Shown here one piece after another: positions 1 through 64,000 of a stretch of 64,000 nucleotides of DNA. The notes beneath the pieces were generated by a model. It worked only from the letters and a program-made list of their open reading frames with translations. It made no database searches and was not told the origin of the DNA. Source of the DNA: Ilumatobacteraceae bacterium (GTDB lineage Bacteria; Actinomycetota; Acidimicrobiia; Acidimicrobiales; Ilumatobacteraceae); contig JALHOG010000012.1 in NCBI GenBank assembly GCA_022843125.1, forward strand, positions 1 through 64,000, in the 5' to 3' direction. Every line of letters starts with the position of its first letter. Position 1 is the stretch's first letter. The translations under genes and the position numbers were made by a program.

Positions 1-1179
1 GCCCTGTCCACGATCGACGTCGACACCTTGAGCGACGCGGAGCTGCACGCGGTCACGGTCGGTTCGCAGCGGGCGCGGGATCGTCTCGCCGCTGCGGCCG
101 CGCCGGTCGTCGCCCGCTGGGATTCGCGGGTGGTGTGGGCCGACAACGGGGCACGCACGGCCGGGACGCGGTTGGCGGTCGAGACCGCATCGGCGAAGCG
201 CACCGCGAACGACGTGGTGCGTCGGGCGCGTGCGTTGCAGACGATGCCGGGCACGCTCGCCGCCGCGCAGGCCGGTGAGCTGTCGATCGACGTGGTCGAT
301 CTGCTGATCGCAGCGAACACCCCGGTGCGTCGTCAGGTGTTCGCCGAGCTCGAAGCCGACCTGATCGACGTGCTGCGCGGGCAGCGTTACCGGCTCGCGG
401 CCCGATCGGTGCGCTACTGGTGCGACAAGGCCGACGGTCTGCTCGGCCTCGATGGCGAGCGTGCCGAGGACGACCGAGAGCGCGCCCGTCTGCACGCGTC
501 CGAGACGTTCGACGGGTCCGTGGTCGTCACCGGGCAGCTCGACCCGGTCGGTGGTGCGATCGTCACCGCCGAGCTCGACCGCCTCATCGCCGATCTGGCC
601 GCGGCCGACGCTGCGAACGGTGTCGAACGCAGCCTCGCCCAGTCGCGTGCGGCGGCGTTCGTGGAGATGGCGAGACGATCTGCTGCGATGCCCGGTGACG
701 CCCGGTTCTCGCGTCCGTTGTTCAGCGTGGTGATGGGTGACGACCGCTTCCGTGAGGTGTGCGAGCTCGCCAACGGCACGGTCATCACCCCGGCCCACCT
801 GCTGCCGTTCCTCACCGATGCCATGTTCGAGACGGTGTTGTTCGACGGGCCGCGCACCGTGGTGTCGGTGTCGAACAAGCGGCTGTTCACCGGCGCCCTC
901 CGGCGTGCGATCGAGCTCCGTGACGGCTACTGCCAGCACCCCTCGGGTTGCGACGAGCCCGCCGAGCTGTGCGACGTCGACCACATCATCGCCGCCAGCC
1001 AGGGCGGCCCGACGTCGCAGTTCAACGGCCGGCTCGAGTGCAAGGTCCACAACCGCAACCCCGACAAGCACGACCACGGCGCCCGTCCCTTCCCCGACCA
1101 ACCCGTCGACCCGCTCCGCGCCTACATCCGATGGCACATCCGCCAACACCACCCCGACGAACTCGCCGACACCGCCTGA
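1..1179 (+). CDS. DUF222/13E12-type HNH endonuclease (5' end outside window)
   Basis: The reading frame is open back to base 1, so the N-terminus is missing; the TTG at 28 is probably internal. The visible part has an Ala/Arg-rich helical DUF222 region over about the first 280 residues, then a C-terminal HNH domain with DGYCQHPSGC, CDVDHIIAASQGGPTS, FNGRLECKVHN and a closing HH near the end. This is the architecture of the 13E12-repeat family, which is multicopy in actinobacteria and probably consists of selfish or DNA-processing nucleases. The specific role is unknown. Seen: HNH zinc-type motif. Known: family architecture. Inferred: nuclease activity. Confidence 0.85.
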   Translation, partial: ALSTIDVDTLSDAELHAVTVGSQRARDRLAAAAAPVVARWDSRVVWADNGARTAGTRLAVETASAKRTANDVVRRARALQTMPGTLAAAQAGELSIDVVDLLIAANTPVRRQVFAELEADLIDVLRGQRYRLAARSVRYWCDKADGLLGLDGERAEDDRERARLHASETFDGSVVVTGQLDPVGGAIVTAELDRLIADLAAADAANGVERSLAQSRAAAFVEMARRSAAMPGDARFSRPLFSVVMGDDRFREVCELANGTVITPAHLLPFLTDAMFETVLFDGPRTVVSVSNKRLFTGALRRAIELRDGYCQHPSGCDEPAELCDVDHIIAASQGGPTSQFNGRLECKVHNRNPDKHDHGARPFPDQPVDPLRAYIRWHIRQHHPDELADTA

Positions 1180-1351
1180 CCCTCCCGCCGCTCCGCGCCG
1201 TCGCTTGCAGCACGAGCGCGGAGCAGGCAATCGGCGCTACTTGTCGTTGCCGGGCGGCTATGGCCTAACCGGCGATAGGAGGCAGGTGATGTCGAGTGGT
1301 CTGACCATTTCTCGACGCAGCACCGGTCGACTTCGGTTGGCGTGCCGCAGC
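1180..1351. other. short intergenic region between convergent genes
   Basis: These 172 bases lie between the HNH gene and the 3' end of the SIR2 gene, which converge. I see no convincing gene and no strong T-run terminator. Confidence 0.5.
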
Positions 1352-4300
1352 TCACCAGGTGTGGGCTGTGTGGCAGCCGAGGCGCACGGCCTCGTTCTTG
1401 ATGCGGGCCAGCACGCCCGGATCGAGGCGTGGCTTGACGTTCGCAACGATCGCTTCAAGGCTTCGGTAGTCCCAGAACGGTGGCGAGGAGCCGGACAAGA
1501 CGTGGAGGAGGAGTCGGCCGGTTGGTTCGGCCGGCTTATGCCGTGTCCCAAGTTCGCGGACGAACCAGTCGGCGTTGGCGAGGTTGACGGCGTGCCGGGT
1601 TGCGATCTCAACGGCCTCCTCGTAGAAGCCGGCGAGGTTGGTTGTCCAGCCGACGAGAGCACTTGCCTCGTCGTTGCTGAACGCAGTCGGTGTGTTGTCC
1701 AGGCGAGCGAGCCAGTAAGTCCGCATCCATTTCGTCCACTGAGCGTCGGCTGCTTCGGCGTCCAGTTGGCCGACGCGCCAGGCGACCTGCTCGATCCACT
1801 GCACTACGAGGCCGAGAGCCGCTCGTCTAGTGAACTCGGCGAGCCATGAAGTTGGCTCGACTTCGCTGTAAACCGCTATCGCTGCGAGGTGTTCCGCGAG
1901 CTGTCGGCGGTGTTCGTCGGTGAACCGATCTGCGTTTGCCGCTGCGTTGAGGTACTCCTTAAGTAGCCCTGCGATGAGGAGCCGATCGCGTGGCTGACCC
2001 AAGATCAGGAAACCCTGCCAGTTGCGCAAGGCCCTGTCGGGGTCCTCCCAGCGGAGGCGGCAGAGCAGATGCTGCTCGCACCATGAGGCGTCCGCGGCGT
2101 GCAAGAAATGGAGGTTGCTCGCCAGCATGACTTCCGCGAGTTGGCCGTGCTCGTCCTCTGCGCCGATCATTGCATCGAGGGCCGCACGCGAGTCGGCCGG
2201 AATGCCCTGCCAGTCGTCCCCTTGAGCTTTCCACTGTACGGAGATCGCGTGAAGCCAGAACTGAGCAAGGTTTCCAGCTGGCCGGTTGATAGCGGTTTCG
2301 AGCCAGTCGTCGACATCGAGAATCACGGAATCGTCGGGTCGAGGGAGGGCCGACCAGACGGCAACGGCCAGGCTGCGGGCGCCCGGTAGCCGCGCCCAAT
2401 CGGTGGGGCTGTGGTCGTACCGTCCGCCGTCACCTAGTAAGCGCGCAAGGTCGTCGGCGAACACGGCTTTGTCGAGTTGGCCGAGGCGGTCGATCACTTC
2501 GGCGGCGGTGGGCTCATCAAGCGTCGCCCTAGACCATCCGTGGATCACTGCGCCCGTCAGATCGCCCGGCGTACGGTCGACGTCGAGCACAGTGAGGCCG
2601 TCCCGTGGTGACTCGGCGACGGTTTGGGCGACGAGCTGGAGGACCCCGTTCCAGCTGGGGCCGTTCCAAGGGGTGTGAGCGTCCCGGTAGCTGTAGAGCA
2701 GTTCGATCGCCTGAGCCGGGTCCGCCGCCAGCTTCGTGCGAAGTTCCGCACTAGTCACGGGGGGTTCGTCGGAAACTGCTCCACCGGAGATCCGTGACTC
2801 AAGCGCTCGCGCCGCAAGGCCGCGCAAGTCGGGGTGGCTGGACTCAAGTTCACCAAGGGCGGCGTTAGTTGCAGTGTGGTCATCTCGAATGCGGTGGATT
2901 GCTCCGAGCAGGGGGAGTTGCCACCTCGCCAGCCGGTGTGCCAGCGTCTCGTCGTCACGCGGGGCAGGCATTGCTGGTGGCGACAGTACGGAGGACACCA
3001 GCGCGTCAAGGCGCTCTGCGGGAGTGCTCTCGGCGGCCGCCTCGATCAGCTCGATGACCTCGGGGCGCGGGTGCGACTTGAACAGCAACTCCGGTCGTTC
3101 AAGGAGCCAGTCGAGCTTGTCGGTCGGGTCGAGCTTGGCTGCCCGGCCGATGGCGTGTGCGGCCAATCGCTCAAGGATTGGGACACCCGAGGCGGCCCAC
3201 TCGTCGCAGCACCTCAGGCCCGAGTTCCGATCGGAGTGGAGCGTTCGAAGCAGGCTGTCTCTGGCGGCGTCGATGAGGGTGTCGATCGGGTCGGCGAGCC
3301 GGTCCGGGGTAGAGGCGATGGAGTCACGGCGGAGGGAGACCGGGTCCCGGCCGAGGTTCGCGGGTGCCGACAACTCGTGGAGTTGTCTAGCTCGTCGCAG
3401 GTGCCGCTCGGCGATCGCAAGGACCGAGCTGGCGGCCTCGCCGAGGTGCGGCTTGAACACCTTCTCCCAGATCTGGGCGAGGTGGTGTCCACTGGCTCGA
3501 AGTCCGACGCGTCCTCGTCGACCAAGGCCTCCGAACCTGTAGTTGTCGAAAGCGACGCTTGGCTCCGTGAGGTAGTCGAACAGCAGCAACGCCGCGGCCT
3601 GGTTGTCGGTCCAAGTAGAGGCCAAGAGTGCGTACTCCCACCAACTCTCGTCCGGCGATTCGGCCTGCAGCAAGTACGGCAGCCATCGGTCGAGCCAGCA
3701 AGGGCGTGGTGTCCGAGCGGTGTGGTCGATGTGGAGCAGATGACCAATCGCGCCAACGCAAGCTGGTGAGAGCGTCCCGCCGCGGTCCGCCATGATCTTG
3801 AATGCAATGTCGTTGAGAGTCTCGCTCGCAACGACAAAGGACTCGGCGTACCAGTAAGCGAGTGTCCGTGTCACGTCGTCCGACGCCGCCTTCGGGTCGA
3901 AGAGCTTGTCGAACTGAGGCCGGGTGTTCGCCCACTCCAGCCACTCGTTTCGTGTCGCGAGCTGCGTGAACTCGCGTGCCGTCTCGGGCTGCTCGAGCAT
4001 CGACTCAAGATACGACATGTCCTCCGGGATGTTGTTGGGCGGAAGCTGGACCAACGATGCAATCCGTTGATGGTGATCAAGCAAGTTCATCGATGCTCGC
4101 TGGCCCCATCGTTGAAGGGCGTCGGGGAGTTGGCCCCACGAGTTGTTCACGACATCGAACCAGACCGGAGTGATCCCGAGTGCCTCCCAGTTGGTCAGGC
4201 TTGTTCTTTGGTCGAGCGCAAACCTGCGGGCGTTGGGCCCGAGGCCGCGTGCGAGGTAACGCATCACAATGTCGCCGTGGCTGTAGCCGATGAAGAGCGC

Positions 4301-4870
4301 TGTGTACGAGTGGAACATCCGCTGCAAAAAGGTCGTCGCCCATCCTTCGGTGAGGTACGCGCGTCCGAAGTCCCTGTCGGTCACGACTAGGCGACGAGGC
4401 TGCTGAGACAGCGTTCCGTGGAGATACACGAGTCCATCGAAGTCGTCCCCGATCGGGAGAGCCGGAGCGAGGTACTCGGCCACGTCCAGTCCCCGAGCGA
4501 CGGCTGCCCCGGATAGATGCCGGTCGTAGTTCGTGGTCACCACGCGGAAGGATCCGGTGGCATGCGCAAGATCGACGATCGCTTCGTGCACCTGATTGGG
4601 CTGCGAGTTGGGCGGAGACAGCATCGACCAGACTCGATGGTGAACGTCCGCCGAGCCGTCGAGCCGACCGAGTAACGCGTCGGGTTGAGCGAGCTCCTCC
4701 TTAGTTGGAGTCTGACCGACCTCCCCTGCGATCCGCGTGGCGAGTTCGACGAACGACGGCAAAGAAGCGGGACTGTCGAACGAGGCCCCGGCGCCAACGA
4801 ACAGGACGAGACGGCCCTCCGCGTGCGCGCGGATCAGCTCATCCGGAACGTCGACCTCGCCCATCCACAC
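1352..4870 (-). CDS. SIR2-like domain protein, putative anti-phage NADase
   Basis: A 1,172-residue protein from a GTG at 4870 (ATG at 4864 is equally possible). Residues 1-240 carry a SIR2_2-type domain: LVLFVGAGASF (22-32), TTNYD (112-116), YLHG (149-152) and FIGYSHGD (193-200). These are the NAD-binding and Asn/Asp/His motifs of defence-associated SIR2 proteins, which hydrolyse NAD+ on phage sensing and abort infection. The remaining ~900 residues look helical and repetitive; large SIR2 proteins of this type often end in DUF4020, but I cannot verify that domain here. No signal peptide or membrane segment is visible. No second subunit lies beside it; the neighbour is a broken integrase. Family assignment is firm, immune function inferred. 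Confidence 0.8.
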   Translation of the reverse strand: MWMGEVDVPDELIRAHAEGRLVLFVGAGASFDSPASLPSFVELATRIAGEVGQTPTKEELAQPDALLGRLDGSADVHHRVWSMLSPPNSQPNQVHEAIVDLAHATGSFRVVTTNYDRHLSGAAVARGLDVAEYLAPALPIGDDFDGLVYLHGTLSQQPRRLVVTDRDFGRAYLTEGWATTFLQRMFHSYTALFIGYSHGDIVMRYLARGLGPNARRFALDQRTSLTNWEALGITPVWFDVVNNSWGQLPDALQRWGQRASMNLLDHHQRIASLVQLPPNNIPEDMSYLESMLEQPETAREFTQLATRNEWLEWANTRPQFDKLFDPKAASDDVTRTLAYWYAESFVVASETLNDIAFKIMADRGGTLSPACVGAIGHLLHIDHTARTPRPCWLDRWLPYLLQAESPDESWWEYALLASTWTDNQAAALLLFDYLTEPSVAFDNYRFGGLGRRGRVGLRASGHHLAQIWEKVFKPHLGEAASSVLAIAERHLRRARQLHELSAPANLGRDPVSLRRDSIASTPDRLADPIDTLIDAARDSLLRTLHSDRNSGLRCCDEWAASGVPILERLAAHAIGRAAKLDPTDKLDWLLERPELLFKSHPRPEVIELIEAAAESTPAERLDALVSSVLSPPAMPAPRDDETLAHRLARWQLPLLGAIHRIRDDHTATNAALGELESSHPDLRGLAARALESRISGGAVSDEPPVTSAELRTKLAADPAQAIELLYSYRDAHTPWNGPSWNGVLQLVAQTVAESPRDGLTVLDVDRTPGDLTGAVIHGWSRATLDEPTAAEVIDRLGQLDKAVFADDLARLLGDGGRYDHSPTDWARLPGARSLAVAVWSALPRPDDSVILDVDDWLETAINRPAGNLAQFWLHAISVQWKAQGDDWQGIPADSRAALDAMIGAEDEHGQLAEVMLASNLHFLHAADASWCEQHLLCRLRWEDPDRALRNWQGFLILGQPRDRLLIAGLLKEYLNAAANADRFTDEHRRQLAEHLAAIAVYSEVEPTSWLAEFTRRAALGLVVQWIEQVAWRVGQLDAEAADAQWTKWMRTYWLARLDNTPTAFSNDEASALVGWTTNLAGFYEEAVEIATRHAVNLANADWFVRELGTRHKPAEPTGRLLLHVLSGSSPPFWDYRSLEAIVANVKPRLDPGVLARIKNEAVRLGCHTAHTW

Positions 4871-5036
4871 CCGTCGGACGCTACGTCACAGCCAACGGGT
4901 TCACGACACAAGTCGACACCAGGGAAGTCCTGGCGGCGCCGTACGTGGTCCTGTGCGCACCACGCCGTCAGCGCACGTTGAGTGCACGTGTCACACAAAT
5001 CCGGCAGCCCACATGTGCCGTGTGGTCGCGTTGGGG
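4871..5036. other. intergenic region upstream of the SIR2 gene
   Basis: These 166 bases must hold the SIR2-gene promoter and the 3' boundary of the integrase relic. I see no clear gene, repeat or terminator. Confidence 0.4.
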
Positions 5037-5953
5037 TCAGCCGCTGGCGACGAAGGCGACGACGACGTAGGCGGCGTGTCGGTCGAAGTTCTGGCGGCGG
5101 CGGTCGTAGATCGTCGTCGTGCGCTGGTCGGCGTGGCGGGCGGCGAGTTGGACGTTGCGCAAGGGAACGCCGGCATCGAGCGCAGCCATGATGAACGCGG
5201 CGCGCAGCATGTGCGGGTGGATCGCACCGGGGCCGGCTCGTTTGCCGATCGAACGAACCCACCGGTGAGCGGTGCGTCGATCGATTCGTTGTTCGTCGTG
5301 GCGGCGCAGGATTGTGCCTTCGTGGCGCTCGCCGATGGCGAGGTCGATTGTGCGTGCGGTCCGGGGTACGAGTGGAATGACAGCGGGCTTGTTGCCATTG
5401 CCGATGATCCGGAGCGTGCGATGGCCTCGTCCGAACGCCAGGTCCTCGATGTTGGTCGCGCAGGCTTCTGACACGCGTAGCCCGTTGAGGCCGAGCAGCA
5501 CGGCAAGCGCTGCGTGGTCGCGGTCGCAATGCTCAGCAGCGAACAAGAACCGGCCGAGTTCACCTCGGTCCATGGCGTGCTGCTCGGACGGTTGGACTCG
5601 TGGGCGGCGAACGTACTAGGCCGGGTTCGACGAGATGCGGCCGTCGAGTGCGCGAACCGGTAGTAGCCGCAAACCGTCGACAAACGCCGGTCGATCGTCG
5701 ACGCCGCCAGTCCGCGCTGCTCCATCGTCGAGCGGTAGATCTCGATGTGCGCTCTCGTCGCGGCCAGCACCTCGAGGCGCGGGTCGGCGGCCCACTGGAA
5801 GAAGTAGCGCAGATCCTGGCGGTACGCCTCGAGCGTTCGGCCGCTGTAGCGGGCCAAGAACGCTGCAGCCGCCAACTGCGCCTCGTCCGGCGCCGGCACC
5901 GCCTCGTCGGCGAACGCGAGTGCCGCGGTCGGCATGATCAGAGTTGTCGTCAT
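5037..5953 (-). pseudogene. tyrosine recombinase/integrase, broken by frameshift and amber codon
   Basis: The start is the ATG at 5953, preceded by a good ribosome site (AGGAGG, 6 nt spacing). The N-terminal SAM-like domain reads intact to YYRFAH near 5648. A one-base deletion there shifts the frame. In the restored frame DGRISSNPA is followed by a TAG at 5618-5616, then YVRRPRVQPSEQHAMDRGEL and the whole catalytic domain. That half keeps its active-site residues: Arg in LNGLRVSEA, Lys in GNGNKP, HxxR in HPHMLRA, His in AARHAD and Tyr in TTIYDRR. Two independent lesions indicate a decayed gene rather than programmed frameshifting. It probably marks an old integration event that brought in the flanking defence-like genes. 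Confidence 0.85.
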
Positions 5954-6210
5954 CGTGAACCTCCTCGATTCGAGAGGATTCACACAACACGACTGGACGC
6001 CTCAGGTACCGACGGCCCGCCCATCCAACAGCCGGCGTTCGGAGGCAGTATCCGGTACCACGGTCGGCTGATGAATCATCGTCGAGCGATGAACCGCACC
6101 TTCTGTGCAAGTCGAGCGGCTCCTCGCCGAGACATTTGCGCTCTGAACGAAGCGGCCGATGTCATCGATGTCGGCCATGATGATCTGATGCGTTTCGCAC
6201 CAGGAGGCCG

Positions 6211-6945
6211 GTGTCGGTGACCCTGCTGTTCGCCGTGGATGAATCAGCAGACCGTCAGCATCACTTCCACGTCGGAGTGCTCGCCACTGGCGAGCAGGCG
6301 GCGGCCGCCGAACGTGACCTGAACGCCGTCGCTCAGCGAGCCCTCGAACTCGGCTACAACGACGGTTGGTCACCGGCACCCGAGCTCCATGGGGCGGAGA
6401 TCTTCTCCGGCAAGAACGGATGGGGCGAACTGCAATTCGATCAGCGCTTCGAGATCGTAGAAGCGGCGCTCGATGTGCTCGAAGCCCACGGGATCGAGGT
6501 CATAGCACGTGGCATCCAGCTAGCCCGCTTCGACCAGCGGTACAACAAGGACAAGGCGTTCCTTCACCAGATAGCGTTCCGGAACCTCCTCGAGCGGCTG
6601 TGTGAGCGTCTGAAACAGCGCGATGAACTCGCACTTGTGATCGCGGACGACCACTACTCCAGATCGCTCATGCGTGAAGACGTCCGGCGGGCGAAAACCC
6701 TCAGGACGCCGGGGTACCGTGGGACGAACTTCAACTCGATCCTCGACACTGTCCATTTCGTCGACTCGGCTGACAGCCGGCTCGTGCAGCTAGCCGATCT
6801 GGTCGCCTACGTCCGGCGCCGCCGCCAGTCAATCCCGACCGAGGCTCACCCGAACGCCGAAACCGCGATGTCTCGCATTGACGCCCGAGTGATTGCCGCC
6901 GTTCCCGATCCAACGGGCCAGTTCAACACGGTGTACTACGCATAG
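6211..6945 (+). CDS. DUF3800 domain protein
   Basis: A 244-residue protein with DUF3800 hallmarks: an N-terminal Asp in LLFAVDESAD, a central LVIADDHYS and a C-terminal SRLVQLADLVAYVRRR. The fold is predicted to be RNase H-like with acidic active-site residues; function is unproven, though the family recurs in mobile and defence regions. AGGAGG at 6202-6207 leaves only 3 nt to the GTG at 6211 but 9 nt to the in-frame GTG at 6217, so the latter (VTLLFAV) may be the true start. It lies between the integrase relic and an ATPase on the opposite strand. Confidence 0.75.
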   Translation: MSVTLLFAVDESADRQHHFHVGVLATGEQAAAAERDLNAVAQRALELGYNDGWSPAPELHGAEIFSGKNGWGELQFDQRFEIVEAALDVLEAHGIEVIARGIQLARFDQRYNKDKAFLHQIAFRNLLERLCERLKQRDELALVIADDHYSRSLMREDVRRAKTLRTPGYRGTNFNSILDTVHFVDSADSRLVQLADLVAYVRRRRQSIPTEAHPNAETAMSRIDARVIAAVPDPTGQFNTVYYA

Positions 6946-7303
6946 GTCTAGCCGCGGACGCTGTCCCCGGGCGCCGGCGCGCCAGCATCCCGACCCGATT
7001 GACGCCAACTATGCAGCCGTGCGCTCAGCGTCGACGTGGGGGCAAATGAGACTGAGCCGTCGCATCGACCTTCGTGATCCACAGATCGGGCATCCCGGAA
7101 AGTGCCGCTCTGCAGCGGGCACACCAGCGTCACGCAGTCGGCGATACGGGACACGCATGACGGACGACGGAGGATCGCTCACTTCTCAGCGTTCCGTAAC
7201 GCCTCATGGCAACGGCCGTTCGAGAAGACGGGGGTGGGAGCGTCGAGCGAAGCAGGTGGTCGTCATCGCCGTCGCTCGTGCCACATCCGTGCCACTCGCG
7301 GGT
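6946..7303. other. 358-bp gap with no convincing gene
   Basis: The gap lies between the convergent DUF3800 and ATPase genes. Short open frames exist (for example 7157-7360 on + and 6948-7154 on -) but they are Arg/Ser-rich, lack ribosome sites and resemble no family I know. I see no repeat or clear terminator. Confidence 0.5.
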
Positions 7304-8782
7304 TTAGGTCTCGCGGCAGAGGTGAGTGACTGCCTTGTCGCCGAGGAACTCGTGCAGTGAGCCGGGCCCCTGGACTGTGCCTGCCGCCGGACGAACGAAC
7401 TCGCCCAGCGCCTGTCCGACGAGCACCTCCCACGGCTTTGATGTGCTGAGGATTACACCCGCAAGCACCATCCGGATGTCCTTCAAGTCGGACCCACGAC
7501 GGTCGAACCCACCGGCGCGGAACGCCGACATCTGGTCGAAGCGTGGGTGGGTAGGGTTCGCCTCGATCCACTCGGAGATGAGTTCCTGGACGCGCTCCCA
7601 GTCCAGATCCACAGAGTGAAGCACCTCATCGGTCAAGAGGAGGTTCTCGGCGGCCCGGCACCCAAGCCTGATTCGCACGACGGGCGGCATGTCATCGAGT
7701 TGGTCGGCGACCCCGTCACCATCGCGCAACGAGTACGCCATCGCGTCGTCGTAGACGCTCGCGATGATCTCGGACACCCACTTCTCGTGCTCAGCCAGCG
7801 CCGTGACCGTGTCGCACGAGACTGGGAATACGCGGACCTTGCCGAGCGAAGTCCGGACGGCCTGCTGCCAGATCCGGACATCGTCGTCGCCTTCCAGAAG
7901 GAGCACGGGGGCCTGATTGAAGACGTTGGACAGCGGGTGCGCACCGAACACGGGAAGCACACGCCGATGAACTTGGCCGATCGGCTCGAACTTGAGCGCC
8001 TTCTGTCCCGCGCGCATGAACGCGACAGAGGCGCCGTCGTAGGCCGACAATCCGCCGAGCATCGCTGTGCTGTGTGTGGCCATAAGCACCGTGAACGAGT
8101 ACTCCTCTGCTGCGGATGTCAGAAACGCCACGAATCTCGCCTGTAGGTCGGGATGTAGGTGAACATCCGGCTCGTCAATGAAGAGCACGTTGTCTTTGTC
8201 AGCGGCGCATTGGTTCCCGAACGTAAGGATCTCGATAGCGAGAGAGATCAACTCGGCTTCGCCGCTGCTAATGCTCTTGGTGTCGACGGGTTCGCCAGTC
8301 GCCTTGTTGTGGACCTTGAATGTCATCTCGTCGCGCCGAACCTCGACGTTGTCGAGAAGGGTATTCATTCGATCGACGGTGGGCTGAAAGGCAGCCACCT
8401 GGCCAGCCGCCTCCGATGCCCGGTAGGTCCCAACCTCGAGCTTCCTGAACTGCGCCATGCTTTGTTCGCGGAACTGGCGGAACTGGTTGACGCGACGCGT
8501 CTCCTCAAGCCAGTTCGTGTTGATCGACATGTTGTTGTCAACGTTCGGCTCGTAGACGAGAACTCCGCCGCGCTCCGGTGTTACGTACTTCTTGCGACCG
8601 ACGTTCGGGCCAATGAGTCCTTGCTCGACGTTCTTGAGCAGCGTGCTCTTGCCGCAGCCGTTCCTACCCAGCACGACACTGATACGCGTGACGTGGCTCA
8701 ACTGATACTCGCCGACTTCGATGTCCACACTGCATTGTCGCACGGCACCTTGCGCAGGGCGCCATTGTCGCGCAGATGGCAC
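7304..8782 (-). CDS. AAA-family ATPase with TOPRIM-like C-terminal region (OLD-like)
   Basis: A 492-residue SMC/ABC-like ATPase. Walker A GRNGCGKST is at 39-47, the signature-like ISSGEAE at 171-177, Walker B VLFIDEPDVHLHP at 199-211 and an H-loop ATHS at 235-238. Residues 294-303 read LLLEGDDDVR and 352-358 LRDGDGV, which resemble the Glu and DxD elements of a TOPRIM nuclease domain as in OLD-family proteins. Such ATPases act in DNA cleavage or phage defence, often with a partner that is not obvious here. The first ~18 residues are poorly conserved in character; GTG at 8728 (SVDIEVG) is a plausible alternative start. Its position in the accessory region supports a defence role. Confidence 0.7.
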   Translation of the reverse strand: MPSARQWRPAQGAVRQCSVDIEVGEYQLSHVTRISVVLGRNGCGKSTLLKNVEQGLIGPNVGRKKYVTPERGGVLVYEPNVDNNMSINTNWLEETRRVNQFRQFREQSMAQFRKLEVGTYRASEAAGQVAAFQPTVDRMNTLLDNVEVRRDEMTFKVHNKATGEPVDTKSISSGEAELISLAIEILTFGNQCAADKDNVLFIDEPDVHLHPDLQARFVAFLTSAAEEYSFTVLMATHSTAMLGGLSAYDGASVAFMRAGQKALKFEPIGQVHRRVLPVFGAHPLSNVFNQAPVLLLEGDDDVRIWQQAVRTSLGKVRVFPVSCDTVTALAEHEKWVSEIIASVYDDAMAYSLRDGDGVADQLDDMPPVVRIRLGCRAAENLLLTDEVLHSVDLDWERVQELISEWIEANPTHPRFDQMSAFRAGGFDRRGSDLKDIRMVLAGVILSTSKPWEVLVGQALGEFVRPAAGTVQGPGSLHEFLGDKAVTHLCRET

Positions 8783-8962
8783 TCACCACGAGTGCGGCGG
8801 CCGTGGCCTACCGCCGCGCCCATCGGACCGGCGCGCTGTCACCGAAGTGCCGGTCTGCGACGCGCCGATCTGCGGATCGGTGCTACCGGCTCGGAGCCCG
8901 TACCCCGGCGCGACGTGAGCACCGGTCTGGCTGTGCGACGGGGGATCGGGCTCTTTGGCGGG

Positions 8963-9328
8963 TCAGGTGATCGGGAGGTCGGCGGCGTCGATGGTCTCGG
9001 TCCGGAACGAGGCCGGGCCGAGGTGCGGCCCGTGGCGGCGCATGACCGCGGCGTGGACCGGGTGTTCGACGAATCGCTGGATGGCCTCGGGGGAGGTCCA
9101 CACCGACGACGTGTCGTAGCGGTTGGCCCACGGGCGGGCGATCAGCTCGTACCGCACGAGGCCGCTGGTGGGATCGTCGAGCATGCCGGCGAGCACCCGG
9201 CCGAGCCGGATCGCCCCGACCATGAACGACATCGTGTGCCGCCGGCTGCTCAGTGTGAGCTCGCTGGTGAAGTGGATCACCTGACCGGCCCGGGCCGAGT
9301 CGGGGCGTGCTCCTTGGAGGGGGGGCAT
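8963..9328 (-). CDS. small hypothetical protein co-transcribed with the carotenoid oxygenase
   Basis: A 121-residue protein starting at an ATG 8 nt after the carotenoid oxygenase stop, so almost certainly in the same operon. Features include RYELIARPWANRYDTSSVW, FVEHPVHAAVMRRHGP and a Ser/Arg-rich N-terminus. Size and the alternating strand/helix pattern with a helix around HPVHAAVMRR suggest a ferredoxin-like (ABM or DUF3291-type) alpha/beta barrel, but I do not firmly recognise it. The reading frame continues open upstream, antisense in register to the oxygenase; only these codons look like real protein. Confidence 0.6.
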   Translation of the reverse strand: MPPLQGARPDSARAGQVIHFTSELTLSSRRHTMSFMVGAIRLGRVLAGMLDDPTSGLVRYELIARPWANRYDTSSVWTSPEAIQRFVEHPVHAAVMRRHGPHLGPASFRTETIDAADLPIT

Positions 9329-9336
9329 GGTGCGGG

Positions 9337-10767
9337 TCAGCCGGTCGGAGCGACCGAGCGGTCGCTCACCCAGTTGCCGTGGAAGCCGAACGGGACCCGC
9401 TGGGGGAGCGGGACCTGGGCCACGTAGCCGCGATCGAAGTCCTGTGCGTCGATCACGACGAACTCCGCAGTGCCGGCGCCGAGGTCGTGGACGTAGGTGA
9501 CGAGCCACCCGTCGTCCTCGACGGTCGAGCCGGGGCGGCCGACGAAGACCGGCTCGCCGGCGGCACGACCGGGCCCGTGGTCGAACACCGAGCGCGCGCC
9601 TGTCTGGAGGTCGTGCTTGAGCGTGGGCCAACCGGCGGTGGCATCGGTTGCGGGCGAAGCGCAGTAGCCGTAGCGGTACGGCCGGGCGGTGAGCGACCCG
9701 CGGTGGCGCGGGAACTCGTTGGTCGATGCATCGACGACGGTCACCGACACCGTGCGCCGGGCCGGGTCGAGCTCCCAGCGCTCGAGCCGGCCGAAGCTGC
9801 GATCGCCGAACGGGCCGAGGATGTCCTGGTCGAACATCTGGTCGTACTGGCACAGGTCGATGACCACGCGCCCGTCCGGTGTGTCGTATGCGTTCATCGG
9901 GTGGAACGAGTAGCCGAGGGGCACGTCGATCCAGATGATGTCGTCGGCGGTTGCCGAGCCGTCGTCGCCGTTGCGGGGGAGCAGGCCGACCCGGTTGCCG
10001 TAGCCGGGGTTCCAGAGGAACGGGAACCGGCCCGCGAACGCGAGGTCGAGGTCGACCGTGACCGGCTGGTCGTAGACGACCGCGTAGCGCTCGGTGAGCG
10101 ACATGTCGTGCAGCATCGTCATGCCCGGCAGCGGGATGTCGAGGGTGTGCCGCACCCGACCGTCGGTACCGACGATCACGTACTGGACGTGGTCCATCCA
10201 CTCGGCCCACGCGTAGACCATGGCGTGCATCTCGCCGGTGGTGGGGTCGACCTTCGGGTGCGCGGTGAACGCTCCCGGCAGGGTGCCGTTGAAGTCGTTG
10301 CGGCCGACGGTCTCGAGCTCGTAGGTGAGCTCGACCGGGCACCCGCCCGCCTCGATCATCGCCCAGGTGGTGCCGGCGAATCCGCCGACGTTGGTGTTGG
10401 GGCCGAGGGTGTTGTTGTTCCAGTTCGGGCCGGCGATGTCGGGCTGGCCGCGATGCCGGGCGACGTTGGACGAACCGACGTACCGGTTGCGGTACCACTC
10501 GGCCTTCCCGCCGCGGAGCCGGATGCCGTGCACCATGCCGTCGCCGACGAACCAGTGGTGGGTGGCCATGTCGACGGAGGCGATCGGGTTGGGCCCGTTG
10601 CGGAGGTAGCGGCCGTCGAGCTCGACCGGCAGTTCACCGATGACGGGCAGATCGAAGGCGGTCACCTCCTCGCTCACGGGTCCGAAGTTGCCGGCGACGT
10701 AACGGTTGGTGGTTGATGCGCCTGCGCCGTCGGCGTCTGTGTCGTGTCGATCGACGATGTCGGTCAT
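9337..10767 (-). CDS. carotenoid cleavage oxygenase (RPE65 family)
   Basis: A 476-residue protein of the usual family length. It has RYLRNGPNP near residues 54-61 and the four iron-ligand histidines of the seven-bladed propeller: TAHPK (H170), MLHDMS (H220), SFHPMNA (H289) and FGFHGNW (H463). The family cleaves double bonds of carotenoids, apocarotenoids or stilbenes with O2 and non-haem Fe(II). No signal peptide is seen, so it is probably cytosolic or membrane-associated. It starts opposite a TetR regulator with two operator-like palindromes between them, so substrate-responsive repression is likely. A small partner gene follows 8 nt after its stop. Confidence 0.92.
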   Translation of the reverse strand: MTDIVDRHDTDADGAGASTTNRYVAGNFGPVSEEVTAFDLPVIGELPVELDGRYLRNGPNPIASVDMATHHWFVGDGMVHGIRLRGGKAEWYRNRYVGSSNVARHRGQPDIAGPNWNNNTLGPNTNVGGFAGTTWAMIEAGGCPVELTYELETVGRNDFNGTLPGAFTAHPKVDPTTGEMHAMVYAWAEWMDHVQYVIVGTDGRVRHTLDIPLPGMTMLHDMSLTERYAVVYDQPVTVDLDLAFAGRFPFLWNPGYGNRVGLLPRNGDDGSATADDIIWIDVPLGYSFHPMNAYDTPDGRVVIDLCQYDQMFDQDILGPFGDRSFGRLERWELDPARRTVSVTVVDASTNEFPRHRGSLTARPYRYGYCASPATDATAGWPTLKHDLQTGARSVFDHGPGRAAGEPVFVGRPGSTVEDDGWLVTYVHDLGAGTAEFVVIDAQDFDRGYVAQVPLPQRVPFGFHGNWVSDRSVAPTG

Positions 10768-10808
10768 GGGAGATCTCCTGGGTGGTGGACGCGGGTGGGT
10801 GCGTCGAC

Positions 10809-10839
10809 GTAACTTTGTTACAGCGGGTAACTTAGTTAC
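10809..10839. promoter_or_regulatory. double operator palindrome for the TetR regulator
   Basis: Two near-identical 13-bp palindromes, GTAACTTTGTTAC (10809-10821) and GTAACTTAGTTAC (10827-10839), lie 18 bp apart in the gap between the divergent oxygenase and TetR genes. The second ends directly against the TetR start codon cluster. Arms GTAAC/GTTAC are perfect. Spacing and position are typical of TetR autoregulatory operators controlling both directions. Confidence 0.75.
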
Positions 10840-10842
10840 GTG

Positions 10843-11394
10843 ATGATGGCGCCGTCAACCCCCTCCATGCGGGACCGTCTGGTCGAGGTGGCACTCGACC
10901 TGATCCGCAGCGAGGGCGCGGCGGCCCTCACCGTCAGGAACATCACCCAGCGCGCGGGGTGCTCGACCACCGGGATCTACACCTACTTCGGCGGCAAGCA
11001 CGGTCTGGTCGAGGCGATCTTCGTCGACGGGTTCGAGTCGTTCGATCGCGCCGTCGGCGAGGGCCTCGACCGTGGCGACTTCCGCACGTCGGGCCGCGCC
11101 TACCGGCGCTGGGCGCTCGACCACCCGGCGCAGTACATGGTGATGTTCGGGCGCGCTGTTCCCGACTACGAGCCGACGCCCGCCGCGGTCGAACGCTCGC
11201 TGCAGTCGTTCTTCCGGCTCGCCCAGGCGGTCGAGCGAGGCGCACCGGGCAGCGATGCCGCCGAGCGCGCGTACCACTACTGGGCGACGCTGCACGGCTA
11301 CGTCATGCTCGAAATCGCGAACATGGGCGCGCCTACGCCAGCCGAGTCGGATGCGCTCTTCGAACGAGCGCTCGACCGGCTCGTCAAGGCCTGA
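10843..11394 (+). CDS. TetR/AcrR-family transcriptional regulator
   Basis: About 183 residues. The N-terminal helix-turn-helix is clear: MRDRLVEVALDLIRSEGAAA, then TVRNITQRAGCSTTGIYTYF and GGKHGLVEAIF. The ligand domain has ALDHPAQYMVMFGRA and YHYWATLHGYVMLEI, resembling the WHG-type C-terminal domain (TetR_C_33). Start choice among GTG 10840, ATG 10843 and ATG 10846 is open. It is divergent from the carotenoid oxygenase, and the operator pair in the gap suggests it represses both that operon and itself. Confidence 0.9.
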   Translation: MMAPSTPSMRDRLVEVALDLIRSEGAAALTVRNITQRAGCSTTGIYTYFGGKHGLVEAIFVDGFESFDRAVGEGLDRGDFRTSGRAYRRWALDHPAQYMVMFGRAVPDYEPTPAAVERSLQSFFRLAQAVERGAPGSDAAERAYHYWATLHGYVMLEIANMGAPTPAESDALFERALDRLVKA

Positions 11395-11398
11395 CGTC

Positions 11399-11421
11399 CA
11401 CGCCGTGTCCGACACGGCGTG
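11399..11421. terminator. bidirectional hairpin between convergent genes
   Basis: A 23-bp palindrome with 11-nt arms CACGCCGTGTC and GACACGGCGTG around one central C. It sits 5 bp after the TetR stop and 13 bp before the DUF1918 stop on the other strand. There is no U-run, so its termination strength is uncertain. Confidence 0.55.
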
Positions 11422-11433
11422 AACGTCGGTCGG

Positions 11434-11637
11434 TCAGCTGCCTGCGTGGCGGGCCAGATGGCGGACGAAGCAGTCCGAGCCCGGGAAGAACAGCGTCGTG
11501 TGTCCGTTGTCGTCCCAGCGGACGACGAACGGGGCGGTGCCGTCCGGGCCATGGGCTTCGAGCACCTCGCCCGTGCGGTCGTGCTCGCCGACGCGGTGGC
11601 CTCTGATGATCAGTTCATCACCGATGTGAGCCTGCAT
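11434..11637 (-). CDS. DUF1918 protein
   Basis: A 67-residue protein with the DUF1918 pattern: MQAHIGDELIIRG at the N-terminus, RTGEVLEAHGPDG, PFVVRWDDNGH and a final LFFPGSDCFV. The family forms small SH3-like barrels, common in actinobacteria, of unknown function. An AAAGGAG ribosome site precedes the ATG. It follows hsp20 by 26 bp in the same direction, and this pairing suggests a shared stress-linked operon. Confidence 0.85.
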   Translation of the reverse strand: MQAHIGDELIIRGHRVGEHDRTGEVLEAHGPDGTAPFVVRWDDNGHTTLFFPGSDCFVRHLARHAGS

Positions 11638-11663
11638 CACCACTCCTTTCGATTCCTGGAGAT

Positions 11664-12113
11664 TCAGTTCCGGGTGATCGGGACCTTGCGGGCCTCGGTC
11701 TCGGCCGCCACCGGAACGCGCACCTCGAGGATGCCGTCTCGGTAGGTGGCCTCGACGTCGGACTCGCCGGCGCCGGTCGGCAATGTCATCGAGCGGACGA
11801 AGGAGCCGTACTCGAACTCGGACCGGTAGCCGTCCTTGTCCTCGACCTGCTCCTCGCGACGCCGCTCGGCGCGGATCGTGAGCGTGTGGTCGGACACCGT
11901 GATCTCCACGTCCTTGTCGGGATCGATCCCCGGCAGCTCCGCGCGAATGACCAGCCGGTCTCCGTCGGTGAACTCCTCGACCTTCATCTCGGGTCCGTCG
12001 GCGAACAACGCCCAGCTCGGCCAGTCGACGAGCGACCGGTTCGACAGCCAGGTCGGCCACAGCGTCTCGGGACGCACGGGTTCGACACGCTGCTTGCGTT
12101 GCATGAGTGTCAT
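11664..12113 (-). CDS. Hsp20/alpha-crystallin small heat-shock protein
   Basis: A 149-residue protein with an alpha-crystallin domain from about residue 40 to 140: VIRAELPGIDPDKDVEITV, LTIRAERR, FEYGSFVRSMTLP and the closing DGILEVRVPV before a short tail. It binds unfolding proteins as an oligomeric holdase in the cytosol. GAGGAGG lies 6 nt before the ATG. I do not see an HspR HAIR-type operator upstream, so heat regulation is not evident from sequence. DUF1918 follows in the same operon. Confidence 0.93.
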   Translation of the reverse strand: MTLMQRKQRVEPVRPETLWPTWLSNRSLVDWPSWALFADGPEMKVEEFTDGDRLVIRAELPGIDPDKDVEITVSDHTLTIRAERRREEQVEDKDGYRSEFEYGSFVRSMTLPTGAGESDVEATYRDGILEVRVPVAAETEARKVPITRN

Positions 12114-12152
12114 GTCTGCCTCCTCTCGGTCAACGGGTGACGGCGAGCGAGC

Positions 12153-12172
12153 GGTGGCGATCGCTCGCCACC
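12153..12172 (-). terminator. stem-loop after the permease gene
   Basis: A perfect 8-bp stem, GGTGGCGA and TCGCCACC around TCGC, lies just downstream of the permease stop and about 40 bp before hsp20, both on the minus strand. No U-run follows. It may terminate the permease transcript or stabilise its 3' end. Confidence 0.45.
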
Positions 12173-12176
12173 ATCA

Positions 12177-13436
12177 TCATGCGCCGGTCGAGCGACGGCG
12201 TACAGGGCCCATCGTCAGCAGCCGGAGCGCGACACCGACGGCGAGCACGATCACCCCGCCCACGACCGCGCGGAACGGGAGGCACACCACGAGGGTCACG
12301 CACCCGACGAGCCCGAGCGCGGCGACCCACCGCGGCCAGCGTCGTTCGTCACCCGTGAGCGTGAGCGCGGCAGCGTTCGTGATCGCGTAGTACGTGAGGA
12401 CGGCGACACCCGACACGGCGATCGCCGAGCGCAGCTCCAGCACCATGATCAGCACCACGATCACGCCGACGAGCGTCAACTCGGCCCGGACCGGCAGGTT
12501 GCGGCGGCCGTCGATGTGGGCGAACGCGCCGGGCAGCTCGCTGCGCCGCGACATCGCGAGCACGGTGCGCGACACGCCCGGCACGAGGTTGAGCAGCACG
12601 CCGAACGAGGCGATGGTGGCACCGATGCCGACGATCGGTGCGACGGCGTCGAGCCGCGACGCCTCCATCAGGGCCCGCAACGGCGCGTCGGTCGAGCCGA
12701 GGTCGCCGACGGGCACCGCAGCGACCGCGGTGACGCCGACGACGGCGTAGATCACGAGGACCCCGGCGAGCGCCCGGGTGATGGCACGCGGGATCGTGAC
12801 CTGCGGCTCGCGGACCTCTTCGCCGAGCGTGGCGATCCGGGCGTAACCGGCGAAGGCGAAGAACAGGAACCCGGCGCTCTGCAACACGTCGAACGCACTC
12901 GCGCCGGTCGGCTCCAGGCGGCTGAGCGACACCCCCTCCGTCGACCAGCCGGCCACCACCACGATCACCAGCGCCACCGACGTGCACGCGAGCACGACCC
13001 GCGTGACTTGCGCCGTGCGTTCGAGCCCGCCGAGGTTCACGGCCGTGACCACCAGCACGGCGGCCACGGCGACGAGGCGTTCCTGCGCCGGCCACACGTA
13101 GGCCCCGACCGCCAGCGCCATCGCCGCGCACGATGCCGTCTTGCCGACCACGAACCCCCAGCCGGCGAGGTGCCCCCAGCCGTCCCCGAGCCGATGGCGG
13201 GCGTACACGTAGGTGCCGCCCGACTCGGGGTGCAGCGCAGCGAGCTGCGCCGACGAGGTCGCGTTGCAGAAGGCGACCACGCCGGCGATGAGGAGACCGA
13301 TCAGGAGTGCCGGACCGGCGGCGGTGGCCGCAGGTGCCCATGCCGTGAAGACGCCGGCCCCCACCATCGACCCCACGCCGATCACCACGGCATCGCCGAG
13401 TCCGAGCCGGCGTTGGAGCGTTCCCGGCCCGTTCAC
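12177..13436 (-). CDS. APC-superfamily amino-acid permease
   Basis: About 419 residues from the GTG at 13436 (VNGPGTLQRRLGLGDAV). The open frame continues further upstream, but that part is Arg-rich and not transporter-like. The N-terminal helix has the APC hallmark IGVGSMVGAGVF, followed by roughly 12 hydrophobic segments including FLFFAFAGYARIATLGEE (helix 6 region) and PRAITRALAGVLVIYAVVG. It is an inner-membrane amino-acid or amine/H+ symporter or exchanger; substrate cannot be told. It is divergent from the sigma-factor gene. Confidence 0.85.
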   Translation of the reverse strand: MNGPGTLQRRLGLGDAVVIGVGSMVGAGVFTAWAPAATAAGPALLIGLLIAGVVAFCNATSSAQLAALHPESGGTYVYARHRLGDGWGHLAGWGFVVGKTASCAAMALAVGAYVWPAQERLVAVAAVLVVTAVNLGGLERTAQVTRVVLACTSVALVIVVVAGWSTEGVSLSRLEPTGASAFDVLQSAGFLFFAFAGYARIATLGEEVREPQVTIPRAITRALAGVLVIYAVVGVTAVAAVPVGDLGSTDAPLRALMEASRLDAVAPIVGIGATIASFGVLLNLVPGVSRTVLAMSRRSELPGAFAHIDGRRNLPVRAELTLVGVIVVLIMVLELRSAIAVSGVAVLTYYAITNAAALTLTGDERRWPRWVAALGLVGCVTLVVCLPFRAVVGGVIVLAVGVALRLLTMGPVRRRSTGA

Positions 13437-13562
13437 GGGCGGGACCGTAGACCAACGAGGTGAACGGAGGGTGTACGTGTATCTGGATCGACACCTCCGA
13501 CTCTGTGGAGGCATGCAGCTGGTCGCAGAGCCCGGTCCGGTCGAGGGCCTAGAGTCCCCGAC

Positions 13563-14171
13563 GTGGCCGACAACCAGCGTTATGCGGCGGCCCAGCCGCT
13601 CCCCGAGCTGGTCACCGGCGCGCTCGCCGGGCACCAGGACGCCTGGGACGCGCTCGTCGCCCGCCTCGAACGGGTGGTGTGGAAGGCGGTCAACATGATG
13701 TCCTTCGACCACGAGGTCCGCGACGACGCCTTCGCAGCAACGTGGCTCCGACTCGCCGAGCGGCTGCACACGATCCGTGAACCGGAGAAGTTGCCCGGCT
13801 GGCTGGCGACGACGGCGACCAACGAAGTTCGCCAGATCGTCCGCCAGCGCGGGCGCAGCGTGCCGCTTGCCGATCCGTCGGCCTCGGGTTCTCGGGCGGC
13901 CGACCGGTTCGACTCGGTCGTCGGCGACGCCGGCGACCACGCCTCGTCGATGATGCTCGATGACGCCCGTCGCGAGGTGCGTGACGCATTCGCTCAGCTC
14001 GACGAGGGCTGTCGCGAGCTGCTCACGGTGCTCGTCCTGGCCGACCCGCCCATCCCGTACGACGAGGCGAGTCTGATCCTCGGACGTCCCGTCGGAGCGC
14101 TCGGACCCTCCCGGCGCCGATGCCTCGAGAAGATGAAGGGCCTGCTGCCCGCGACGGAAGGTGACGTATGA
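13563..14171 (+). CDS. ECF-type sigma-70 factor
   Basis: A 202-residue sigma factor. The sigma-2 region has ALVARLERVVWKAVNMMSFD, DDAFAATWLRLAERL and LPGWLATTATNEVRQIVRQR; the sigma-4 region has REVRDAFAQLDEGCRELL and ASLILGRPVGALGPSRRR. The GTG start is preceded at 7 nt by a TAGAGT box (13550-13555), suggesting a leaderless mRNA. No adjacent membrane anti-sigma factor is visible. The overlapping downstream gene is a soluble protein of unknown function, and a CHAT and a subtilisin gene follow, a grouping that suggests signal-dependent control of the module. Confidence 0.87.
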   Translation: MADNQRYAAAQPLPELVTGALAGHQDAWDALVARLERVVWKAVNMMSFDHEVRDDAFAATWLRLAERLHTIREPEKLPGWLATTATNEVRQIVRQRGRSVPLADPSASGSRAADRFDSVVGDAGDHASSMMLDDARREVRDAFAQLDEGCRELLTVLVLADPPIPYDEASLILGRPVGALGPSRRRCLEKMKGLLPATEGDV

Positions 14172-14620
14172 GCGACGTGCCGATCCCGGATGACCTGGAA
14201 TCGATCCTGGCGCGGCTCGACGACGCGTTCGAGCAGGTGCTCGAACCGGTGCCGACGCGTCTCAGCGACGCTGCCCGTCAGGCGTTCGGCTGGCGGTTGA
14301 TCGACCAGCAGCTCGCGACCCTCATCGACGACTCGTCACAGAGCGAACTCGTCGGTATCCGCGGGACGGCGAGCGACCGCCGGTCGTTCCGCTTCGCAGC
14401 GGGTGAGTTCGTGCTCCGGGTACATCTCACACCCGACACACTGATCGTGATGCTGGAACCGCCGATGTCGGTGGTGTGCCGGGTCGTGACCGAGGAGGCC
14501 ACGGGCGAGCATCGCACCGACGAGTTGGGTGAACTCGTCGTCGACGCACCTGACGTCCCGGTCCGTATCGAGATCGACCTCCCCGGCGGACGTTTCGTCA
14601 CGCCGTGGATCACCGGCTGA
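14168..14620 (+). CDS. hypothetical protein coupled to the sigma factor
   Basis: A 150-residue soluble acidic protein whose ATG overlaps the sigma-factor stop (ATGA). Notable stretches are LSDAARQAFGWRLIDQQLA, SDRRSFRFAAGEFVLRVHL, DTLIVMLEPP and a beta-rich C-terminus ending VRIEIDLPGGRFVTPWITG. I do not recognise a named family. The coupling suggests a direct functional partner of the sigma factor, perhaps a non-membrane regulator; that is inference. Confidence 0.6.
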   Translation: MSDVPIPDDLESILARLDDAFEQVLEPVPTRLSDAARQAFGWRLIDQQLATLIDDSSQSELVGIRGTASDRRSFRFAAGEFVLRVHLTPDTLIVMLEPPMSVVCRVVTEEATGEHRTDELGELVVDAPDVPVRIEIDLPGGRFVTPWITG

Positions 14621-14653
14621 TCGACGACGGCCCGGCTGTCCCGGGAGCGATGA

Positions 14654-16228
14654 TCAGGGGACGTTGACGACGGTGCCGAGCCCTGGGTACCGGAAGTGGC
14701 CGGGCCGATCGAGCACCCATGCAGCCACGTCACCGGGCAGGCCGGCGTTGCCGCGGCACATCCACTCCCACGCGATCGTCGCAGCGACGATCGGACCGGA
14801 GAACGACGTGCCGCTCCACTTCGCCCATCCGTCGAAGTCTTCGCCGTCGTCCCTGGCGTCGGGGCCGAGATCGAAGAACGTGCTGATCACGTCGACGCCG
14901 GGCGCGCACGCGTTGACCCATGGGCCGTGGTTGGTGAACCAGGCAGGCCCATTGGGGCCGAGCGCACCCACACCGATGACGTTCTCGAACGACGCCGGCC
15001 AGGTCGGCTTGCATGTGGCGTCGTTGCCGGCGGAGGCGACGAACACGACCCGGTCGCGGATGATCTCGTTCGAATCGGGATCGACGGTGTTGTAGCGCGC
15101 CTGGATCGACGCGATCGCGCTGGAGATGGCGATCGGCGGATCATCATCGTCGCAGTATCCGCCGAACGACATCGACACGATGTCGAACGGTGGGTCGGTC
15201 GACCCGTCGTCGGGAAACATCTCGGTCAGGGTTCTGGCGATCGCGGCATCGTCGGTGTCGCCGTACGAGCTGAGCGCCCGCTCGCAGTGCACCTTCGAAC
15301 CGGGGGCGAGGTTGGCGAAGATGCCCGCGATGAACGTGCCGTGTCCGGCCGCCGGATCGAGCACTCGGTTGCCGTCGGCGTCGTAGACGTCCGGGTCGAA
15401 GCCGCTGAGCACGCTGCCGAGCAGGGTGTGAGCGGCGCGCGCCGACGCGTTGGTGGGGTTGCCCGATCCGTCGACGGGCGCGCCGGCCGCGGCGATCTTC
15501 GGCCACGCCCCGGTATCGAGGACGAGCACGTTGCACCCCGTGCCGGAGATCGGCGCGCGGTGCGATCGCTCGTCGTGTGTCAGCCCCACCGCTGGACGCG
15601 CCGTCGATGTGCGGGGCCCTTCGATCTGCCCCGTCCACCAGCCGCACGGCGGTGCACCGTCGCAGCCTGACCCACCATGACCGAATGGGTTGGTAGACGG
15701 GAACGGGTTGGTCGACGGGAATGGGTTGGTCGAGGGGAATGGGTTGGTCGAGGGGAATGGGTTGGTCGAGGGGAATGGGTTGGTCGACGGGAACGGGTTG
15801 GTCGACGGGAACGGGTTGGTCGACGGGAACGGGTTCGTGGACGGGAACGGGTTCGTGGACGGGAACGGGTTCGAGGCGGGATGGGCGAAGAAGACGTGGT
15901 TGAGGCGAGCGTCCTCGTCGATGCGCCGTAGATCAGCCACGGCGGCGACCGGATCGGGTACGCCGAGCACGAGCAGCAGGTCATGGGGGGACGGCTCGCG
16001 CGACGACGCGATCACGGTCCGGACCGTGAGCTGATCGACGCTGCGGCTGAGTCTGGACGCGAGCGCATCGAGCCCGCGGCGACGCACGAGCACCTGGTTC
16101 GGGCGATATGCGACAGGGCTTCCGGCGCCGTCGGATCTGAACTGGACACGCGTGTCCCAGGGCGTCGTCGGCGGCTGCCGTTTGTCCTTGCCTGTCGGAT
16201 CGGGCTCCATTCCATGGAAGCATGTCAC
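14654..16228 (-). CDS. S8 subtilisin-like serine peptidase with NPFPST-repeat linker
   Basis: A 524-residue protein without signal peptide. Residues ~35-119 look like an N-terminal pro-like domain (VAYRPNQVLVRR, RLNHVFFAHPAS). Residues 120-182 are ten NPFPST repeats plus a final NPF. The S8 domain has the catalytic triad in VLVLDTGAW (D238), GHGTFIAG (H296) and GTSFSGPIVA (S475), with FVASAGND for the oxyanion Asn. It is probably a cytosolic regulatory protease working with the neighbouring TPR-CHAT protein. Start is ATG 16228 or in-frame ATG 16210; either way the 5' end overlaps or abuts the divergent CHAT gene. Confidence 0.88.
   Translation of the reverse strand: MTCFHGMEPDPTGKDKRQPPTTPWDTRVQFRSDGAGSPVAYRPNQVLVRRRGLDALASRLSRSVDQLTVRTVIASSREPSPHDLLLVLGVPDPVAAVADLRRIDEDARLNHVFFAHPASNPFPSTNPFPSTNPFPSTNPFPSTNPFPSTNPFPSTNPFPSTNPFPSTNPFPSTNPFPSTNPFGHGGSGCDGAPPCGWWTGQIEGPRTSTARPAVGLTHDERSHRAPISGTGCNVLVLDTGAWPKIAAAGAPVDGSGNPTNASARAAHTLLGSVLSGFDPDVYDADGNRVLDPAAGHGTFIAGIFANLAPGSKVHCERALSSYGDTDDAAIARTLTEMFPDDGSTDPPFDIVSMSFGGYCDDDDPPIAISSAIASIQARYNTVDPDSNEIIRDRVVFVASAGNDATCKPTWPASFENVIGVGALGPNGPAWFTNHGPWVNACAPGVDVISTFFDLGPDARDDGEDFDGWAKWSGTSFSGPIVAATIAWEWMCRGNAGLPGDVAAWVLDRPGHFRYPGLGTVVNVP
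15683..15871 (-). repeat. 18-bp tandem repeat array encoding NPFPST
   Basis: Eleven copies (the last partial) of an 18-bp unit inside the subtilisin gene; on the minus strand each encodes Asn-Pro-Phe-Pro-Ser-Thr. Units differ by a few bases, including runs of identical neighbours, which points to recent slippage or unequal crossover. The unit is a multiple of three, so copy changes alter linker length without shifting frame. Confidence 0.95.
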
Positions 16229-18745
16229 ACGGTGAATGAACTCGATCCCCGAAATCTCGACGCGGCGGGATGGGATCGGCTCGTCCAGCGGTCACCTGAG
16301 CAGGCTCTCGTCGCGACGCAGGCGGCGCTGAGTGATGCCGGCGCAGCGGGCGGTGCGCGCGCCGTCGTCCTCAACGCCGCAGGGCGGTCGTTGCTCGAAC
16401 TCGGTCGGGTTGCCGATGCGAGCGCCGTGATGAAGGACGCAACAGCGCTCGTCGTCCAGGACTCGGTCGATGACGAGACGCGGCGCTCCGTCCTCATGAC
16501 CGCGGCAGCCGTGTTCGCCGAGGCGGGCGAGATCGACGCTGCGCTTGCGAGCCTGGCCATCCTCGAACAGGAGTGCACCGGCACCGTGCTCGGTCGGGTT
16601 CGGCTCCAGCAGGCGGTGGTGCTGCACCATGCCGGCCGTCTCCACGAGTCGCTCCGCGCGCTCGACCAGAGTGATCGCCTCTTCGCCCGCGATGGGTCCG
16701 ATCAGGAACGCTTCCGCGTCCACATCAATCGGGGAGTGGTGCTGCTGCAGCAGGGCGAGCTCGATGCGGCCGAGACCGACTTTCTGACGGCTGCCGAGCT
16801 CGCCCGCCGTCTCGGGATGACTGCGGCGGAGGGGCAGTGCCATGCCAACGCCGGTGCGCTGTACGGCCGGGCGCGTCGTCTCGTCGACGCGCTCCGTGCG
16901 TTCGATCGGGCCGCCGAGCTCCTCGAATCCGCCGGCCGGCCCGACCGGGTCACGGCGTGGATGGAGATCGACCGCGCCGAGGTGTTGATGCACTTCGGCC
17001 TCGTCGACGACGCCGTCGCCGCCGCGCACCGAGCATTCGCCACGGCCGAGCGGTCGGGGAACGACGTGCTCGTCGGCGACGCGTTGATGATGTGCGCGCG
17101 AACGGAGCTGCGAGCGGGCCGCACCGGGCTCGCACGGCGGACGTCGGAGGCGGCCTCGAAGCATCTGACCCGCACCGGCCGCCCGGAGATGGTCGGCCAC
17201 GCCGACGCGATCGCTGCGCACGCAGCCCTGCGGCAGGCCGGCGCCGATGTCATCGGTGCGGCGCTCGAGCGTTCTCGCGACCTCGTCGAGCGTCTCCGCA
17301 GCCTCGGTTGGCACCGCGAAGCCGACGAGCTGTCGGTCGAGCGGATCCGCGCAGCGTGGCGAACCGGTGCCTGGGCCGACGTCGATGCCGACGTGCAGGC
17401 GCTCCGGCTGCATGCGTGGGGCAGTCGGCGCGACCTGGCGCTGGTGGGGTGGTTTGCGGAGGCCGTCGCTCGTCGCAAGGAAGGGCTCGAAGGCGAGTCG
17501 GTCGACGCGGCCATCCGCGGCCTCGAGATCCTCGACGACATCACCGCCGAGGCGACCAACCTCGAGGATCGTTCGGCAGCGATGCGGCTGGGTCACGATC
17601 TCAGCCGCTGGATCACCGAGGTCGCGATCGACCAGCACGAGCCCGATCTCGTCCTCGCAGCGAGCGAGGGCACGCGGGCCCGATCGTTGCACGACGAGCT
17701 CGGCGGTCGGAATCGCCACCGTGCGCTCACGCAGGACGGCGCCGACCGTTTGCGTAGCGAGCTCCGCTCGCGGCTGCACGGTCGCTGCCTCGTCCAGTGG
17801 GTCGTGACCGGCGGCAGGGTGCATGCCGTGGTGTGCGGCGAGGAGGGGAACCGGCTGGTCGATGTCGCTGATCTGCGGGCCGTGATGCGCGAGCGCGATC
17901 GGGTGCTCGTGTGGCTCGATCGGGCCGCGGCCGAACCGGACGAGTCGGACAGCCGGGCTCGGCGCGCGGCAAGCCTGCTCGACGAGATGCTCATCGCCCC
18001 GCTCGGTCTTCCCGACGGGGCGAGCATCGTGATCGTGCCGGTCGACGAGCTGCACGGTGTCGCCTGGTCCGGACTTCCGTCGATCGCCGCGCGCCCACTG
18101 GTCCTCAACCCCAGCAGCCGTCTCTGGCTCGACGCCGATCGCCGTTCGAGCTCTGCGCTGCGCACGGTCGGTTTCGTGTCGGGGCCGAACATCGGGAGCG
18201 GCGAGGTCGAGCGCTCCACCCTGGCCCGCCTGCACGGACAGATGGACCACGCCGGAGGGGCGGGGGCCACGGCTGCGACGGTGCGCACGATGTTCGGCGC
18301 GCACGACCTCGTCCATGTCGCCGCCCACGGGAGGTTTCGGGCCGATCGGCCGCTGCTGTCGACGTTCGAGCTGGCCGATGGGCGGGTGACGCTCCACGAC
18401 GCCGTTCCCGAGCGCGTGCACACGCGCCTCGCCGTGATGTCGTCGTGTGAGGGCGGTGCGCACGGCCGCAGCGGCGGTTCCGAGGTGCTCGGTCTGGCCG
18501 CAGTACTGCTGGCGCGAGGCGCAGCGTCGGTCCTGGCACCACTCACGTTGGTTCGAGACCTGGAGTGCGGGGAGTTCGTCTCCGCAGTTCACGAGCAATT
18601 GGCCGCCGGTACGTCGTTCGCAGCATCGGTCGCCCAGGTGCGCACCGCCTGGCTGAGCGAGGACGACCTGAGTCGCTGGGCCGTAGCGTCGTCGTTCAGT
18701 TGTTTCGGCTCGGGGGCGACCAGGTTCGTCGCCGCACCGGAGTAG
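16214..18745 (+). CDS. TPR-CHAT caspase-like protease
   Basis: About 843 residues from ATG 16214 (837 from GTG 16232). The first ~500 residues are TPR-like helical repeats, for example QAALSDAGAAGGARAVVLNA, INRGVVLLQQGELDAAETDF and GDALMMCARTELRAGRTGLA. The C-terminal CHAT domain carries the catalytic His in DLVHVAAHGRF and Cys in LAVMSSCEGG, with a late GAASVLAPLTLV strand. TPR-CHAT is the architecture of Csx29-type caspase-like effectors. Combined with a sigma factor and a subtilisin, it suggests a proteolytic signalling or cell-death module. Substrate unknown. No ribosome site or -10 box is obvious, and the start region overlaps the divergent subtilisin gene. Confidence 0.85.
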   Translation: MEACHTVNELDPRNLDAAGWDRLVQRSPEQALVATQAALSDAGAAGGARAVVLNAAGRSLLELGRVADASAVMKDATALVVQDSVDDETRRSVLMTAAAVFAEAGEIDAALASLAILEQECTGTVLGRVRLQQAVVLHHAGRLHESLRALDQSDRLFARDGSDQERFRVHINRGVVLLQQGELDAAETDFLTAAELARRLGMTAAEGQCHANAGALYGRARRLVDALRAFDRAAELLESAGRPDRVTAWMEIDRAEVLMHFGLVDDAVAAAHRAFATAERSGNDVLVGDALMMCARTELRAGRTGLARRTSEAASKHLTRTGRPEMVGHADAIAAHAALRQAGADVIGAALERSRDLVERLRSLGWHREADELSVERIRAAWRTGAWADVDADVQALRLHAWGSRRDLALVGWFAEAVARRKEGLEGESVDAAIRGLEILDDITAEATNLEDRSAAMRLGHDLSRWITEVAIDQHEPDLVLAASEGTRARSLHDELGGRNRHRALTQDGADRLRSELRSRLHGRCLVQWVVTGGRVHAVVCGEEGNRLVDVADLRAVMRERDRVLVWLDRAAAEPDESDSRARRAASLLDEMLIAPLGLPDGASIVIVPVDELHGVAWSGLPSIAARPLVLNPSSRLWLDADRRSSSALRTVGFVSGPNIGSGEVERSTLARLHGQMDHAGGAGATAATVRTMFGAHDLVHVAAHGRFRADRPLLSTFELADGRVTLHDAVPERVHTRLAVMSSCEGGAHGRSGGSEVLGLAAVLLARGAASVLAPLTLVRDLECGEFVSAVHEQLAAGTSFAASVAQVRTAWLSEDDLSRWAVASSFSCFGSGATRFVAAPE

Positions 18746-18816
18746 GGCAGCGCTTCCTGCGGTGCCGCACGCCGTACCGCTCGGCCGGCGGGGGGTCTCG
18801 TGCATACGATTCGATT

Positions 18817-19986
18817 GTGACCATCACCGCGCCTCCGTCCTGGTTCGTCGACGCCGACTTCGACGTCGACGCGTTCCGTGCGCTCACATCCCGGACGACG
18901 CACCACAGTGACGTACCGACTGCGATCGCCATCGAGCGCAACATTCCGATCTACGACGGGCGGGCGATGCGCGACATCGCCCGTGATCCGGAGCGCCGCA
19001 AGGCGTTCATCGGTGAGCTCGCGTGGGCGCTCGGTCAGGGTCCCGGCACCGTCGCGTTCAAGCGCGGGCTCACCGACGACGAGAACCGGCTCGCCGAGGC
19101 GACCGAGATCTTCCAGCAGATCATCGCCGATCAGCACGCCGCAGGTCGCCCGGTGGGAGACCACTTCGCGAAGCCAGGTTCCAACGATCGGGTGTGGAAC
19201 TCGCACGAGAAGCTGGCGCAGCGTTCGCCCGAGGTGTTCGTCGCCTACTACTCGGCCGACGTGATCGCGCTGGGGTGCGAGGCGTGGCTCGGCCCGCACT
19301 ACCAGATCAGCGCCCAGGTCAACCGGGTGAACCCTGGCGGTACGGCGCAGGTGCCGCACCGCGACTATCACGTCGGCTTCTACACCGCCGAGCAGATGGA
19401 ACGCTTCCCACGGCATGTGCACCTCATGTCGCAGACGCTCTCCCTCCAGGGGGGTGTCGCGCACACCGACATGCCGATCGAGTCGGGCCCGACGATGCTG
19501 CTCCCGTTCTCCCAGCTCTTCCCGGCAGGGTTCATCGCCTCGTACCGCGACGAGTTCCGCGAGGTCTTCGCCGAGCGGATGGTGCAGTTGCCGCTCGAGC
19601 GGGGCGACGTGGTGTTCTTCAACCCGGCGCTGTTCCACGGTGCCGGCGCGAACGTCACCACCGACTTCGAGCGCATGGCCAATCTGCTCCAGGTGTCGTC
19701 CGCGTTCGGGCGCACGATGGAGACGATGAACCCCGACATCACGACCCTCGCGGCGTACCCGTACCTCGCCGGGATCGACGACGAGCGGACCCGCGAGAAC
19801 GTGATCGCGGCCGCCTGCGAGGGATACGCGTTCCCGACCAACCTCGACAGCGACCCGCCGATCGGTGGTCTCGCCCCTGCCAGCCAGGCCGACATCGTTC
19901 GCCAGGCCGTCACCGACCGCTGGACCGTCGATCAGCTCCGCGCCGCCCTCGAAGCGAGAAACGACCGCCGCGCCGGCCTCACGTGA
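18817..19986 (+). CDS. phytanoyl-CoA dioxygenase (PhyH) family protein
   Basis: A 389-residue Fe(II)/2-oxoglutarate dioxygenase-like protein. Metal ligands are H181 and D183 in QVPHRDYHVGF and H274 in ALFHGAGANV, with an Arg downstream in FERMANLLQV for co-substrate. The substrate is unknown; the family hydroxylates varied lipids and small molecules. The start is the GTG at 18817, because a TACGAT box at 18805-18810 sits 6 nt upstream, the spacing of a leaderless promoter. The open frame extends further upstream into the CHAT gene, but that part is not protein-like. Confidence 0.85.
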   Translation: MTITAPPSWFVDADFDVDAFRALTSRTTHHSDVPTAIAIERNIPIYDGRAMRDIARDPERRKAFIGELAWALGQGPGTVAFKRGLTDDENRLAEATEIFQQIIADQHAAGRPVGDHFAKPGSNDRVWNSHEKLAQRSPEVFVAYYSADVIALGCEAWLGPHYQISAQVNRVNPGGTAQVPHRDYHVGFYTAEQMERFPRHVHLMSQTLSLQGGVAHTDMPIESGPTMLLPFSQLFPAGFIASYRDEFREVFAERMVQLPLERGDVVFFNPALFHGAGANVTTDFERMANLLQVSSAFGRTMETMNPDITTLAAYPYLAGIDDERTRENVIAAACEGYAFPTNLDSDPPIGGLAPASQADIVRQAVTDRWTVDQLRAALEARNDRRAGLT

Positions 19987-20053
19987 CGGAATGGGTCAGA
20001 CCAACTCCGTCACAGCCCGTCCGTGACGGAGTTGGTCTGACCCATTCCGTCAC
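19983..20053. repeat. perfect 31-bp inverted repeat between phyH and nei
   Basis: Arms 19983-20013 and 20023-20053 are exact reverse complements separated by 9 bp. Each arm is itself bounded by GTGACGGA and TCCGTCAC, so nested structures can form. The left arm contains the TGA stop of the PhyH gene, and the right arm ends 14 bp before the next start codon. There is no U-run. It could be a strong transcript-end hairpin or a REP-like element. Confidence 0.85.
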
Positions 20054-20067
20054 GCACACTCGGTGAC

Positions 20068-20922
20068 ATGCCTGAGGGGGACACGCTTCGGCGGTTGGCG
20101 ACGAGGATCAGCGAGCGCTTCGCCGGGCAGGTGGTGGAGCGGTCGGTGATGCGCGATCCTCGGATCGCCACGGTCGACCTGCGCGGGCGCACCCTCGTCG
20201 ATGCCGATGCGTACGGGAAGCACCTCTTCGTGCGCTTCGACGACGGCCGCACGCTGCACGCCCACCTGCTGATGACGGGCAGCTTCGACGTCGGTCGCCC
20301 GTCGAAGGAAGCCGAGTGGAAGCGGCGCATCGAGCTGTGGATGGGGGACGGTCGGCTGACCGGTGTGCAGGTGCCGCTGCTCGGGATGCTCGACACCGCC
20401 GACGAGCACGAGATCACCGACCACCTCGGTCCCGACCTGTGCGCCGTCGCGGGGCCGCCCGCCGCCGGCACGATCGTCGAACGCCTGCAGCGCGAACCCG
20501 ACGCACCGCTGACCGGAGCGATGCTCGACCAGCGACGCGCCGCGGGATGGGGGAACATCTACGTCCACGACGTGCCGTTCCTGGCCGGCCTCAACCCGTA
20601 CCAGCCGGTCGGGAGGATCGGGGCGCTCGAACCGGTCGTCGCCCTCGCGACTGCGCTCATCCGCGTCAACGCCGAGCGCGGCCCGCAGAACACCACAGGC
20701 CGCCGGCTGCACACCGACGCGCGCTGGGTGCACGGCGTCGGCCGCCGGCCGTGCCCGGTGTGCGGCACCCGGCTCGAGTACCGCGACGCCGACCACACCC
20801 CCTGGCGCCGCTCGATCACCTGGTGCCCCGAGTGCCAGCCGCTGAGCGACACCGGCGCCCGAGCCGACATGGCCCGGGCACGCCGGCTCTCCGGCCTCCA
20901 CCCCGCCTGGAAGCGGATGTAG
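20068..20922 (+). CDS. nei: Fpg/Nei-family DNA glycosylase (endonuclease VIII-like)
   Basis: A 284-residue base-excision repair glycosylase/AP lyase. It begins MPEGDT, as Nei enzymes do: Pro2 is the Schiff-base nucleophile and Glu3 the acid. The H2TH region is near LDQRRAAGWGNIYVHDVPF, with a C-terminal zinc finger: CPVCGTRLEY and WCPECQ. It removes oxidised pyrimidines and cuts the backbone by beta/delta elimination. Which of the several actinobacterial Nei paralogues it represents cannot be decided here. It stands alone, 14 bp after the large inverted repeat. Confidence 0.9.
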   Translation: MPEGDTLRRLATRISERFAGQVVERSVMRDPRIATVDLRGRTLVDADAYGKHLFVRFDDGRTLHAHLLMTGSFDVGRPSKEAEWKRRIELWMGDGRLTGVQVPLLGMLDTADEHEITDHLGPDLCAVAGPPAAGTIVERLQREPDAPLTGAMLDQRRAAGWGNIYVHDVPFLAGLNPYQPVGRIGALEPVVALATALIRVNAERGPQNTTGRRLHTDARWVHGVGRRPCPVCGTRLEYRDADHTPWRRSITWCPECQPLSDTGARADMARARRLSGLHPAWKRM

Positions 20923-20942
20923 CCGGTGTCAGGTCGGGACGG

Positions 20943-22490
20943 TCAGGACTGGTCGCGGAGCATGCGGCGGAGGATCTTGCCGCTCGGGGACTTCGGGATC
21001 GAGTCGGTGAACTCGACGATCCGGATGTGCTTGTAGCTCGCGACGTGCTGGGCCACGTGCTCCTTGACCTCGTCCTCGGTCATCTCCATGCCGGGCTTCA
21101 CGACGACGAACGCCTTGGGCAGCTCACCGGCTGACACGTCAGGCACGCCGATCACGGCGACGTCGGCGACCTTGGGATGGGTGACGATCAGGGCCTCGAG
21201 CTCGGCTGGCGGGACCTGGAAGCCGTTGTACTTGATCAGCTCCTTGACGCGGTCGACGATCGAGACGTGGTGGTGCTCGTCGACGACGGCGATGTCGCCG
21301 GTGTGCAGCCAGCCGTCGTCGTCGATCGTGATCCGGGTGGCCTCCTCGTTGTTGAGGTAGCCCTTCATCACCTGCGGGCCGCGGATCCAGAGCTCACCCT
21401 CCTGGCCGACGTCACGGTCCTCGCCGCCGATCGGGTCGACGATGCGGATCTCGGTGTTCGGGACGGTCACGCCGGACGTCCCGGGCCGTCCGTCACCTTC
21501 GGGGGTGCAGTGGCTGATCGGGCTCAGCTCGGTCATGCCGTACCCCTGGATGACCTCGCACCCGACGCGGTTGGACGCCTCGATCCCGAGCTCGGCACCG
21601 AGGGGCGCGGCGCCCGAGAAGATCTGCACCACGCTCGACATGTCGTACTGGTCGACCATCGGGTGCTTGGCCAGCGCGAGCACGACGGGCGGCACCGCAT
21701 AGAACCGCGTGACCTTGTGCTGCTGGGTGAGCTGCAGCGCCTGCTCGAGATCGAAGCGGGGCATCGTGACCACGGTGCCGCCGAACGACAGCGACAGGTT
21801 CATCAGGACCGACATGCCGTAGATGTGGAAGAACGGCAGGAACGACAGCACCACCTCGTGGTCGCGCAGCACGAAACACGGCTCGGCCTGGCGCATGTTT
21901 GCGACGAGGTTGTGGTGGGTGAGCATCACGCCCTTCGGCAGGCCGGTGGTGCCCGAGGAGTACGGGAGTACGACCACGTCTTCGTACACATCGACCGGCA
22001 CCTGGTCGATGGGCTCACCGAGCAGGGCGAGTGCGTTGCCGGTGCCCTCGGCCCCGTCGAGCGTGAGCACCTCGGTGATCGGCGTACCCTCGATCGCCTT
22101 GGTCGCCGTCTCGGCGAACATCCCGACGGTGATCAGCATCGTGGCCCCCGCATCGAGCAGCTGGAACCGGACCTCTTCAGGCCCGTACGTGGGGTTGACC
22201 GTGGTGATCGTGCCGCCGGTCATCGCGACGCCGTGGAAGACGACCGCGTACTCCGGACAGTTGGGCGCCATCAGCGCGAGCGTGTCGCCCTTGCCGAAGC
22301 CGCGGGCCTGGAGCCCGCCGGCGAAGCGCCGCACCATGTCTCGGAACTGCGAGAACGTGTAGGTCCGCCCGCTGGGGCCGTCGATCAGCGCGGGCCGGTC
22401 GGGGTAGGTGTCGACCATGCGGAGCACGTAGTCGGTCACCGACATCTCCGGGATCTCGACGTCCGGCATCGGGCTGCGGTGGATGATCAT
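20943..22490 (-). CDS. acyl-CoA synthetase (AMP-binding, 4-coumarate-CoA ligase-like)
   Basis: A 515-residue adenylate-forming enzyme. Motifs in order: LPYSSGTTGLPKGVMLTH (phosphate-binding A3), GYGMTELSP (A5), GWLHTGDIA (A7), and the catalytic Lys in KSPSGKILRRML (A10) near the C-terminus. It makes acyl- or aryl-CoA through an acyl-AMP; the acid is unknown. I chose ATG 22490 because a TAGTAT box (minus strand, 22503-22498) lies 7 nt upstream, as in other leaderless genes here; the frame is open to 22571. It is downstream of leuS on the same strand, separated by a structured region. Confidence 0.9.
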   Translation of the reverse strand: MIIHRSPMPDVEIPEMSVTDYVLRMVDTYPDRPALIDGPSGRTYTFSQFRDMVRRFAGGLQARGFGKGDTLALMAPNCPEYAVVFHGVAMTGGTITTVNPTYGPEEVRFQLLDAGATMLITVGMFAETATKAIEGTPITEVLTLDGAEGTGNALALLGEPIDQVPVDVYEDVVVLPYSSGTTGLPKGVMLTHHNLVANMRQAEPCFVLRDHEVVLSFLPFFHIYGMSVLMNLSLSFGGTVVTMPRFDLEQALQLTQQHKVTRFYAVPPVVLALAKHPMVDQYDMSSVVQIFSGAAPLGAELGIEASNRVGCEVIQGYGMTELSPISHCTPEGDGRPGTSGVTVPNTEIRIVDPIGGEDRDVGQEGELWIRGPQVMKGYLNNEEATRITIDDDGWLHTGDIAVVDEHHHVSIVDRVKELIKYNGFQVPPAELEALIVTHPKVADVAVIGVPDVSAGELPKAFVVVKPGMEMTEDEVKEHVAQHVASYKHIRIVEFTDSIPKSPSGKILRRMLRDQS

Positions 22491-22549
22491 GCCGCGGATA
22501 CTACGGATCTCGACGGCGCGGTCTCGCACGGGCCCTCCAGGCGCGCAGC

Positions 22550-22659
22550 AGGTCCGTGAGGTTGTTTCCAAGCGACCTGGATGGTTTGGGATCAGGAGCC
22601 ACGTTCAGCGCCTCGGCGCTGTCGTGGGACTGAGTCCCCTCGACCAACCTCACGGACCT
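22550..22659. other. 15-bp inverted repeat enclosing a possible structured RNA
   Basis: Perfect arms at 22550-22564 (starting AGGTCCGTGAGG) and 22645-22659 close an 80-nt interior. That interior can form three further hairpins: CCTG/CAGG around GATGGTTTGGGAT, CAGCGC-CTCG-GCGCTG, and GGGAC-TGA-GTCCC, giving a cloverleaf-like fold of ~110 nt. It lies between leuS and the acyl-CoA synthetase gene, upstream of the latter's -10 box. I recognise no known riboswitch, T-box or SRP motif. A small transposon with terminal repeats is an alternative, but I see no target duplication. Confidence 0.5.
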
Positions 22660-22729
22660 AAGGAAAGTGTCGCGCCGCCGTCAAGCGCGGTGTTATGGCC
22701 GAAAGTCCCTGATCGGGGAGCTGCACGCG

Positions 22730-25549
22730 TCAGAGGACGATGTTGACCATTCGGCCGGGGACCACGATCACCTTCTTGGGTGTCGTGCCGTCGATCGCGG
22801 CGATGACCTTCTCGTCCGCAAGGGCTGCTGCCTCGACCGCCGCGTTGTCGGCGTCGGCGGCGACGGTGATCCGGCCACGCACCTTGCCGTTGACCTGCAC
22901 CGGGTACTCGACCGTCTCGTCGACGAGGTACTGCGGGTCGGCAACGGGGAACGCTTCGTACGCAACCGTCGCGGCGTGGCCGAGGCGCGACCACAGCTCC
23001 TCGGCGAGGTGCGGCGCAAACGGCGCCACCATGATCACCAACGGCTCGGCGATCGACGCCGGGCATCCGCCGAGCTTGGTCAGGTGGTTGTTCAGCTCGA
23101 TCAGCTTCGCGATCGCCGTGTTGAACCGGAGGTTGTCGAGCTCGTCGCGCACGGCGGCGACGGTGCGGTGCAGGACGCGCAGCGTCTCGACCGACGGCTC
23201 GTCGGCGAGGGTGCGGATCGTCCCGGTCTCCTCGTCGACGATGTTGCGCCACACGCGCTGGAGGAAGCGGTAGACGCCGACGACGTCCTTGCTCTCCCAC
23301 GGCCGTGAGGCGTCGAGCGGGCCCATGCTCTCCAGGTACAGGCGCAGCGTGTCGGCGCCGTACTCGTTGCACAGGTCCATCGGGTCGAGCGCGTTCTTGA
23401 GGCTCTTGCCCATCTTCCCGTACTCGCGGTTCACCGGGCGGCCCTCGTACACGTACCCGCCGTCGCGCTGCTCGACGTCGGACGCCTCGACGTACATGCC
23501 GCGCTCGTCGGTGTAGGCCGCCGCCAGGATGTACCCCTGGTTGAACAGCTTGTGGAACGGCTCGACCGAGCTGACGTGGCCCAGGTCGAACAGCACCTTG
23601 TGCCAGAACCGTGCGTACAGCAGGTGCAGCACAGCGTGCTCGACACCACCGACGTACAGGTCGACCCCGCCCGGGTGCCCCGGCCCCTGCGGTCCCATCC
23701 AGTACGCCTCGTTGGCCGGGTCGACGAACGCGTCGTCGTTGGCCGGGTCGAGGTAGCGCAACTCGTACCAGCACGATCCGGCCCATTGCGGCATCACGTT
23801 CGTGTCGCGGCGGTACACCTGCGGGCCGTCGCCGAGGTCGAGGGTGACCTCGACCCAGTCGGTCAGGCGGTCGAGCGGGCTCTCGGGATTGCTCATCGCG
23901 TCGTCCGGATCGAACGTGCGCGGCGAGAACTGGTCGGTGTCGGGCAGCAGCACCGGCAGCATCTCGGCGGGGATCGCGTGCGCGTTCCCGTCGGCGTCGT
24001 ACACGATCGGGAACGGCTCGCCCCAGTACCGCTGCCGGCTGAACAGCCAGTCGCGCAGCTTGTAGGTGATCGTGGTGTGGCCGTGGCCCTGCGCCTCCAG
24101 CCAGCGGTTGGTCACAGCGACGCCCTCGGCCTTGGTGGCGATGCCGTTCAGGTCGAGCGACTCGTTCGCACTGTTGACGTACGGGGCGTCGCCGGTGAAC
24201 GCGTCGTCCCACGTGCTGCAGTCGGTACCGCGGCCGTCGGTCGGCTCCTGGATGGCGACGATCTCGAGCCCGAACTTCCGGGCGAACTCGAAGTCGCGCT
24301 GATCGCCGCAGGGCACGGCCATGATCGCGCCGTACCCGTAGCCCATCAGCACGTAGTCGGCGATCCAGACGGGGATCCGGGCGCCGCTCAGCGGGTTGAT
24401 CGCGAAGGCGCCGGTGAACACGCCGGTCTTCTCGCGCGTCTCGTCCTGGCGGTCGATGTCCTTCTTCGACTCGGCGGCGCGCCGGTACGCGGCGACGTCG
24501 TCGGCGTGGTCAGCGGTGGTGAGCACGTCGACGAGCGGATGCTCGGGCGCGAGCACCATGAACGTCGCGCCGAACAGCGTGTCGGGGCGGGTGGTGAACA
24601 CGGTGATCCGCGTGTCGTGCCCGGAGACGTCGAAGTGGACCGTAGCGCCTTCGCTGCGCCCGATCCAGTTGCGCTGCATCGCCTTGATCGCGTCGGTCCA
24701 GTCGAGCAGGTCGAGGTCGTCGATGAGGCGGTCGGCGTACGCGGTGATGCGCATCATCCACTGCCGCATGTTGCGCTTGAACACCGGGAAGTTGCCCCGG
24801 TCGCTGCGGCCGTCGGCGGTGACCTCCTCGTTGGCGACGACGGTGCCGAGCCCGGGGCACCAGTTGACCGGAGCGTCGCTCACGTACGCCAGGCGCCACT
24901 CGTCGAGCTCGCGGAGCCGGTCGGCGGCAGACATCGTGGACCAGTCGCCCGTCTTGGCCGACCGTGTGCCGGCGTCGAACTCGGCGACCAACTCGTCGAT
25001 GCGGCGGGCCCGCTGCTGCTGGGGGTCGAACCAGGCGTTGAAGATCTCGCGGAAGATCCACTGCGTCCAGCGGTAGTAGCCGGGGTCGGTGGTGCTGATG
25101 CTGCGACGCGGATCGTGGCTGAGACCGAGCCGCTTCAGCTGGCTGCGGATGTTCGCGATGTTCTGGTCGGTCGTGATCGCCGGGTGCTGACCGGTCTGGA
25201 CGGCATACTGCTCGGCCGGCAGCCCGAACGCGTCGAACCCCATCGTGTAGAGCACGTTGTGGCCGGTCATGCGCAGGTAGCGGGCGTACATGTCGGTCGC
25301 CGTGAAGCCGAGCGGGTGGCCCATGTGGAGCCCTGCGCCACTCGGGTACGGGAACATGTCGAGGATGAACTGCTTCGGGCGGCCCCCCACGGCATCCGGA
25401 TCGGCCAGCGACCCCGCCGGGTTCGGCGTCTCGAAGGTGCCCTCCGCTGCCCACCGGGCCTGCCACGTGGCCTCGATCTCCTGAGCGAGCACACCGGTGT
25501 ACCGATGCGCGTGGGTGTCGCCTGGGCTCGTGTCGTGCTGCTCGCTCAT
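22730..25549 (-). CDS. leuS: leucyl-tRNA synthetase
   Basis: A 939-residue class Ia aminoacyl-tRNA synthetase that charges tRNA-Leu. The HIGH motif appears as HMGH (75-78) in [15 protein letters not shown]. The signature KMSKS appears as KMGKS in [14 protein letters not shown], a known variant. The editing (CP1) insertion includes [20 protein letters not shown], and the C-terminal domain ends [12 protein letters not shown] and [14 protein letters not shown]. Length is normal for bacterial LeuRS. The tRNA-Leu(TAA) gene elsewhere in this window is one of its substrates. Confidence 0.97.
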
Positions 25550-25680
25550 ACCGGTCGGCCAGCCTACGGCGAGGGCCTCGGCTCGCCGCGCTGGAGCGCG
25601 GTCGTCACCGTGCTACCGCGTCGTCACCCGCCGGCCCGAAGCGAGTCGAACGTGCAGCAGGAGCAGGGCGCACGGGGGCG

Positions 25681-26109
25681 TCAGCGGGCGACACCGACCG
25701 CCCTCTCGTCGGTCCCGTGGAGCGACGTTCGGAGCATCGCGTAGACGGACTTTCCGCCGGCGAACAGGGCAACTCCCCACGCGAGCGCCAACGTGTCGAC
25801 GATCACGAGGCCAAGCCCGCCGATGTCTTCGACGGACCGGTCGACGACGGCGGGCGTCCCACCACCGAAATCGGCCACCGTCAGGACGCACTGATCACGG
25901 TTGGCGGCCACGAGCTGGCACAACACAGCGCCAGACCCGTGACGGACAGCGTTCGAGGCGAGCTCACTGACGATCAGCACCGCCTGCTCGACGCATCCGT
26001 CCGGTGCATCCGAGCGACGGAGGAAGTCCCGCATCCAGTCGCGGGCCACTGAGATCGAGCGGGCGTCGTCGAGTGTCATCACGTCGACGCGCAGGCGTTC
26101 GGGCGTCAT
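25681..26109 (-). CDS. RsbW-like HATPase (anti-sigma kinase-type) protein
   Basis: A 142-residue GHKL ATPase-fold protein. The N-box is VSELASNAVRHGSG, the G1-like element VADFGGGTPAVV, and a later GGLGLVIVDTLALAWGV. Stand-alone domains of this type act as anti-sigma or serine kinases partnered by STAS anti-anti-sigma factors. Its ATG overlaps by 4 nt the stop of a tiny upstream gene that looks like a STAS core, so the two are translationally coupled. No sigma factor is adjacent. Confidence 0.8.
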   Translation of the reverse strand: MTPERLRVDVMTLDDARSISVARDWMRDFLRRSDAPDGCVEQAVLIVSELASNAVRHGSGAVLCQLVAANRDQCVLTVADFGGGTPAVVDRSVEDIGGLGLVIVDTLALAWGVALFAGGKSVYAMLRTSLHGTDERAVGVAR

Positions 26110-26255
26110 GATCCAGACGCGCCATGCGAGTCGATGAACGCAGCATCGGCCGGGTCGATCCGAACGGTTCGCCCACGCGCGGTTGCGGCGGTGACGCACT
26201 CGTCCACCTCGGTCGTCCCGTCCGCGCCGGTCCCCACCGTCCACCTCACATCCAT
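26106..26255 (-). CDS. 49-residue truncated STAS-like anti-anti-sigma protein
   Basis: The ATG at 26255 follows a good ribosome site (GGAGG, 8 nt). The protein contains TARGRTVRIDPADAAFIDSH, matching the STAS core strand and its Asp-Ser phosphorylation turn (usual form xxxFIDSSG), with His in place of the target Ser. It ends seven residues later, so the C-terminal half of a normal ~100-residue STAS domain is absent, as is the first strand. The stop overlaps the ATG of the RsbW-like gene. It may be a relic kept for translational coupling. Confidence 0.5.
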   Translation of the reverse strand: MDVRWTVGTGADGTTEVDECVTAATARGRTVRIDPADAAFIDSHGASGS

Positions 26256-26384
26256 CTCGCTGCCTCCTGGAACCCGCGTCGGTGGATACCACCCTCGGGT
26301 CATGTTCAATCCCGAGGGGCAGGTTTGCCGGGTGCCGCCGGGTCGAGCCCGATCCGGAGCGGTTGCGGGAGGTACCGTCGGCCG

Positions 26385-27149
26385 GTGCCTGTCGAGACCG
26401 CCGCCGAGAACGCCGTGACCGCCGACGTCGTGTTCGACTTCTCGGGCCGCACCGTGCTGGTGACGGGAGGCACGCGCGGGATCGGGCGGGCTGTCGCCGC
26501 CGGGTTCGCGTCGGCGGGCGCCTCCGTCTGGATCACCGGGACCCGTGCACGCGACGCCTATGACGATCGGTTCGACGGGCTGGAGTTCCGGCAGTTCGAC
26601 CTCGCCGATGCGGCCGGTGCTGCCGAACTGGCGGCGGCGATGCCGGCCTGTGACGTGCTCGTCAACAACGGCGGCCTGCTCCACCGTTCACCCAGCGAGT
26701 TGACGAACGAGGGGTTCGAGGCGACGGTGGCGGCGAACCTGACGGGGACGTTCCGGCTGTGCGCGGCCATGCATCCGCACCTGTGCGCGAGCGGTCGGGG
26801 AGTCGTGGTGAACTTCGCGAGCATGCTCGCTCTGTTCGGATCGCCTCGCGTGCCGGCCTACGCAGCGACGAAGGGCGCCATGATCTCGCTCACGAAGTCG
26901 CTCGCTCAGGCGTGGGCCGCCGATGGCATCCGTGTCAACGCGATCGCTCCGGGGTGGATCGACACCCCGCTGATGGCGGCGCACGTCGCCGATCCGGAAC
27001 GGAGCGCTGCGATCGTGGCCCGCACGCCACTCGGCCGCTGGGGGGCCGCCGACGACGTGGTGGGCCCCGTGTTGTTCCTCGCCACCGACGCCGCCCGCTT
27101 CGTGACGGGGGCGCTGCTCACGGTCGACGGCGGTTACTCGAGCGCCTGA
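26385..27149 (+). CDS. short-chain dehydrogenase/reductase (SDR)
   Basis: A 254-residue Rossmann-fold oxidoreductase. It has the cofactor motif VTGGTRGIG, the structural VNNGG, Ser in VVNFASMLA, catalytic Tyr and Lys in YAATKGAM, and the C-terminal FVTGALLTVDGGYSSA typical of FabG-like classical SDRs. Substrate unknown. GTG 26385 is chosen because TACCGT (26373-26378) lies exactly 6 nt upstream, indicating a leaderless transcript; the frame is open further upstream without protein character. It converges with the PLP-enzyme gene. Confidence 0.87.
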   Translation: MPVETAAENAVTADVVFDFSGRTVLVTGGTRGIGRAVAAGFASAGASVWITGTRARDAYDDRFDGLEFRQFDLADAAGAAELAAAMPACDVLVNNGGLLHRSPSELTNEGFEATVAANLTGTFRLCAAMHPHLCASGRGVVVNFASMLALFGSPRVPAYAATKGAMISLTKSLAQAWAADGIRVNAIAPGWIDTPLMAAHVADPERSAAIVARTPLGRWGAADDVVGPVLFLATDAARFVTGALLTVDGGYSSA

Positions 27150-27164
27150 GCTCGCCGGGCCGGT

Positions 27165-28346
27165 TCAGGCCTCGAGCGCGCGGGTGAGGTCGGCGACGAG
27201 ATCGTCGGCGTCCTCGAGACCGACCGAGACACGCATCAACCCTGGCGTCACCCCCGACTCGGCCTGCTCCTGCGGCGTCAGGCTGGCGTGGGTGGTGGTC
27301 ATCGGGTGGCAGATCAGCGTTTCCGGGCCGCCGAGTGACGTGGCGCACCGGATCAGCTCGATCCGGTCGAGCAATTGAGCGGCAGCGTCGCGGCCGCCGG
27401 CGAGTTCGAATGCGAGCATCGTGCCGAACTGGCGCATCTGCCGTTTCGCGAGATCGTGCTGCGGGTGCGTCGGCAGGCCCGGGTAGTACACCGCAGCCAC
27501 GGCTGGGTGATCGTTCAACCATTCGGCGATCCGTTGCGCGCCGGCGCTCTGGTGGGTGGTGCGGACCGCCATCGTGCGCACGCCTCGGAGGGCGTTGAGC
27601 GCATCGAACGGCGACGCCATCGCGCCGTGCAGCACCCCGTAGCCCCAGATCGCATCGACCAGCTCGCGTTCGGCGGCGACAACGCCGATCGTCGCATCGT
27701 TGTGCCCGGCGATTCCCTTGGTGGCCGAGTGGATCACGATGTCGACGCCGTGTGCGAGCGGTTGCTGGCCGAGCGGGGTCGCGAACGTCGAGTCGACCGC
27801 CGTGAACGGTCCGGTGATCGCGGCCAACTCGTCGAGGTCGACCAGTTCGAGCCGCGGGTTGGACGGCGTCTCGGCGAGCACCATGGTGGTGCGTCCCGGC
27901 TGGACTGCCGCCGCCATTGCGCCCGGCTCGGTGCCGTCGACCAGCGTGACGTCGATCCCGAAGCGCCGGCACGGACCCTGGAGGAATGCGAGCGTGCCGG
28001 CGTACAGCTGGCGCGCTGCGACGATGTGATCGCCTGCTGAGCAGAGAGCGAGCACCGTGGTCGCGATCGCCCCCATCCCGGACGCGAACGCCATGGCGTC
28101 GATGTCGTCGAGCCGGTCGCCTTCGAGTTCGGCGATCGCCTGCTCGAACGAGCGCACCGTCGGGTTGGCGTAACGGCCGTAGAACTCGCCTGACCTGACG
28201 CCGGTCGCGCGGCGGTGAGCGTCGTCGAGGCATGCGGATTCCCACACGCTCGATGCCCACAGCGCGGGTGCGAGTGCCGACCCGCTCGCGCCACGGCCGG
28301 CGTTGATCGCCGTGCTGGCCGGTTTCAGATCAGGGCGACCCGACAT
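27165..28346 (-). CDS. trans-sulfuration PLP enzyme (cystathionine synthase/lyase family)
   Basis: A 393-residue Cys/Met-metabolism PLP enzyme. Recognisable elements are FYGRYANPTVRSFEQAIAEL, AFASGMGAIATT, ETPSNPRLELVDLDEL, the Schiff-base Lys in IHSATKGIAGHNDATIG, and CATSLGGPETLICHPMTTTH. It could be cystathionine gamma-synthase, beta/gamma-lyase or methionine gamma-lyase; residues visible do not decide. A TACCGT box lies about 9 nt upstream of the ATG. It stands next to the HisN-like gene on the same strand with its own promoter-like sequence. Confidence 0.9.
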   Translation of the reverse strand: MSGRPDLKPASTAINAGRGASGSALAPALWASSVWESACLDDAHRRATGVRSGEFYGRYANPTVRSFEQAIAELEGDRLDDIDAMAFASGMGAIATTVLALCSAGDHIVAARQLYAGTLAFLQGPCRRFGIDVTLVDGTEPGAMAAAVQPGRTTMVLAETPSNPRLELVDLDELAAITGPFTAVDSTFATPLGQQPLAHGVDIVIHSATKGIAGHNDATIGVVAAERELVDAIWGYGVLHGAMASPFDALNALRGVRTMAVRTTHQSAGAQRIAEWLNDHPAVAAVYYPGLPTHPQHDLAKRQMRQFGTMLAFELAGGRDAAAQLLDRIELIRCATSLGGPETLICHPMTTTHASLTPQEQAESGVTPGLMRVSVGLEDADDLVADLTRALEA

Positions 28347-28397
28347 AGGCGATCAACGGTATCGGGATTCCCCGAGTGCGCCTGTGGCGCGCCGGGC

Positions 28398-29201
28398 TCA
28401 GCCGCCCAGCAGGTCGACTGCAAGGTGGTGGAGCGCGCCGTTGCTGCTGATCGCGGAGTCGCTCTCGAAGGTGACCGCTCCGTGCCGGTCGGTGAACCGG
28501 CCACCGGCCTCCTCGACGATCACCTGTACCGCAGCCAGGTCGTACGGCATCACACCGACGGCGTCGACGGCGAGGTCGATCGCCCCCTCGGCCACGAGAC
28601 AGTGCTGCCAGAAGTCGCCGAAGCCACGCGCCCGCCGCGCCCCCTCCACGAGCGACACCAGCGCACCCGACAACCCGAGGTCGGTCCAGCCCTGGCTGAA
28701 GGTCACGCTCACCTGGGCATCGGCCAACGCCGTGACGTCGGAGACCGTGCACCTGCGACCGTCGGCGAACGTGCCGTTGCCGCGGCTCGCCCACCAGCGG
28801 CGCTGCAGCGCCGGGGCGGAGACGACGCCGACGACCGGGCCGTGCGAGCGGTGGGTGAGGGCGATCAACGTGGCCCACACCGGGATGCCGCGCACGAAGC
28901 CCGAGGTACCGTCGATCGGGTCGACGATCCAGCGCCACGGTGACGTGACATCGCCCTGCACGCCGTGCTCTTCGCCGAACAACCCGTGGTCGGGCCGGGC
29001 GGCGAGCAGGTGCTCGGCCATGCGGTGCTCGGCCTCGCGATCGGCCTCGGTGACCTCGGTGCGATCGTTCTTCCAGCCGAGCGTGAAGTCGGCAGCGAAG
29101 AACCGCGGCAGGGTGAGGGCATCGGCGAGATCGGCCAGCTCGAGCGCGAGCGCGAGTTCGGCGGCGAGATCGACGTCGGAGTCGGTCGGCTCGGTGTGCA
29201 C
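28398..29201 (-). CDS. hisN: inositol monophosphatase-family phosphatase, probably histidinol-phosphatase
   Basis: A 267-residue Mg2+-dependent phosphatase. It has the metal-binding GLFGEEHG, then WIVDPIDGTSGFVRGIPVW, and a C-terminal VMPYDLAAVQVIVEEAGG. The FVRGIPVWATLIAL stretch is typical of HisN histidinol-phosphatases of actinobacteria rather than SuhB. Histidine-pathway neighbours are absent, so the symbol is a best guess. The GTG start has TAACCT 7 nt upstream, consistent with leaderless transcription. Confidence 0.82.
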   Translation of the reverse strand: MHTEPTDSDVDLAAELALALELADLADALTLPRFFAADFTLGWKNDRTEVTEADREAEHRMAEHLLAARPDHGLFGEEHGVQGDVTSPWRWIVDPIDGTSGFVRGIPVWATLIALTHRSHGPVVGVVSAPALQRRWWASRGNGTFADGRRCTVSDVTALADAQVSVTFSQGWTDLGLSGALVSLVEGARRARGFGDFWQHCLVAEGAIDLAVDAVGVMPYDLAAVQVIVEEAGGRFTDRHGAVTFESDSAISSNGALHHLAVDLLGG

Positions 29202-29231
29202 GCAGGCCAGGTTAGGAGAGCCCAGGCGCGG

Positions 29232-31172
29232 CTAGGCGAGGCGCTCGCGGAGCATCGCGGCGAGTCCGTCGACGTCGAGGCCGAGGCGGGCGAGGATGTG
29301 GTGGGCTTCGCCGTGCGGGATGAAGCGGGTGGGAAGTCCGAGCACCTCGACGGGCAGCTCCGGCTTGAGGGCGCCGAGCGAGTCTGCGATCGAGCTGCCG
29401 ATGCCACCGGCGCGAACGCCGTCCTCGATGGTGATGACCGTGCGGCAGGCGGCGGCGGCGGTGAGCATGTCGGGATCGAGTGGCGCGCACGACCGAACAT
29501 CCCAGACCTCGATGGTGTGGCCCTCGCCGGCGAGCCGCTCGGCGGCCTTGATCGCTGTCTCGACCATCTTGCCGACGGCGAGCACGCAGGCAGAGCCGTC
29601 GCCGACGAGGACCCGCCGGGCCGACAGGCCCGACCCGACCTCGTGCTCGTCGACCATTCGCGCCGCGCCCCGGGGGTAGCGGATGGCGACGGGACCGTCG
29701 TCGGCGAGGTGCACCGCGTCGAGCAGCATCTGCTGCAGTTCCTGCGCGCTCGACGGCGCGAGGACTCGCATCCCCGGCACCTTCGACAGCAGCGCCATGT
29801 CGTAGACGCCGTGGTGCGACGGACCGTCGGGGCCGGTGATGCCGGCGCGATCGAGCGCGAAGATCACCGGCAGGCGGTGCAGGGCGACGTCGTAGACGAC
29901 CTGGTCCCAGGCGCGGTTCAGGAACGTCGAATAGATCGCCACGACCGGGCGCAGACCAGACATCGCCATGCCGGCCGCCGCCGTGACGGCGTGCTGCTCG
30001 GCGATGCCGACATCGAAGAAGCGATCGGGGAAGTGCTGCTGGAACGGCAGCAGACCTGTTGGCCCCGGCATCGCCGCGGTGATCGCGACGATGCGTGGGT
30101 CGAGCTCGGCGGCTTTGATGACGGCCTCGGCGAATGCCTGGGTGTAGCCCGTGGGGACCGCTTTGGGCGGGCCCATCTTCGGGTCGAACACCGGCGCGTC
30201 GTGGAGGTGCTTCTCGTCGTCGTCCTCGGCGGGCGGGTACCCGCGACCCTTCTGCGTGAGGACGTGCACGATGATCGGCCCTTCGGCCGACAGCGCCTCG
30301 GCGTTGTGCAGGGCTGCCTCGAGTTCGGCGATGTTGTGCCCGTCGACGGGCCCGATGTAGCGCACTCCGAGGGCCTCGAAGAACGACGGCGGCTGGAGGA
30401 ACTCACGTACGCCTGCCTTGAACGCCTCCATCGCCCGTTCCGCCTGTGAGCCGACACCGGGCAGGTTCTGGAGGTAGCTCTCGAGTCGACGCTGGCGCCG
30501 GACGTACACCGGGTTCATGCGGATGTCGGTGAGGGCGTTCGCGAGCTTGCCGGCCACACGGTCGGGCAGGCTCGGATGACTGGCGCGTTCGTCGCGGCCC
30601 TGCCAGTTGGCCGACAGGTTCGACTGGGTGGGCGCGTAGCTGCGACCGTTGTCGTTGAGGACGACGATGACACGCCGCTTGTGATGGCCGAGGTTGTTCA
30701 GCGCTTCATACGCCATGCCGCCCGTCATCGCGCCATCGCCGATCACGGCGATGATGTGGCGATGGTCGGTGGTTCCCGCGTCGCGGGCGACCGCCATGCC
30801 GTACGCATAGCTGAGCACCGTCGAGGCGTGGCTGTTCTCGATGAAGTCGTGCCGGCTCTCCTCGCGGCTCGGGTAGCCCGACATCCCGTTCGCCTGACGG
30901 AGCTGCGAGAACATCGCCTTGCGGCCGGTCACGATCTTGTGGACGTAGGCCTGGTGGCCCGTGTCCCACAGGATCGCGTCGAGCGGGGACTCGAACACCC
31001 GGTGCAGCGCCAACGACAGCTCGACGGCACCCAGGTTGGAGCCGAGGTGGCCGGCGTTCTCGGAGACCGCTTCGACGATGAGATCGCGGATCTCGCCTGC
31101 GAGTGCGTCGAGCTGGTCGTACGACAGGTCTCGCAGGTCGGCCGGTTCGTTCACGCGATCGAGGTACATCAC
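29232..31172 (-). CDS. dxs: 1-deoxy-D-xylulose-5-phosphate synthase
   Basis: A 646-residue thiamine-diphosphate enzyme that joins pyruvate and glyceraldehyde 3-phosphate, the first step of the MEP isoprenoid pathway. Elements include HLGSNLGAVELSLALH, LWDTGHQAYVHKI, ThDP motif GDGAMTGGMAYEALNN with VLNDN, TQKGRGYPPAE, DVGIAEQHAV with catalytic Glu, and DRAGITGPDGPSHHG. Start is GTG 31172 or the next codon, ATG 31169; the GTGA overlaps the stop of the upstream EcsC gene, so the two are coupled. Confidence 0.96.
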   Translation of the reverse strand: MMYLDRVNEPADLRDLSYDQLDALAGEIRDLIVEAVSENAGHLGSNLGAVELSLALHRVFESPLDAILWDTGHQAYVHKIVTGRKAMFSQLRQANGMSGYPSREESRHDFIENSHASTVLSYAYGMAVARDAGTTDHRHIIAVIGDGAMTGGMAYEALNNLGHHKRRVIVVLNDNGRSYAPTQSNLSANWQGRDERASHPSLPDRVAGKLANALTDIRMNPVYVRRQRRLESYLQNLPGVGSQAERAMEAFKAGVREFLQPPSFFEALGVRYIGPVDGHNIAELEAALHNAEALSAEGPIIVHVLTQKGRGYPPAEDDDEKHLHDAPVFDPKMGPPKAVPTGYTQAFAEAVIKAAELDPRIVAITAAMPGPTGLLPFQQHFPDRFFDVGIAEQHAVTAAAGMAMSGLRPVVAIYSTFLNRAWDQVVYDVALHRLPVIFALDRAGITGPDGPSHHGVYDMALLSKVPGMRVLAPSSAQELQQMLLDAVHLADDGPVAIRYPRGAARMVDEHEVGSGLSARRVLVGDGSACVLAVGKMVETAIKAAERLAGEGHTIEVWDVRSCAPLDPDMLTAAAACRTVITIEDGVRAGGIGSSIADSLGALKPELPVEVLGLPTRFIPHGEAHHILARLGLDVDGLAAMLRERLA

Positions 31173-31936
31173 CGATCGACGCTACCTCGTCCGTCGCCGA
31201 GGAGCCTGGCGGTGACGTCGACGGAGTCGACGTCGATCGCGGAATACGGGAGCCGCGCGAACAGCTCGTCGGCGTTCCTCGCGAGCGCCCGAACGGCGAC
31301 GTAGTTGGCGGTCCCGCCGATCACGGCGCCGAGCCCGAGCGGGACGACGCGGCCGAGGGCTGCCACACCGCGCCGGCTGCCGTAACGGCGCAGGAGCCGC
31401 TTGCCCATGATGCGATTGGCCGTCTGCAGCGTGGTGAGCGGGATCCGGTGCTCTCCCGCCAGGGTGACCCCCGTGGACGCCTCGTTGATGCTGCGCGCCA
31501 GCCCGTCGCGGGCCGACCCGCCGTAGATCAAGACGGCGAGGACCCAGGCGCGCCGCTCGTCGATCGTCGGATCGGGGTGCCCGTGGAGCGCCGCCATCGT
31601 GAGGACGAGGTCGCCGGCGCGCGCCGTGAAGTAGGCCAGTTCGGCGGTGGTGGCCGCCAGCGTGGCCATCGTGCCCACGGCGGGTGCGGCAGCCGCTGCT
31701 CCCGCAGCCGCACCGGCCATGCCGAGCTCGCGCGCGAACTGGTCGCTCAGCGCGTTGACCTTCTCCGGGCGGATGTCGCCCGGCAACTCCGCCGCTCTCC
31801 GGACCGCCGCCTCCCACCGGTTGGCCGACACGTCGTCGATGGTGGCGAGCAGCTTGGTCGCCAACCGCTCGGCATCGGCCGGGGAGACGCGTGCCGCAAG
31901 ACGGGCGGCCCACTCGGTCGTCCGGAACGACGGCAT
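31169..31936 (-). CDS. EcsC-family protein
   Basis: A 255-residue protein. The central Ala/Gly-rich segment AGMAGAAAGAAAAAPAVGTMA and the later RVVPLGLGAVIGGTANYVAV may be membrane-inserted, as in EcsC proteins, whose function is not settled. It starts at ATG 31936 and its stop overlaps the dxs start codon. It is divergent from the ThDP-enzyme gene 40 bp away, so this short gap holds both promoters. Confidence 0.75.
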   Translation of the reverse strand: MPSFRTTEWAARLAARVSPADAERLATKLLATIDDVSANRWEAAVRRAAELPGDIRPEKVNALSDQFARELGMAGAAAGAAAAAPAVGTMATLAATTAELAYFTARAGDLVLTMAALHGHPDPTIDERRAWVLAVLIYGGSARDGLARSINEASTGVTLAGEHRIPLTTLQTANRIMGKRLLRRYGSRRGVAALGRVVPLGLGAVIGGTANYVAVRALARNADELFARLPYSAIDVDSVDVTARLLGDGRGSVDR

Positions 31937-31976
31937 GCCCTCGTTCCTACCAGCCGGAGAGCCGTACTGTGCAGGC

Positions 31977-33590
31977 ATGCCGCACATCGAAGGACACGCC
32001 GGCCATCAGACGATCGCTGCGCTCGGCCAGTTCGGGATCGACGTCATGTTCACGCTGAACGGTGGCCACATCTGGCCGCTGTACGACGGGGCCCGCGGGA
32101 CCGAGATGAAGATCGTCGACACCCGACACGAGCAGTCGGCCGCGTTCGCCGCCGAGGCCTACGCGAAGCTGACTCGTCGCCCTGGGGTGGCGGCGCTGAC
32201 CGCCGGGCCCGGCGTCACCAACGGGATCTCCGCGGTCACGTCAGCGCTGTTCAACGGTTCGCCGCTCGTGGTGCTCGGCGGGCGTGCGCCGGCTGCCCGA
32301 TGGGGCGCCGGGTCGCTCCAGGAGTTCGACCACGTGCCGGTGCTGGCGCCGATCACCAAGCACGCCGCCACTGTGACCGACCCGGCAACCGCCGGAGCGG
32401 CCGTGCACGCCGCGATCGGTGTGGCGGCGATGCCGCATCGTGGGCCCGTCTTCCTCGATTTCCCGCTCGACCTGTTCGGCCCGGCATCGGGTGACGTGCC
32501 CGACGGTGGCGCCGCGCCGGGTGACGCACCCGACCCCGACGCGGTCGCCCGACTGGCGGCGATGATCGCCGGCGCCGAACGGCCCGCCTTCCTCGTCGGC
32601 AGCGATACCTACTGGGACGGGGCGTGGGACGAGCTGGCGGCGGCCGCCGAGGCGCTCGGGGTGCCGTGCTTCTTCAACGGGCTGGGCCGCGGCATGCTGC
32701 CCGCCACGCACCCGCTCGCGTTCCTGCGCACCCGTGGGCTGCTCAAGCAGCGCGCCGACCTCGTGGTGGTGATCGGCACCCCGCTCGACTTCCGGGTCGG
32801 GTTCGGCCGGTTCGGGGAGGCACAGGTGGCGCACGTCGTCGATGCGGCCTCGCGCACCGCCGGCCACGTCGACGTGCCGACGGTCGTCGGCGACATCGCG
32901 GCGACGTTGCGCGGCCTCGCCGATCACGTCGGGAGCCGCGTCGACCACGGCGACTGGATCGCCGAGCTGCGCGCCGCCGAGGATGCCGAGGTCGCCGCGG
33001 AGGCGCCGCTGCTCGCCGCCGACTCCGACGCGATCAAGCCCACGCGGGTCTACGGCGAGCTGCGCAAGGCGCTCGACCCGGACGCGATCGTGATCTGTGA
33101 CGGCGGCGACTTCGTGTCGTACGCGGGCAAGTACGTCGAGGTGCATCAGCCCGGCACCTGGCTCGACACCGGTCCGTACGGCTGCCTCGGCAACGGGATG
33201 GGGTACGCGATCGCTGCGCGCACCGTGCACCCCGACCGTCAGGTGGTCGTGATGCTCGGCGACGGTGCCGCCGGGTTCTCCCTCATGGACGTCGACTCGC
33301 TGGTGCGGCACCGGCTCCCCGTCGTGATGATCGTCGGCAACAACGGCATCTGGGGTCTGGAGAAGCATCCGATGCAGTTCATCTACGGCTGGGACGTCGC
33401 CTGCGACCTCCAGCCCGACACCCGCTACGACGAGGTGGTCAAGGCGCTCGGCGGCGGCGGCGAGACCGTCACCCGCCCCGACGAGATCGGCCCGGCGCTG
33501 CGCCGCGCGTTCGACAGCGGCGTGCCCTACCTGGTCAACATCATGACCGACCCGAGCGACGTCTACCCACGCACCAGCAACCTCGCCTGA
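31977..33590 (+). CDS. thiamine-diphosphate enzyme, acetolactate synthase/2-hydroxyacyl-CoA lyase type
   Basis: A 537-residue three-domain ThDP enzyme. The N-terminal domain has the catalytic Glu in DTRHEQSAAFAAEAYAKL and ALTAGPGVTNGI. The C-terminal cofactor motif runs from LGDGAAGFSLMDVDSL to VGNNGIW. The closing GWDVACDLQPDTRYDEVVKA resembles 2-hydroxyacyl-CoA lyase or oxalyl-CoA decarboxylase relatives as much as acetolactate synthase. No regulatory subunit gene follows. TACTGT (31965-31970) sits 6 nt before the ATG, a leaderless promoter pattern. Confidence 0.87.
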   Translation: MPHIEGHAGHQTIAALGQFGIDVMFTLNGGHIWPLYDGARGTEMKIVDTRHEQSAAFAAEAYAKLTRRPGVAALTAGPGVTNGISAVTSALFNGSPLVVLGGRAPAARWGAGSLQEFDHVPVLAPITKHAATVTDPATAGAAVHAAIGVAAMPHRGPVFLDFPLDLFGPASGDVPDGGAAPGDAPDPDAVARLAAMIAGAERPAFLVGSDTYWDGAWDELAAAAEALGVPCFFNGLGRGMLPATHPLAFLRTRGLLKQRADLVVVIGTPLDFRVGFGRFGEAQVAHVVDAASRTAGHVDVPTVVGDIAATLRGLADHVGSRVDHGDWIAELRAAEDAEVAAEAPLLAADSDAIKPTRVYGELRKALDPDAIVICDGGDFVSYAGKYVEVHQPGTWLDTGPYGCLGNGMGYAIAARTVHPDRQVVVMLGDGAAGFSLMDVDSLVRHRLPVVMIVGNNGIWGLEKHPMQFIYGWDVACDLQPDTRYDEVVKALGGGGETVTRPDEIGPALRRAFDSGVPYLVNIMTDPSDVYPRTSNLA

Positions 33591-33629
33591 GCGCACACGC
33601 GGGTGCCGGGCGTCCCCGCCGCCGTCGGG

Positions 33630-34307
33630 TCAGAGCTCGCTGAACACGTCGGGGCAGGGCGACCCGTCTGCTGGGATCAGGACCGTGCCGGTTGCATCGA
33701 GCGCCCAGAGGGTCGGAGGCGCCTCCAGGTCGGCTGCGAGGTCGGCGAGCACCGTGGGTGGGCTGCCCTCGCGGGCGACGTAGCGCTCGCCGGCTGCGAA
33801 GATGTCGGCGAGCTCGCGGGCGCACGCTTCGCCACCGAACTCGGTGATGTCCTCCGGGGTCATCGCCTCGAACACGCCGTCGGCGTCGAGGAGGTCCGCG
33901 TCGGTGACCATCTGGCCCAGGTCGGTGGCGGGGGCCGACACCGGGGCCTCGCCCGATGGCGTCGTGACAGCGACCTCGCCCTTGCACGAGCCTGAGACGG
34001 CGAGCACCTGACCGTCGACCACGTCGAACAGCTCGGATTCCTCGCGCAGATAGCCAGTCGCGAGCAGCGCCTCTTCCGACTCGGCGGGCGAGCCCTCGGC
34101 GAGTTCGAAGCTCTCGAGGGCCGTGCGCAGGATGTCGGCATCGGCGGTGCATGCGAGCGATGTCGCGTCGTCGATCGCCGAAACGCCCGGAGCGACGACG
34201 TTCTCCTCGAGGGCTCCGTTCTCGGCACTGCACCCGATGAGCCCTGCAGCGAGCGACAGGGTGATCAGCGGAGCAGAGATCGCCCTGGTCAATCGGCTTT
34301 GCAGCAC
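33630..34307 (-). CDS. predicted lipoprotein of unknown function
   Basis: A 225-residue secreted protein with a lipoprotein signal: positively charged start, hydrophobic SAPLITLSLAAGL and lipobox LIGC at about residues 23-26. The mature part is acidic (AENGALEENVVAPG, DLGQMVTDADLLDADGVFEA) and has a few further Cys that could form disulfides. It is expected at the outer face of the membrane. I recognise no domain. Its start overlaps the end of the thioesterase gene by 19 nt. Confidence 0.7.
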   Translation of the reverse strand: MLQSRLTRAISAPLITLSLAAGLIGCSAENGALEENVVAPGVSAIDDATSLACTADADILRTALESFELAEGSPAESEEALLATGYLREESELFDVVDGQVLAVSGSCKGEVAVTTPSGEAPVSAPATDLGQMVTDADLLDADGVFEAMTPEDITEFGGEACARELADIFAAGERYVAREGSPPTVLADLAADLEAPPTLWALDATGTVLIPADGSPCPDVFSEL

Positions 34308-34675
34308 TTGGACATGAACCTCTCGATGTCGATGACCACGCGCGTGACCTTGCCGGCCGCCACGAGACCCCCGGAGTCGGAGGCGGTGGCGGTGAACGTG
34401 ATGCGGCGGCCCTCGATCTTGTCGAGGGAGGCCTCGACGACGACCTCGGCACCGACGGGCGTCGGCTGCAGATGGTCGATCTGCACGCGCATGCCGACGG
34501 TCGACTGGCCGGGATCGAGCGCCCCCTTCAGGGCGAGGCAGGTCGCCTCTTCGAACAGGGCGACCAGGCGGGGTGTGCCGAGCACGTCGACGTCGCCGGA
34601 ACCGAGGGCCCGGGCGGTGTCGGCTTCGGTGACCACCAACCGCGCTTCGCCCGAGAGACCGACCGCCACGTTCAC
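34289..34675 (-). CDS. hotdog-fold thioesterase (FlK-like)
   Basis: About 128 residues from GTG 34675 (GTG 34669 also possible). The hotdog pattern includes LGSGDVDVLGTPRLVALFEE, ATCLALKGALDPGQSTVG with the Thr/Glu that serve catalysis in fluoroacetyl-CoA thioesterase-like enzymes, and VQIDHLQPTPVGAEVVVEA. Presumed to hydrolyse an acyl-CoA; substrate unknown. The C-terminus ends with FMSKCCKAD. The lipoprotein gene follows with an overlap. It is divergent from tldD, 85 bp away. Confidence 0.78.
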   Translation of the reverse strand: MNVAVGLSGEARLVVTEADTARALGSGDVDVLGTPRLVALFEEATCLALKGALDPGQSTVGMRVQIDHLQPTPVGAEVVVEASLDKIEGRRITFTATASDSGGLVAAGKVTRVVIDIERFMSKCCKAD

Positions 34676-34760
34676 GACGACCACGCTAACGGGTCGACCG
34701 CAGCCCCGGACAACGACCACTGTCCGCCACCGATCGGCAACCAGCCGTAGGCTTGGCCGG

Positions 34761-36167
34761 GTGATCGATCAGGACGTCATCGAGCGCACGCTGGGCACAG
34801 CGCTGCGTACAGGAGCCGACTTCGCGGAGATCTACGCCGAGGACAAGCGCAACACGTCCGTCGGCCTCGATGACGGGCGGGTCGAACAGGTCACTTCCGG
34901 TCGCGACCGGGGCGCCGGCATCCGTGTCATCAAAGGTGAGACCACCGGCTTCGCCCATACGAGTGATCTGTCCGAGACCGGCCTCGCGGCTGCGGCGAGC
35001 GCCGCGGCCGAGGCGGCATCACGGGGCGGCGGTGGGGTTCGTACCGTTGCGTTGACCCCAGCCGAACGGCGTGCCGTCAACGAGGTACAGCAGTATCCCG
35101 AGACGATCGGCAAGACCGCGAAGGTCGAGCTGCTGCAGCGCATCGACGCCGCAGCCCGCGCCGCCGGCACCGAGATCGTCCAGGTGTCGGCCGGGTACGC
35201 CGACAGTCGCAAGCGGGTGCTCGTCGCGAACTCCGACGGGCTGCTCGCCGTCGACGACATCGCCCGCATCCTGGCTCGCGTCAACGTGGTGGCGAGCGGT
35301 GACACCGGCATGCAGACCGGCTACCAGTCGATGGGCCGCACGATCGGCTGGGAGGTCTTCGATCCTGCGAGCGAGCTGTTCGTCGACGTCGAGGAGCTCG
35401 CCCGCGATGCCGCTCGCCAGGCGCTCGTGAAGCTCACGGCCCGCCCTGCGCCGTCGGGCTCGATGCCGGTGGTCATCAAGAACGGGTCGGGCGCCGTGCT
35501 GTTCCACGAGGCGTGCGGGCACGGCCTCGAGGCCGACCACATCCAGAAGGGGGCGTCGGTCTACGCCGGGAAGGTCGGCGAGCTCGTCGCCTCGCCGCTC
35601 GTGACCCTGGTCGACGACGGCACCATGGCGGGGGAGTGGGGCACGCTCGCGATCGACGACGAGGGTCACCCGACGCAGCGCAACGTGCTCATCCAGGACG
35701 GCGTGCTCACCGACTACATGTGGGATCACATCCGGGCCCGCAAGGAGGGCCGTGGCCCGTCAGGGAACGGCCGGCGCCAGAGCTACATGCACCTGCCGAT
35801 GGTGCGCATGACCAACACGATCGTGCTCGACGGTCACGACGAGCCCGACGACATCGTCGCCAACACCGAGCGCGGCGTGTACGTCGCCGAGCTCGGCGGC
35901 GGCAGTGTCAACACCGCCTCGGGCGACTTCGTGTTCGGCATGCGCGAGGCGTACCTCATCGAGGACGGCCGGATCACCGAGCCGTTGCGCGAGGGCAACC
36001 TCATCGGCAACGGGCCGCAGGTCCTCCGCGACATCGACATGTTGGGCAACGACTTCATGATGGGCAACCCGGGCACGTGCGGCAAGGACGGCCAGGGCGT
36101 GCCGGTCGGCGACGGGCAGCCGACGCTCCGGGTGAAGCAGATGACGATCGGCGGGACGGCGTCATGA
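34761..36167 (+). CDS. tldD: TldD metalloprotease
   Basis: A 468-residue subunit of the TldD/TldE heterodimeric protease. The Zn-binding motif HEACGHGLEADH is present, followed by VYAGKVGELVASPLVTLVDD and late MLGNDFMMGNPGTCGKDGQG. TldD/E unfolds and cleaves short peptides, including RiPP leader peptides and antitoxins. GTG 34761 is taken as start because TAGGCT (34748-34753) lies 7 nt upstream. The stop overlaps the start of tldE (ATGA), so the pair is co-translated. Confidence 0.94.
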   Translation: MIDQDVIERTLGTALRTGADFAEIYAEDKRNTSVGLDDGRVEQVTSGRDRGAGIRVIKGETTGFAHTSDLSETGLAAAASAAAEAASRGGGGVRTVALTPAERRAVNEVQQYPETIGKTAKVELLQRIDAAARAAGTEIVQVSAGYADSRKRVLVANSDGLLAVDDIARILARVNVVASGDTGMQTGYQSMGRTIGWEVFDPASELFVDVEELARDAARQALVKLTARPAPSGSMPVVIKNGSGAVLFHEACGHGLEADHIQKGASVYAGKVGELVASPLVTLVDDGTMAGEWGTLAIDDEGHPTQRNVLIQDGVLTDYMWDHIRARKEGRGPSGNGRRQSYMHLPMVRMTNTIVLDGHDEPDDIVANTERGVYVAELGGGSVNTASGDFVFGMREAYLIEDGRITEPLREGNLIGNGPQVLRDIDMLGNDFMMGNPGTCGKDGQGVPVGDGQPTLRVKQMTIGGTAS

Positions 36168-37543
36168 GCGCCACTGATACCACCGTCGCCTCGGGGGAGT
36201 TGGGCGCCGACCTGCTCGCGATCGTCGACCGGGTGGTCGCGCAGGCGAAGCCCGGCGAGCAGGTGGAGGCGTTCGTGTCCCGCGGTGGCGACACCGAGGT
36301 ACGCGTCTACCAGGGTGAGGTCGAGCACTTCGTCAGCGCGCAGGCCGAGGGCATCGGCATCCGCATCATCAGCGACGGCCGCACCGGTTTCGCATATGCC
36401 GGCACGCTCGACGAGGCGGCGATCGCAGAGGTGCTCGCCGAGGCCCGCGACAACGTGCAGTTCGGCACCGTCGACGAGTGGGCCGGTCTCGCCGAGCCCG
36501 ACGGCGTGGCGCAGACCGCGCAGGCGCTGTGGAGCGATGAGCTCGCCGGCTACGCGACCGATCGCAAGATCGAGCTTGCGAAGGAGCTCGAACGGCTCAC
36601 GCTCGGGGCCGACTCACGTGTCCGGGTCGACGACTCGAACTATGCCGATGCCTTCGGTGAGGCTGCCGTCGCCACCACGACCGGGATTCGCCGGTGGGGC
36701 CGTGAGAACGGCTGTTACGTGAGCGTGTCGACGCTGGCCGACGACGGCGACGAGACCCAGACCGGCTTCGGGTTCAGCGTCGGGCGAACCCCGGACATGT
36801 TCGACCTCGGCAAAGCCGCCCGCGAGGCGGCCGACCGTGCGACCCGGCTGCTCGGTGCGACCAAGCCGGCGTCGCGACGCACCACGGTGGTGCTCGACCC
36901 GTTCGTGACGGCGCAGTTCCTGGCGATCATCTCGTCGACGCTCAACGGTGAGGCCGTCGTGAAGGGACGCAGCCTGTTCAAAGACCGGTTGGGCGACGAG
37001 GTGGCGCCGCCGTTCGTCACCCTGCTCGACGATCCCACGAACCCGCTCGCGTACACGGCCACCGATGTCGACGGAGAAGGGCTCGCCGCACGTCTCAATC
37101 CGCTGATCGAGGGTGGCGTGCTGCGCCAGTTCGTGCACAACTCGTATTCGGCCCGCCGGGCGGGGACGATGTCGACGGGCAACGCGGTCCGGGGCGGCTT
37201 CGCCGGGACGCCGGGTGTCGGTGCGCTGGCGCTCCACCTGCTGCCGGGCACCCGCTCGCAGGACGAGATCGTCGCCGGCATCGACGACGGCCTGCTCGTG
37301 CAGAGCGTGCAGGGCATCCACTCGGGCGTGAACCCGATCAGTGGCGACTTCTCGACCGGAGCCGCCGGCCTCATGATCCGCAACGGTCAGGTCGCCGAGC
37401 CGGTCCGCGAGTTCACGATCGCGTCGACGCTGCAGCGGATGCTGATGGACATCGTCGAGGTCGGCGGCGACGTCGACTGGCTCCCGATGCGCGCCGCCGG
37501 CGTCACCCTCGTCGTCACCGACGTCACCATGTCCGGCGCCTGA
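36164..37543 (+). CDS. pmbA: TldE/PmbA subunit
   Basis: A 459-residue partner of TldD that lacks the HExxxH zinc site. Typical regions: VEAFVSRGGDTEVRVYQGE, GIGIRIISDGRTGFAYAG, VVLDPFVTAQFLAIISSTL, and VQGIHSGVNPISGDFSTGA near the C-terminus. It forms the substrate chamber of the heterodimer. Its ATG overlaps the tldD stop. A palindromic hairpin lies directly after its stop. Confidence 0.93.
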   Translation: MSATDTTVASGELGADLLAIVDRVVAQAKPGEQVEAFVSRGGDTEVRVYQGEVEHFVSAQAEGIGIRIISDGRTGFAYAGTLDEAAIAEVLAEARDNVQFGTVDEWAGLAEPDGVAQTAQALWSDELAGYATDRKIELAKELERLTLGADSRVRVDDSNYADAFGEAAVATTTGIRRWGRENGCYVSVSTLADDGDETQTGFGFSVGRTPDMFDLGKAAREAADRATRLLGATKPASRRTTVVLDPFVTAQFLAIISSTLNGEAVVKGRSLFKDRLGDEVAPPFVTLLDDPTNPLAYTATDVDGEGLAARLNPLIEGGVLRQFVHNSYSARRAGTMSTGNAVRGGFAGTPGVGALALHLLPGTRSQDEIVAGIDDGLLVQSVQGIHSGVNPISGDFSTGAAGLMIRNGQVAEPVREFTIASTLQRMLMDIVEVGGDVDWLPMRAAGVTLVVTDVTMSGA

Positions 37544-37550
37544 CGCGACG

Positions 37551-37612
37551 AACCCCGTTCCGGTCACCGTTTGGCGGCGGGGTCGCCGCACTCTGGTGAC
37601 CGGAACGGGGTT
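37551..37612. repeat. 18-bp perfect inverted repeat between convergent genes
   Basis: Arms AACCCCGTTCCGGTCACC (37551-37568) and its exact complement (37595-37612) enclose 26 nt with an inner GGCGGCG/CGCCGC hairpin. It sits 7 bp after the pmbA stop and 18 bp before the fasciclin-gene stop on the other strand, so a bidirectional terminator is likely. A related copy is found at 40565-40621. Confidence 0.8.
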
Positions 37613-37629
37613 GCTGGGGGGTCAGGGGG

Positions 37630-38274
37630 TCAGAGGTTGACCGGGCGCAGGACGAAGCTGATGCCGTGGGCGATGCCGTTCGACGCCTTGATGTCGAGCC
37701 GCGAACGCACGAGCGTCGGGTTGACGTCGTTCGGGTCGTTGTCGACCAGGATCGCCGTGCCGAGCAGCCGGACCGGGTTCACGCGGATGCTGCCACCGGC
37801 CAGCATGGGCACTGCGGTTCCGCGGGGCACGCTGAGCGCCGTCTTCGAGTCGATGAGGCCCACGTGCACGTGGTAGCTCACGACGAGCTCGAGCGTGGCG
37901 ACGTCGAGCTTGCTGAGCAGCAGGTTGGCGATCGTCTTCTCGCTCGCGAACCAGTACTTGAAGCCGTACAGGTCTGCGGCGAGCGCCTGGAACGCCCGGT
38001 CGTTGGGGAGGAAGACGGTCAGCTTGGGGCTGTTCGGGTCGGCCGCCAGCGCGAGCGGTGAGCTGGGGTTGGCGGTGAGGATGGTGCCGACGACACCGTT
38101 GAGGATGTCGAAGTCGTACCAGTTGCGGTCGCCGATCGGGCCCTGGGCTGCCAGGATCTGAGCGAGCGTCGGCTGGCTGGCCGTGGCCGAGGCCGTCGGC
38201 CCCGTCGCGATGGCGGCCGCGCCCGCCAGGGCGGCGCCGGCGACGGCGGTGGCGATGAGCTTGCGGAAACGCAT
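37630..38274 (-). CDS. secreted fasciclin-domain protein
   Basis: A 214-residue protein with a Sec signal peptide (MRFRKLIATAVAGAALAGAA, cleavage probably near ASA at about 30). The single fasciclin (FAS1) domain has FDILNGVVGTILTAN, LTVFLPNDRAFQALA, VSYHVHVGLIDSKTAL and an end IKASNGIAHGISFVLRPVNL. FAS1 domains mediate adhesion or matrix binding at the cell surface. The short downstream gap holds the terminator-like repeat. Confidence 0.9.
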   Translation of the reverse strand: MRFRKLIATAVAGAALAGAAAIATGPTASATASQPTLAQILAAQGPIGDRNWYDFDILNGVVGTILTANPSSPLALAADPNSPKLTVFLPNDRAFQALAADLYGFKYWFASEKTIANLLLSKLDVATLELVVSYHVHVGLIDSKTALSVPRGTAVPMLAGGSIRVNPVRLLGTAILVDNDPNDVNPTLVRSRLDIKASNGIAHGISFVLRPVNL

Positions 38275-38370
38275 GGGAACTCCTGTGTTCGGTGTCTGGG
38301 ACGTCCGCCGATTTGCAGACGCCCGTACTACGCACCGGGAGGGTGTTCCGGATGCGCCCGTGACGGATCG

Positions 38371-40422
38371 TCACGGGCACACGTTTCCGCTGCACGACTT
38401 CAGCGCGTCGAGCTGGGCGGACAGCGACTCGGTGTCCGGATCGTTCGAGCCGTTGCCGTCTCGGTAGAGGTTCACGAGCTGGAACGGGTCGGTCACCATG
38501 TCGTAGTACTCGCGATAGGTCGGCGTCGACGTGGTCGACGGGCTCGTGCCGTAGTACTCGACGTACAGGTAGTCGGCGGTGCGGACTGCAGCCCAGGTGG
38601 GGATGCCGTTGCCGTTGGCCGTGTCGTAGTAGTACTCCGTCAGCCCGGCTTCGCGGGCGTGCCCGCCGAGGATGTCATGGCCGTCGACCGGGGCGAGGTT
38701 CTGGGTCACGCCGGTCGCAGCGAGCACGGTGGGCACGATGTCGACGTGGGTCACCGCTCGTTCGTCGATCACACCGGCCGCCACCTTGCCCGGCCACCGG
38801 ATCACGAACGGGACGTTCACTGCCGGGTCGTAGGGTAGGAACTTGCTGCCGAGCCCGTGCTCACCCCACATGTAGCCGTTGTCGGAGGTGAAGATCACGA
38901 GTGTGTTGTCGAGCTCTCCGCTGGCCTGCAATGCCCGCATGAAACGGTCGACCTGATCGTCGACGCTGTAGAGCGTTCTGATCATCGCGGTGCGGGTGCT
39001 GGCGATCTCGCTGGGGTTCACGGTCCGATTGATCACGAACGGCGGTTTGTCCGAACGGTCGGTCTCGGTGTGGGCCGGCGTGACGGCGGCTGGCGGTACG
39101 GCTGCCGACGCGTACTTCGCCTCGGCGATCGATGGGCTGTGGGGTGCCACCGGCGCGAGCTGCATGTAGAAGGGGCGACTGTCGTCGCGCCGGTCGAAGT
39201 CGGCGAGGTAGTCGATCGCCTGGTCGAAGACGATCGTCGTCGAGTAACCGGGCGGCTGCCGGCCCTCGCCGTCGAAGTTGATCCAGATGTTCTCGTAGCC
39301 GCCCTTGAAGTAGGTCCAACGGTCCCAGTGCGGCGCGATCGATCCGAGCGGCCACCAGTGCAGGTACTTGCCGGAGTGGCCGGTGAAGTAGCCGGCGTCG
39401 CGGAGGTACCGCTGCAGCGTGAGGTCGTTGTCCATGCCCACGTTGTTCTGGTTGATCTGACCGTTGTTGTGGACGTACCGACCGCTCATCAACGTCGACC
39501 GCGACGGGCAGCAGCTCGGTGTCGAGACGTAGGCGTTCGGGAACGTCGTGCCGCCGTCGACGAGCCAGTCGTTGATCTTGGGGAGGTATGCGAGCGAGAC
39601 GGCGTTCATGTCGTCGAGGTCGATCACGACCACGTTCGGGCGCGTGCCCGGCGGCGGCGGATCAACCGTGCCGTCGGCGATCGTCAACGTGTACGCAGCG
39701 ACCCCGCGGTACGACCACACCGCCGCGTAGTACGCGGTCCCTGCGGTGAGCGGCGCGTCGACCGTCTTCGGGCTCGTCGTCCCGGCCGTGATGTTCCTCG
39801 CGATGATCGCGCCGGTCGCGGCGAGCCGGATCTCGATGCGCAGGTCGGCGTTGCCGGTCCACGACAGACGCAACGCGGTGGTCGCCGTCCTTGGCGTCGT
39901 GAAGTCGACGCGCACCCACTTCGCAGCCGACGCCCGCGTGCTGTCCAACGAACCGGTCGACAGCGTCCGATCCGAGCCGCCGGGTGGCGGCGGGTCCGGG
40001 ATGTTCTCGGCGATCGTGAGCGTGTACGTACCGACGCCGCTGTAGGCCCAGATCGCCGCGTAGTAGGCGGTGCCGGCGGTGAGCGATGCGTCGACGGTCT
40101 TGGGGCTGCTCGTCCCGGTCGTGGTGTTGCTCGCGATGATCGCACCGGTCGCGCCGAGCCGGATCTCGAAGCGCAGGTCGGCGTTGCCGGACCATGCCAG
40201 TCGGAACGTCGCCGTCGCCGTCTGACTGGTGGTGAAGTCGAGCCGTCGCCACTTCGGGGCTTGCGAGCGTGAGCTGTCGACCACGGCAGAGCCGAGCGTG
40301 CGCTCGACCACGGCTGCATCAGCCCTCGGCGCTGTGGCCGGGCTGACGGCGAGGGCCAGCAGGAACGCCGCAATGAGTGTGACGACCGCAAGGCCGCGCC
40401 GAACTCTGGATCCGTCCATCAT
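38371..40422 (-). CDS. secreted sulfatase with two N-terminal beta-sandwich repeats
   Basis: A 683-residue protein with a signal peptide (LAVVTLIAAFLLALAVSPAT). Two ~100-residue tandem beta repeats follow, each with RTLG/STGS, KW.R.DFTT, LRLSWTGNADLRIEIRL and PLTAGTAYYAA, linked by Pro-rich PDPPPPGG. The alkaline-phosphatase-fold sulfatase domain begins RPNVVVIDLDDMN. Its CCPSRST motif supplies the Cys normally converted to formylglycine, preceded by TPS; later GHSGKYLHWW and FTSDNGYMWGEHG are typical. It probably desulfates an extracellular polysaccharide. AGG-rich ribosome site (GGAGG) precedes the ATG pair. Confidence 0.9.
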   Translation of the reverse strand: MMDGSRVRRGLAVVTLIAAFLLALAVSPATAPRADAAVVERTLGSAVVDSSRSQAPKWRRLDFTTSQTATATFRLAWSGNADLRFEIRLGATGAIIASNTTTGTSSPKTVDASLTAGTAYYAAIWAYSGVGTYTLTIAENIPDPPPPGGSDRTLSTGSLDSTRASAAKWVRVDFTTPRTATTALRLSWTGNADLRIEIRLAATGAIIARNITAGTTSPKTVDAPLTAGTAYYAAVWSYRGVAAYTLTIADGTVDPPPPGTRPNVVVIDLDDMNAVSLAYLPKINDWLVDGGTTFPNAYVSTPSCCPSRSTLMSGRYVHNNGQINQNNVGMDNDLTLQRYLRDAGYFTGHSGKYLHWWPLGSIAPHWDRWTYFKGGYENIWINFDGEGRQPPGYSTTIVFDQAIDYLADFDRRDDSRPFYMQLAPVAPHSPSIAEAKYASAAVPPAAVTPAHTETDRSDKPPFVINRTVNPSEIASTRTAMIRTLYSVDDQVDRFMRALQASGELDNTLVIFTSDNGYMWGEHGLGSKFLPYDPAVNVPFVIRWPGKVAAGVIDERAVTHVDIVPTVLAATGVTQNLAPVDGHDILGGHAREAGLTEYYYDTANGNGIPTWAAVRTADYLYVEYYGTSPSTTSTPTYREYYDMVTDPFQLVNLYRDGNGSNDPDTESLSAQLDALKSCSGNVCP

Positions 40423-40564
40423 CGAACCTCCCGTGATGCCTGGCGGTGGCACACGTCTTCGTTTCGACCAGGACCAAGCTGATCCGGATGCGCGACTCGC
40501 GCACCATCGTCGTGCCTCAATGTTCCACCCATCGGGCCCGAGGGCCCAGGGCCGAACGGCCCGC

Positions 40565-40621
40565 CCCGTTCCGGTCACCGTTTCGGCGTGACTGTCCCCC
40601 CGTTCTGGTGACCAGAACGGG
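40565..40621. repeat. inverted repeat related to 37551-37612
   Basis: Arms CCCGTTCCGGTCACC (40565-40579) and GGTGACCAGAACGGG (40607-40621) match with one mismatch. An alternative tight palindrome, CCCGTTCTGGT/ACCAGAACGGG around a single G, occupies 40599-40621. The left arm plus its flank repeats the CCCCGTTCCGGTCACCGTTT sequence of the 37551 element. It lies after the ychF stop on the minus strand. Confidence 0.75.
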
Positions 40622-40630
40622 TTTGGTGGA

Positions 40631-41719
40631 TCAGACGTTGAAGCGGAACTCCATGACGTCGCCGTCGTGGGCGACGTACTCCTTGCCCTCGACGCGGAGC
40701 TTGCCGGCCTCCTTGGCGGCGTGCCACGAGCCGAGCTGGAGCAGCTCGTCCCAGTGGATCACCTCGGCGCGGATGAAGCCGCGCTGGAAGTCGGAGTGGA
40801 TGCGCCCGGCGCACACCGGCGCGGTGGACCCCTCGTAGAAGGTCCAGGCGCGCGTCTCCTTCTCGCCCGTGGTGAAGTAGGTGCGCAGGCCGAGCAGGTG
40901 GTAGGCGGAGCGGACCATCCGGAACAGGGCGCCCTCGCCGAGCCCGAAGCCCTCCAGCATCTCCGCCCGCTCGATCGGATCGGTGATCGCTGCGGCCTCG
41001 GCCTCGAGTTGGACGCACATGCCGATCACCTCGACGTTGTCGCCGGCCGACGTGAACTCGTCGCGCACGATCTGCTCGACGGCCGGGATGCGATCGAGCT
41101 CGTCCTCGCCGACGTTCACGACGGCGAGCACGCGGCGGTTCGTGAGGAGGAAGTACGGGGTGAGCGCCTCGCGATGGTCTGCCTTGAGGCCGGCGCGGTA
41201 CAGCGGTGTGCCCTCGCTCAGGGCGTCGTACGCGGCCTGGAGCGCGGCCACCTCGTCGCCGAGCGACTTGTCGAGCTTCGACTGGCGCGTGGCCTGGTTC
41301 AGCCGCTTCTCGACCGTCTCGAGGTCGGCCAGCGCGAGCTCGAGCTCGACGACGCGCAGGTGCTCGAGCGGGTCGCTCGGACCGGGCACGTCGTCGTCTT
41401 CGAAGGCACGCAGGACGAACACGATCGCGTCGACCTCGCGGATGTTGGCGAGGAACTTGTTGCCCAGCCCCTCACCCTTCGATGCACCCTCCACGAGACC
41501 ACCGATGTCGACCACCTCGACCGTGGCGTGGATCGTCTTCTTGCTCTTCGACATCACCGAGAGCCGCTCGATGCGCTCGTCGGGCACCCTGGCGACCCCG
41601 ATGTTCGGGTCCTTCGTGGCGAACGCGTAGGGCGCGGCCAGCGCGCCACCGCCCGTCAGCGCGTTGTAGAGAGACGACTTCCCGGCATTGGGGAGTCCGA
41701 CGAGACCGAAGCGTTCCAT
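40631..41719 (-). CDS. ychF: Obg-like ATPase YchF
   Basis: A 362-residue OBG-family P-loop protein. It begins MERFGLVGLPNAGKSSLYNA, with G1 GLPNAGKSS, G3-like DIGGLVEGASKGEG, NVGEDE in place of the guanine-specific NKxD (YchF hydrolyses ATP), and a C-terminal TGS domain ending YVAHDGDVMEFRFNV. It binds ribosomes and affects stress responses. Start ATG 41719 matches the family N-terminus. Confidence 0.95.
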   Translation of the reverse strand: MERFGLVGLPNAGKSSLYNALTGGGALAAPYAFATKDPNIGVARVPDERIERLSVMSKSKKTIHATVEVVDIGGLVEGASKGEGLGNKFLANIREVDAIVFVLRAFEDDDVPGPSDPLEHLRVVELELALADLETVEKRLNQATRQSKLDKSLGDEVAALQAAYDALSEGTPLYRAGLKADHREALTPYFLLTNRRVLAVVNVGEDELDRIPAVEQIVRDEFTSAGDNVEVIGMCVQLEAEAAAITDPIERAEMLEGFGLGEGALFRMVRSAYHLLGLRTYFTTGEKETRAWTFYEGSTAPVCAGRIHSDFQRGFIRAEVIHWDELLQLGSWHAAKEAGKLRVEGKEYVAHDGDVMEFRFNV

Positions 41720-41886
41720 GAGGGCACGAAGGCTACCGAGTCGGGTGACACGCAGGTCATGACGCGATCGTGCCCGGGGCCGCATCGGGGGGAGGGGGAG
41801 GGGCTGCGGCCACCGGGCACGATCGGTTGGGGGGACTCCGGCGGGTCAGCGGCGGGGGGAACCGCCGACCCGCACGAACGGGGGAC

Positions 41887-42276
41887 TCAGTGGTTGCAGT
41901 CGGCGCCGTGCTCGTGGCCGGCCTGATCGGCGATCTGCTTGCGGACGTCGTCCATGTCGAGCGAACGCACCTGCTCGAGCAGGTCGTCGAGCGCCGACTT
42001 CGGGAGGGCACCGGGCTGGCTGAACAGCTGGATGCCGTCACGGAAGATCATGAGGGTCGGGATCGACATGATGCCGAGGGCGCCGGCGAGCTGCTGCTCG
42101 GCCTCGGTGTCGACCTTGGCGAAGGTGACGTCGGGGTTCTCCTCCGCAGTGGCCTCGAAAACCGGGGCGAACTGGCGGCACGGGCCGCACCACGACGCCC
42201 AGAAGTCGACGAACGTGATGCCGTCGGTCTTCACGGTCGACTCGAAGTTCTCCATGGTGAGGGTGCTGGTGGCCAT
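41887..42276 (-). CDS. thioredoxin with His/Cys tail
   Basis: A 129-residue cytosolic thioredoxin. The active site is WASWCGPCRQ, with the cis-Pro in MSIPTLMIFRDG. After the normal thioredoxin end (~108) a short extension finishes GHEHGADCNH, resembling a metal-binding tail. This tail is not part of the core family and may bind Zn or Cu. The gene is divergent from the PHP gene 94 bp away. Confidence 0.92.
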   Translation of the reverse strand: MATSTLTMENFESTVKTDGITFVDFWASWCGPCRQFAPVFEATAEENPDVTFAKVDTEAEQQLAGALGIMSIPTLMIFRDGIQLFSQPGALPKSALDDLLEQVRSLDMDDVRKQIADQAGHEHGADCNH

Positions 42277-42370
42277 CGTTGACGCTGTCTCCTTCGTGAC
42301 ATCCCGGCGACACTGCTCCGGGGACAAGGGAGACAACACGGACACCCCACCCGGTATTCCAACCCGCGGT

Positions 42371-43426
42371 ATGGTCATCGGTGTGACCCCCGTCGCCCCG
42401 ATGACTCCCGAAGCCGCCCTGCTGCGCGTGATCCACTGCCTCGACCGCGCCCACGAGTCCGGCTTCAAGACCAAGGCGTTCGTGCGGGCCCTCGACGTCG
42501 TTCGCACGGCCGACGCCGTCGAGATCGCCGAGCGCGCCCGCGACGAACGCCTCGGCGAGCTCGACGGGATCGGCGACACCACGGCGGCGGTGATCACCGA
42601 GGCGCTCGCCGGCGTCGTGCCGGCGTACCTCGCGAAGGTCGAACGCGAGTCGGTGGTGGCGATCACCGACGCCGGGGCGGTCTACCGGTCTGCGTTGCGG
42701 GGCGATTGCCACCTGCACTCGCGGTGGAGCGACGGCGGTGCCGAGATCGAGGCGATGGCCGCGACGGCGATCGACCTCGGTCACGAGTACATGGTGCTCA
42801 CCGATCACTCTGCACGGCTCACGGTCGCGCACGGGCTCGACGAGGAGCGATTGACGAACCAGCTCGCCGAGATCGAACGCATCAACGGCGAGATCGCCGC
42901 CGCCGGCCACGACTTCCGCATCCTCACCGGGATGGAGGTCGACATCCTGGAGGACGGGTCGCTCGACCTCGCCGACGCGATGCTCGCCAGGCTCGACGTG
43001 GTCGTGGCGAGCGTGCACTCGAAGCTGCGGATGGAACGCACGCAGATGACCGAGCGGATGCTGGTGGCGGTCGCAAATCCGCACGTCGACATCCTCGGAC
43101 ACTGCACCGGGCGGATGATCGGCAAGCGCCCGCCGTCGCAGTTCGACGCCGACTACGTGTTCGCGGCGTGCGCTCGCTTCGGGACGGCAGTCGAGATCAA
43201 CTGCCGGCCGGAGCGGTTGGACCCGCCGCGGGAGCTGCTCGACGTGGCGATCGAGTACGGCTGCTGGTTCTCGATCGACTCCGACGCCCACTCCACCGGC
43301 CAGCTCGAGTGGCAGCCCCACGGCTGCGATCGCGCCGCCGAACGCGAGGTGCCGATCGATCGCATCATCAACACGCTGCCGGCCGCCGAGCTCCTCGCAT
43401 GGACCGACGCCGCGACGGCGAACTGA
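42371..43426 (+). CDS. HhH-PHP phosphoesterase, PolX-like without polymerase domain
   Basis: About 351 residues. Residues ~15-85 form helix-hairpin-helix-like elements (KTKAFVRALDVVRTAD, LGELDGIGDTTAAVI) as in family X polymerases. The PHP domain follows with metal ligands in RGDCHLHSRWSDGG, VLTDHSARL, TGMEVDILEDG, VASVHSK, HVDILGHCTGR, VEINCRPERLDPP and SIDSDAHS. It matches the C-terminal exonuclease/phosphatase part of bacterial PolX, but no nucleotidyltransferase domain lies between. Presumed Mn/Zn-dependent nuclease or phosphatase in DNA repair. Confidence 0.82.
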   Translation: MVIGVTPVAPMTPEAALLRVIHCLDRAHESGFKTKAFVRALDVVRTADAVEIAERARDERLGELDGIGDTTAAVITEALAGVVPAYLAKVERESVVAITDAGAVYRSALRGDCHLHSRWSDGGAEIEAMAATAIDLGHEYMVLTDHSARLTVAHGLDEERLTNQLAEIERINGEIAAAGHDFRILTGMEVDILEDGSLDLADAMLARLDVVVASVHSKLRMERTQMTERMLVAVANPHVDILGHCTGRMIGKRPPSQFDADYVFAACARFGTAVEINCRPERLDPPRELLDVAIEYGCWFSIDSDAHSTGQLEWQPHGCDRAAEREVPIDRIINTLPAAELLAWTDAATAN

Positions 43427-43509
43427 AGCTGCGAGTTCACGTCGCAGGGTCCGGCAACGTTGGGACCCAGGCCGAGTAGCGTTCCGGCCTGCAGAGTGTG
43501 GGAGGTGCG

Positions 43510-43812
43510 GTGAGAGAGCAGGATCGGCGGCGAGACCTCCGCCAGCGGCAGAACCCGGCGTACGACCGTGTCATCGTGGCGTGCCGGACCACCGGTCAGG
43601 TCCTCGCACTCGTGCAGGCGATCGGCAAGTCGCCCGCTCGACTGGTGTTGGCCTCGGAGGAGATGCTGCTCAACGTCGCGCCGAACGGGAGGTCGGTGTT
43701 GTGTGGGTGTTCAGCGGGCGCGCACACCCTCGACGTCTACCGCTACCAGACCGAGGTCTACCGCCAGGACGCTGACCGCACCGCGCGTCGGCCCGTTCAC
43801 ATCTCGGTCTGA
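43510..43812 (+). CDS. hypothetical protein upstream of the integrated element
   Basis: About 100 residues from GTG 43510, preceded by GGGAGGTGC. Arg-rich N-terminus, then YDRVIVACRTTGQVLALVQA, ARLVLASEEMLLNVAP and CGCSAGAHTLDVYRYQTEVY. I do not recognise it. It is the last chromosomal gene before the element; the bL37 promoter remnant starts about 25 bp after its stop. Confidence 0.55.
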   Translation: MREQDRRRDLRQRQNPAYDRVIVACRTTGQVLALVQAIGKSPARLVLASEEMLLNVAPNGRSVLCGCSAGAHTLDVYRYQTEVYRQDADRTARRPVHISV

Positions 43813-43836
43813 TCGGCGCAGAACCGCCTGGGCCGG

Positions 43837-43865
43837 TTGGGGGCGGTCACCCGTGCCCGTAGACT
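43837..43865 (+). promoter_or_regulatory. orphaned original promoter of the bL37 gene
   Basis: A -35 TTGGGG (43837-43842), a 17-bp spacer and a -10 TAGACT (43860-43865) point toward an ATG at 43876 that now begins a three-codon frame (ATG TCG AAT TAG-like stop). The matching box on the far side of the element is TAGCGT at 54029-54034. Confidence 0.55.
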
Positions 43866-43868
43866 CCC

Positions 43869-43883
43869 GTTCCTTATGTCGAA
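43869..43883. other. candidate attL
   Basis: GTTCCTTATGTCGAA here and GTTCCTCATGTCGAA at 54036-54050 differ at one base; the last 8 (ATGTCGAA) are identical and cover the start of the bL37 gene. The integrase gene begins 90 bp inside. Confidence 0.65.
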
Positions 43884-43960
43884 TAGTACACACGGCGTAG
43901 AGAGGCAAAACCCCAGGTAGATCGCCTGGTGTGTGTGACTACACAGGTTGACGTGTGTAC

Positions 43961-43966
43961 TACAAT
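43961..43966 (+). promoter_or_regulatory. -10 box of the integrase gene
   Basis: TACAAT lies 6 nt before the integrase ATG, so transcription should start at or next to the start codon. No consensus -35 is seen at 16-18 bp. Confidence 0.5.
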
Positions 43967-43972
43967 GACCGC

Positions 43973-44905
43973 ATGGCCGACGAGACGACGCTCCGGAACA
44001 TTGTCCTGACGACGAAGCCCAGCGTTCGCCCGCTCGTCGAGTCGTGGGTTCGTTCCCTGCGGGCAGACGGCAAGTCGCACCGGACGATCGAGAACTACGC
44101 ACTGGCGGTTCGTGCGGTGACGGACTGGGCCGACGAACACGGCGCACCGCTCGACCCCGCCGAGCAGACGACGGACCACCTGCGGCGCTTCATCGCCGAC
44201 GAGCTTGAGCGCAATGCCCGGTCATCGGTTGTGCTCCGCTTCCGGTGCTTGCAGCAGTGGTTTCGGTGGCTGATCGCCGAGGATGAGATCGACGTCTCGC
44301 CGATGGCGAAGATGTCGGCGCCGAAGCTGACCGAGACGGTGGTCCCGGTCCTGTCAGATGAGCAGCTCCGCAACCTCCTCGCGGCGACCTCCGGGCGTGA
44401 CTGGCTCGACCGGCGCGACCACGCCATCATCCGCACATTCGTCGACACCGGCATGCGCATGGGCGAGCTGGTAGGGCTGCGCCTGGTGGACGTCGACCTC
44501 GACCACCAAACGCTGCTCGTGCTCGGCAAGGGCGACCGGTACCGGCTGACGCCGATTGGTGACAAGACCGCGGTTGCGATCGACCGATACATCCGTGCAC
44601 GCGATCGCCGGCCGCACGCATCGTCGCCGATGCTGTGGCTCGGCACACGCGGCACGCTCGGCACCAACGGCGTCGGAGTCATGCTCCGCTCCCGTGGCGC
44701 ACAAGCGGGCGTCGACGATCTACACGCGCACCGGTTCCGCCACACGGCCGCGCATCGTTGGCTCGCTGCAGGCGGCGGCGAAGGGGATCTCATGCGCATC
44801 GCTGGATGGAAGAACCCCGCCATGCTCCAGCGCTACGGCCGCAGCGCCGCAGAGGAACGGGCACGCGACGCACACAAGCGTCTCAAGCTGGGGGATTCGC
44901 TGTGA
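43973..44905 (+). CDS. int: tyrosine integrase of the element
   Basis: A 310-residue phage-type recombinase. The N-terminal core-binding domain has SWVRSLRADGKSHRTIENYA. Catalytic residues are all visible: Arg in TGMRMGELVGLR, Lys in VLGKGDRYRLTP, HxxR in LHAHRFRHTAAHRW, Trp in IAGWKN and Tyr in LQRYGRS. It should catalyse integration at, and with a directionality factor excision from, the bL37 site. ATG 43973 is favoured over GTG 43955 by the -10 box at 6 nt. No obvious excisionase gene is present, though one of the small unknown genes could be it. Confidence 0.93.
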   Translation: MADETTLRNIVLTTKPSVRPLVESWVRSLRADGKSHRTIENYALAVRAVTDWADEHGAPLDPAEQTTDHLRRFIADELERNARSSVVLRFRCLQQWFRWLIAEDEIDVSPMAKMSAPKLTETVVPVLSDEQLRNLLAATSGRDWLDRRDHAIIRTFVDTGMRMGELVGLRLVDVDLDHQTLLVLGKGDRYRLTPIGDKTAVAIDRYIRARDRRPHASSPMLWLGTRGTLGTNGVGVMLRSRGAQAGVDDLHAHRFRHTAAHRWLAAGGGEGDLMRIAGWKNPAMLQRYGRSAAEERARDAHKRLKLGDSL

Positions 44906-45348
44906 CCCGGTCAGAGTTCGCCCTGATGACTGACGATGGTGGGCGACCTGTGAAGCGCGTGAAGTGCCCCGGCTGCGGTCGCGTCGTGGCGTGGGCGTTC
45001 GCATCAGGTGCAGTCGGTTGCGTTCTCTGGCACGTCAAGGAGCGAGGGCTTCGGCGTCGCGAATGGGTGAGGCAGGAGTCCGACGAGCAGGCAGTGTTGG
45101 TCACGCCGGCCGAGGAGGGGATGCGCGCAGCTCACGGCGGAGGGGTTGACAGCCACGTCTTCTGGTTCCGTTGGGACGAGCCGATGGTGACTCCACCTCA
45201 AAGCTGCTGTGGCGATGGCGTTGCTGTGGCGACCTGCGGGAAATGTCACGTCAGCTATGACCTCCGAGACGTTCACGCGGCGGTGAACTCGATGGTCCGG
45301 AACCGGCGGGAGTCGATCAAGCTGCGCACCCGCTTTGATACGCTGTAG
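44902..45348 (+). CDS. element protein with zinc-ribbon motifs
   Basis: A 148-residue protein whose GTG overlaps the integrase stop (GTGA). It has VKCPGCGRVVAWAF near residue 17 and SCCGDGVAVATCGKCHVSY in the C-terminal half, two Cys pairs that could bind one Zn. The middle is Arg/Glu-rich (KERGLRRREWVRQESDEQ). I do not recognise a family. Coupling to the integrase suggests a role in recombination or regulation, which is inference. Confidence 0.65.
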   Translation: MTRSEFALMTDDGGRPVKRVKCPGCGRVVAWAFASGAVGCVLWHVKERGLRRREWVRQESDEQAVLVTPAEEGMRAAHGGGVDSHVFWFRWDEPMVTPPQSCCGDGVAVATCGKCHVSYDLRDVHAAVNSMVRNRRESIKLRTRFDTL

Positions 45349-45440
45349 CTAACTGACGTCGCCTGTACGACCCCAGTGGTGACGCCCGACAGCCAGTCGG
45401 GACGCCGAGGTCGACGATGATGCACCGAGGATGGGCAGCG

Positions 45441-45461
45441 GTGAACCCGAAAGGGGTTCAC
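45441..45461 (+). promoter_or_regulatory. hairpin in front of a small element gene
   Basis: An 8-bp perfect stem, GTGAACCC (45441-45448) and GGGTTCAC (45454-45461), with a GAAAG loop, ends 5 nt before the ATG at 45467. The purine run AAGGGG that could act as ribosome site lies in the loop and right arm, so folding may control translation. Confidence 0.5.
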
Positions 45462-45466
45462 TCCTC

Positions 45467-45727
45467 ATGCCCACACCTCAGCAACGTGGCAGCCTTGGCG
45501 GCCACATCCGGTGGTCGCGGACCGTCAACCGAAGCGCAGCCACTCGCCCCGCTCGCGAGAAGTCGCCCGCCTCCGTGGCGTACTGGCTCGACAAGCTCGG
45601 CCCCGAGTTCAACGAAGCCACCGACGCGCAGCGACACGCCGCCGCGGAGTCTGCCAAGAAGGCCTACTACGCCCGCCTGAGCCTCAGGGGCGTGCAGGCA
45701 CGCCGCGGGAAGGCAGGCGCCGCATGA
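45467..45727 (+). CDS. small basic element protein
   Basis: An 86-residue protein from ATG 45467 (ATG 45431 is possible but lies before the hairpin). It is basic, with GSLGGHIRWSRTVNRSA, a helical SVAYWLDKLGPEFNEATDAQ, and AAAESAKKAYYARLSLRGV. It resembles small conserved phage or actinobacterial proteins of unknown role; DNA binding is plausible from charge. Stop overlaps the next ATG (ATGA). Confidence 0.6.
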   Translation: MPTPQQRGSLGGHIRWSRTVNRSAATRPAREKSPASVAYWLDKLGPEFNEATDAQRHAAAESAKKAYYARLSLRGVQARRGKAGAA

Positions 45728-45897
45728 GGCCCCCTGACGCGAAACGACCGGCGCCTCGGGGGAGTACGCCGGCCTGTCCAAACGCCGTGGGAAGCGTCGA
45801 TGGCAGCTCCGACGATATCAGATCCACGCAACTTGTTGGTTGCGTTTTCGCCTGCTCGGCTCCGTGCTGGCGCTGTCCGTCAGTGGTGGCGTCATGA
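45724..45897 (+). CDS. possible 57-residue element protein
   Basis: The frame begins with an ATG overlapping the previous stop (ATGA) and ends with a TGA overlapping the next ATG (ATGA). This arrangement at both ends favours a real coupled gene. Composition is less convincing: RPPDAKRPAPRGSTPACPN, then LVGCVFACSAPCWRC. The frame also contains a 7-bp stem, ACGCAAC/GTTGCGT at 45826-45845 followed by TTT, which could instead be a terminator in a non-coding gap. Confidence 0.35.
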   Translation: MRPPDAKRPAPRGSTPACPNAVGSVDGSSDDIRSTQLVGCVFACSAPCWRCPSVVAS

Positions 45898-46349
45898 CCC
45901 CGGCATGCCGCGTGTGCGGCGCGAGGGAATCACTGCGCCAGGCGCTCGCTGTTCATCTGTGCGTTGATTGCTGGTGGGACACGTTCGGCGAGGCGCACGC
46001 CCGCCACGAGCTTGCGCGCCACGGCCACGGCACGATGCTCCAGACCGGCCGCAAGCGTCCCGACTTCGGCAACGCGTTCGCTGACTGCACGTGCACCGCG
46101 TGCAGTTATCAGGCGGTCGCACCGGTTGGTGAGCCGTGCGGCCCGTGCGTCGCCTCCGCGGAACAACAGCGGGCGTGGCAAGCCGAGAAGGTACTCACGC
46201 CGCCCGACATCGACCCCGACGACCGCAACCGTGACGGCAGGCTCAAGGCGTGGGCCGAGCGACTGGCTCGCGCCGTCGCCGCTGAGCTGATCACCGAGGC
46301 GCAGGCGCGCATGGTGCTCAAGCGGGAGGTGCGTCATGCAGCAGCCTGA
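45894..46349 (+). CDS. Cys-rich element protein
   Basis: A 151-residue protein. The N-terminal ACRVCGARESLRQAL plus HLCVDCWWDTF gives a four-Cys zinc finger. A second cluster follows in DCTCTACSYQAV and CGPCVASAEQQ. The C-terminus is helical (LKAWAERLARAVAAELITEA). It sits just before the RepA-like ATPase and overlaps it by 14 nt, so a role in element replication is likely. ATG 45894 is preferred to TTG 45840. Confidence 0.65.
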   Translation: MTPACRVCGARESLRQALAVHLCVDCWWDTFGEAHARHELARHGHGTMLQTGRKRPDFGNAFADCTCTACSYQAVAPVGEPCGPCVASAEQQRAWQAEKVLTPPDIDPDDRNRDGRLKAWAERLARAVAAELITEAQARMVLKREVRHAAA

Positions 46350-47361
46350 CTCACCGCTCGACGTGTTCGATCGAACACTCGGGGCAGAGAGCCACGACGC
46401 GCCCATCACCCCGGCCGAGATGATCCGCTCGAAGCTGGTCACCACCGATCAGCTCCGCGGCATGCCGCGACCGCAACCGTTGATCGACGGGTGGCTCAAC
46501 CTCGACTCACTCGCGATGGTGTACGGGCCGAGTGGTGGCGGCAAGACGCACGTCGTGATGGATATCGCCAACACGGTCAGCGCCCGCCGGTTCTGGCACG
46601 CCAACGCGGTCACGAACGGTGGCGTGCTGTACGTGCTCGCGGAAGGCGCCCCAGGTGCCAGCCTGCGCGTTACGGCGTGGGAGAGGCACCACGGCGTCAC
46701 ATCGGCGGTCACGTGGCACCCCGGCGCAATCAGCGTGTTCTCCGACGCATGGGCGGCAGGACTCGCCGAGGTCGTCGCCGAGCTGCGCCCGGTGCTCGTC
46801 GTCATCGACACCTACGCCCGCGCCACCGTCGGCATGGAGGAAAACGGCACCAAGGACACCGGCATCACCGTCGAGCACCTCGACATGATCCGCCAGGCCG
46901 CAGGGTCGTGCGTGCTTATCGTCCACCACGCCGGGAAGGACGTCACCAAGGGTGCTCGCGGGAACAGCGCGCTCAAGGGAGCGATGGACACCGAGATCGA
47001 AGTCGTCGGTGGCGACGGTCGGATCAAGGTCAGCAACACCAAGCAGAAAGACGCACCTGAAGCCGCGCCGCTGCACTTCAAGCTCACCCCGGTACCGGAC
47101 ACCGACTCCGTCGTCATCGAGCAGGCCGGAGCGCGCATCGAAGGCGACGACCTGACTGCGGCAGCATTCGACACCCTCAAAGCGCTCCGCGACATCGACG
47201 TCACCGAAGGCGTGTCCGCAACAGCATGGCGAGCCGCCGCCGACGCCACCGAGCGCACGTTCTACCGGCACCGGTCAGGACTGCTCCAGCACGGCCACGT
47301 CGTCAACATCGGGACCGACACCAGACCCCGATATCGGCCCGTCGACGAGGTCGAGGAATGA
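46336..47361 (+). CDS. RepA-like AAA_25 ATPase/helicase
   Basis: A 341-residue RecA-fold ATPase. Walker A is YGPSGGGKTHVV, Walker B VLVVIDTYARATVG, with EENGTKDTGIT and VLIVHHAGKDVTKGARGNSA as in RepA/GP4-type hexameric helicases of plasmids and phages. A C-terminal region (GVSATAWRAAADATERTFYR) looks like a winged helix. It probably drives element replication. Comparable ATPases are found in phiRv1-like elements and satellites. Its stop overlaps an ATG at 47358. Confidence 0.85.
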   Translation: MQQPDSPLDVFDRTLGAESHDAPITPAEMIRSKLVTTDQLRGMPRPQPLIDGWLNLDSLAMVYGPSGGGKTHVVMDIANTVSARRFWHANAVTNGGVLYVLAEGAPGASLRVTAWERHHGVTSAVTWHPGAISVFSDAWAAGLAEVVAELRPVLVVIDTYARATVGMEENGTKDTGITVEHLDMIRQAAGSCVLIVHHAGKDVTKGARGNSALKGAMDTEIEVVGGDGRIKVSNTKQKDAPEAAPLHFKLTPVPDTDSVVIEQAGARIEGDDLTAAAFDTLKALRDIDVTEGVSATAWRAAADATERTFYRHRSGLLQHGHVVNIGTDTRPRYRPVDEVEE

Positions 47362-47387
47362 ACGGGGACGAGGTGCCACCAATGCCT

Positions 47388-47459
47388 TTCACTGCCAGCC
47401 CAAGGGCTGCTGGCAGTGAAGACATGTCATTGGCACTGCCAAAGACATGTCATGGCAGT
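47388..47459 (+). promoter_or_regulatory. cluster of inverted and direct repeats between repA and the next gene
   Basis: TTCACTGCCAGC (47388-47399) and GCTGGCAGTGAA (47409-47420) form a 12-bp inverted repeat. Direct repeats of AGACATGTCAT occur at 47420-47430 and 47443-47453, each with the palindrome GACATGTC. ACTGCCA (47435-47441) and TGGCAGT (47453-47459) add another inverted pair. The density suggests an operator, replication iteron set or RNA switch. Confidence 0.55.
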
Positions 47460-47489
47460 AAATCCCGCCTCCCAACAAAGGAAAGCACC

Positions 47490-47861
47490 ATGACCCGCAA
47501 ATCCACCGAGCCGATTCCGACCGACCATCCGGCGTGGCGACGGCTGTATGAGTCGTACGCGTGGGCGATCCCGAGGCGAAGCATCGCGGCCGATGCTGCG
47601 ACGATGCGGGACGTCGCCTCGTCGTTCGACGAGTTCATTGGCGCGTTCCGGTGCGGCGCGTTGCGGGCGGCGCCGTGGGTGCAGACGGATGGGCTCTACA
47701 TCGACGTGGAGCTGCGGACCGTCGACGGGTGGGTTCCGGTGGTCCGCACTCATCATCTGAATCTCGGGCTGGAGCTTTCGGAACTCGCCGCGGATGCGTG
47801 GCTCGCCGATCAGCTCGGCCGCGTCGATATCGACGTTCCCGACGTGCCACCCGCGGCGTGA
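47490..47861 (+). CDS. hypothetical element protein
   Basis: A 123-residue protein from ATG 47490, which has an AAAGGAAAG ribosome site. A start at ATG 47358, overlapping the repA stop, would add 44 poorly conserved-looking residues encoded by the repeat cluster. It has HPAWRRLYESYAWAIPRRSI, ATMRDVASSFDEFIGAFR and ELSELAADAWLADQLG. No family is recognised. It is the last gene before the structural operon promoter. Confidence 0.6.
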   Translation: MTRKSTEPIPTDHPAWRRLYESYAWAIPRRSIAADAATMRDVASSFDEFIGAFRCGALRAAPWVQTDGLYIDVELRTVDGWVPVVRTHHLNLGLELSELAADAWLADQLGRVDIDVPDVPPAA

Positions 47862-47909
47862 GATCGTCGCCCGGTCCGGGACGCGTGGCGCCTCGCCGGA
47901 CCGGGCGGC

Positions 47910-47935
47910 ATACCCCTAGGGGTATCTGCTATAGT
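47910..47935 (+). promoter_or_regulatory. operator palindrome and extended -10 promoter of the capsid operon
   Basis: A perfect 16-bp palindrome, ATACCCCTAGGGGTAT (47910-47925), is followed directly by an extended -10, TG-C-TATAGT (47927-47935), 40 bp before the capsid ATG. The palindrome covers the expected spacer and -35, so its binder would block RNA polymerase. The TACCCC..GGGGTA core resembles CsoR/RcnR-family operators; the actual regulator is unknown. Confidence 0.7.
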
Positions 47936-47975
47936 GGGGGGTGAGGCGCCACCTCGTACAACCGAAGGACCCCCC

Positions 47976-49217
47976 ATGGCGCTTATCGACGATCTGCGCG
48001 CAACGCGCACCCAGGCCCGCTCGCGGGCCGACGAAATCCTGACCCGTGCGTCCACCGAAGGACGCGACCTCACCCCGACCGAAGCGACCGAGTACGCAGC
48101 GCGCACCGCCGAAGCCCGCGACGCTGACGACGCGATCGAGCAGCGACTCGCGGACGAGGTCGCCGAGCTGCGTGCGGCTTCGACCCGTACCGCTCACCGC
48201 GAGACCCCGACGTCACCGGTGCTCACCCGGGACCAGTCGGTTGCGGACTGGTGCCGCGGTCAAGGCCTCGTCACCCGCGACGACGTCCCGCTGTCGTTCG
48301 ATCGCTACCTGCGCGGCATGGCGACCGGTGAATGGTCCGGCGCCGATGAGGAACGTGCGCTGTCGGGCGGCACGCTCACCGCGGGCGGCCACCTGGTGCC
48401 GACCCCGCTGTCGGCGCGAGTGATCGACCTCGCCCGCAACGCAACGCGTGTGATGCAGGCCGGCGCGGTCACGGTGCCGATGACCTCCTCGACGCTCAAG
48501 CTCGCCCGCCTGACCGGCGAGGGCTCGCCCGGTTGGAAGACGGAGAACGCAGCGATCACCGCGAACGCCGATCTCAGCTTCGACGCGGTCACGTTCACGG
48601 CCCGCACGCTGACGCGTGTCGTGACGCTGTCCGTCGAACTGTTCGAAGACGCGGACCCGTCATCGGGTGACGTCATCGCCCGGTCGTTCGCGGAGCAGAT
48701 CGCGCTCGAAGTCGACCGGGTCGCGCTGCGCGGCACCGGCACCGCCCCCGAGCCTCGTGGCGTGCTGAACACCGCAGGGATCACGACCACCCCGCATGGT
48801 GCCAACGGTGGCGCCATCGCGAACTACGACTGGTGGCTCGACGCCATCGGCGCTGTCCGGAACGCGAACTTCGAACCAACTGCACACATTCAGGCGCCCC
48901 GCTCGACGACGTCGCTGTCCAAGCTCAAGGACACGACGAACGCGTACCTCGCTCGGCCCGATGGGCTGCTCCCGATGCTGTCGACCCGACAGGTTCCGAC
49001 CAACCTCACGGTCGGCACCTCGAACGACTGCTCCGAGGTCTACACCGGGCAGTGGGATCAGCTCATGATCGGCATGCGCACCGATCTGCGGATCGAGTTT
49101 CTCCGGGAGCGTTACCTCGCCGACAACCTCCAATACGCGTTCCTCGCGTATCTGCGGATGGACGTGCAAGTAGCGCAGCCCGCTGCGTTCGTCGTCGACG
49201 TGGGCGTGAGGGCCTGA
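47976..49217 (+). CDS. HK97-type major capsid protein
   Basis: A 413-residue protein. The N-terminal ~100 residues are a charged helical delta/scaffold-like region (RTQARSRADEILTRASTEG). The HK97 fold follows: LTAGGHLVPTPLSARVIDLA, VTVPMTSSTLKLARLTGEG, AFAEQIALEVDRVALRG-like helix (RSFAEQIALEVDRVALRG), GTAPEPRGVLNTAGI and IGMRTDLRIEFLRERYLADN. It builds the icosahedral head after prohead-protease cleavage. It is the first gene of the structural operon, ahead of portal, unlike the usual phage order. Confidence 0.93.
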   Translation: MALIDDLRATRTQARSRADEILTRASTEGRDLTPTEATEYAARTAEARDADDAIEQRLADEVAELRAASTRTAHRETPTSPVLTRDQSVADWCRGQGLVTRDDVPLSFDRYLRGMATGEWSGADEERALSGGTLTAGGHLVPTPLSARVIDLARNATRVMQAGAVTVPMTSSTLKLARLTGEGSPGWKTENAAITANADLSFDAVTFTARTLTRVVTLSVELFEDADPSSGDVIARSFAEQIALEVDRVALRGTGTAPEPRGVLNTAGITTTPHGANGGAIANYDWWLDAIGAVRNANFEPTAHIQAPRSTTSLSKLKDTTNAYLARPDGLLPMLSTRQVPTNLTVGTSNDCSEVYTGQWDQLMIGMRTDLRIEFLRERYLADNLQYAFLAYLRMDVQVAQPAAFVVDVGVRA

Positions 49218-49218
49218 T

Positions 49219-50340
49219 ATGGCGTGGCTGCGCCGGCGCGGGCGCAGCGAAACCCGCGCCGACCTCACCATCGCCGACGTGCTCGACCTCGACCGGCCGG
49301 GCGACTTCGCACACATCGGACAACACGTCACCGCCGATCGAGCGATGCGCCTGTCCGCGGTGTGGGCATGCGTCCGACTACTCGCTGACACCATCTCGAC
49401 GTTCCCGCTCGACGTGTACCGCCGCGCCCCGAGCGGGACTGCCGAGCAGATCGCCACCCCGCCGCTGTTCGCGTCCCCAGCGGCCGGGGTGGCACTGCAC
49501 GAATGGCTCTACCAAGTCGTCGTGTCGCTGCTGCTGCGCGGCAACGCGTACGGCATCGTCACCGCCCGCTCAGGCGCCGCGATGCGTCCGTCGCAGATCG
49601 AGATCGTGAACCCCGACCTCGTCACCGTGACGGTCGAACCCGACGGCATGGTCACCTACCGGTTCCGTGGTGTCGTGATCGACCGGGCCGACATCTGGCA
49701 CGTTCGTGCGTTCGCGTTCCCCGGCTCACCGACCGGTCTGTCACCCGTCGCATACGCGGCTGCTTCCATCGGGGTCGGGCTCGCCGCGACCCGCTACGCC
49801 GGGCAGTTCTTCGAAGAAGGCGCGCACCCGACCGGCATCCTGACGTCGCAGGACATTCTGTCCGCCGATACCGCCCTCATGGCGAAGGAACGATTCAAGG
49901 CAACCACCCGCGGCAAGCGTGAACCGCTCGTGCTGGGGAACGGCTTCACGTACGCCCCGCTGCAGGTCTCACCCGAGGACGCGCAGTTGCTCGACGTGCA
50001 ACGCTTCACCGTTGCCGAGGTCGCGCGCATCTTCGGCGTGCCACCCGAGATGATCGGCGGAGAGGCGGGCAACAGCCTCACCTACGCCAACGTCGAAGGA
50101 CGCGCGCTCGACTTCCTCCGGTACTCCGTGAACCCGTGGATCGTGCGGCTCGAGACCGCGCTCGGCCAACTCCTGCCACGCACCCACTACGTCAAGCTCA
50201 ACCCCGGCGCGCTGCTGCGTTCGACCACCGCCGAACGCTACGAAGCGCACCGCGTCGCGCTCGATGCCGGGTTCCTCACCGTCGACGAGGTCCGCGCCCT
50301 CGAAGACCTCCCCCCGCTCCCCACAGGAATCGCCGCATGA
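49219..50340 (+). CDS. HK97-family portal protein
   Basis: A 373-residue portal. Recognisable are LSAVWACVRLLADTISTFPL, LLLRGNAYGIVTARSG, YAGQFFEEGAHPTGILTSQ, and FTVAEVARIFGVPPEMIGGE near residue 270. It forms the dodecameric DNA-entry ring at one capsid vertex. It begins one base after the capsid stop and its stop overlaps the protease start (ATGA), so the genes are tightly coupled. Confidence 0.93.
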   Translation: MAWLRRRGRSETRADLTIADVLDLDRPGDFAHIGQHVTADRAMRLSAVWACVRLLADTISTFPLDVYRRAPSGTAEQIATPPLFASPAAGVALHEWLYQVVVSLLLRGNAYGIVTARSGAAMRPSQIEIVNPDLVTVTVEPDGMVTYRFRGVVIDRADIWHVRAFAFPGSPTGLSPVAYAAASIGVGLAATRYAGQFFEEGAHPTGILTSQDILSADTALMAKERFKATTRGKREPLVLGNGFTYAPLQVSPEDAQLLDVQRFTVAEVARIFGVPPEMIGGEAGNSLTYANVEGRALDFLRYSVNPWIVRLETALGQLLPRTHYVKLNPGALLRSTTAERYEAHRVALDAGFLTVDEVRALEDLPPLPTGIAA

Positions 50341-50849
50341 CCCTCGAAGTCCGCACCGCCACCACCACCCTCGAACTCCGCGACGACGGCCGCACCCTCG
50401 TCGGGCTCGCCGTCCCGTACAACGTCGAGACCCGCATCGGCTCCTACGTCGAGTCGTTCGCACCCGGAGCGTTCGACGGCACCGACCCCGCCACCGTCCC
50501 CGTGCTCGCTGCGCACAACAGGACCGAGCTCCCCATCGGCCGAGCACTGTCGCTCACCGACACCCCCGCCGGTCTCGCCGTCGAGCTGCGCATCAGCCAA
50601 ACCGCTTACGGCGACGACGTGCTCGCCCTCGTCCGTGACGGCGCAGCGACGGGCCTGTCGATCGGGTTTCAACCCGTCGAGGGTGGCGACCGCTGGAACC
50701 GGGACCGGACCAAGGTGACCCGCACCCGTGCCAACCTCGTCGAGATCAGCGTCGTGGGGTTCCCCGCCTACCTCGACGCACGCATCGCCGCGGTCCGCAC
50801 CGCGCTCCACCACCACACGCCGAGGCTCACGCTCGCCCGCTTGCGATGA
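50337..50849 (+). CDS. HK97-family prohead protease
   Basis: A 170-residue maturation serine protease. It shows LVGLAVPYNVETRIGSYVES, FAPGAFDG, catalytic His in VLAAHNRTELPIGR, and catalytic Ser in GAATGLSIGFQP, with RANLVEISVVGFPAY completing the fold. It trims the capsid N-terminal region during head assembly. Starts within the portal stop and overlaps the HNH gene start. Confidence 0.92.
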   Translation: MTLEVRTATTTLELRDDGRTLVGLAVPYNVETRIGSYVESFAPGAFDGTDPATVPVLAAHNRTELPIGRALSLTDTPAGLAVELRISQTAYGDDVLALVRDGAATGLSIGFQPVEGGDRWNRDRTKVTRTRANLVEISVVGFPAYLDARIAAVRTALHHHTPRLTLARLR

Positions 50850-51199
50850 GGCTCGCACGCCCCTGCCTGGCCTGCGGTCAGCCCAGCCGCAACGGCCCAC
50901 GCTGCGAACAGTGCGCTCCACGCACCACGACCGAACGCGGCTACGGCGCAGCATGGCAACGCCTCGCCCGCAACGCCATCGCCCGACAGCCCTACTGCTC
51001 GACCTGCGGTGCCACCGACGACCTGACCGGCGACCACGTCCACCCGCTCGCCCGCGGCGGCACGATGCACGGCTCGATCGACGTGCTGTGCCGCTCGTGC
51101 AACAGCCGCAAAGGCGCCGCCAGTTCTGACCACGCAGCACCACGCATGACCCTGTCAGGCCGAGAGCCGATCACACACCGTGGCGAGGCGATCGCGTGA
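50846..51199 (+). CDS. phage HNH endonuclease
   Basis: A 117-residue HNH nuclease. Cys pairs in CLACGQPSRNGPRCEQC and YCSTCGATDDL flank the HNH core TGDHVHPLARGGT and LCRSCNSRKG. HNH proteins encoded beside TerL in HK97-type phages are needed for DNA packaging. Here it may also stand in for a small terminase, which is otherwise missing. Overlaps both neighbours by 4 nt. Confidence 0.92.
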   Translation: MRLARPCLACGQPSRNGPRCEQCAPRTTTERGYGAAWQRLARNAIARQPYCSTCGATDDLTGDHVHPLARGGTMHGSIDVLCRSCNSRKGAASSDHAAPRMTLSGREPITHRGEAIA

Positions 51200-52647
51200 A
51201 GGCCGGACCCAAAGCCGCGGTCCGTTCCGACCCGCTCGACCTCGACGACCTCCCCGCGTCCGGTGCCGAACGCGTCGCCCAGTTCATTGAGCGCTACGTC
51301 GTCACACCCAAGGGCACCGGCGCACGGCAGGCGTTCCACGTACGACCCTGGCAGAAGTCCCTCATTGCGTCCGTGTTCGACGATCCCCGCCCCCGCCTCG
51401 CCCTCTGGGCGCTCCCACGCGGGAACGGCAAGAGCACCATCTCCGCGGCGCTCGGCCTCTACGGCCTCCACGGCGACAACGAGGAAGGCGCCTCCGTCGT
51501 CGTCGTCGCCGCCGACGAACGACAGGCCGGCATCGTGTTCAACACCGCCGTCCGCATGACCCAGCTCTCCGACCCGCTGCTCGAACGAACCCAGGTTTAC
51601 AAAGACCGGCTCTACGTCCCTGCGACGGGCTCCACGTTCGCAGTGCTCCCCGCCGAACCGCACCGCCTCGAAGGTCTCGACCCGTCACTCGCGATCATCG
51701 ACGAAATCGGCGTCGTCGATCGCCGCGTGTTCGAAGTCGTCGCGCTCGCCGCAGGCAAACGCGCACAGTCCCTCACCCTGTGCATCGGCACCCCGTCACC
51801 CGACCCCGAACAGTCCGTGATGAACGACCTCCGGCGCCAAGCGATCGAAGCACCCGACCCAAGCTTCGCCCTCGTCGAATACACCAGCGACCCGACACAC
51901 CCTGTCGACTGCGAACACTGCTGGGCACTCGCGAACCCCGGCCTCGACGACCTGCTCCACCGCGACGCCATGCTCGCCCTCCTCCCACCCCGCACCCGCG
52001 AGTCGACGTTCCGCCGCGCACGGCTCGGCCAATGGATCGACCAAGTCCCCGAACCCTGGCTCCCACCAGGAACATGGGACACGCTCACCACCGCCCGCAC
52101 CATCGACGACGGCGCCGACGTCGTGCTCGGATTCGACGGCTCCCACAACGGCGACTCAACCGCCATCGTCGCCGCCACCATCGACCCCGTCCCGCACCTC
52201 GAAGTCGTCGCGTGCTGGGAACGAACCACCGACACCCCAGCCGACTGGCAAGTGCCAATCGCCAACGTCGAGCAGACACTCCGCGACGCCTGCGCCCGCT
52301 GGCAGGTCCGCGAGATCGCCGCCGACCCGTTCCGCTGGGCCCGCACACTCCAAACCCTCGACGCCGAAGGCCTCCCCGTCGTCGAGTACCCACAGACCCC
52401 CGCACGCATGACGCCCGCCACCACCACGTTCTACGAAGCGGTCACGAACAGCACCGTCACGCACAACGGCGACCCCCGCCTCGCCCGCCACATCGCCAAC
52501 GCCACCGTCCGCACGGACGCCCGCGGCACCCGACTGAGCAAGGAACACAAGCACTCAGGCCGGCGCATCGACCTCGCCATCGCCGCCGTCATGGCCCACG
52601 ACCGCGCCGCGGTGCACTCGACGCGGTCAGTTCTTCAGGTGTGGTGA
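51196..52647 (+). CDS. large terminase subunit
   Basis: A 483-residue packaging motor. The ATPase domain has the Walker A-like LPRGNGKSTIS and Walker B LAIIDEIG. The RNase H-like nuclease domain has Asp residues in LGFDGSHNGDSTAIVAA, IAADPFRWA and RRIDLAIAAVMAHD. It translocates DNA into the prohead and cuts genome ends. It is last in the operon, whereas in canonical HK97 phages it comes before portal. Confidence 0.93.
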   Translation: MKAGPKAAVRSDPLDLDDLPASGAERVAQFIERYVVTPKGTGARQAFHVRPWQKSLIASVFDDPRPRLALWALPRGNGKSTISAALGLYGLHGDNEEGASVVVVAADERQAGIVFNTAVRMTQLSDPLLERTQVYKDRLYVPATGSTFAVLPAEPHRLEGLDPSLAIIDEIGVVDRRVFEVVALAAGKRAQSLTLCIGTPSPDPEQSVMNDLRRQAIEAPDPSFALVEYTSDPTHPVDCEHCWALANPGLDDLLHRDAMLALLPPRTRESTFRRARLGQWIDQVPEPWLPPGTWDTLTTARTIDDGADVVLGFDGSHNGDSTAIVAATIDPVPHLEVVACWERTTDTPADWQVPIANVEQTLRDACARWQVREIAADPFRWARTLQTLDAEGLPVVEYPQTPARMTPATTTFYEAVTNSTVTHNGDPRLARHIANATVRTDARGTRLSKEHKHSGRRIDLAIAAVMAHDRAAVHSTRSVLQVW

Positions 52648-52654
52648 CTCGTGT

Positions 52655-52834
52655 TCAGGTTCCGAACACCGGATTCGCCGGGCGCCGCGTGTACTCGCCG
52701 CACCAGTCGTCCTCGCTCACATGCGGCCAGATCGCCACGTGGCCGGAATCGGAGGGGAGTGGCGCATTCCGCCGACACTGCTCCTCCTCCGGCTCGTAGA
52801 ACTTGCACGTGTCACATCCCGCGATCTGGCTCAT
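52655..52834 (-). CDS. 59-residue Cys-rich protein of the element
   Basis: Read on the minus strand from ATG 52834: GCDTCKFYEPEEEQCRRNAP, then AIWPHVSEDDWCGEY and a short tail. Four Cys (7, 10, 20, 45) fit a compact Zn or Fe site. I believe related small proteins, with a CxxC start, a third Cys and a WP..DWCGE end, are widespread in phage and bacterial genomes without assigned function. It ends 8 bp past the terminase stop and is the only element gene on this strand. Confidence 0.65.
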   Translation of the reverse strand: MSQIAGCDTCKFYEPEEEQCRRNAPLPSDSGHVAIWPHVSEDDWCGEYTRRPANPVFGT

Positions 52835-52942
52835 GCAGGAACCCTACGACACGCCTACGGTGTCGACGGCGTAGTTGGCGGCTGGCCGCATTCAAGTTGC
52901 TGGAACACCGGGCCGATCCGTACGGTTGGACAGTGTCACACC

Positions 52943-53024
52943 CTTGTGCACAAGATGCACACAGTTAACCCACAAGACAATCCACAGGGTGTCAACATGA
53001 CTAAGCTTCCGTTTGGGGAAGCTT
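52943..53024 (+). promoter_or_regulatory. palindrome and hairpin upstream of the cargo pair
   Basis: CTTGTGCACAAG (52943-52954) is a perfect 12-bp palindrome. An 8-bp stem, AAGCTTCC (53003-53010) and GGAAGCTT (53017-53024), lies 22 nt before the ATG at 53047. This AT-richer stretch is the likely control region for the following genes. Confidence 0.5.
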
Positions 53025-53046
53025 GCGAAGCGGGGAGGTTGCAGCC

Positions 53047-53250
53047 ATGACGATCGAGACACTGAGGCGGAACGAGGACACGGTTGAGGAAACCATGACC
53101 GATGCCGACGTCCACGCGGCCGTTGCCGCGCTTCTGTCGGCCGCCGGTGCCACGTTGGATGAACTTCGTGCACAAGCGGTGGTCGGCCGATTTGCCAGCG
53201 AGCAGCATCGACGTGCGTGGTTTGTGATCAGGGGCCTCGGGCACAGCTGA
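53047..53250 (+). CDS. small helical protein, first gene of the cargo pair
   Basis: A 67-residue protein with a GGAGG ribosome site 8 nt upstream. The core DADVHAAVAALLSAAGATL is followed by AVVGRFASEQHRRAWFVIRG. Small proteins with a similar RF.SE..RRAW end recur, to my recollection, in actinobacteria next to a ~220-residue protein like the one that follows. Function unknown; an antitoxin-like role is only a guess. Confidence 0.6.
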   Translation: MTIETLRRNEDTVEETMTDADVHAAVAALLSAAGATLDELRAQAVVGRFASEQHRRAWFVIRGLGHS

Positions 53251-53265
53251 CAGGGCACGCCGAAC

Positions 53266-53940
53266 TTGCCGGGCGAGTCTCTCGCTGATCAGGCGCGCAT
53301 CTTCGCGGACCAAACGTCGGATCTACTGAATCACACGGTTACGAACGGTGTGCGTATCACCGCGGTGACGACGCAGGCCGGATTCCGCGTCATGGGTATG
53401 GGCGTCAAGGCGTCCGACCCTGACGCAAAGCCGATCGCGGTCGCAGTCCGGGGCAAGCCTCTCGTTTGGCTGTACCTGATACACACATTCGACCTCGACC
53501 CCGAGGGTCGGTACCTCACGATGTTGGCGAGCACCATGAGCGTGTACACGTCTGAAGACATGACCAGCGACGAACTCGTCCTCGGCATCGACTACGTCCG
53601 CGAACCAGCCAACCAGTACCCGGGTTGTCACCTGCACGTCTCCGGGGCCCGGGATGACCTAGATCGCATCTATCGCGGCGATGGACGCGACTCACGGAAG
53701 CTGCGCGACCTCCATCTTCCCGTTGGCGGCCGGCGGTTTCGTCCGTCGCTGGAAGACCTCATCGAGTTCATGATCACCGAGGAGATGGTCGAACCCCGCC
53801 CAGGGTGGAGCGATGTCGTCAAACAGCACAGAGAACGCTGGGAAGAGATCCAAGTCAAGGCGGCAGTGCGTCGGCATCAGGAGCACGCGGCCGTTGCACT
53901 CCGGAACGAGGGGTGGAGCGTAACGCCGCCGTCGCAGTGA
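53266..53940 (+). CDS. conserved hypothetical protein, second gene of the cargo pair
   Basis: About 224 residues from TTG 53266; the start is uncertain. A beta-rich N-terminal half (GFRVMGMGVKASDPDAKPIA, VWLYLIHTFDLDPEGRYLT) leads to YPGCHLHVSGARDDLDRIY and the well-ordered LHLPVGGRRFRPSLEDLIEF, then EEMVEPRPGWSDVVKQHRER. The HLHV...LPVGGRRFRPSLED pattern I associate with an actinobacterial family of unknown function. Its position between terminase and attR is where satellites and prophages carry accessory genes. Confidence 0.6.
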   Translation: MPGESLADQARIFADQTSDLLNHTVTNGVRITAVTTQAGFRVMGMGVKASDPDAKPIAVAVRGKPLVWLYLIHTFDLDPEGRYLTMLASTMSVYTSEDMTSDELVLGIDYVREPANQYPGCHLHVSGARDDLDRIYRGDGRDSRKLRDLHLPVGGRRFRPSLEDLIEFMITEEMVEPRPGWSDVVKQHRERWEEIQVKAAVRRHQEHAAVALRNEGWSVTPPSQ

Positions 53941-54028
53941 ACGGCTGCCGATCTGTGTGTCCTACGATAACCACATCGGTTCGACCCGACCTGCCGATGA
54001 CCTGGTGGGATCCCTTTGGCCACACCGG

Positions 54029-54034
54029 TAGCGT
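54029..54034 (+). promoter_or_regulatory. element-borne -10 box for bL37
   Basis: TAGCGT sits 8 nt before the bL37 ATG. It matches in position the TAGACT at 43860-43865 on the other side of the element. A poor -35 (TGGGAT, 54006-54011) lies 17 bp upstream. Confidence 0.5.
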
Positions 54035-54035
54035 G

Positions 54036-54050
54036 GTTCCTCATGTCGAA
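54036..54050. other. candidate attR
   Basis: GTTCCTCATGTCGAA overlaps the start codon of bL37 and matches 43869-43883 at 14 of 15 bases. Confidence 0.65.
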
Positions 54051-54129
54051 GAAGACGAAAAAGCGCAAGGCCCGCCTGCGGCGTAGCAAGGCGAACCACG
54101 GCAAGCGCCCCAACATGGGCCGGGGCTGA
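54043..54129 (+). CDS. 50S ribosomal protein bL37
   Basis: A 28-residue, strongly basic protein that begins MSKKTKKRKARLRR and continues SKANHGKRPN. The ANHGKRPN ending is the mark of bL37, a ~24-residue protein found in mycobacterial 50S structures. The first two codons and part of the third lie within the candidate attR, so the element is inserted exactly at its 5' end. A peptidase gene follows 11 bp downstream in the same direction. Confidence 0.85.
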   Translation: MSKKTKKRKARLRRSKANHGKRPNMGRG

Positions 54130-54140
54130 CCACACCACAC

Positions 54141-56186
54141 ATGACACCACCGCACACACGCCGTGAGGCGGTGGTCGACACGCTGCACGGCGTCGATGTT
54201 CCAGATCCATACCGGTGGTTGGAACACGGAGACGACCCCGAGGTGCAGCAGTGGGTCACCGAGCAGAACTCGCTGACCCGTTCGGCGCTCGATGCCATCC
54301 CCGAGAGGGAGTCGTGGCACGAGCGCCTCGTCGCGTTGATGGGCCTGCCGCTCGTGCAGGGAGTTGCGATCCGCGGCGACCGGTTGTTCCTGCTCGAACG
54401 GGAAGCTGGCGCACAGCAGGCGCGCCTCGTCGTACGGTCCCTCTCCGATCCTTCGGCGGGCGTCACCGTGCTCGCCGATCCGGCTGCGGCCACCGCCGAT
54501 GCCGCCTCGGCGGTCGATTGGTTCCATCCGTCGCGCGACGGATCCCTGGTCGCCTTCGGCGTGAGCGAGGGAGGCACCGAGAACTCGGTCCTGCGGGTCG
54601 CCCGGAGCGACGATGGTTCGCTCCTCCCCGACGAGATCCCGAACTGCCGGGCATGCTCGCTCAGCTGGGAGCCTGGCGATGGAGCGTTCTGCTACAGCCG
54701 CTACCCGGAGGGCGAGGAGTACGACCGCACGATCCATCGCCACGTCCTCGGTGACGAGTGGCGTCACGACCCGGTCGTGTGGGACGCCCGAGTCACACCG
54801 CAGACCTGGCCCGGTGTCACGGTGTCGGAGACCGGCCGGTTCGTGTTGATCGAAGCGATGGTCGGTTGGGGGCGGAGCGACCTCCACCTGCTCGACCGCG
54901 GCGCCGACGGTACCTCGGGGGTCTGGCGCACGATCGTCGAAGGCGTCGAAGCGCTCAATGATGGCTGGCAGTTCACGGCAGACGACTCGGCACTGGTCGG
55001 CACCACGACGCTCGACGCGGGCAGTGGGCGAGTGGTGCGGGTCGACCTCTCGGCCGACGACCTGTCGCCCGCTGCGTGGCACACGATCGTGCCCGAGGGC
55101 GACGCCGTGCTCGGTGGGCCGCGCCTCGTTCCCGACGGCTTCTACCTGCCGTCCACGCTCGTCGGTGTCGACCGTCTCGAGCACGTGACGTACGACGGAG
55201 CGCGGCGCGCCGTCGACGGGTTGGGGCTCGTGGCGCTCGCCGGGCTCGCGGTCGACGACGAGACCGGAGTGGTGGTCGCGATCGTGAACGGGTTCGACAC
55301 GCCGGCGGGGGCATGGCTCGTGTCGGGTGGCGCACCCGAGGTGCTGCACCCGGTTCCGGACCGCACGCTCGTGCCCGATCTGGCGATCTCCCAGGTCGAG
55401 TACCCGTCGCTCGACGGGACGCTGATCCCGATGTTCCTCATCCACCGGGCCGACGTCTCCCCGACGGTAGACACCCCCACGATCCTGAACGGGTACGGCG
55501 GCTTCTCGATCATCGAGACGCCGGTGTGGTCGCCGATGATCGCGGCGTGGTGTGCGGCGGGTGGGCTGTACGCGATCGCCGGTCTCCGTGGCGGAGCGGA
55601 GTACGGCGAGGCGTGGCACGAGGCGGGCCGTCGCGGGCAGAAGCAGAACGTGTTCGACGACTTCGCGGCGGCGGCCGACTGGCTGGTGTCGACCGGGCGC
55701 ACCTCGCGCGACCGGCTCGCGATCGCGGGTGGCTCGAACGGTGGTCTGCTCGTCGGCGCGGCGCTCACCCAGCGCCCCGACCTGTGCCGTGCGGTGTGGT
55801 GTGCCGTGCCGCTGCTCGACATGGTGCGGTTCCCGCGGTTCCTGATCGCCAAGCTCTGGACCGACGAGTACGGCGACCCCGACGAGCCCGACGAGTTCGC
55901 CTGGCTCCACGCCTACTCGCCGTACCACCGGGTGGTCGCCGACGAGCGTTACCCGGCAGTGTTGCTCACGACCGCCGAGGGCGACACCCGGGTCGACCCG
56001 CTCCACGCCCGCAAGATGGCGGCGATGCTGCAATCGGCAGCGGCGGGGGTGCCCGACGCACTCCCGGTGCTCCTGTACCAGGAGGGCCGCGCTGGCCACG
56101 GCGTCGGCAAGCCGGTCGGCAAGCGAGCGGCCGAGCAGGCCGACGTGCTCGCCTTCTTCAGCTGGCAACTCGGGCACCAGTCGTGA
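54141..56186 (+). CDS. S9A prolyl oligopeptidase-family protease
   Basis: A 681-residue cytosolic peptidase. The N-terminal DPYRWLEHGDDPEVQQWVTEQN precedes a beta-propeller. The alpha/beta-hydrolase domain has ILNGYGGFSI, the nucleophile Ser in AGGSNGGLLVG, Asp in TAEGDTRVDPLHA and His in GRAGHGVGK. It cleaves short proline-containing peptides; oligopeptidase-B-like specificity cannot be excluded. It may be co-transcribed with bL37. The stop overlaps the following GTG start (GTGA). Confidence 0.93.
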   Translation: MTPPHTRREAVVDTLHGVDVPDPYRWLEHGDDPEVQQWVTEQNSLTRSALDAIPERESWHERLVALMGLPLVQGVAIRGDRLFLLEREAGAQQARLVVRSLSDPSAGVTVLADPAAATADAASAVDWFHPSRDGSLVAFGVSEGGTENSVLRVARSDDGSLLPDEIPNCRACSLSWEPGDGAFCYSRYPEGEEYDRTIHRHVLGDEWRHDPVVWDARVTPQTWPGVTVSETGRFVLIEAMVGWGRSDLHLLDRGADGTSGVWRTIVEGVEALNDGWQFTADDSALVGTTTLDAGSGRVVRVDLSADDLSPAAWHTIVPEGDAVLGGPRLVPDGFYLPSTLVGVDRLEHVTYDGARRAVDGLGLVALAGLAVDDETGVVVAIVNGFDTPAGAWLVSGGAPEVLHPVPDRTLVPDLAISQVEYPSLDGTLIPMFLIHRADVSPTVDTPTILNGYGGFSIIETPVWSPMIAAWCAAGGLYAIAGLRGGAEYGEAWHEAGRRGQKQNVFDDFAAAADWLVSTGRTSRDRLAIAGGSNGGLLVGAALTQRPDLCRAVWCAVPLLDMVRFPRFLIAKLWTDEYGDPDEPDEFAWLHAYSPYHRVVADERYPAVLLTTAEGDTRVDPLHARKMAAMLQSAAAGVPDALPVLLYQEGRAGHGVGKPVGKRAAEQADVLAFFSWQLGHQS

Positions 56187-56779
56187 CCGGGGTGTGCCTC
56201 CGATCGGTGGTCGTCGGGGGTGACACCGCACCGTGGGAGGCGCTCGGGTTCACGGTGGTCGACGGCCTCGTGCCGTTCGTGAACGGCGCCGTCGAGTGCA
56301 ACGGTGACGCCGGCGGCGTGCTCTCGCTGCGGGTGGCGGGGCTCGACGAGGCGGTCGAACTCGATGGCGTGACCGTGCTGCCCGGGCCATCGCCGGCGGC
56401 AGCCGCGACGCATCCGAACGGGTGCACCGAGATCGACCACGTGGTCATCATGACGCCGTCGCTCGAGCTGACCGCGGCGGCGGTCGAGCAGCATCTCGGT
56501 TTGCCGCTACGCCGGATCCGCGAGGCCGGATCGGTACGCCAAGGCTTCCACCGCTTCCCCGACCACGGGTGCATCGTCGAGATCGTCGAGACAGATCGCG
56601 CCGAGCGCGCATCGCTGTGGGGCCTGGTCGTGATCGTCGACGACCTCGATGCTTTCTGCGCCTCGGCGGGAGACGACCTGGTCGGTGCGCCGCGTCAGGC
56701 GGTGCAGCCGGGCCGCCGCATCGCGACCGTCCGCGCTGCGGCGGGCCTGCCGTGTGCCGTCGCGGTGATGTCGCGCTGA
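56183..56779 (+). CDS. VOC (glyoxalase-like) family protein
   Basis: A 198-residue protein from GTG 56183. Its second half shows the VOC beta-alpha-beta-beta-beta pattern: CTEIDHVVIMTPSLELTAAA, QHLGLPLRRIREAG, GCIVEIVETDR and LWGLVVIVDDLDAFC. The N-terminal half may be a degenerate repeat of the same module. Glu and His of the metal site are partly present, so enzyme activity is unsure. Coupled to the S9 peptidase gene. Confidence 0.75.
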   Translation: MTGVCLRSVVVGGDTAPWEALGFTVVDGLVPFVNGAVECNGDAGGVLSLRVAGLDEAVELDGVTVLPGPSPAAAATHPNGCTEIDHVVIMTPSLELTAAAVEQHLGLPLRRIREAGSVRQGFHRFPDHGCIVEIVETDRAERASLWGLVVIVDDLDAFCASAGDDLVGAPRQAVQPGRRIATVRAAAGLPCAVAVMSR

Positions 56780-56797
56780 TCGCGAGCGGCGTCGGGC

Positions 56798-57736
56798 TCA
56801 GAACCCGTCGTCGCTCACGCCGGTCAGATAGGCGGTGCCCTCGGTGCACTCGCCGGCGAGCGGGCACCAACGGCAGCTCGTGCCGGGGCGCTTGACGGGC
56901 TCGCGGCCTTCGACGCGCAGCTCGATCTCGGCGTGGACGGCGTCGAGCATGCGGCGGGAGGCCGACAGGAGCACCCGTTCGGTGACGTCTTCCACGACGG
57001 GGTCACCCGCGTCGAGGTAGTAGGAGGCGAGCTTGCGCGGTGGCACCTGGGAGCGGAGCGTCTCGACGAGCGCGTAGAAGCGCAGGTCTTCGCGATGTTT
57101 CTGCGACACCCAACCGGTCTTGAGGTCGATGATGACCTTGCGGCTCTCGGCGCCGGTGGGCCGGCCGATGGTGAGATCGACCTTGCCCGACAGCACGATC
57201 GGCCCGTCGATCGGCCAGCGAACGCTCGACTCTGTGGTGGGTGCGGCTCGCCGGTCGAGCGGCGGGAAGCACTCCTGGAACTTGATCAGCTTGTCGGTCG
57301 CGAAGCCGCGCAGATCGCTGAGGTCGGCATCGGTGAGGCCGGCGATCCACTCGCCGAGGCTGGTGTCGTCGCTGGCGAGGCGGGCGATCGCCTCGTCGAC
57401 GACGTCAGCCGGGACCGGGTCACCGCGCCAGTTGATGAGCAGCTGGATCGCCCGGTGAGCCACCTGCCCGCCCGCGATCGCCGGTGACCACGCGAACGTG
57501 TCGTCGTGGAGGTGCTGCACCTCGCAGCCGAGCACGCTGGAGATGCGGTGCTTGCTCATGAACACGGTCTCGTCGCCGAGCCGTTCAGCGAAGCCCTCGA
57601 ACGCCTCGTCGACCTCGGCGCGCAGCGACGCCACGAACGCCGTGTCGAACACCACGGGCTCGGCGGTGCGTCGGAGCAGCGCGAGCGTCTTCTGCTGAAG
57701 CGGCGACAGTGGGGAGGCGGCAGGCTCGTCGCTCAC
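56798..57736 (-). CDS. PD-(D/E)XK (RecB/Cas4-like) nuclease
   Basis: About 312 residues from GTG 57736. The nuclease core is LSGKVDLTIGRP with Asp, then KVIIDLKTGWVSQ with Asp-x-Lys. C-terminal Cys in SCRWCPLAGEC, together with an earlier LGCEVQHLH, resembles the 4Fe-4S cluster of AddB/Cas4-type nucleases. Presumed DNA-end processing. There are no CRISPR or RecBCD genes nearby. It converges with the VOC gene. Confidence 0.8.
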   Translation of the reverse strand: MSDEPAASPLSPLQQKTLALLRRTAEPVVFDTAFVASLRAEVDEAFEGFAERLGDETVFMSKHRISSVLGCEVQHLHDDTFAWSPAIAGGQVAHRAIQLLINWRGDPVPADVVDEAIARLASDDTSLGEWIAGLTDADLSDLRGFATDKLIKFQECFPPLDRRAAPTTESSVRWPIDGPIVLSGKVDLTIGRPTGAESRKVIIDLKTGWVSQKHREDLRFYALVETLRSQVPPRKLASYYLDAGDPVVEDVTERVLLSASRRMLDAVHAEIELRVEGREPVKRPGTSCRWCPLAGECTEGTAYLTGVSDDGF

Positions 57737-57848
57737 GGGGGCGACGCTAGCGAGCCGGTGTGGCACCCGACGTGTAGCCGGTCGGCGTGCGGAGCTCCGG
57801 CGGGGACCTTTCACGATGGCTGTCACACCCTGCGTTCATGATGTGGGT

Positions 57849-58217
57849 ATGTCTTCGCCCGCCACGGCCGCCAGTACGGTCGAGTTCGCTGCCGCCGCCC
57901 GCACGCTCACGCGTGAGGCGCGCCGGCGCGGTCTGGTGGGTCCGAGCTACCGGTGCCCACCGCGCCTCGTGGGCGTCGATCGCACGCTCCGCCGCCACGG
58001 CGACGGGGTGGTGGTGTCGGTCCGCCTACGTGGTCGGCCGTGGGTGGCGGTGCTGGCCGACATGATCGAGGGCGTCGTCGTCGCCAATCGTCTCCAACCC
58101 CCGCATGCCGATCGGCTCCGCAACGAACTGTGGGCTGCGACCGGCATGGGAGCGGTCGACCGGCCCGAGCGCGCCCACCCCCGCGACGTCACCGGCCCGA
58201 TCCGTCGGGTGGCGTGA
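57849..58217 (+). CDS. hypothetical protein
   Basis: A 122-residue basic protein from ATG 57849. It has EFAAAARTLTREARRRGLVG, RTLRRHGDGVVVSVRLRGRP and WVAVLADMIEGVVVANRL, suggesting a small helix-strand domain. No named family is recognised. It is divergent from the nuclease gene and lies just upstream of the VapBC pair, from which it is separated by 27 bp. Confidence 0.6.
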   Translation: MSSPATAASTVEFAAAARTLTREARRRGLVGPSYRCPPRLVGVDRTLRRHGDGVVVSVRLRGRPWVAVLADMIEGVVVANRLQPPHADRLRNELWAATGMGAVDRPERAHPRDVTGPIRRVA

Positions 58218-58244
58218 TGCCTTGCTGTCAGTTTGGATGACGGT

Positions 58245-58508
58245 ATGATGTCGCTGGTGCGCACCACCGTCACGCTCGACGCCGACACCGAGCAGTTGAT
58301 CCGGCGCCGGATGCGCGAGCAGAAGGTGTCGTTCAAGCAGGCGCTCAACGACGCGATCCGCGATGGGAGCGCCGGGCGGCCGCCCGACCGGTTCGAGACC
58401 CCGAGTCGTTCGCTCGGTGCCCCCACCATCAACCTCGACCGCGCGCTCCAGATCGCTGCTGAGCTCGAGGACGATGCGCTCGTGGCTCGGATGCGAGCCG
58501 GTTCGTGA
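58245..58508 (+). CDS. vapB: VapB-like antitoxin
   Basis: About 87 residues from ATG 58245. The N-terminal ribbon-helix-helix is MSLVRTTVTLDADTEQLIRR with VSFKQALNDAIRDG; the C-terminal RALQIAAELEDDALVAR is the toxin-binding tail. It should neutralise the adjacent PIN toxin and repress its own operon. The toxin start lies inside its last codons. Confidence 0.85.
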   Translation: MMSLVRTTVTLDADTEQLIRRRMREQKVSFKQALNDAIRDGSAGRPPDRFETPSRSLGAPTINLDRALQIAAELEDDALVARMRAGS

Positions 58509-58939
58509 ACATCGTCGACGCCAACGTCCTGCTCTACGCGGTCAACGTCGATGCCGCTCGGCACGCCGAATCGAAGGCGTGGCTCGACGGAGCGCTCCGG
58601 GGCGGAGCGACCGTGGGTTTCGCCTGGGTGGCTGTGCTGGCGTTCGTGCGGCTCGCGACGAAGGCTGCGGTCTTCCCGCACCCGCTCACCGCCGAGGAGG
58701 CGTTCGACGTGGTCGACGCCTGGCTGTCGCAGCCCGCTGCAGTGGTGGTCGAACCCACGGCGCAGCACACCCGACTCGTGCGCTCGCTCCTCGCCGGTGC
58801 CGGCACGGCCGGACACCTCGTGAACGATGCCCACCTGGCGGCGCTGTCGATCGAGCACCGCGGATCGGTCGTGAGCTACGACACCGACTTCGGGCGCTTC
58901 GCCGGCGTCACGTGGCGGCAACCAGCGGCCGCTTCCTGA
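58505..58939 (+). CDS. vapC: VapC-like PIN-domain ribonuclease toxin
   Basis: A 144-residue PIN nuclease. Acidic site residues are visible in MNIVDANVLLYAVN (Asp5), LTAEEAFDVVDAWL, LVNDAHLAALSIEH and VVSYDTDFGRFAGV. It is expected to cleave tRNA or rRNA when freed from VapB. Start GTG 58505 overlaps the antitoxin stop. Confidence 0.9.
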   Translation: MNIVDANVLLYAVNVDAARHAESKAWLDGALRGGATVGFAWVAVLAFVRLATKAAVFPHPLTAEEAFDVVDAWLSQPAAVVVEPTAQHTRLVRSLLAGAGTAGHLVNDAHLAALSIEHRGSVVSYDTDFGRFAGVTWRQPAAAS

Positions 58940-58990
58940 CGCCGCGCTCCGGTGGTGATGGGCCGGGTCGGCTCCGCGAACATGTGCGCC

Positions 58991-59947
58991 ATGAGCGACC
59001 TCGACGTGTCCCGGTTGATCGATCCCGAAGTGATCGCAGTGCTCGCGGAGATGCCCGTCGACATCGGCGCACTGCTGGGTGGCCTCACCGACGATGCGCT
59101 GCCCGGTGTGCGTGAGCTGTTCGCACAGATGCCGGTGCCGGAGCTGTCGGAGGCGGTCGAGCGCACCGACCACGTGGTCGACGAATCGACGGGTGTGTCG
59201 GTGCGGGTGCACCGCCCCACGGAGGTCGACGGTGACCTGCCGTGTCTGTACTGGATGCACGGAGGTGGGCTGGTGCTCGGGTCGAATGCGGGTGACGACG
59301 CCCGATTCGACCGGTGGTGTCAGCTGTTCGGGATCGTCGGTGTGTCCGTCGAGTACCGGCTCGCGCCCGAGACGCCGTACCCGGGGCCGCTCGACGACTG
59401 CTATGCGGGTCTCGCCTGGGTCCACGAGCACGCCGCCGAACTCGGCGTCGACCGCGGGTCGATCGGCATCGGCGGCGCGAGCGCCGGTGGTGGGCTGGCG
59501 GCCGGCCTCGCCCTACTCGCCCGCGATCGCGGTGCGCTGCGCATCCCGTACCAGTTGCTCATCTACCCGATGATCGACGATCGGCAGATCACGCCGTCGA
59601 GCGGTTGGAACGATCCGGTCTGGCCGCCGTCGGCCAACACGTACGGCTGGACGGCGTACCTCGGTGCGGCCAAGGGCAGCCCTGACGTACCTCCGTACGC
59701 GGCTCCAGCTCGTTCGACCGACCTGCGCGGCCTCCCGCCCACGTTGATCAGCGTCGGCGCGATCGACGGGTTCTCCGACGAAGACATCGACTACGCGGTT
59801 CGGCTTCGCCACGCCGGTGTGCCGGTCGAGCTGCACGTGTACCCGGGGGCGCCGCACGGCTTCGACAGCCTCGCCGCGACCTCGCTGGTGGCCCAGCGCG
59901 CCAACGCCGACATGGAGCGGTGGCTCGGTTCGCAGCTCGCCCGCTGA
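58991..59947 (+). CDS. HSL-family alpha/beta hydrolase (esterase)
   Basis: A 318-residue carboxylesterase of the hormone-sensitive lipase family. It has the oxyanion motif YWMHGGGLVLG, nucleophile Ser in IGGASAGGGLAAG, Asp in SVGAIDGFSDE and His in PGAPHGFDSLA. SVEYRLAPETPYPGPLDD is diagnostic of the family. Substrate unknown; short-chain acyl esters are likely. ATG 58991 is the most natural start (MSDLDVSRLID). Confidence 0.92.
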   Translation: MSDLDVSRLIDPEVIAVLAEMPVDIGALLGGLTDDALPGVRELFAQMPVPELSEAVERTDHVVDESTGVSVRVHRPTEVDGDLPCLYWMHGGGLVLGSNAGDDARFDRWCQLFGIVGVSVEYRLAPETPYPGPLDDCYAGLAWVHEHAAELGVDRGSIGIGGASAGGGLAAGLALLARDRGALRIPYQLLIYPMIDDRQITPSSGWNDPVWPPSANTYGWTAYLGAAKGSPDVPPYAAPARSTDLRGLPPTLISVGAIDGFSDEDIDYAVRLRHAGVPVELHVYPGAPHGFDSLAATSLVAQRANADMERWLGSQLAR

Positions 59948-59979
59948 ACGGCGGCGGTGCCGCGTGACGCGACGCCGTG

Positions 59980-61059
59980 TCACGTGGTGACGAAGCCGGC
60001 GAACCTCGTGGTGAGGTACTCGAGGAAGGCAGGGGAGACGCCCTCAGCGGTGAGCACGTCCGGTGTCGCAGGCGGGCGCCGGGGCTGGAAGCCGGGGTCG
60101 GCGGCGAGACGCTTCGGGTAGTCGTGATGAAGGATGCCGACGCGCCCGAGCGTCGCGATGTCGACGCCGCGATCGAGCACCTCTCGGATGTCGGACGGCT
60201 CGTACACCTGGCCGGCGACGGCGAGTCGCACCGGGCCGCGCTCGATTCGTGCGAAGACATCGAGCAGTGGCTGGCCCTCCAGCGCGCCGTCGGCGGCAAC
60301 GCGGTGAACGTCCCACAGTGACATGTCGATGAGGTCGATGTCGCCCGTGTCGACGAGGCGCGCGAACACCTCCACCATCTCCTCGGTGACGATGCCGAAT
60401 CGGTCCGGCGAGAGGCGCACGGCGAGTGCGAGGTCGGGGCCGCACTCGGCGCGGATGCCGGCGACGATGTCGAACAGCAGCCGGCTGCGATCGTCGAGCG
60501 AGCCCCCGTACCGATCGGTGCGGCGGTTGATCTCGGGTGCGAGGAACTGGCCGATGAGATAGCCGTGCGCGCCGTGGATCTCGACGCCGCGGAATCCGGC
60601 GAGCTCGGCGCGGCGCGCGGCAGCGACGAAGTCGGCGGTGACATGCACCACCTCGTCGGTGGTGAGGGCGCGAGCGCCGGTCTTCGGGTCGTCACTCGCG
60701 CAGACGGGTTGCTGGCCGATCAGGTCCGCCGGAGCGCGCATCCCGGCGTGGTGCAGCTGTATGTAGGACACGGTGCCGGTTGCGTTGAGGGCGCCTGCGA
60801 GCTGGGTGAGGCCAGGGACGTGCTCGGCGCCGAAGATGCCGAGCTGCCCGGGGAACCCCTGACCGTTCGCCTGGACGTAGGAGGCGCACGTCATCGTCAG
60901 GCCGAACCCTCCCTCGGCGCGCATCGTGAGCCAGCGGTGCTCCTCGTCGGAGATGGTGCCGTCGGTGTGGCTCTGGCAGTTCGTCAGCGGGGCGAGCATC
61001 AGCCGGTTCGGCATCGCCGGACCGTGGTTGAAGGTGAGGGGATCGAACGGTGATGTCAC
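59980..61059 (-). CDS. NADH:flavin oxidoreductase (old yellow enzyme family)
   Basis: A 359-residue FMN TIM-barrel enzyme. It has NRLMLAPLTNCQSHTDGT, QLHHAGMRAP, FRGVEIHGAHGYLIGQFLAP with the substrate-binding His pair, INRRTDRYGGSL, and DIATLGRVGILHHDYPKRL. It reduces activated C=C bonds with NAD(P)H; the physiological substrate is unknown. It is convergent with the esterase gene and followed, on the other strand, by tRNA-Leu. Confidence 0.92.
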   Translation of the reverse strand: MTSPFDPLTFNHGPAMPNRLMLAPLTNCQSHTDGTISDEEHRWLTMRAEGGFGLTMTCASYVQANGQGFPGQLGIFGAEHVPGLTQLAGALNATGTVSYIQLHHAGMRAPADLIGQQPVCASDDPKTGARALTTDEVVHVTADFVAAARRAELAGFRGVEIHGAHGYLIGQFLAPEINRRTDRYGGSLDDRSRLLFDIVAGIRAECGPDLALAVRLSPDRFGIVTEEMVEVFARLVDTGDIDLIDMSLWDVHRVAADGALEGQPLLDVFARIERGPVRLAVAGQVYEPSDIREVLDRGVDIATLGRVGILHHDYPKRLAADPGFQPRRPPATPDVLTAEGVSPAFLEYLTTRFAGFVTT

Positions 61060-61141
61060 GTCCTGACACTGTCAGAACGACGAGGAGCGGGCGTGGAGTG
61101 CGTCTCGGCGACCCTGACGCCGCCGGATACGGTGACGCCAG

Positions 61142-61228
61142 GCCCGGGTGGTGGAATTGGCAGACACGGGGGGCTTAAACCCCCCTCTCCGTAAGGAGGT
61201 ATGGGTTCGAGTCCCATCCCGGGCACCA
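61142..61228 (+). tRNA. tRNA-Leu(TAA)
   Basis: The acceptor stem GCCCGGG pairs with CCCGGGC, followed by A and an encoded CCA. The anticodon arm is GGGGG-CTTAAAC-CCCCC with TAA at positions 34-36. A long variable arm (TCTCCGTAAGGAGG) and T-loop TTCGAGT within ATGGG/CCCAT identify a class II leucine tRNA. It reads UUA codons, which are rare in this GC-rich genome. It could serve as an attachment site, but no repeat of its 3' end is seen in the window. Confidence 0.95.
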
Positions 61229-61260
61229 CAAGGCGCAGGTCAGGATGGGAATCGGAGCAC

Positions 61261-61334
61261 GTCGTGGCGGGAGGGACTCGAACCCCCACCTGCTCATGAA
61301 CGGTGAGAACCGGACGACGTCGGCCCGCTACGAC
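61261..61334 (-). pseudogene. tRNA-like remnant
   Basis: On the minus strand, GGGGG-TTCGAGT-CCCTC forms a good T-arm. The following CCGCCACGAC can pair with GTCGTAGCGG upstream, one mismatch, like an acceptor stem. The part between is too short and lacks a D-loop GG and a clear anticodon arm. It is probably a decayed tRNA or a tRNA fragment left by recombination next to the intact tRNA-Leu. Confidence 0.3.
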
Positions 61335-61588
61335 CACACCGTTGGCGCGGCGCTCCGCGAATCATGTGTGAGATTCCTCGGGGCGTCCGCCGACAACCGA
61401 TCGTCGTTGTCCGAGTTGTTGTCTACGTCGAGGTTCTTCCTCGTACTACTTGGGAGTAGGTCGGGTCGATCGCTGATGGGGTGAACTACCCACCCAGGCG
61501 AGGTGCCAGGAGACCTACTGTTCTCGCATCGGAGGAGGTCCCTCGCGCCGCAACGGGTGCGAGCGAACGAGTGGGGAGCGAGGGGTTT
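61335..61588. other. leader region of the histidine-kinase gene
   Basis: Between the tRNA-like remnant and the kinase start. The kinase frame is open back to GTG 61481, but the codons before 61589 encode Arg/Ser-rich sequence without a domain. I see no clear promoter box or terminator. Confidence 0.4.
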
Positions 61589-62689
61589 GTGTCTGAGGAG
61601 TCGCGGAGTCCGGGAGCTACGGCCAATCGGCCCGATCTGAGCTGTGGTTCCGAGCGGGTTCCCGTGAGCACAGGAAACGGGCTGCCCTGCGAAGTCGCGT
61701 GGGATGTCCTTCGATCGACCTCGAACCCGGTGTGGCTCGTTGATCACGTCGGTGCGCTCTTGTGGGCGAATCATGCTGCGTCGAGCTATCTCGGACTGGA
61801 CGGCGGGGATGTCGCGTCGAAGAATCTGTTCGAGTGTCTTCCCAGGGACAAGGCGCAACATCGGCGTCTGATGTTGAACGCTGCGCGACGAACGAATGAG
61901 TCGGTCGAGTTCGTGGACTTCCATCAGCGGTGGTGGCAGGTGAGTATCCGTCCGACTGACCATCGCGACGTGTTCGTGTTCTGGCAGCGCGACATCGGCC
62001 GACAGTTGCAGGCCGAGGAGGATCTGCGGCGATCGTTGATGCGCGCCGTCACGATCCAGGAAGATGAGCGGCGGCGCATCTCGCGCGACCTGCACGACGA
62101 AACCGGTCAGGCGATCACGGGGCTGATCCTGGAGCTGAGGGAGTTGTCGCGGCAACTCGACGACGGTGACTTGCGGCAGCGAGCCGATCGCGCTGCAGCG
62201 ATGGCGACGAGTCTGATGAAGCAGACGAGAGGGCTGTTGCATCAGTTGAATCCGCCGTCGTTGAAGTCGAAGTCGCTCGTGGCAGCGATGCAGGACTATT
62301 GCGCCCTGTTCTCGGAGCGGACGGGAGTTCGTGTGGTGTTCGACGGAGCGGCCGCGCCGCTGCCCTCGTCCGATGACCGTTCCACCACCCTGTACCGGCT
62401 GTTGCAGGAGAGCCTGACCAACGTCGCGAGGCACTCGAACGCGTCGAAGGCGTGGGTGTCGCTCGCTGCCGATGACGGCGAGGTGACGATCTCGGTCGAA
62501 GACGACGGCGTCGGAGTCGACGGCGACATCGTCGAGGGCGGAGGGCTCCGAGGTATCCGTGAGCGTTTCGCACTGCTCGACGGACACGTCGAGGTTCATG
62601 TCGGAAGCGGACGTGGCGTCCGGATCGACGGGTCGATCCCGACGATGCCGCCGGCAGCACGGCTCGACCGTGAGGAGAGTCCACTGTGA
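61589..62689 (+). CDS. NarL-family sensor histidine kinase with PAS domain
   Basis: About 366 residues from GTG 61589 (GTG 61481 would add 36). No membrane segment, so it is a cytosolic sensor. A PAS domain spans about residues 35-150 (NPVWLVDHVGALLWANHAAS, FHQRWWQVSIRPTDHRDVFV). The HisKA_3 dimerisation helix is IQEDERRRISRDLHDETGQA, with phospho-acceptor His in LHDE. The ATPase has LLQESLTNVARHSNAS, VEDDGVGVD and GLRGIRERFALLDG. The stop overlaps the regulator start (GTGA), so they form one operon. Confidence 0.9.
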   Translation: MSEESRSPGATANRPDLSCGSERVPVSTGNGLPCEVAWDVLRSTSNPVWLVDHVGALLWANHAASSYLGLDGGDVASKNLFECLPRDKAQHRRLMLNAARRTNESVEFVDFHQRWWQVSIRPTDHRDVFVFWQRDIGRQLQAEEDLRRSLMRAVTIQEDERRRISRDLHDETGQAITGLILELRELSRQLDDGDLRQRADRAAAMATSLMKQTRGLLHQLNPPSLKSKSLVAAMQDYCALFSERTGVRVVFDGAAAPLPSSDDRSTTLYRLLQESLTNVARHSNASKAWVSLAADDGEVTISVEDDGVGVDGDIVEGGGLRGIRERFALLDGHVEVHVGSGRGVRIDGSIPTMPPAARLDREESPL

Positions 62690-63339
62690 TTCGCATTGCG
62701 GTGGTCGACGATCACCTGATCGTGCGGGACGGCATCGGCCGCTTGTTGGCGAGCGAGGAGGGGTTCGAAGTCGTCGCCCAGGGCGACGATGGAAGTTCGG
62801 TCGACGCGATCATCGCCACATCGAAGCCCGATGTCTTGGTGCTCGACGTCTCGATGCCACATCAAGGCGGGCTCGAAGTCCTCGAGGCGTTGGCGGGGAG
62901 GGCTGACTCGCCGGCCGTGGTGGTGTTGTCGATGCAGGACGACCTCGCCGTGGTGGAGCGCTCGCTGGCATTGGGAGCAAGGGGCTACGTGTTGAAGCAA
63001 GCGGTGAGCGACGAACTCGTCGCTGCGGTCCGCGGTGCGCATCGAGGGAGCATCTACCTGTGCTCCGAAGTCGCATCGGCATTTCGTCGGAGCCCTTCGG
63101 CGACGGAGCCGTCACTGCTCGAACAGCTCTCGCCTCGCGAGCGTGAAGTTGCGCAGCTGATCGTCAGGGGACTGTCGACGAAGCAGATCGCTCTGCTGTT
63201 CCACACGAGTTTGAAGACGGTCCAGAAGCAGCGACAGGCGGCGATGCGCAAGTTCGACACGCCGAACACGGCGACGTTCGTTCGACGGTGTATGGAGATC
63301 GGCATCGACGGAACGGGCGACCCGCATCATGTCAAGTAG
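62686..63339 (+). CDS. NarL/FixJ-family response regulator
   Basis: A 217-residue regulator. The receiver domain has the acidic pair in VVDDHLIVRDG, phospho-Asp in VLVLDVSMPHQGG and Lys in GYVLKQAV. The LuxR-type helix-turn-helix is LSPREREVAQLIVRGLSTKQ followed by SLKTVQKQRQAAMRKF. It is activated by the preceding kinase. Its last codons overlap the kinase-family gene that follows by 11 nt, hinting that the sugar kinase is regulated together with it. Confidence 0.94.
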   Translation: MIRIAVVDDHLIVRDGIGRLLASEEGFEVVAQGDDGSSVDAIIATSKPDVLVLDVSMPHQGGLEVLEALAGRADSPAVVVLSMQDDLAVVERSLALGARGYVLKQAVSDELVAAVRGAHRGSIYLCSEVASAFRRSPSATEPSLLEQLSPREREVAQLIVRGLSTKQIALLFHTSLKTVQKQRQAAMRKFDTPNTATFVRRCMEIGIDGTGDPHHVK

Positions 63340-64000
63340 GTACGTCCTCGGCATCGATCAAGGGACGACGTACACCAAGGTCGTGGTCGTCGCGGACGAC
63401 GGAACGGTGGTCGCTCGATCGCACCGCCACGTCACCCGTCACTTTCCTCGTCGAGGTTGGGTCGAACAGAACGCGAACGAGATCTGGACGACTGTTGTCG
63501 ACGGCGTTCACTCCGCGCTTGCCGACGCACGGGTGTCGGTGTCGCAACTCGAGGCGATCGGCCTGTGTGCGCAGATGGGAACGGCGGTCGTGTGGAACCG
63601 GGCGATGCGCAGCACTGTCGGTCGTGCGTTGAGTTGGCAGGACAACCGGACCCGCGAGATGTGCGAGGGGCTCAACCAAGCCCATCTCGACCACGTTCAG
63701 TCGCTCACGGCGAGCCCGTTCGTGACCAACAGCACCGGGCCGAAGATCCGTTGGTTGTTGGACAACGACTTCGCCGTGCAGTCCGGTGTCGCACAGGGGT
63801 CGGTCGTCGCCGGCCCGGTGAGCTCGTGGCTGCTCGCGAATCTGTCTGGCGGGAGGATCTTCGCCGCGGACTATTCGAGTGCGGCGACGACCCAGCTCGT
63901 CGATCTTCGGACGCTGACGTACCACGAGGAGTTGCTGTCGCTGTTGGGCATCCCTCGGCAAGTCCTTCCGGATGTGCGGCCTGCCGGCGACATCTACGGA
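63329..64000 (+). CDS. FGGY-family carbohydrate kinase (3' end outside window)
   Basis: The frame is open from ATG 63329 to the window end, 224 codons. The N-terminus YVLGIDQGTTYTKVVVVADD is the phosphate-1 motif of FGGY kinases, and RHFPRRGWVEQNANEIW, LSWQDNRTREM and TGPKIRWLLDN match glycerol/xylulose-kinase-type enzymes. GIDQGTT and WQDNRT lean toward glycerol kinase, but specificity needs the missing C-terminal half. It overlaps the response-regulator stop by 11 nt. Confidence 0.88.
   Translation, partial: MSSRYVLGIDQGTTYTKVVVVADDGTVVARSHRHVTRHFPRRGWVEQNANEIWTTVVDGVHSALADARVSVSQLEAIGLCAQMGTAVVWNRAMRSTVGRALSWQDNRTREMCEGLNQAHLDHVQSLTASPFVTNSTGPKIRWLLDNDFAVQSGVAQGSVVAGPVSSWLLANLSGGRIFAADYSSAATTQLVDLRTLTYHEELLSLLGIPRQVLPDVRPAGDIYG

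Follow-up and report, generated by a model that had tools for sequence, protein, structure and literature searches.

How an element that carries its own phage head genes, and no recognizable tail genes, might be propagated is the question raised by a locus in the window studied here, the whole 64,000-nucleotide stretch of DNA from an Ilumatobacteraceae bacterium. We read it as an integrated, apparently intact head-making phage satellite that would depend on a helper phage to supply connectors, a tail and lysis, and we put the probability of this reading at roughly 80%.

Boundaries and integration site

The apparently intact element occupies 10.17 kb (43870-54050) and is bounded by two copies of an imperfect 14-bp repeat, TTCCT(T/C)ATGTCGAA, with 13 of 14 positions identical between attL and attR. 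The attL core (43870..43883, no strand assigned; TTCCTTATGTCGAA) abuts the promoter side of the chromosome (GTAGACT...), as judged from the coordinates and the bL37 upstream regions of relatives, and at the attR core (54037..54050, no strand assigned; TTCCTCATGTCGAA) the element's own promoter-like box (GGTAGCGT) precedes bL37. The ends proposed in an earlier note on this DNA, 43869..54050, were nearly exact. The att repeat was absent from the repeats listed by exact-repeat searches, and random interval pairs of matching sizes gave a 15-mer with at most one mismatch in 6 of 400 cases. By itself, being short and imperfect, it is modest evidence for the boundaries, and the boundary argument therefore rests on the empty site in relatives.

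The element is inserted at the 5' end of the gene at 54043..54129 (forward strand), which we take to encode ribosomal protein bL37 and which is left intact as an open frame. Its homologues adjoin an S9 peptidase gene in relatives, and there the same site is empty. The empty-site synteny PolX-bL37-S9 peptidase was found in five of the eight relatives tested; compared with the attR context, the joined empty-site model gave the better alignment in only three of the eight, all of the same genus, and the worse one in five. A promoter and terminator scan returned no promoter-like sequence and five terminator-like ones, with 4.4 expected, and an Rfam search gave no match.

Gene content and the search for tail genes

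Read from attL, and on the forward strand unless stated otherwise, the element opens with a tyrosine integrase (43973..44905, a GTG start at 43955 being possible too; PF00589 (Phage_integrase), 4.5e-24; phrog_1, 2.3e-42), whose stop overlaps by 4 nt an open frame with cysteine pairs and no significant family (44902..45348). The small element gene p3 (45467..45727, or from a possible start at 45431; phrog_2842, 6.3e-6) has homologues at 33-35% identity in L105, L066, L048 and L103, and in some relatives lies between the integrase and the replication gene. It is followed by an ORF without significant family (45894..46349; an earlier start at 45840 is possible) and by a RepA-like AAA_25 ATPase, the putative replication protein (46336..47361; PF13481, 8e-30; phrog_906, 4.9e-50). 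An ORF to which the profile searches assigned no family (47490..47861) stands directly before the gene for the HK97-fold major capsid protein (47976..49217; PF05065 (Phage_capsid), 1.9e-32), which is matched in 42 viral contigs at 61-76% identity. The head module continues with the portal protein (49219..50340; PF04860 (Phage_portal), 2.5e-77), the S78 prohead protease (50337..50849; PF04586 (Peptidase_S78), 1.4e-23), an HNH endonuclease (50846..51199; PF14279 (HNH_5), 2.8e-9; phrog_144, 1e-13) and the terminase large subunit, TerL (51196..52647; PF03354 (TerL_ATPase), 4.5e-13, and PF20441 (TerL_nuclease), 2.8e-12; phrog_9, 1.9e-98). Beyond it lie a 59-aa ORF on the opposite strand, without family in the profile searches (52655..52834), and two cargo genes. 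The first, p75 (53047..53250), is an open frame whose homologue adjoins p224 homologues in L125, L127, L128 and L129; the second, its downstream partner p224 (53266..53940), has no family, is matched in 10 of 149 genomes, its own included, and found no PADLOC family and no relative in the viral contigs.

As evidenced by these profiles, with PHROGs and Pfam-type calls in agreement, each gene named in the earlier note (integrase, RepA-like ATPase, HK97 capsid, portal, prohead protease, HNH and TerL) was correctly assigned. Its description of intact and tightly spaced structural genes also holds: the genes named are all open frames, with 4-nt overlaps at the portal/protease, protease/HNH and HNH/TerL junctions and 1 nt between capsid and portal. 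The same is true of its claim that tail, connector and lysis genes are lacking, as far as the profiles reach. None of 14 element proteins has a significant tail or connector match in PHROGs, no lysis, entry or small-terminase (TerS) gene was recognized among the element proteins, and neither an excisionase nor a repressor was recognized in the element copy studied. The closest tail-like match, that of a 75-aa ORF, reached E 0.071 for 'tail fiber' and 0.031 for 'head maturation protease' and was read as noise.

Tail or connector genes hidden among the small ORFs, a possibility raised at the outset, were found neither in the window nor in 12 relatives. In a selection of 48 downstream ORFs from these loci, no such family appeared at E <0.0019 among the best 25 of 47 families, ordered by member count and then E-value, six of the 25 having no function name. 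As a positive control, the same library detected a head-tail adaptor (5.9e-14) and a tape measure (1.3e-28) in the tailed prophage L112. A connector in the element or its relatives may be too divergent for PHROGs. The TerS profile phrog_57 matches five of the 116 non-core ORFs of relatives that were scanned out of 120 listed (best 25 of 119 and best 25 of 49 families), and at least one of these, L016:7558-8130, scores better as an excisionase.

In the host assembly (93% complete, 183 contigs) the capsid and TerL-ATPase families matched solely the element's own capsid and TerL, and PhageMin_Tail (tape measure) had no match. On the basis of these families, a helper resident in this genome was rejected. 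In a scan of ten genomes of the genus, tape-measure matches turned up in one, G003, which has two; the genus thus does contain tail genes, and no link between them and the element was found.

A family with a common head-gene order

The element belongs to a large family with a common head-gene order, known mostly from environmental DNA. We collected 109 viral contigs whose capsid or portal resembles that of the element. In 99 of them the genes follow the order capsid-portal-protease-TerL, either in full or in a part that agrees with it, and the remaining ten have the ordinary TerL-portal order; the portal search kept the best 80 of at least 572 relatives (at least 572 of 600 stretches encode relatives). 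This recurrence of one module in one order bears out the earlier suggestion that the head module is maintained. Family members carry differing integrases and replication genes. Note that ordinary phage fragments of 4-13 kb are also present among the portal matches.

In a capsid tree of 67 rows, after removal of duplicate fetches and of matches below 220 residues (L106 among those removed), the 52 class-A rows form one clade with a support of 100/96. A second tree comprised 40 rows, a match of at least 250 residues and more than 60 bits being required of new rows; the set A1 consists of the window and 19 of the 42 capsids of the capsid search. All 55 contigs of the capsid clade are 13.6 kb or shorter, a count that leaves out two distant matches (L068, 10.2 kb; L069, 16.2 kb); an identical search with the L112 capsid gave 11 contigs, four of them longer than 30 kb (Fisher p 4.6e-4 at a 20-kb cut). 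Most contigs are short metagenome pieces, so their length accounts in part for why no tail genes are seen past their ends, a limit that the L112 size control answers only partially. A full-length tailed prophage of the capsid clade, from which the element might simply derive, was looked for in the viral-contig and genome scans and not found; for G540, which gave the single close match among the genomes, 12 of 20.7 kb of the contig were covered.

Several relatives are closed, permuted or bounded. L068, a closed assembly of 10,085 bp with a 127-bp exact terminal repeat, has its integrase between protease and HNH, a capsid 36% identical to that of the element, and no tail or connector match among its five largest unassigned forward-strand ORFs; it is a distant relative and speaks for a wider kind of element. 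The ends of L175 are 94% identical over 254 bp and could be a tandem pair of copies, and L009 has the order TerL - integrase - putative replication ORF - capsid - portal - protease - HNH. Two bounded relatives measure 11,135 bp and 8,903 bp. Exact att repeats of 14 bp occur in L018 and L066 and one of 12 bp in L062, and none of at least 12 bp was found in L055, L048 or L059. A 14-bp match in L103 falls inside the integrase and is probably due to chance.

Further relatives possess an integrase and a capsid gene, with portal, protease, HNH and TerL not detected. These capsid-only elements sit in other genomes, one of them Paenibacillus; among the carriers are the culturable species Smaragdicoccus niigatensis and Streptomyces fulvorobeus. 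Long repeats bound L104, L106 and L054, and none were found for L052, L053, L105 and L107, so that four of the seven capsid-only loci are unbounded. The profile phrog_226, labelled 'minor tail protein', matches a protein of L105 (E 2e-6) and also aligns weakly (2e-4) with an ORF upstream of TerL in L111; we read the L105 protein as a possible TerS.

Known satellites and rival explanations

In the parts of the publications available to us, cf-PICIs are satellites that encode capsid, protease, portal, HNH and TerL, obtain tails from a helper and are widely distributed across Bacteria; they also encode head-tail connectors and TerS (PMC10690885, PMC11389934), and their capsids form three clades (PMC11389934). 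The element resembles them in being integrated, with an integrase, a replication gene, its own capsid, protease, portal, TerL and HNH, and no tail genes, but differs in having no head-tail connectors or TerS identifiable by profiles. For this reason it is set apart from the published descriptions although it would work like a cf-PICI, and it may overlap with actinomycete members already predicted. Of the earlier assignment to this type, the tailless, capsid-encoding, satellite-type character and the conserved head module stood, while the gene set departs somewhat from that of a cf-PICI.

MulchRoom and MiniFlayer, described in the available part of PMC10690885 as Streptomyces satellites that themselves encode a capsid, a portal and a terminase, share this equipment and an actinomycete host with the element. 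The MulchRoom record (OQ784832) has 14.8 kb, an integrase, no annotated tail genes, 1.6-kb terminal repeats, neither protease nor primase annotated, and the order TerS-TerL-portal-scaffold-capsid-adaptor-stopper-integrase; the element does not have this protease-less arrangement from TerS to stopper. Some Mycobacterium candidate PICIs and phiRv-like elements have helicases and terminase, and the element's head order is absent from the available part of their description (PMC10654092). The tailed prophages L111 and L112, from the same family or order, have a homologous portal about 40% identical to that of the element, but in a TerL-portal...capsid order, with adaptor and tail genes in L112 and a weakly supported tape measure (4e-4) in L111.

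Decay of a prophage, with loss of the tail and lysis genes and chance survival of the head module, would account for head genes of the tailed-phage kind, and for a portal 40% identical to those of G045 and G122 (same family or order), at loci with tape-measure-like genes. We nevertheless consider it very improbable: one reduced gene set, arranged in one non-standard order, recurs across 99 of the 109 contigs alongside differing integrases and replication genes; the frames are intact and the boundaries precise; and the viral-contig and genome scans found no full-length tailed prophage of the capsid clade (12 of 20.7 kb read for G540). A deletion-derivative prophage was rejected on the gene-order census and the contig-size control.

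It is likewise very improbable that the element travels in shells made by a helper and that its own capsid protein, instead of building a whole head, interferes with helper assembly or alters its size. In favour of this, the capsid-only relatives do retain a lone capsid protein; against it, interference alone would not explain the tight overlapping block of portal, protease, HNH and TerL genes in the element. The lack of connector or tail genes in the class-A ORFs scanned (best 25 of 47 families) and the assembly of the distant relative L068 as a closed 10-kb molecule would fit an autonomous tailless HK97-fold virus or gene-transfer particle independent of any helper. This we regard as very improbable, as no lysis or entry gene was recognized in the element; the portal is the tail-docking vertex of HK97-fold phages, and we know of no such phage that infects without a tail.

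For the head-making satellite we infer mobilization, small heads, a helper and the borrowing of its tail. Upon infection by or induction of a tailed phage, the integrase would excise the element from the bL37 start region and the RepA-like ATPase would aid its replication. The element's own capsid and portal proteins would build a small procapsid, to be matured by the S78 protease and filled with element DNA by TerL and HNH, and the helper would contribute lysis as well as the connectors and tail that would dock at the satellite's portal. Upon integration, expression of bL37 should be preserved by the promoter-like box that the element carries.

We also propose, tentatively and with more doubt than confidence, that the element is one branch of a large superfamily of satellites, extending from actinomycetes to Bacillota, whose capsid genes are interchangeable. 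In this view a lineage of capsid-only elements, made up of integrase, replication genes and capsid, would have been the source of the class-A capsid, and at least two distant capsid lineages would have been joined to a portal-protease-HNH-TerL block that lacks connectors. If this holds true, head-complete satellites arise by adding parts to small elements and not by the shrinking of prophages, and satellite portals plug straight into helper-made connectors.

The wide occurrence of satellites that make heads has been described before; the novelty would lie in a family that combines a fixed head order of its own, no recognizable connectors or TerS, and swapped capsid genes. Such a family would lower the minimum gene set for a head-making satellite and would predict helper phages with connectors that fit a foreign portal, and the order capsid-portal-protease-TerL on short elements would be a marker for finding such satellites. 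The capsid-only relatives raise the testable question of what use a lone capsid gene is to a satellite.

The element at its integration site

The element is delimited by attL (43870-43883) and attR (54037-54050) with a core-to-core length of 10,167 bp, and its G+C content is 67.2%, versus 68.6% in the remainder of the window. The left part holds the gene for a tyrosine integrase, then three small ORFs, the gene for a RepA-like AAA_25 ATPase and another small ORF; the head block follows, in the order capsid (HK97), portal, protease (S78), HNH and TerL. After TerL, a 59-aa ORF on the opposite strand and a two-gene cargo pair complete the right end. As evidenced by profile scans, the gene set proposed in the earlier note (integrase, RepA-like ATPase, capsid, portal, protease, HNH and TerL, without a recognisable tail) is correct, and no tail, connector, lysis or TerS families were recognised among the genes of the element. 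The cargo pair, p75 and p224 (53047-53940), likewise matched no family in these scans. Matches to p224 occur in 10 of 149 genomes, the host's own included, and p75 lies directly upstream in four fetched loci.

The right end of the element coincides with the start codon of a gene with an open frame of 28 codons, which we take to encode the ribosomal protein bL37. Eight relatives have this gene immediately before one for an S9 peptidase, and in three more it holds that position on the opposite strand of their locus. In five of the eight relatives tested, the PolX-type gene that flanks the element on the left in the window lies upstream of bL37, with no element between the two. The element seems to have brought a replacement promoter, because the box retained on the attL side resembles that of same-genus relatives (GTAGACT), and the one on the attR side, GGTAGCGT, is also present in some relatives from other genera. 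This reading is an inference: over the 40 bp preceding the ATG, identity to the relatives is 10-18/40 for attL and 12-22/40 for attR, and in alignments a joined empty-site model beat the attR context in the three same-genus relatives and lost in the five others.

Relatives in viral contigs

A search of IMG/VR with the capsid protein retrieved 42 contigs with 61-76% identity to the window capsid, and a capsid profile search returned these and 15 more. Of the resulting 57, 55 form a close capsid clade (at least 57% identity), the distant pair being L068 (36%) and L069 (29%). Phage records matching the window capsid number 65, every one below 60% identity, with the 20 listed at 24-30%. From at least 572 relatives in a portal profile search we took the best 80, of which 52 were new, yielding 109 contigs for a census of gene order. 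Here, 62 show capsid-portal-protease-TerL, 21 capsid-portal-protease, 12 portal-protease-TerL, one capsid-portal, one capsid-portal-TerL and two a permuted form (L009 and L175), so that 99 of 109 are consistent; the other ten have the ordinary order, TerL-portal. As integrases of both tyrosine and serine type occur and the replication genes vary, the relatives are a modular family rather than a single clone.

Several of these contigs have recognisable ends. L018 spans 11,135 bp between 14-bp repeats at the end of one gene, presumably glnA, and L066 is bounded by a different 14-bp repeat at 8,903 bp. In L055 the integrase adjoins a tmRNA gene, and no right repeat was found within the contig. 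L068 has an exact terminal repeat of 127 bp and a closed length of 10,085 bp; in profile scans five of its unassigned ORFs gave no tail or connector match, and one of the five matched a sigma factor. The ends of L175 agree at 94% across 254 bp. In six contigs (L009, L059, L063, L140, L162 and L164) an integrase follows TerL, as it would in a circular form. Note that L059 (153-13234, with a tRNA-Ala at 12173-12246) has an integrase gene at each end; tandem elements are therefore also conceivable, and this contig is possibly two elements side by side.

Three further observations concern individual genes. A terminase stretch in the 63.8-kb viral contig L136 (10001-10627) is 54% identical to residues 265-472 of the window TerL, and this match suggests that terminase parts may be exchanged between satellites and larger phages. 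Several full-head contigs (L137-L145) have a capsid whose match to the window capsid is confined to a short stretch at the N-terminus; these may represent a third capsid lineage occupying the same slot. Between capsid and portal, many contigs of the window capsid's clade have a conserved small ORF whose product has a basic tail (L018:6260-6412; pattern DLGPxSxTFIAKGDPIPPELA); this ORF is missing from the window element, and a similar ORF follows the capsid in the Streptomyces locus L053.

Satellite or fragment of a tailed phage

None of the 55 contigs of the capsid clade exceeds 13.6 kb, nor do any of the best 80 portal relatives. The control was the capsid of prophage L112, whose host belongs to the same order and has a complete genome; the same search with this capsid yielded 11 contigs, four of them at 34-44 kb. 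Profiles identify L112 as a genuine tailed prophage, with matches to capsid (1.3e-31), head-tail adaptor (5.9e-14), tape measure (1.3e-28) and minor tail protein (8.5e-31). Nine of the best 80 portal relatives have the ordinary order and are fragments as long as 13.1 kb, so satellite and ordinary phage are not separable by length alone.

From the window and 12 relatives we also scanned 48 ORFs that lie downstream of the capsid gene and outside the core set. They matched 47 PHROG families at ≤0.05, and the best 25 of these by member count and then E-value (the last at 0.0019) comprised HNH, excisionase, regulator, DNA-binding, TerS and unnamed families, with no tail or connector family among them. 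A broader set of 116 non-core ORFs matched 119 families, and the 25 commonest of these include integrases, primases, excisionases and regulators as well as HNH and TerS. Ten more large or unassigned ORFs scanned singly yielded no tail family, but integrase, TerL, excisionase or regulators instead, and one ORF of L059 gave weak portal and TerL matches (0.007-0.008).

Capsid-only loci and the place of the family

More distant relatives of the window capsid, at 36-58% identity, occur in seven loci that also encode an integrase: L052 (Smaragdicoccus niigatensis), L053 (Streptomyces fulvorobeus), L054 (Paenibacillus artemisiicola), L104, L105, L106 and L107. Whole-locus tblastn (E 0.01) with the proteins of the window element and its relatives detected portal, protease, HNH or TerL in none of the seven. 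When 20 proteins from six of these loci were scanned against profiles, no portal, protease or TerL emerged either, save for a weak portal match (1.5e-4) of a nudix-like protein; the scans did identify replication genes in L104, L105, L106 and L054 and a TerS in L107. A protein of L105 (8396-8818) matches phrog_226, 'minor tail protein'. This label is possibly wrong and the protein may be a small terminase, because it weakly matches the ORF upstream of TerL in prophage L111. Clean att repeats bound three of the seven loci, L104 (8,156 bp, at tRNA-Leu), L106 (7,535 bp, at tRNA-Ala) and L054 (9,062 bp).

In the capsid tree, the head-gene elements of the window capsid's type form a single clade (100/96) with L052 as the nearest capsid-only relative (97/89). 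A second, distant capsid lineage has the same portal-protease-TerL block; the deeper branching order is uncertain, with long branches. Head-making satellites and integrase-plus-capsid elements of actinomycetes are known kinds (PMC10690885, PMC11389934, PMC13345588, PMC10654092). The first of these papers mentions predicted Actinomycetota PICIs, with which the present family may overlap. By title and abstract, in a coverage without most subscription journals, we recognised no description of the family. The window element is real, bounded and apparently intact, and a member of a conserved family; most likely, it is a capsid-encoding satellite that obtains its connectors and tail from a helper.
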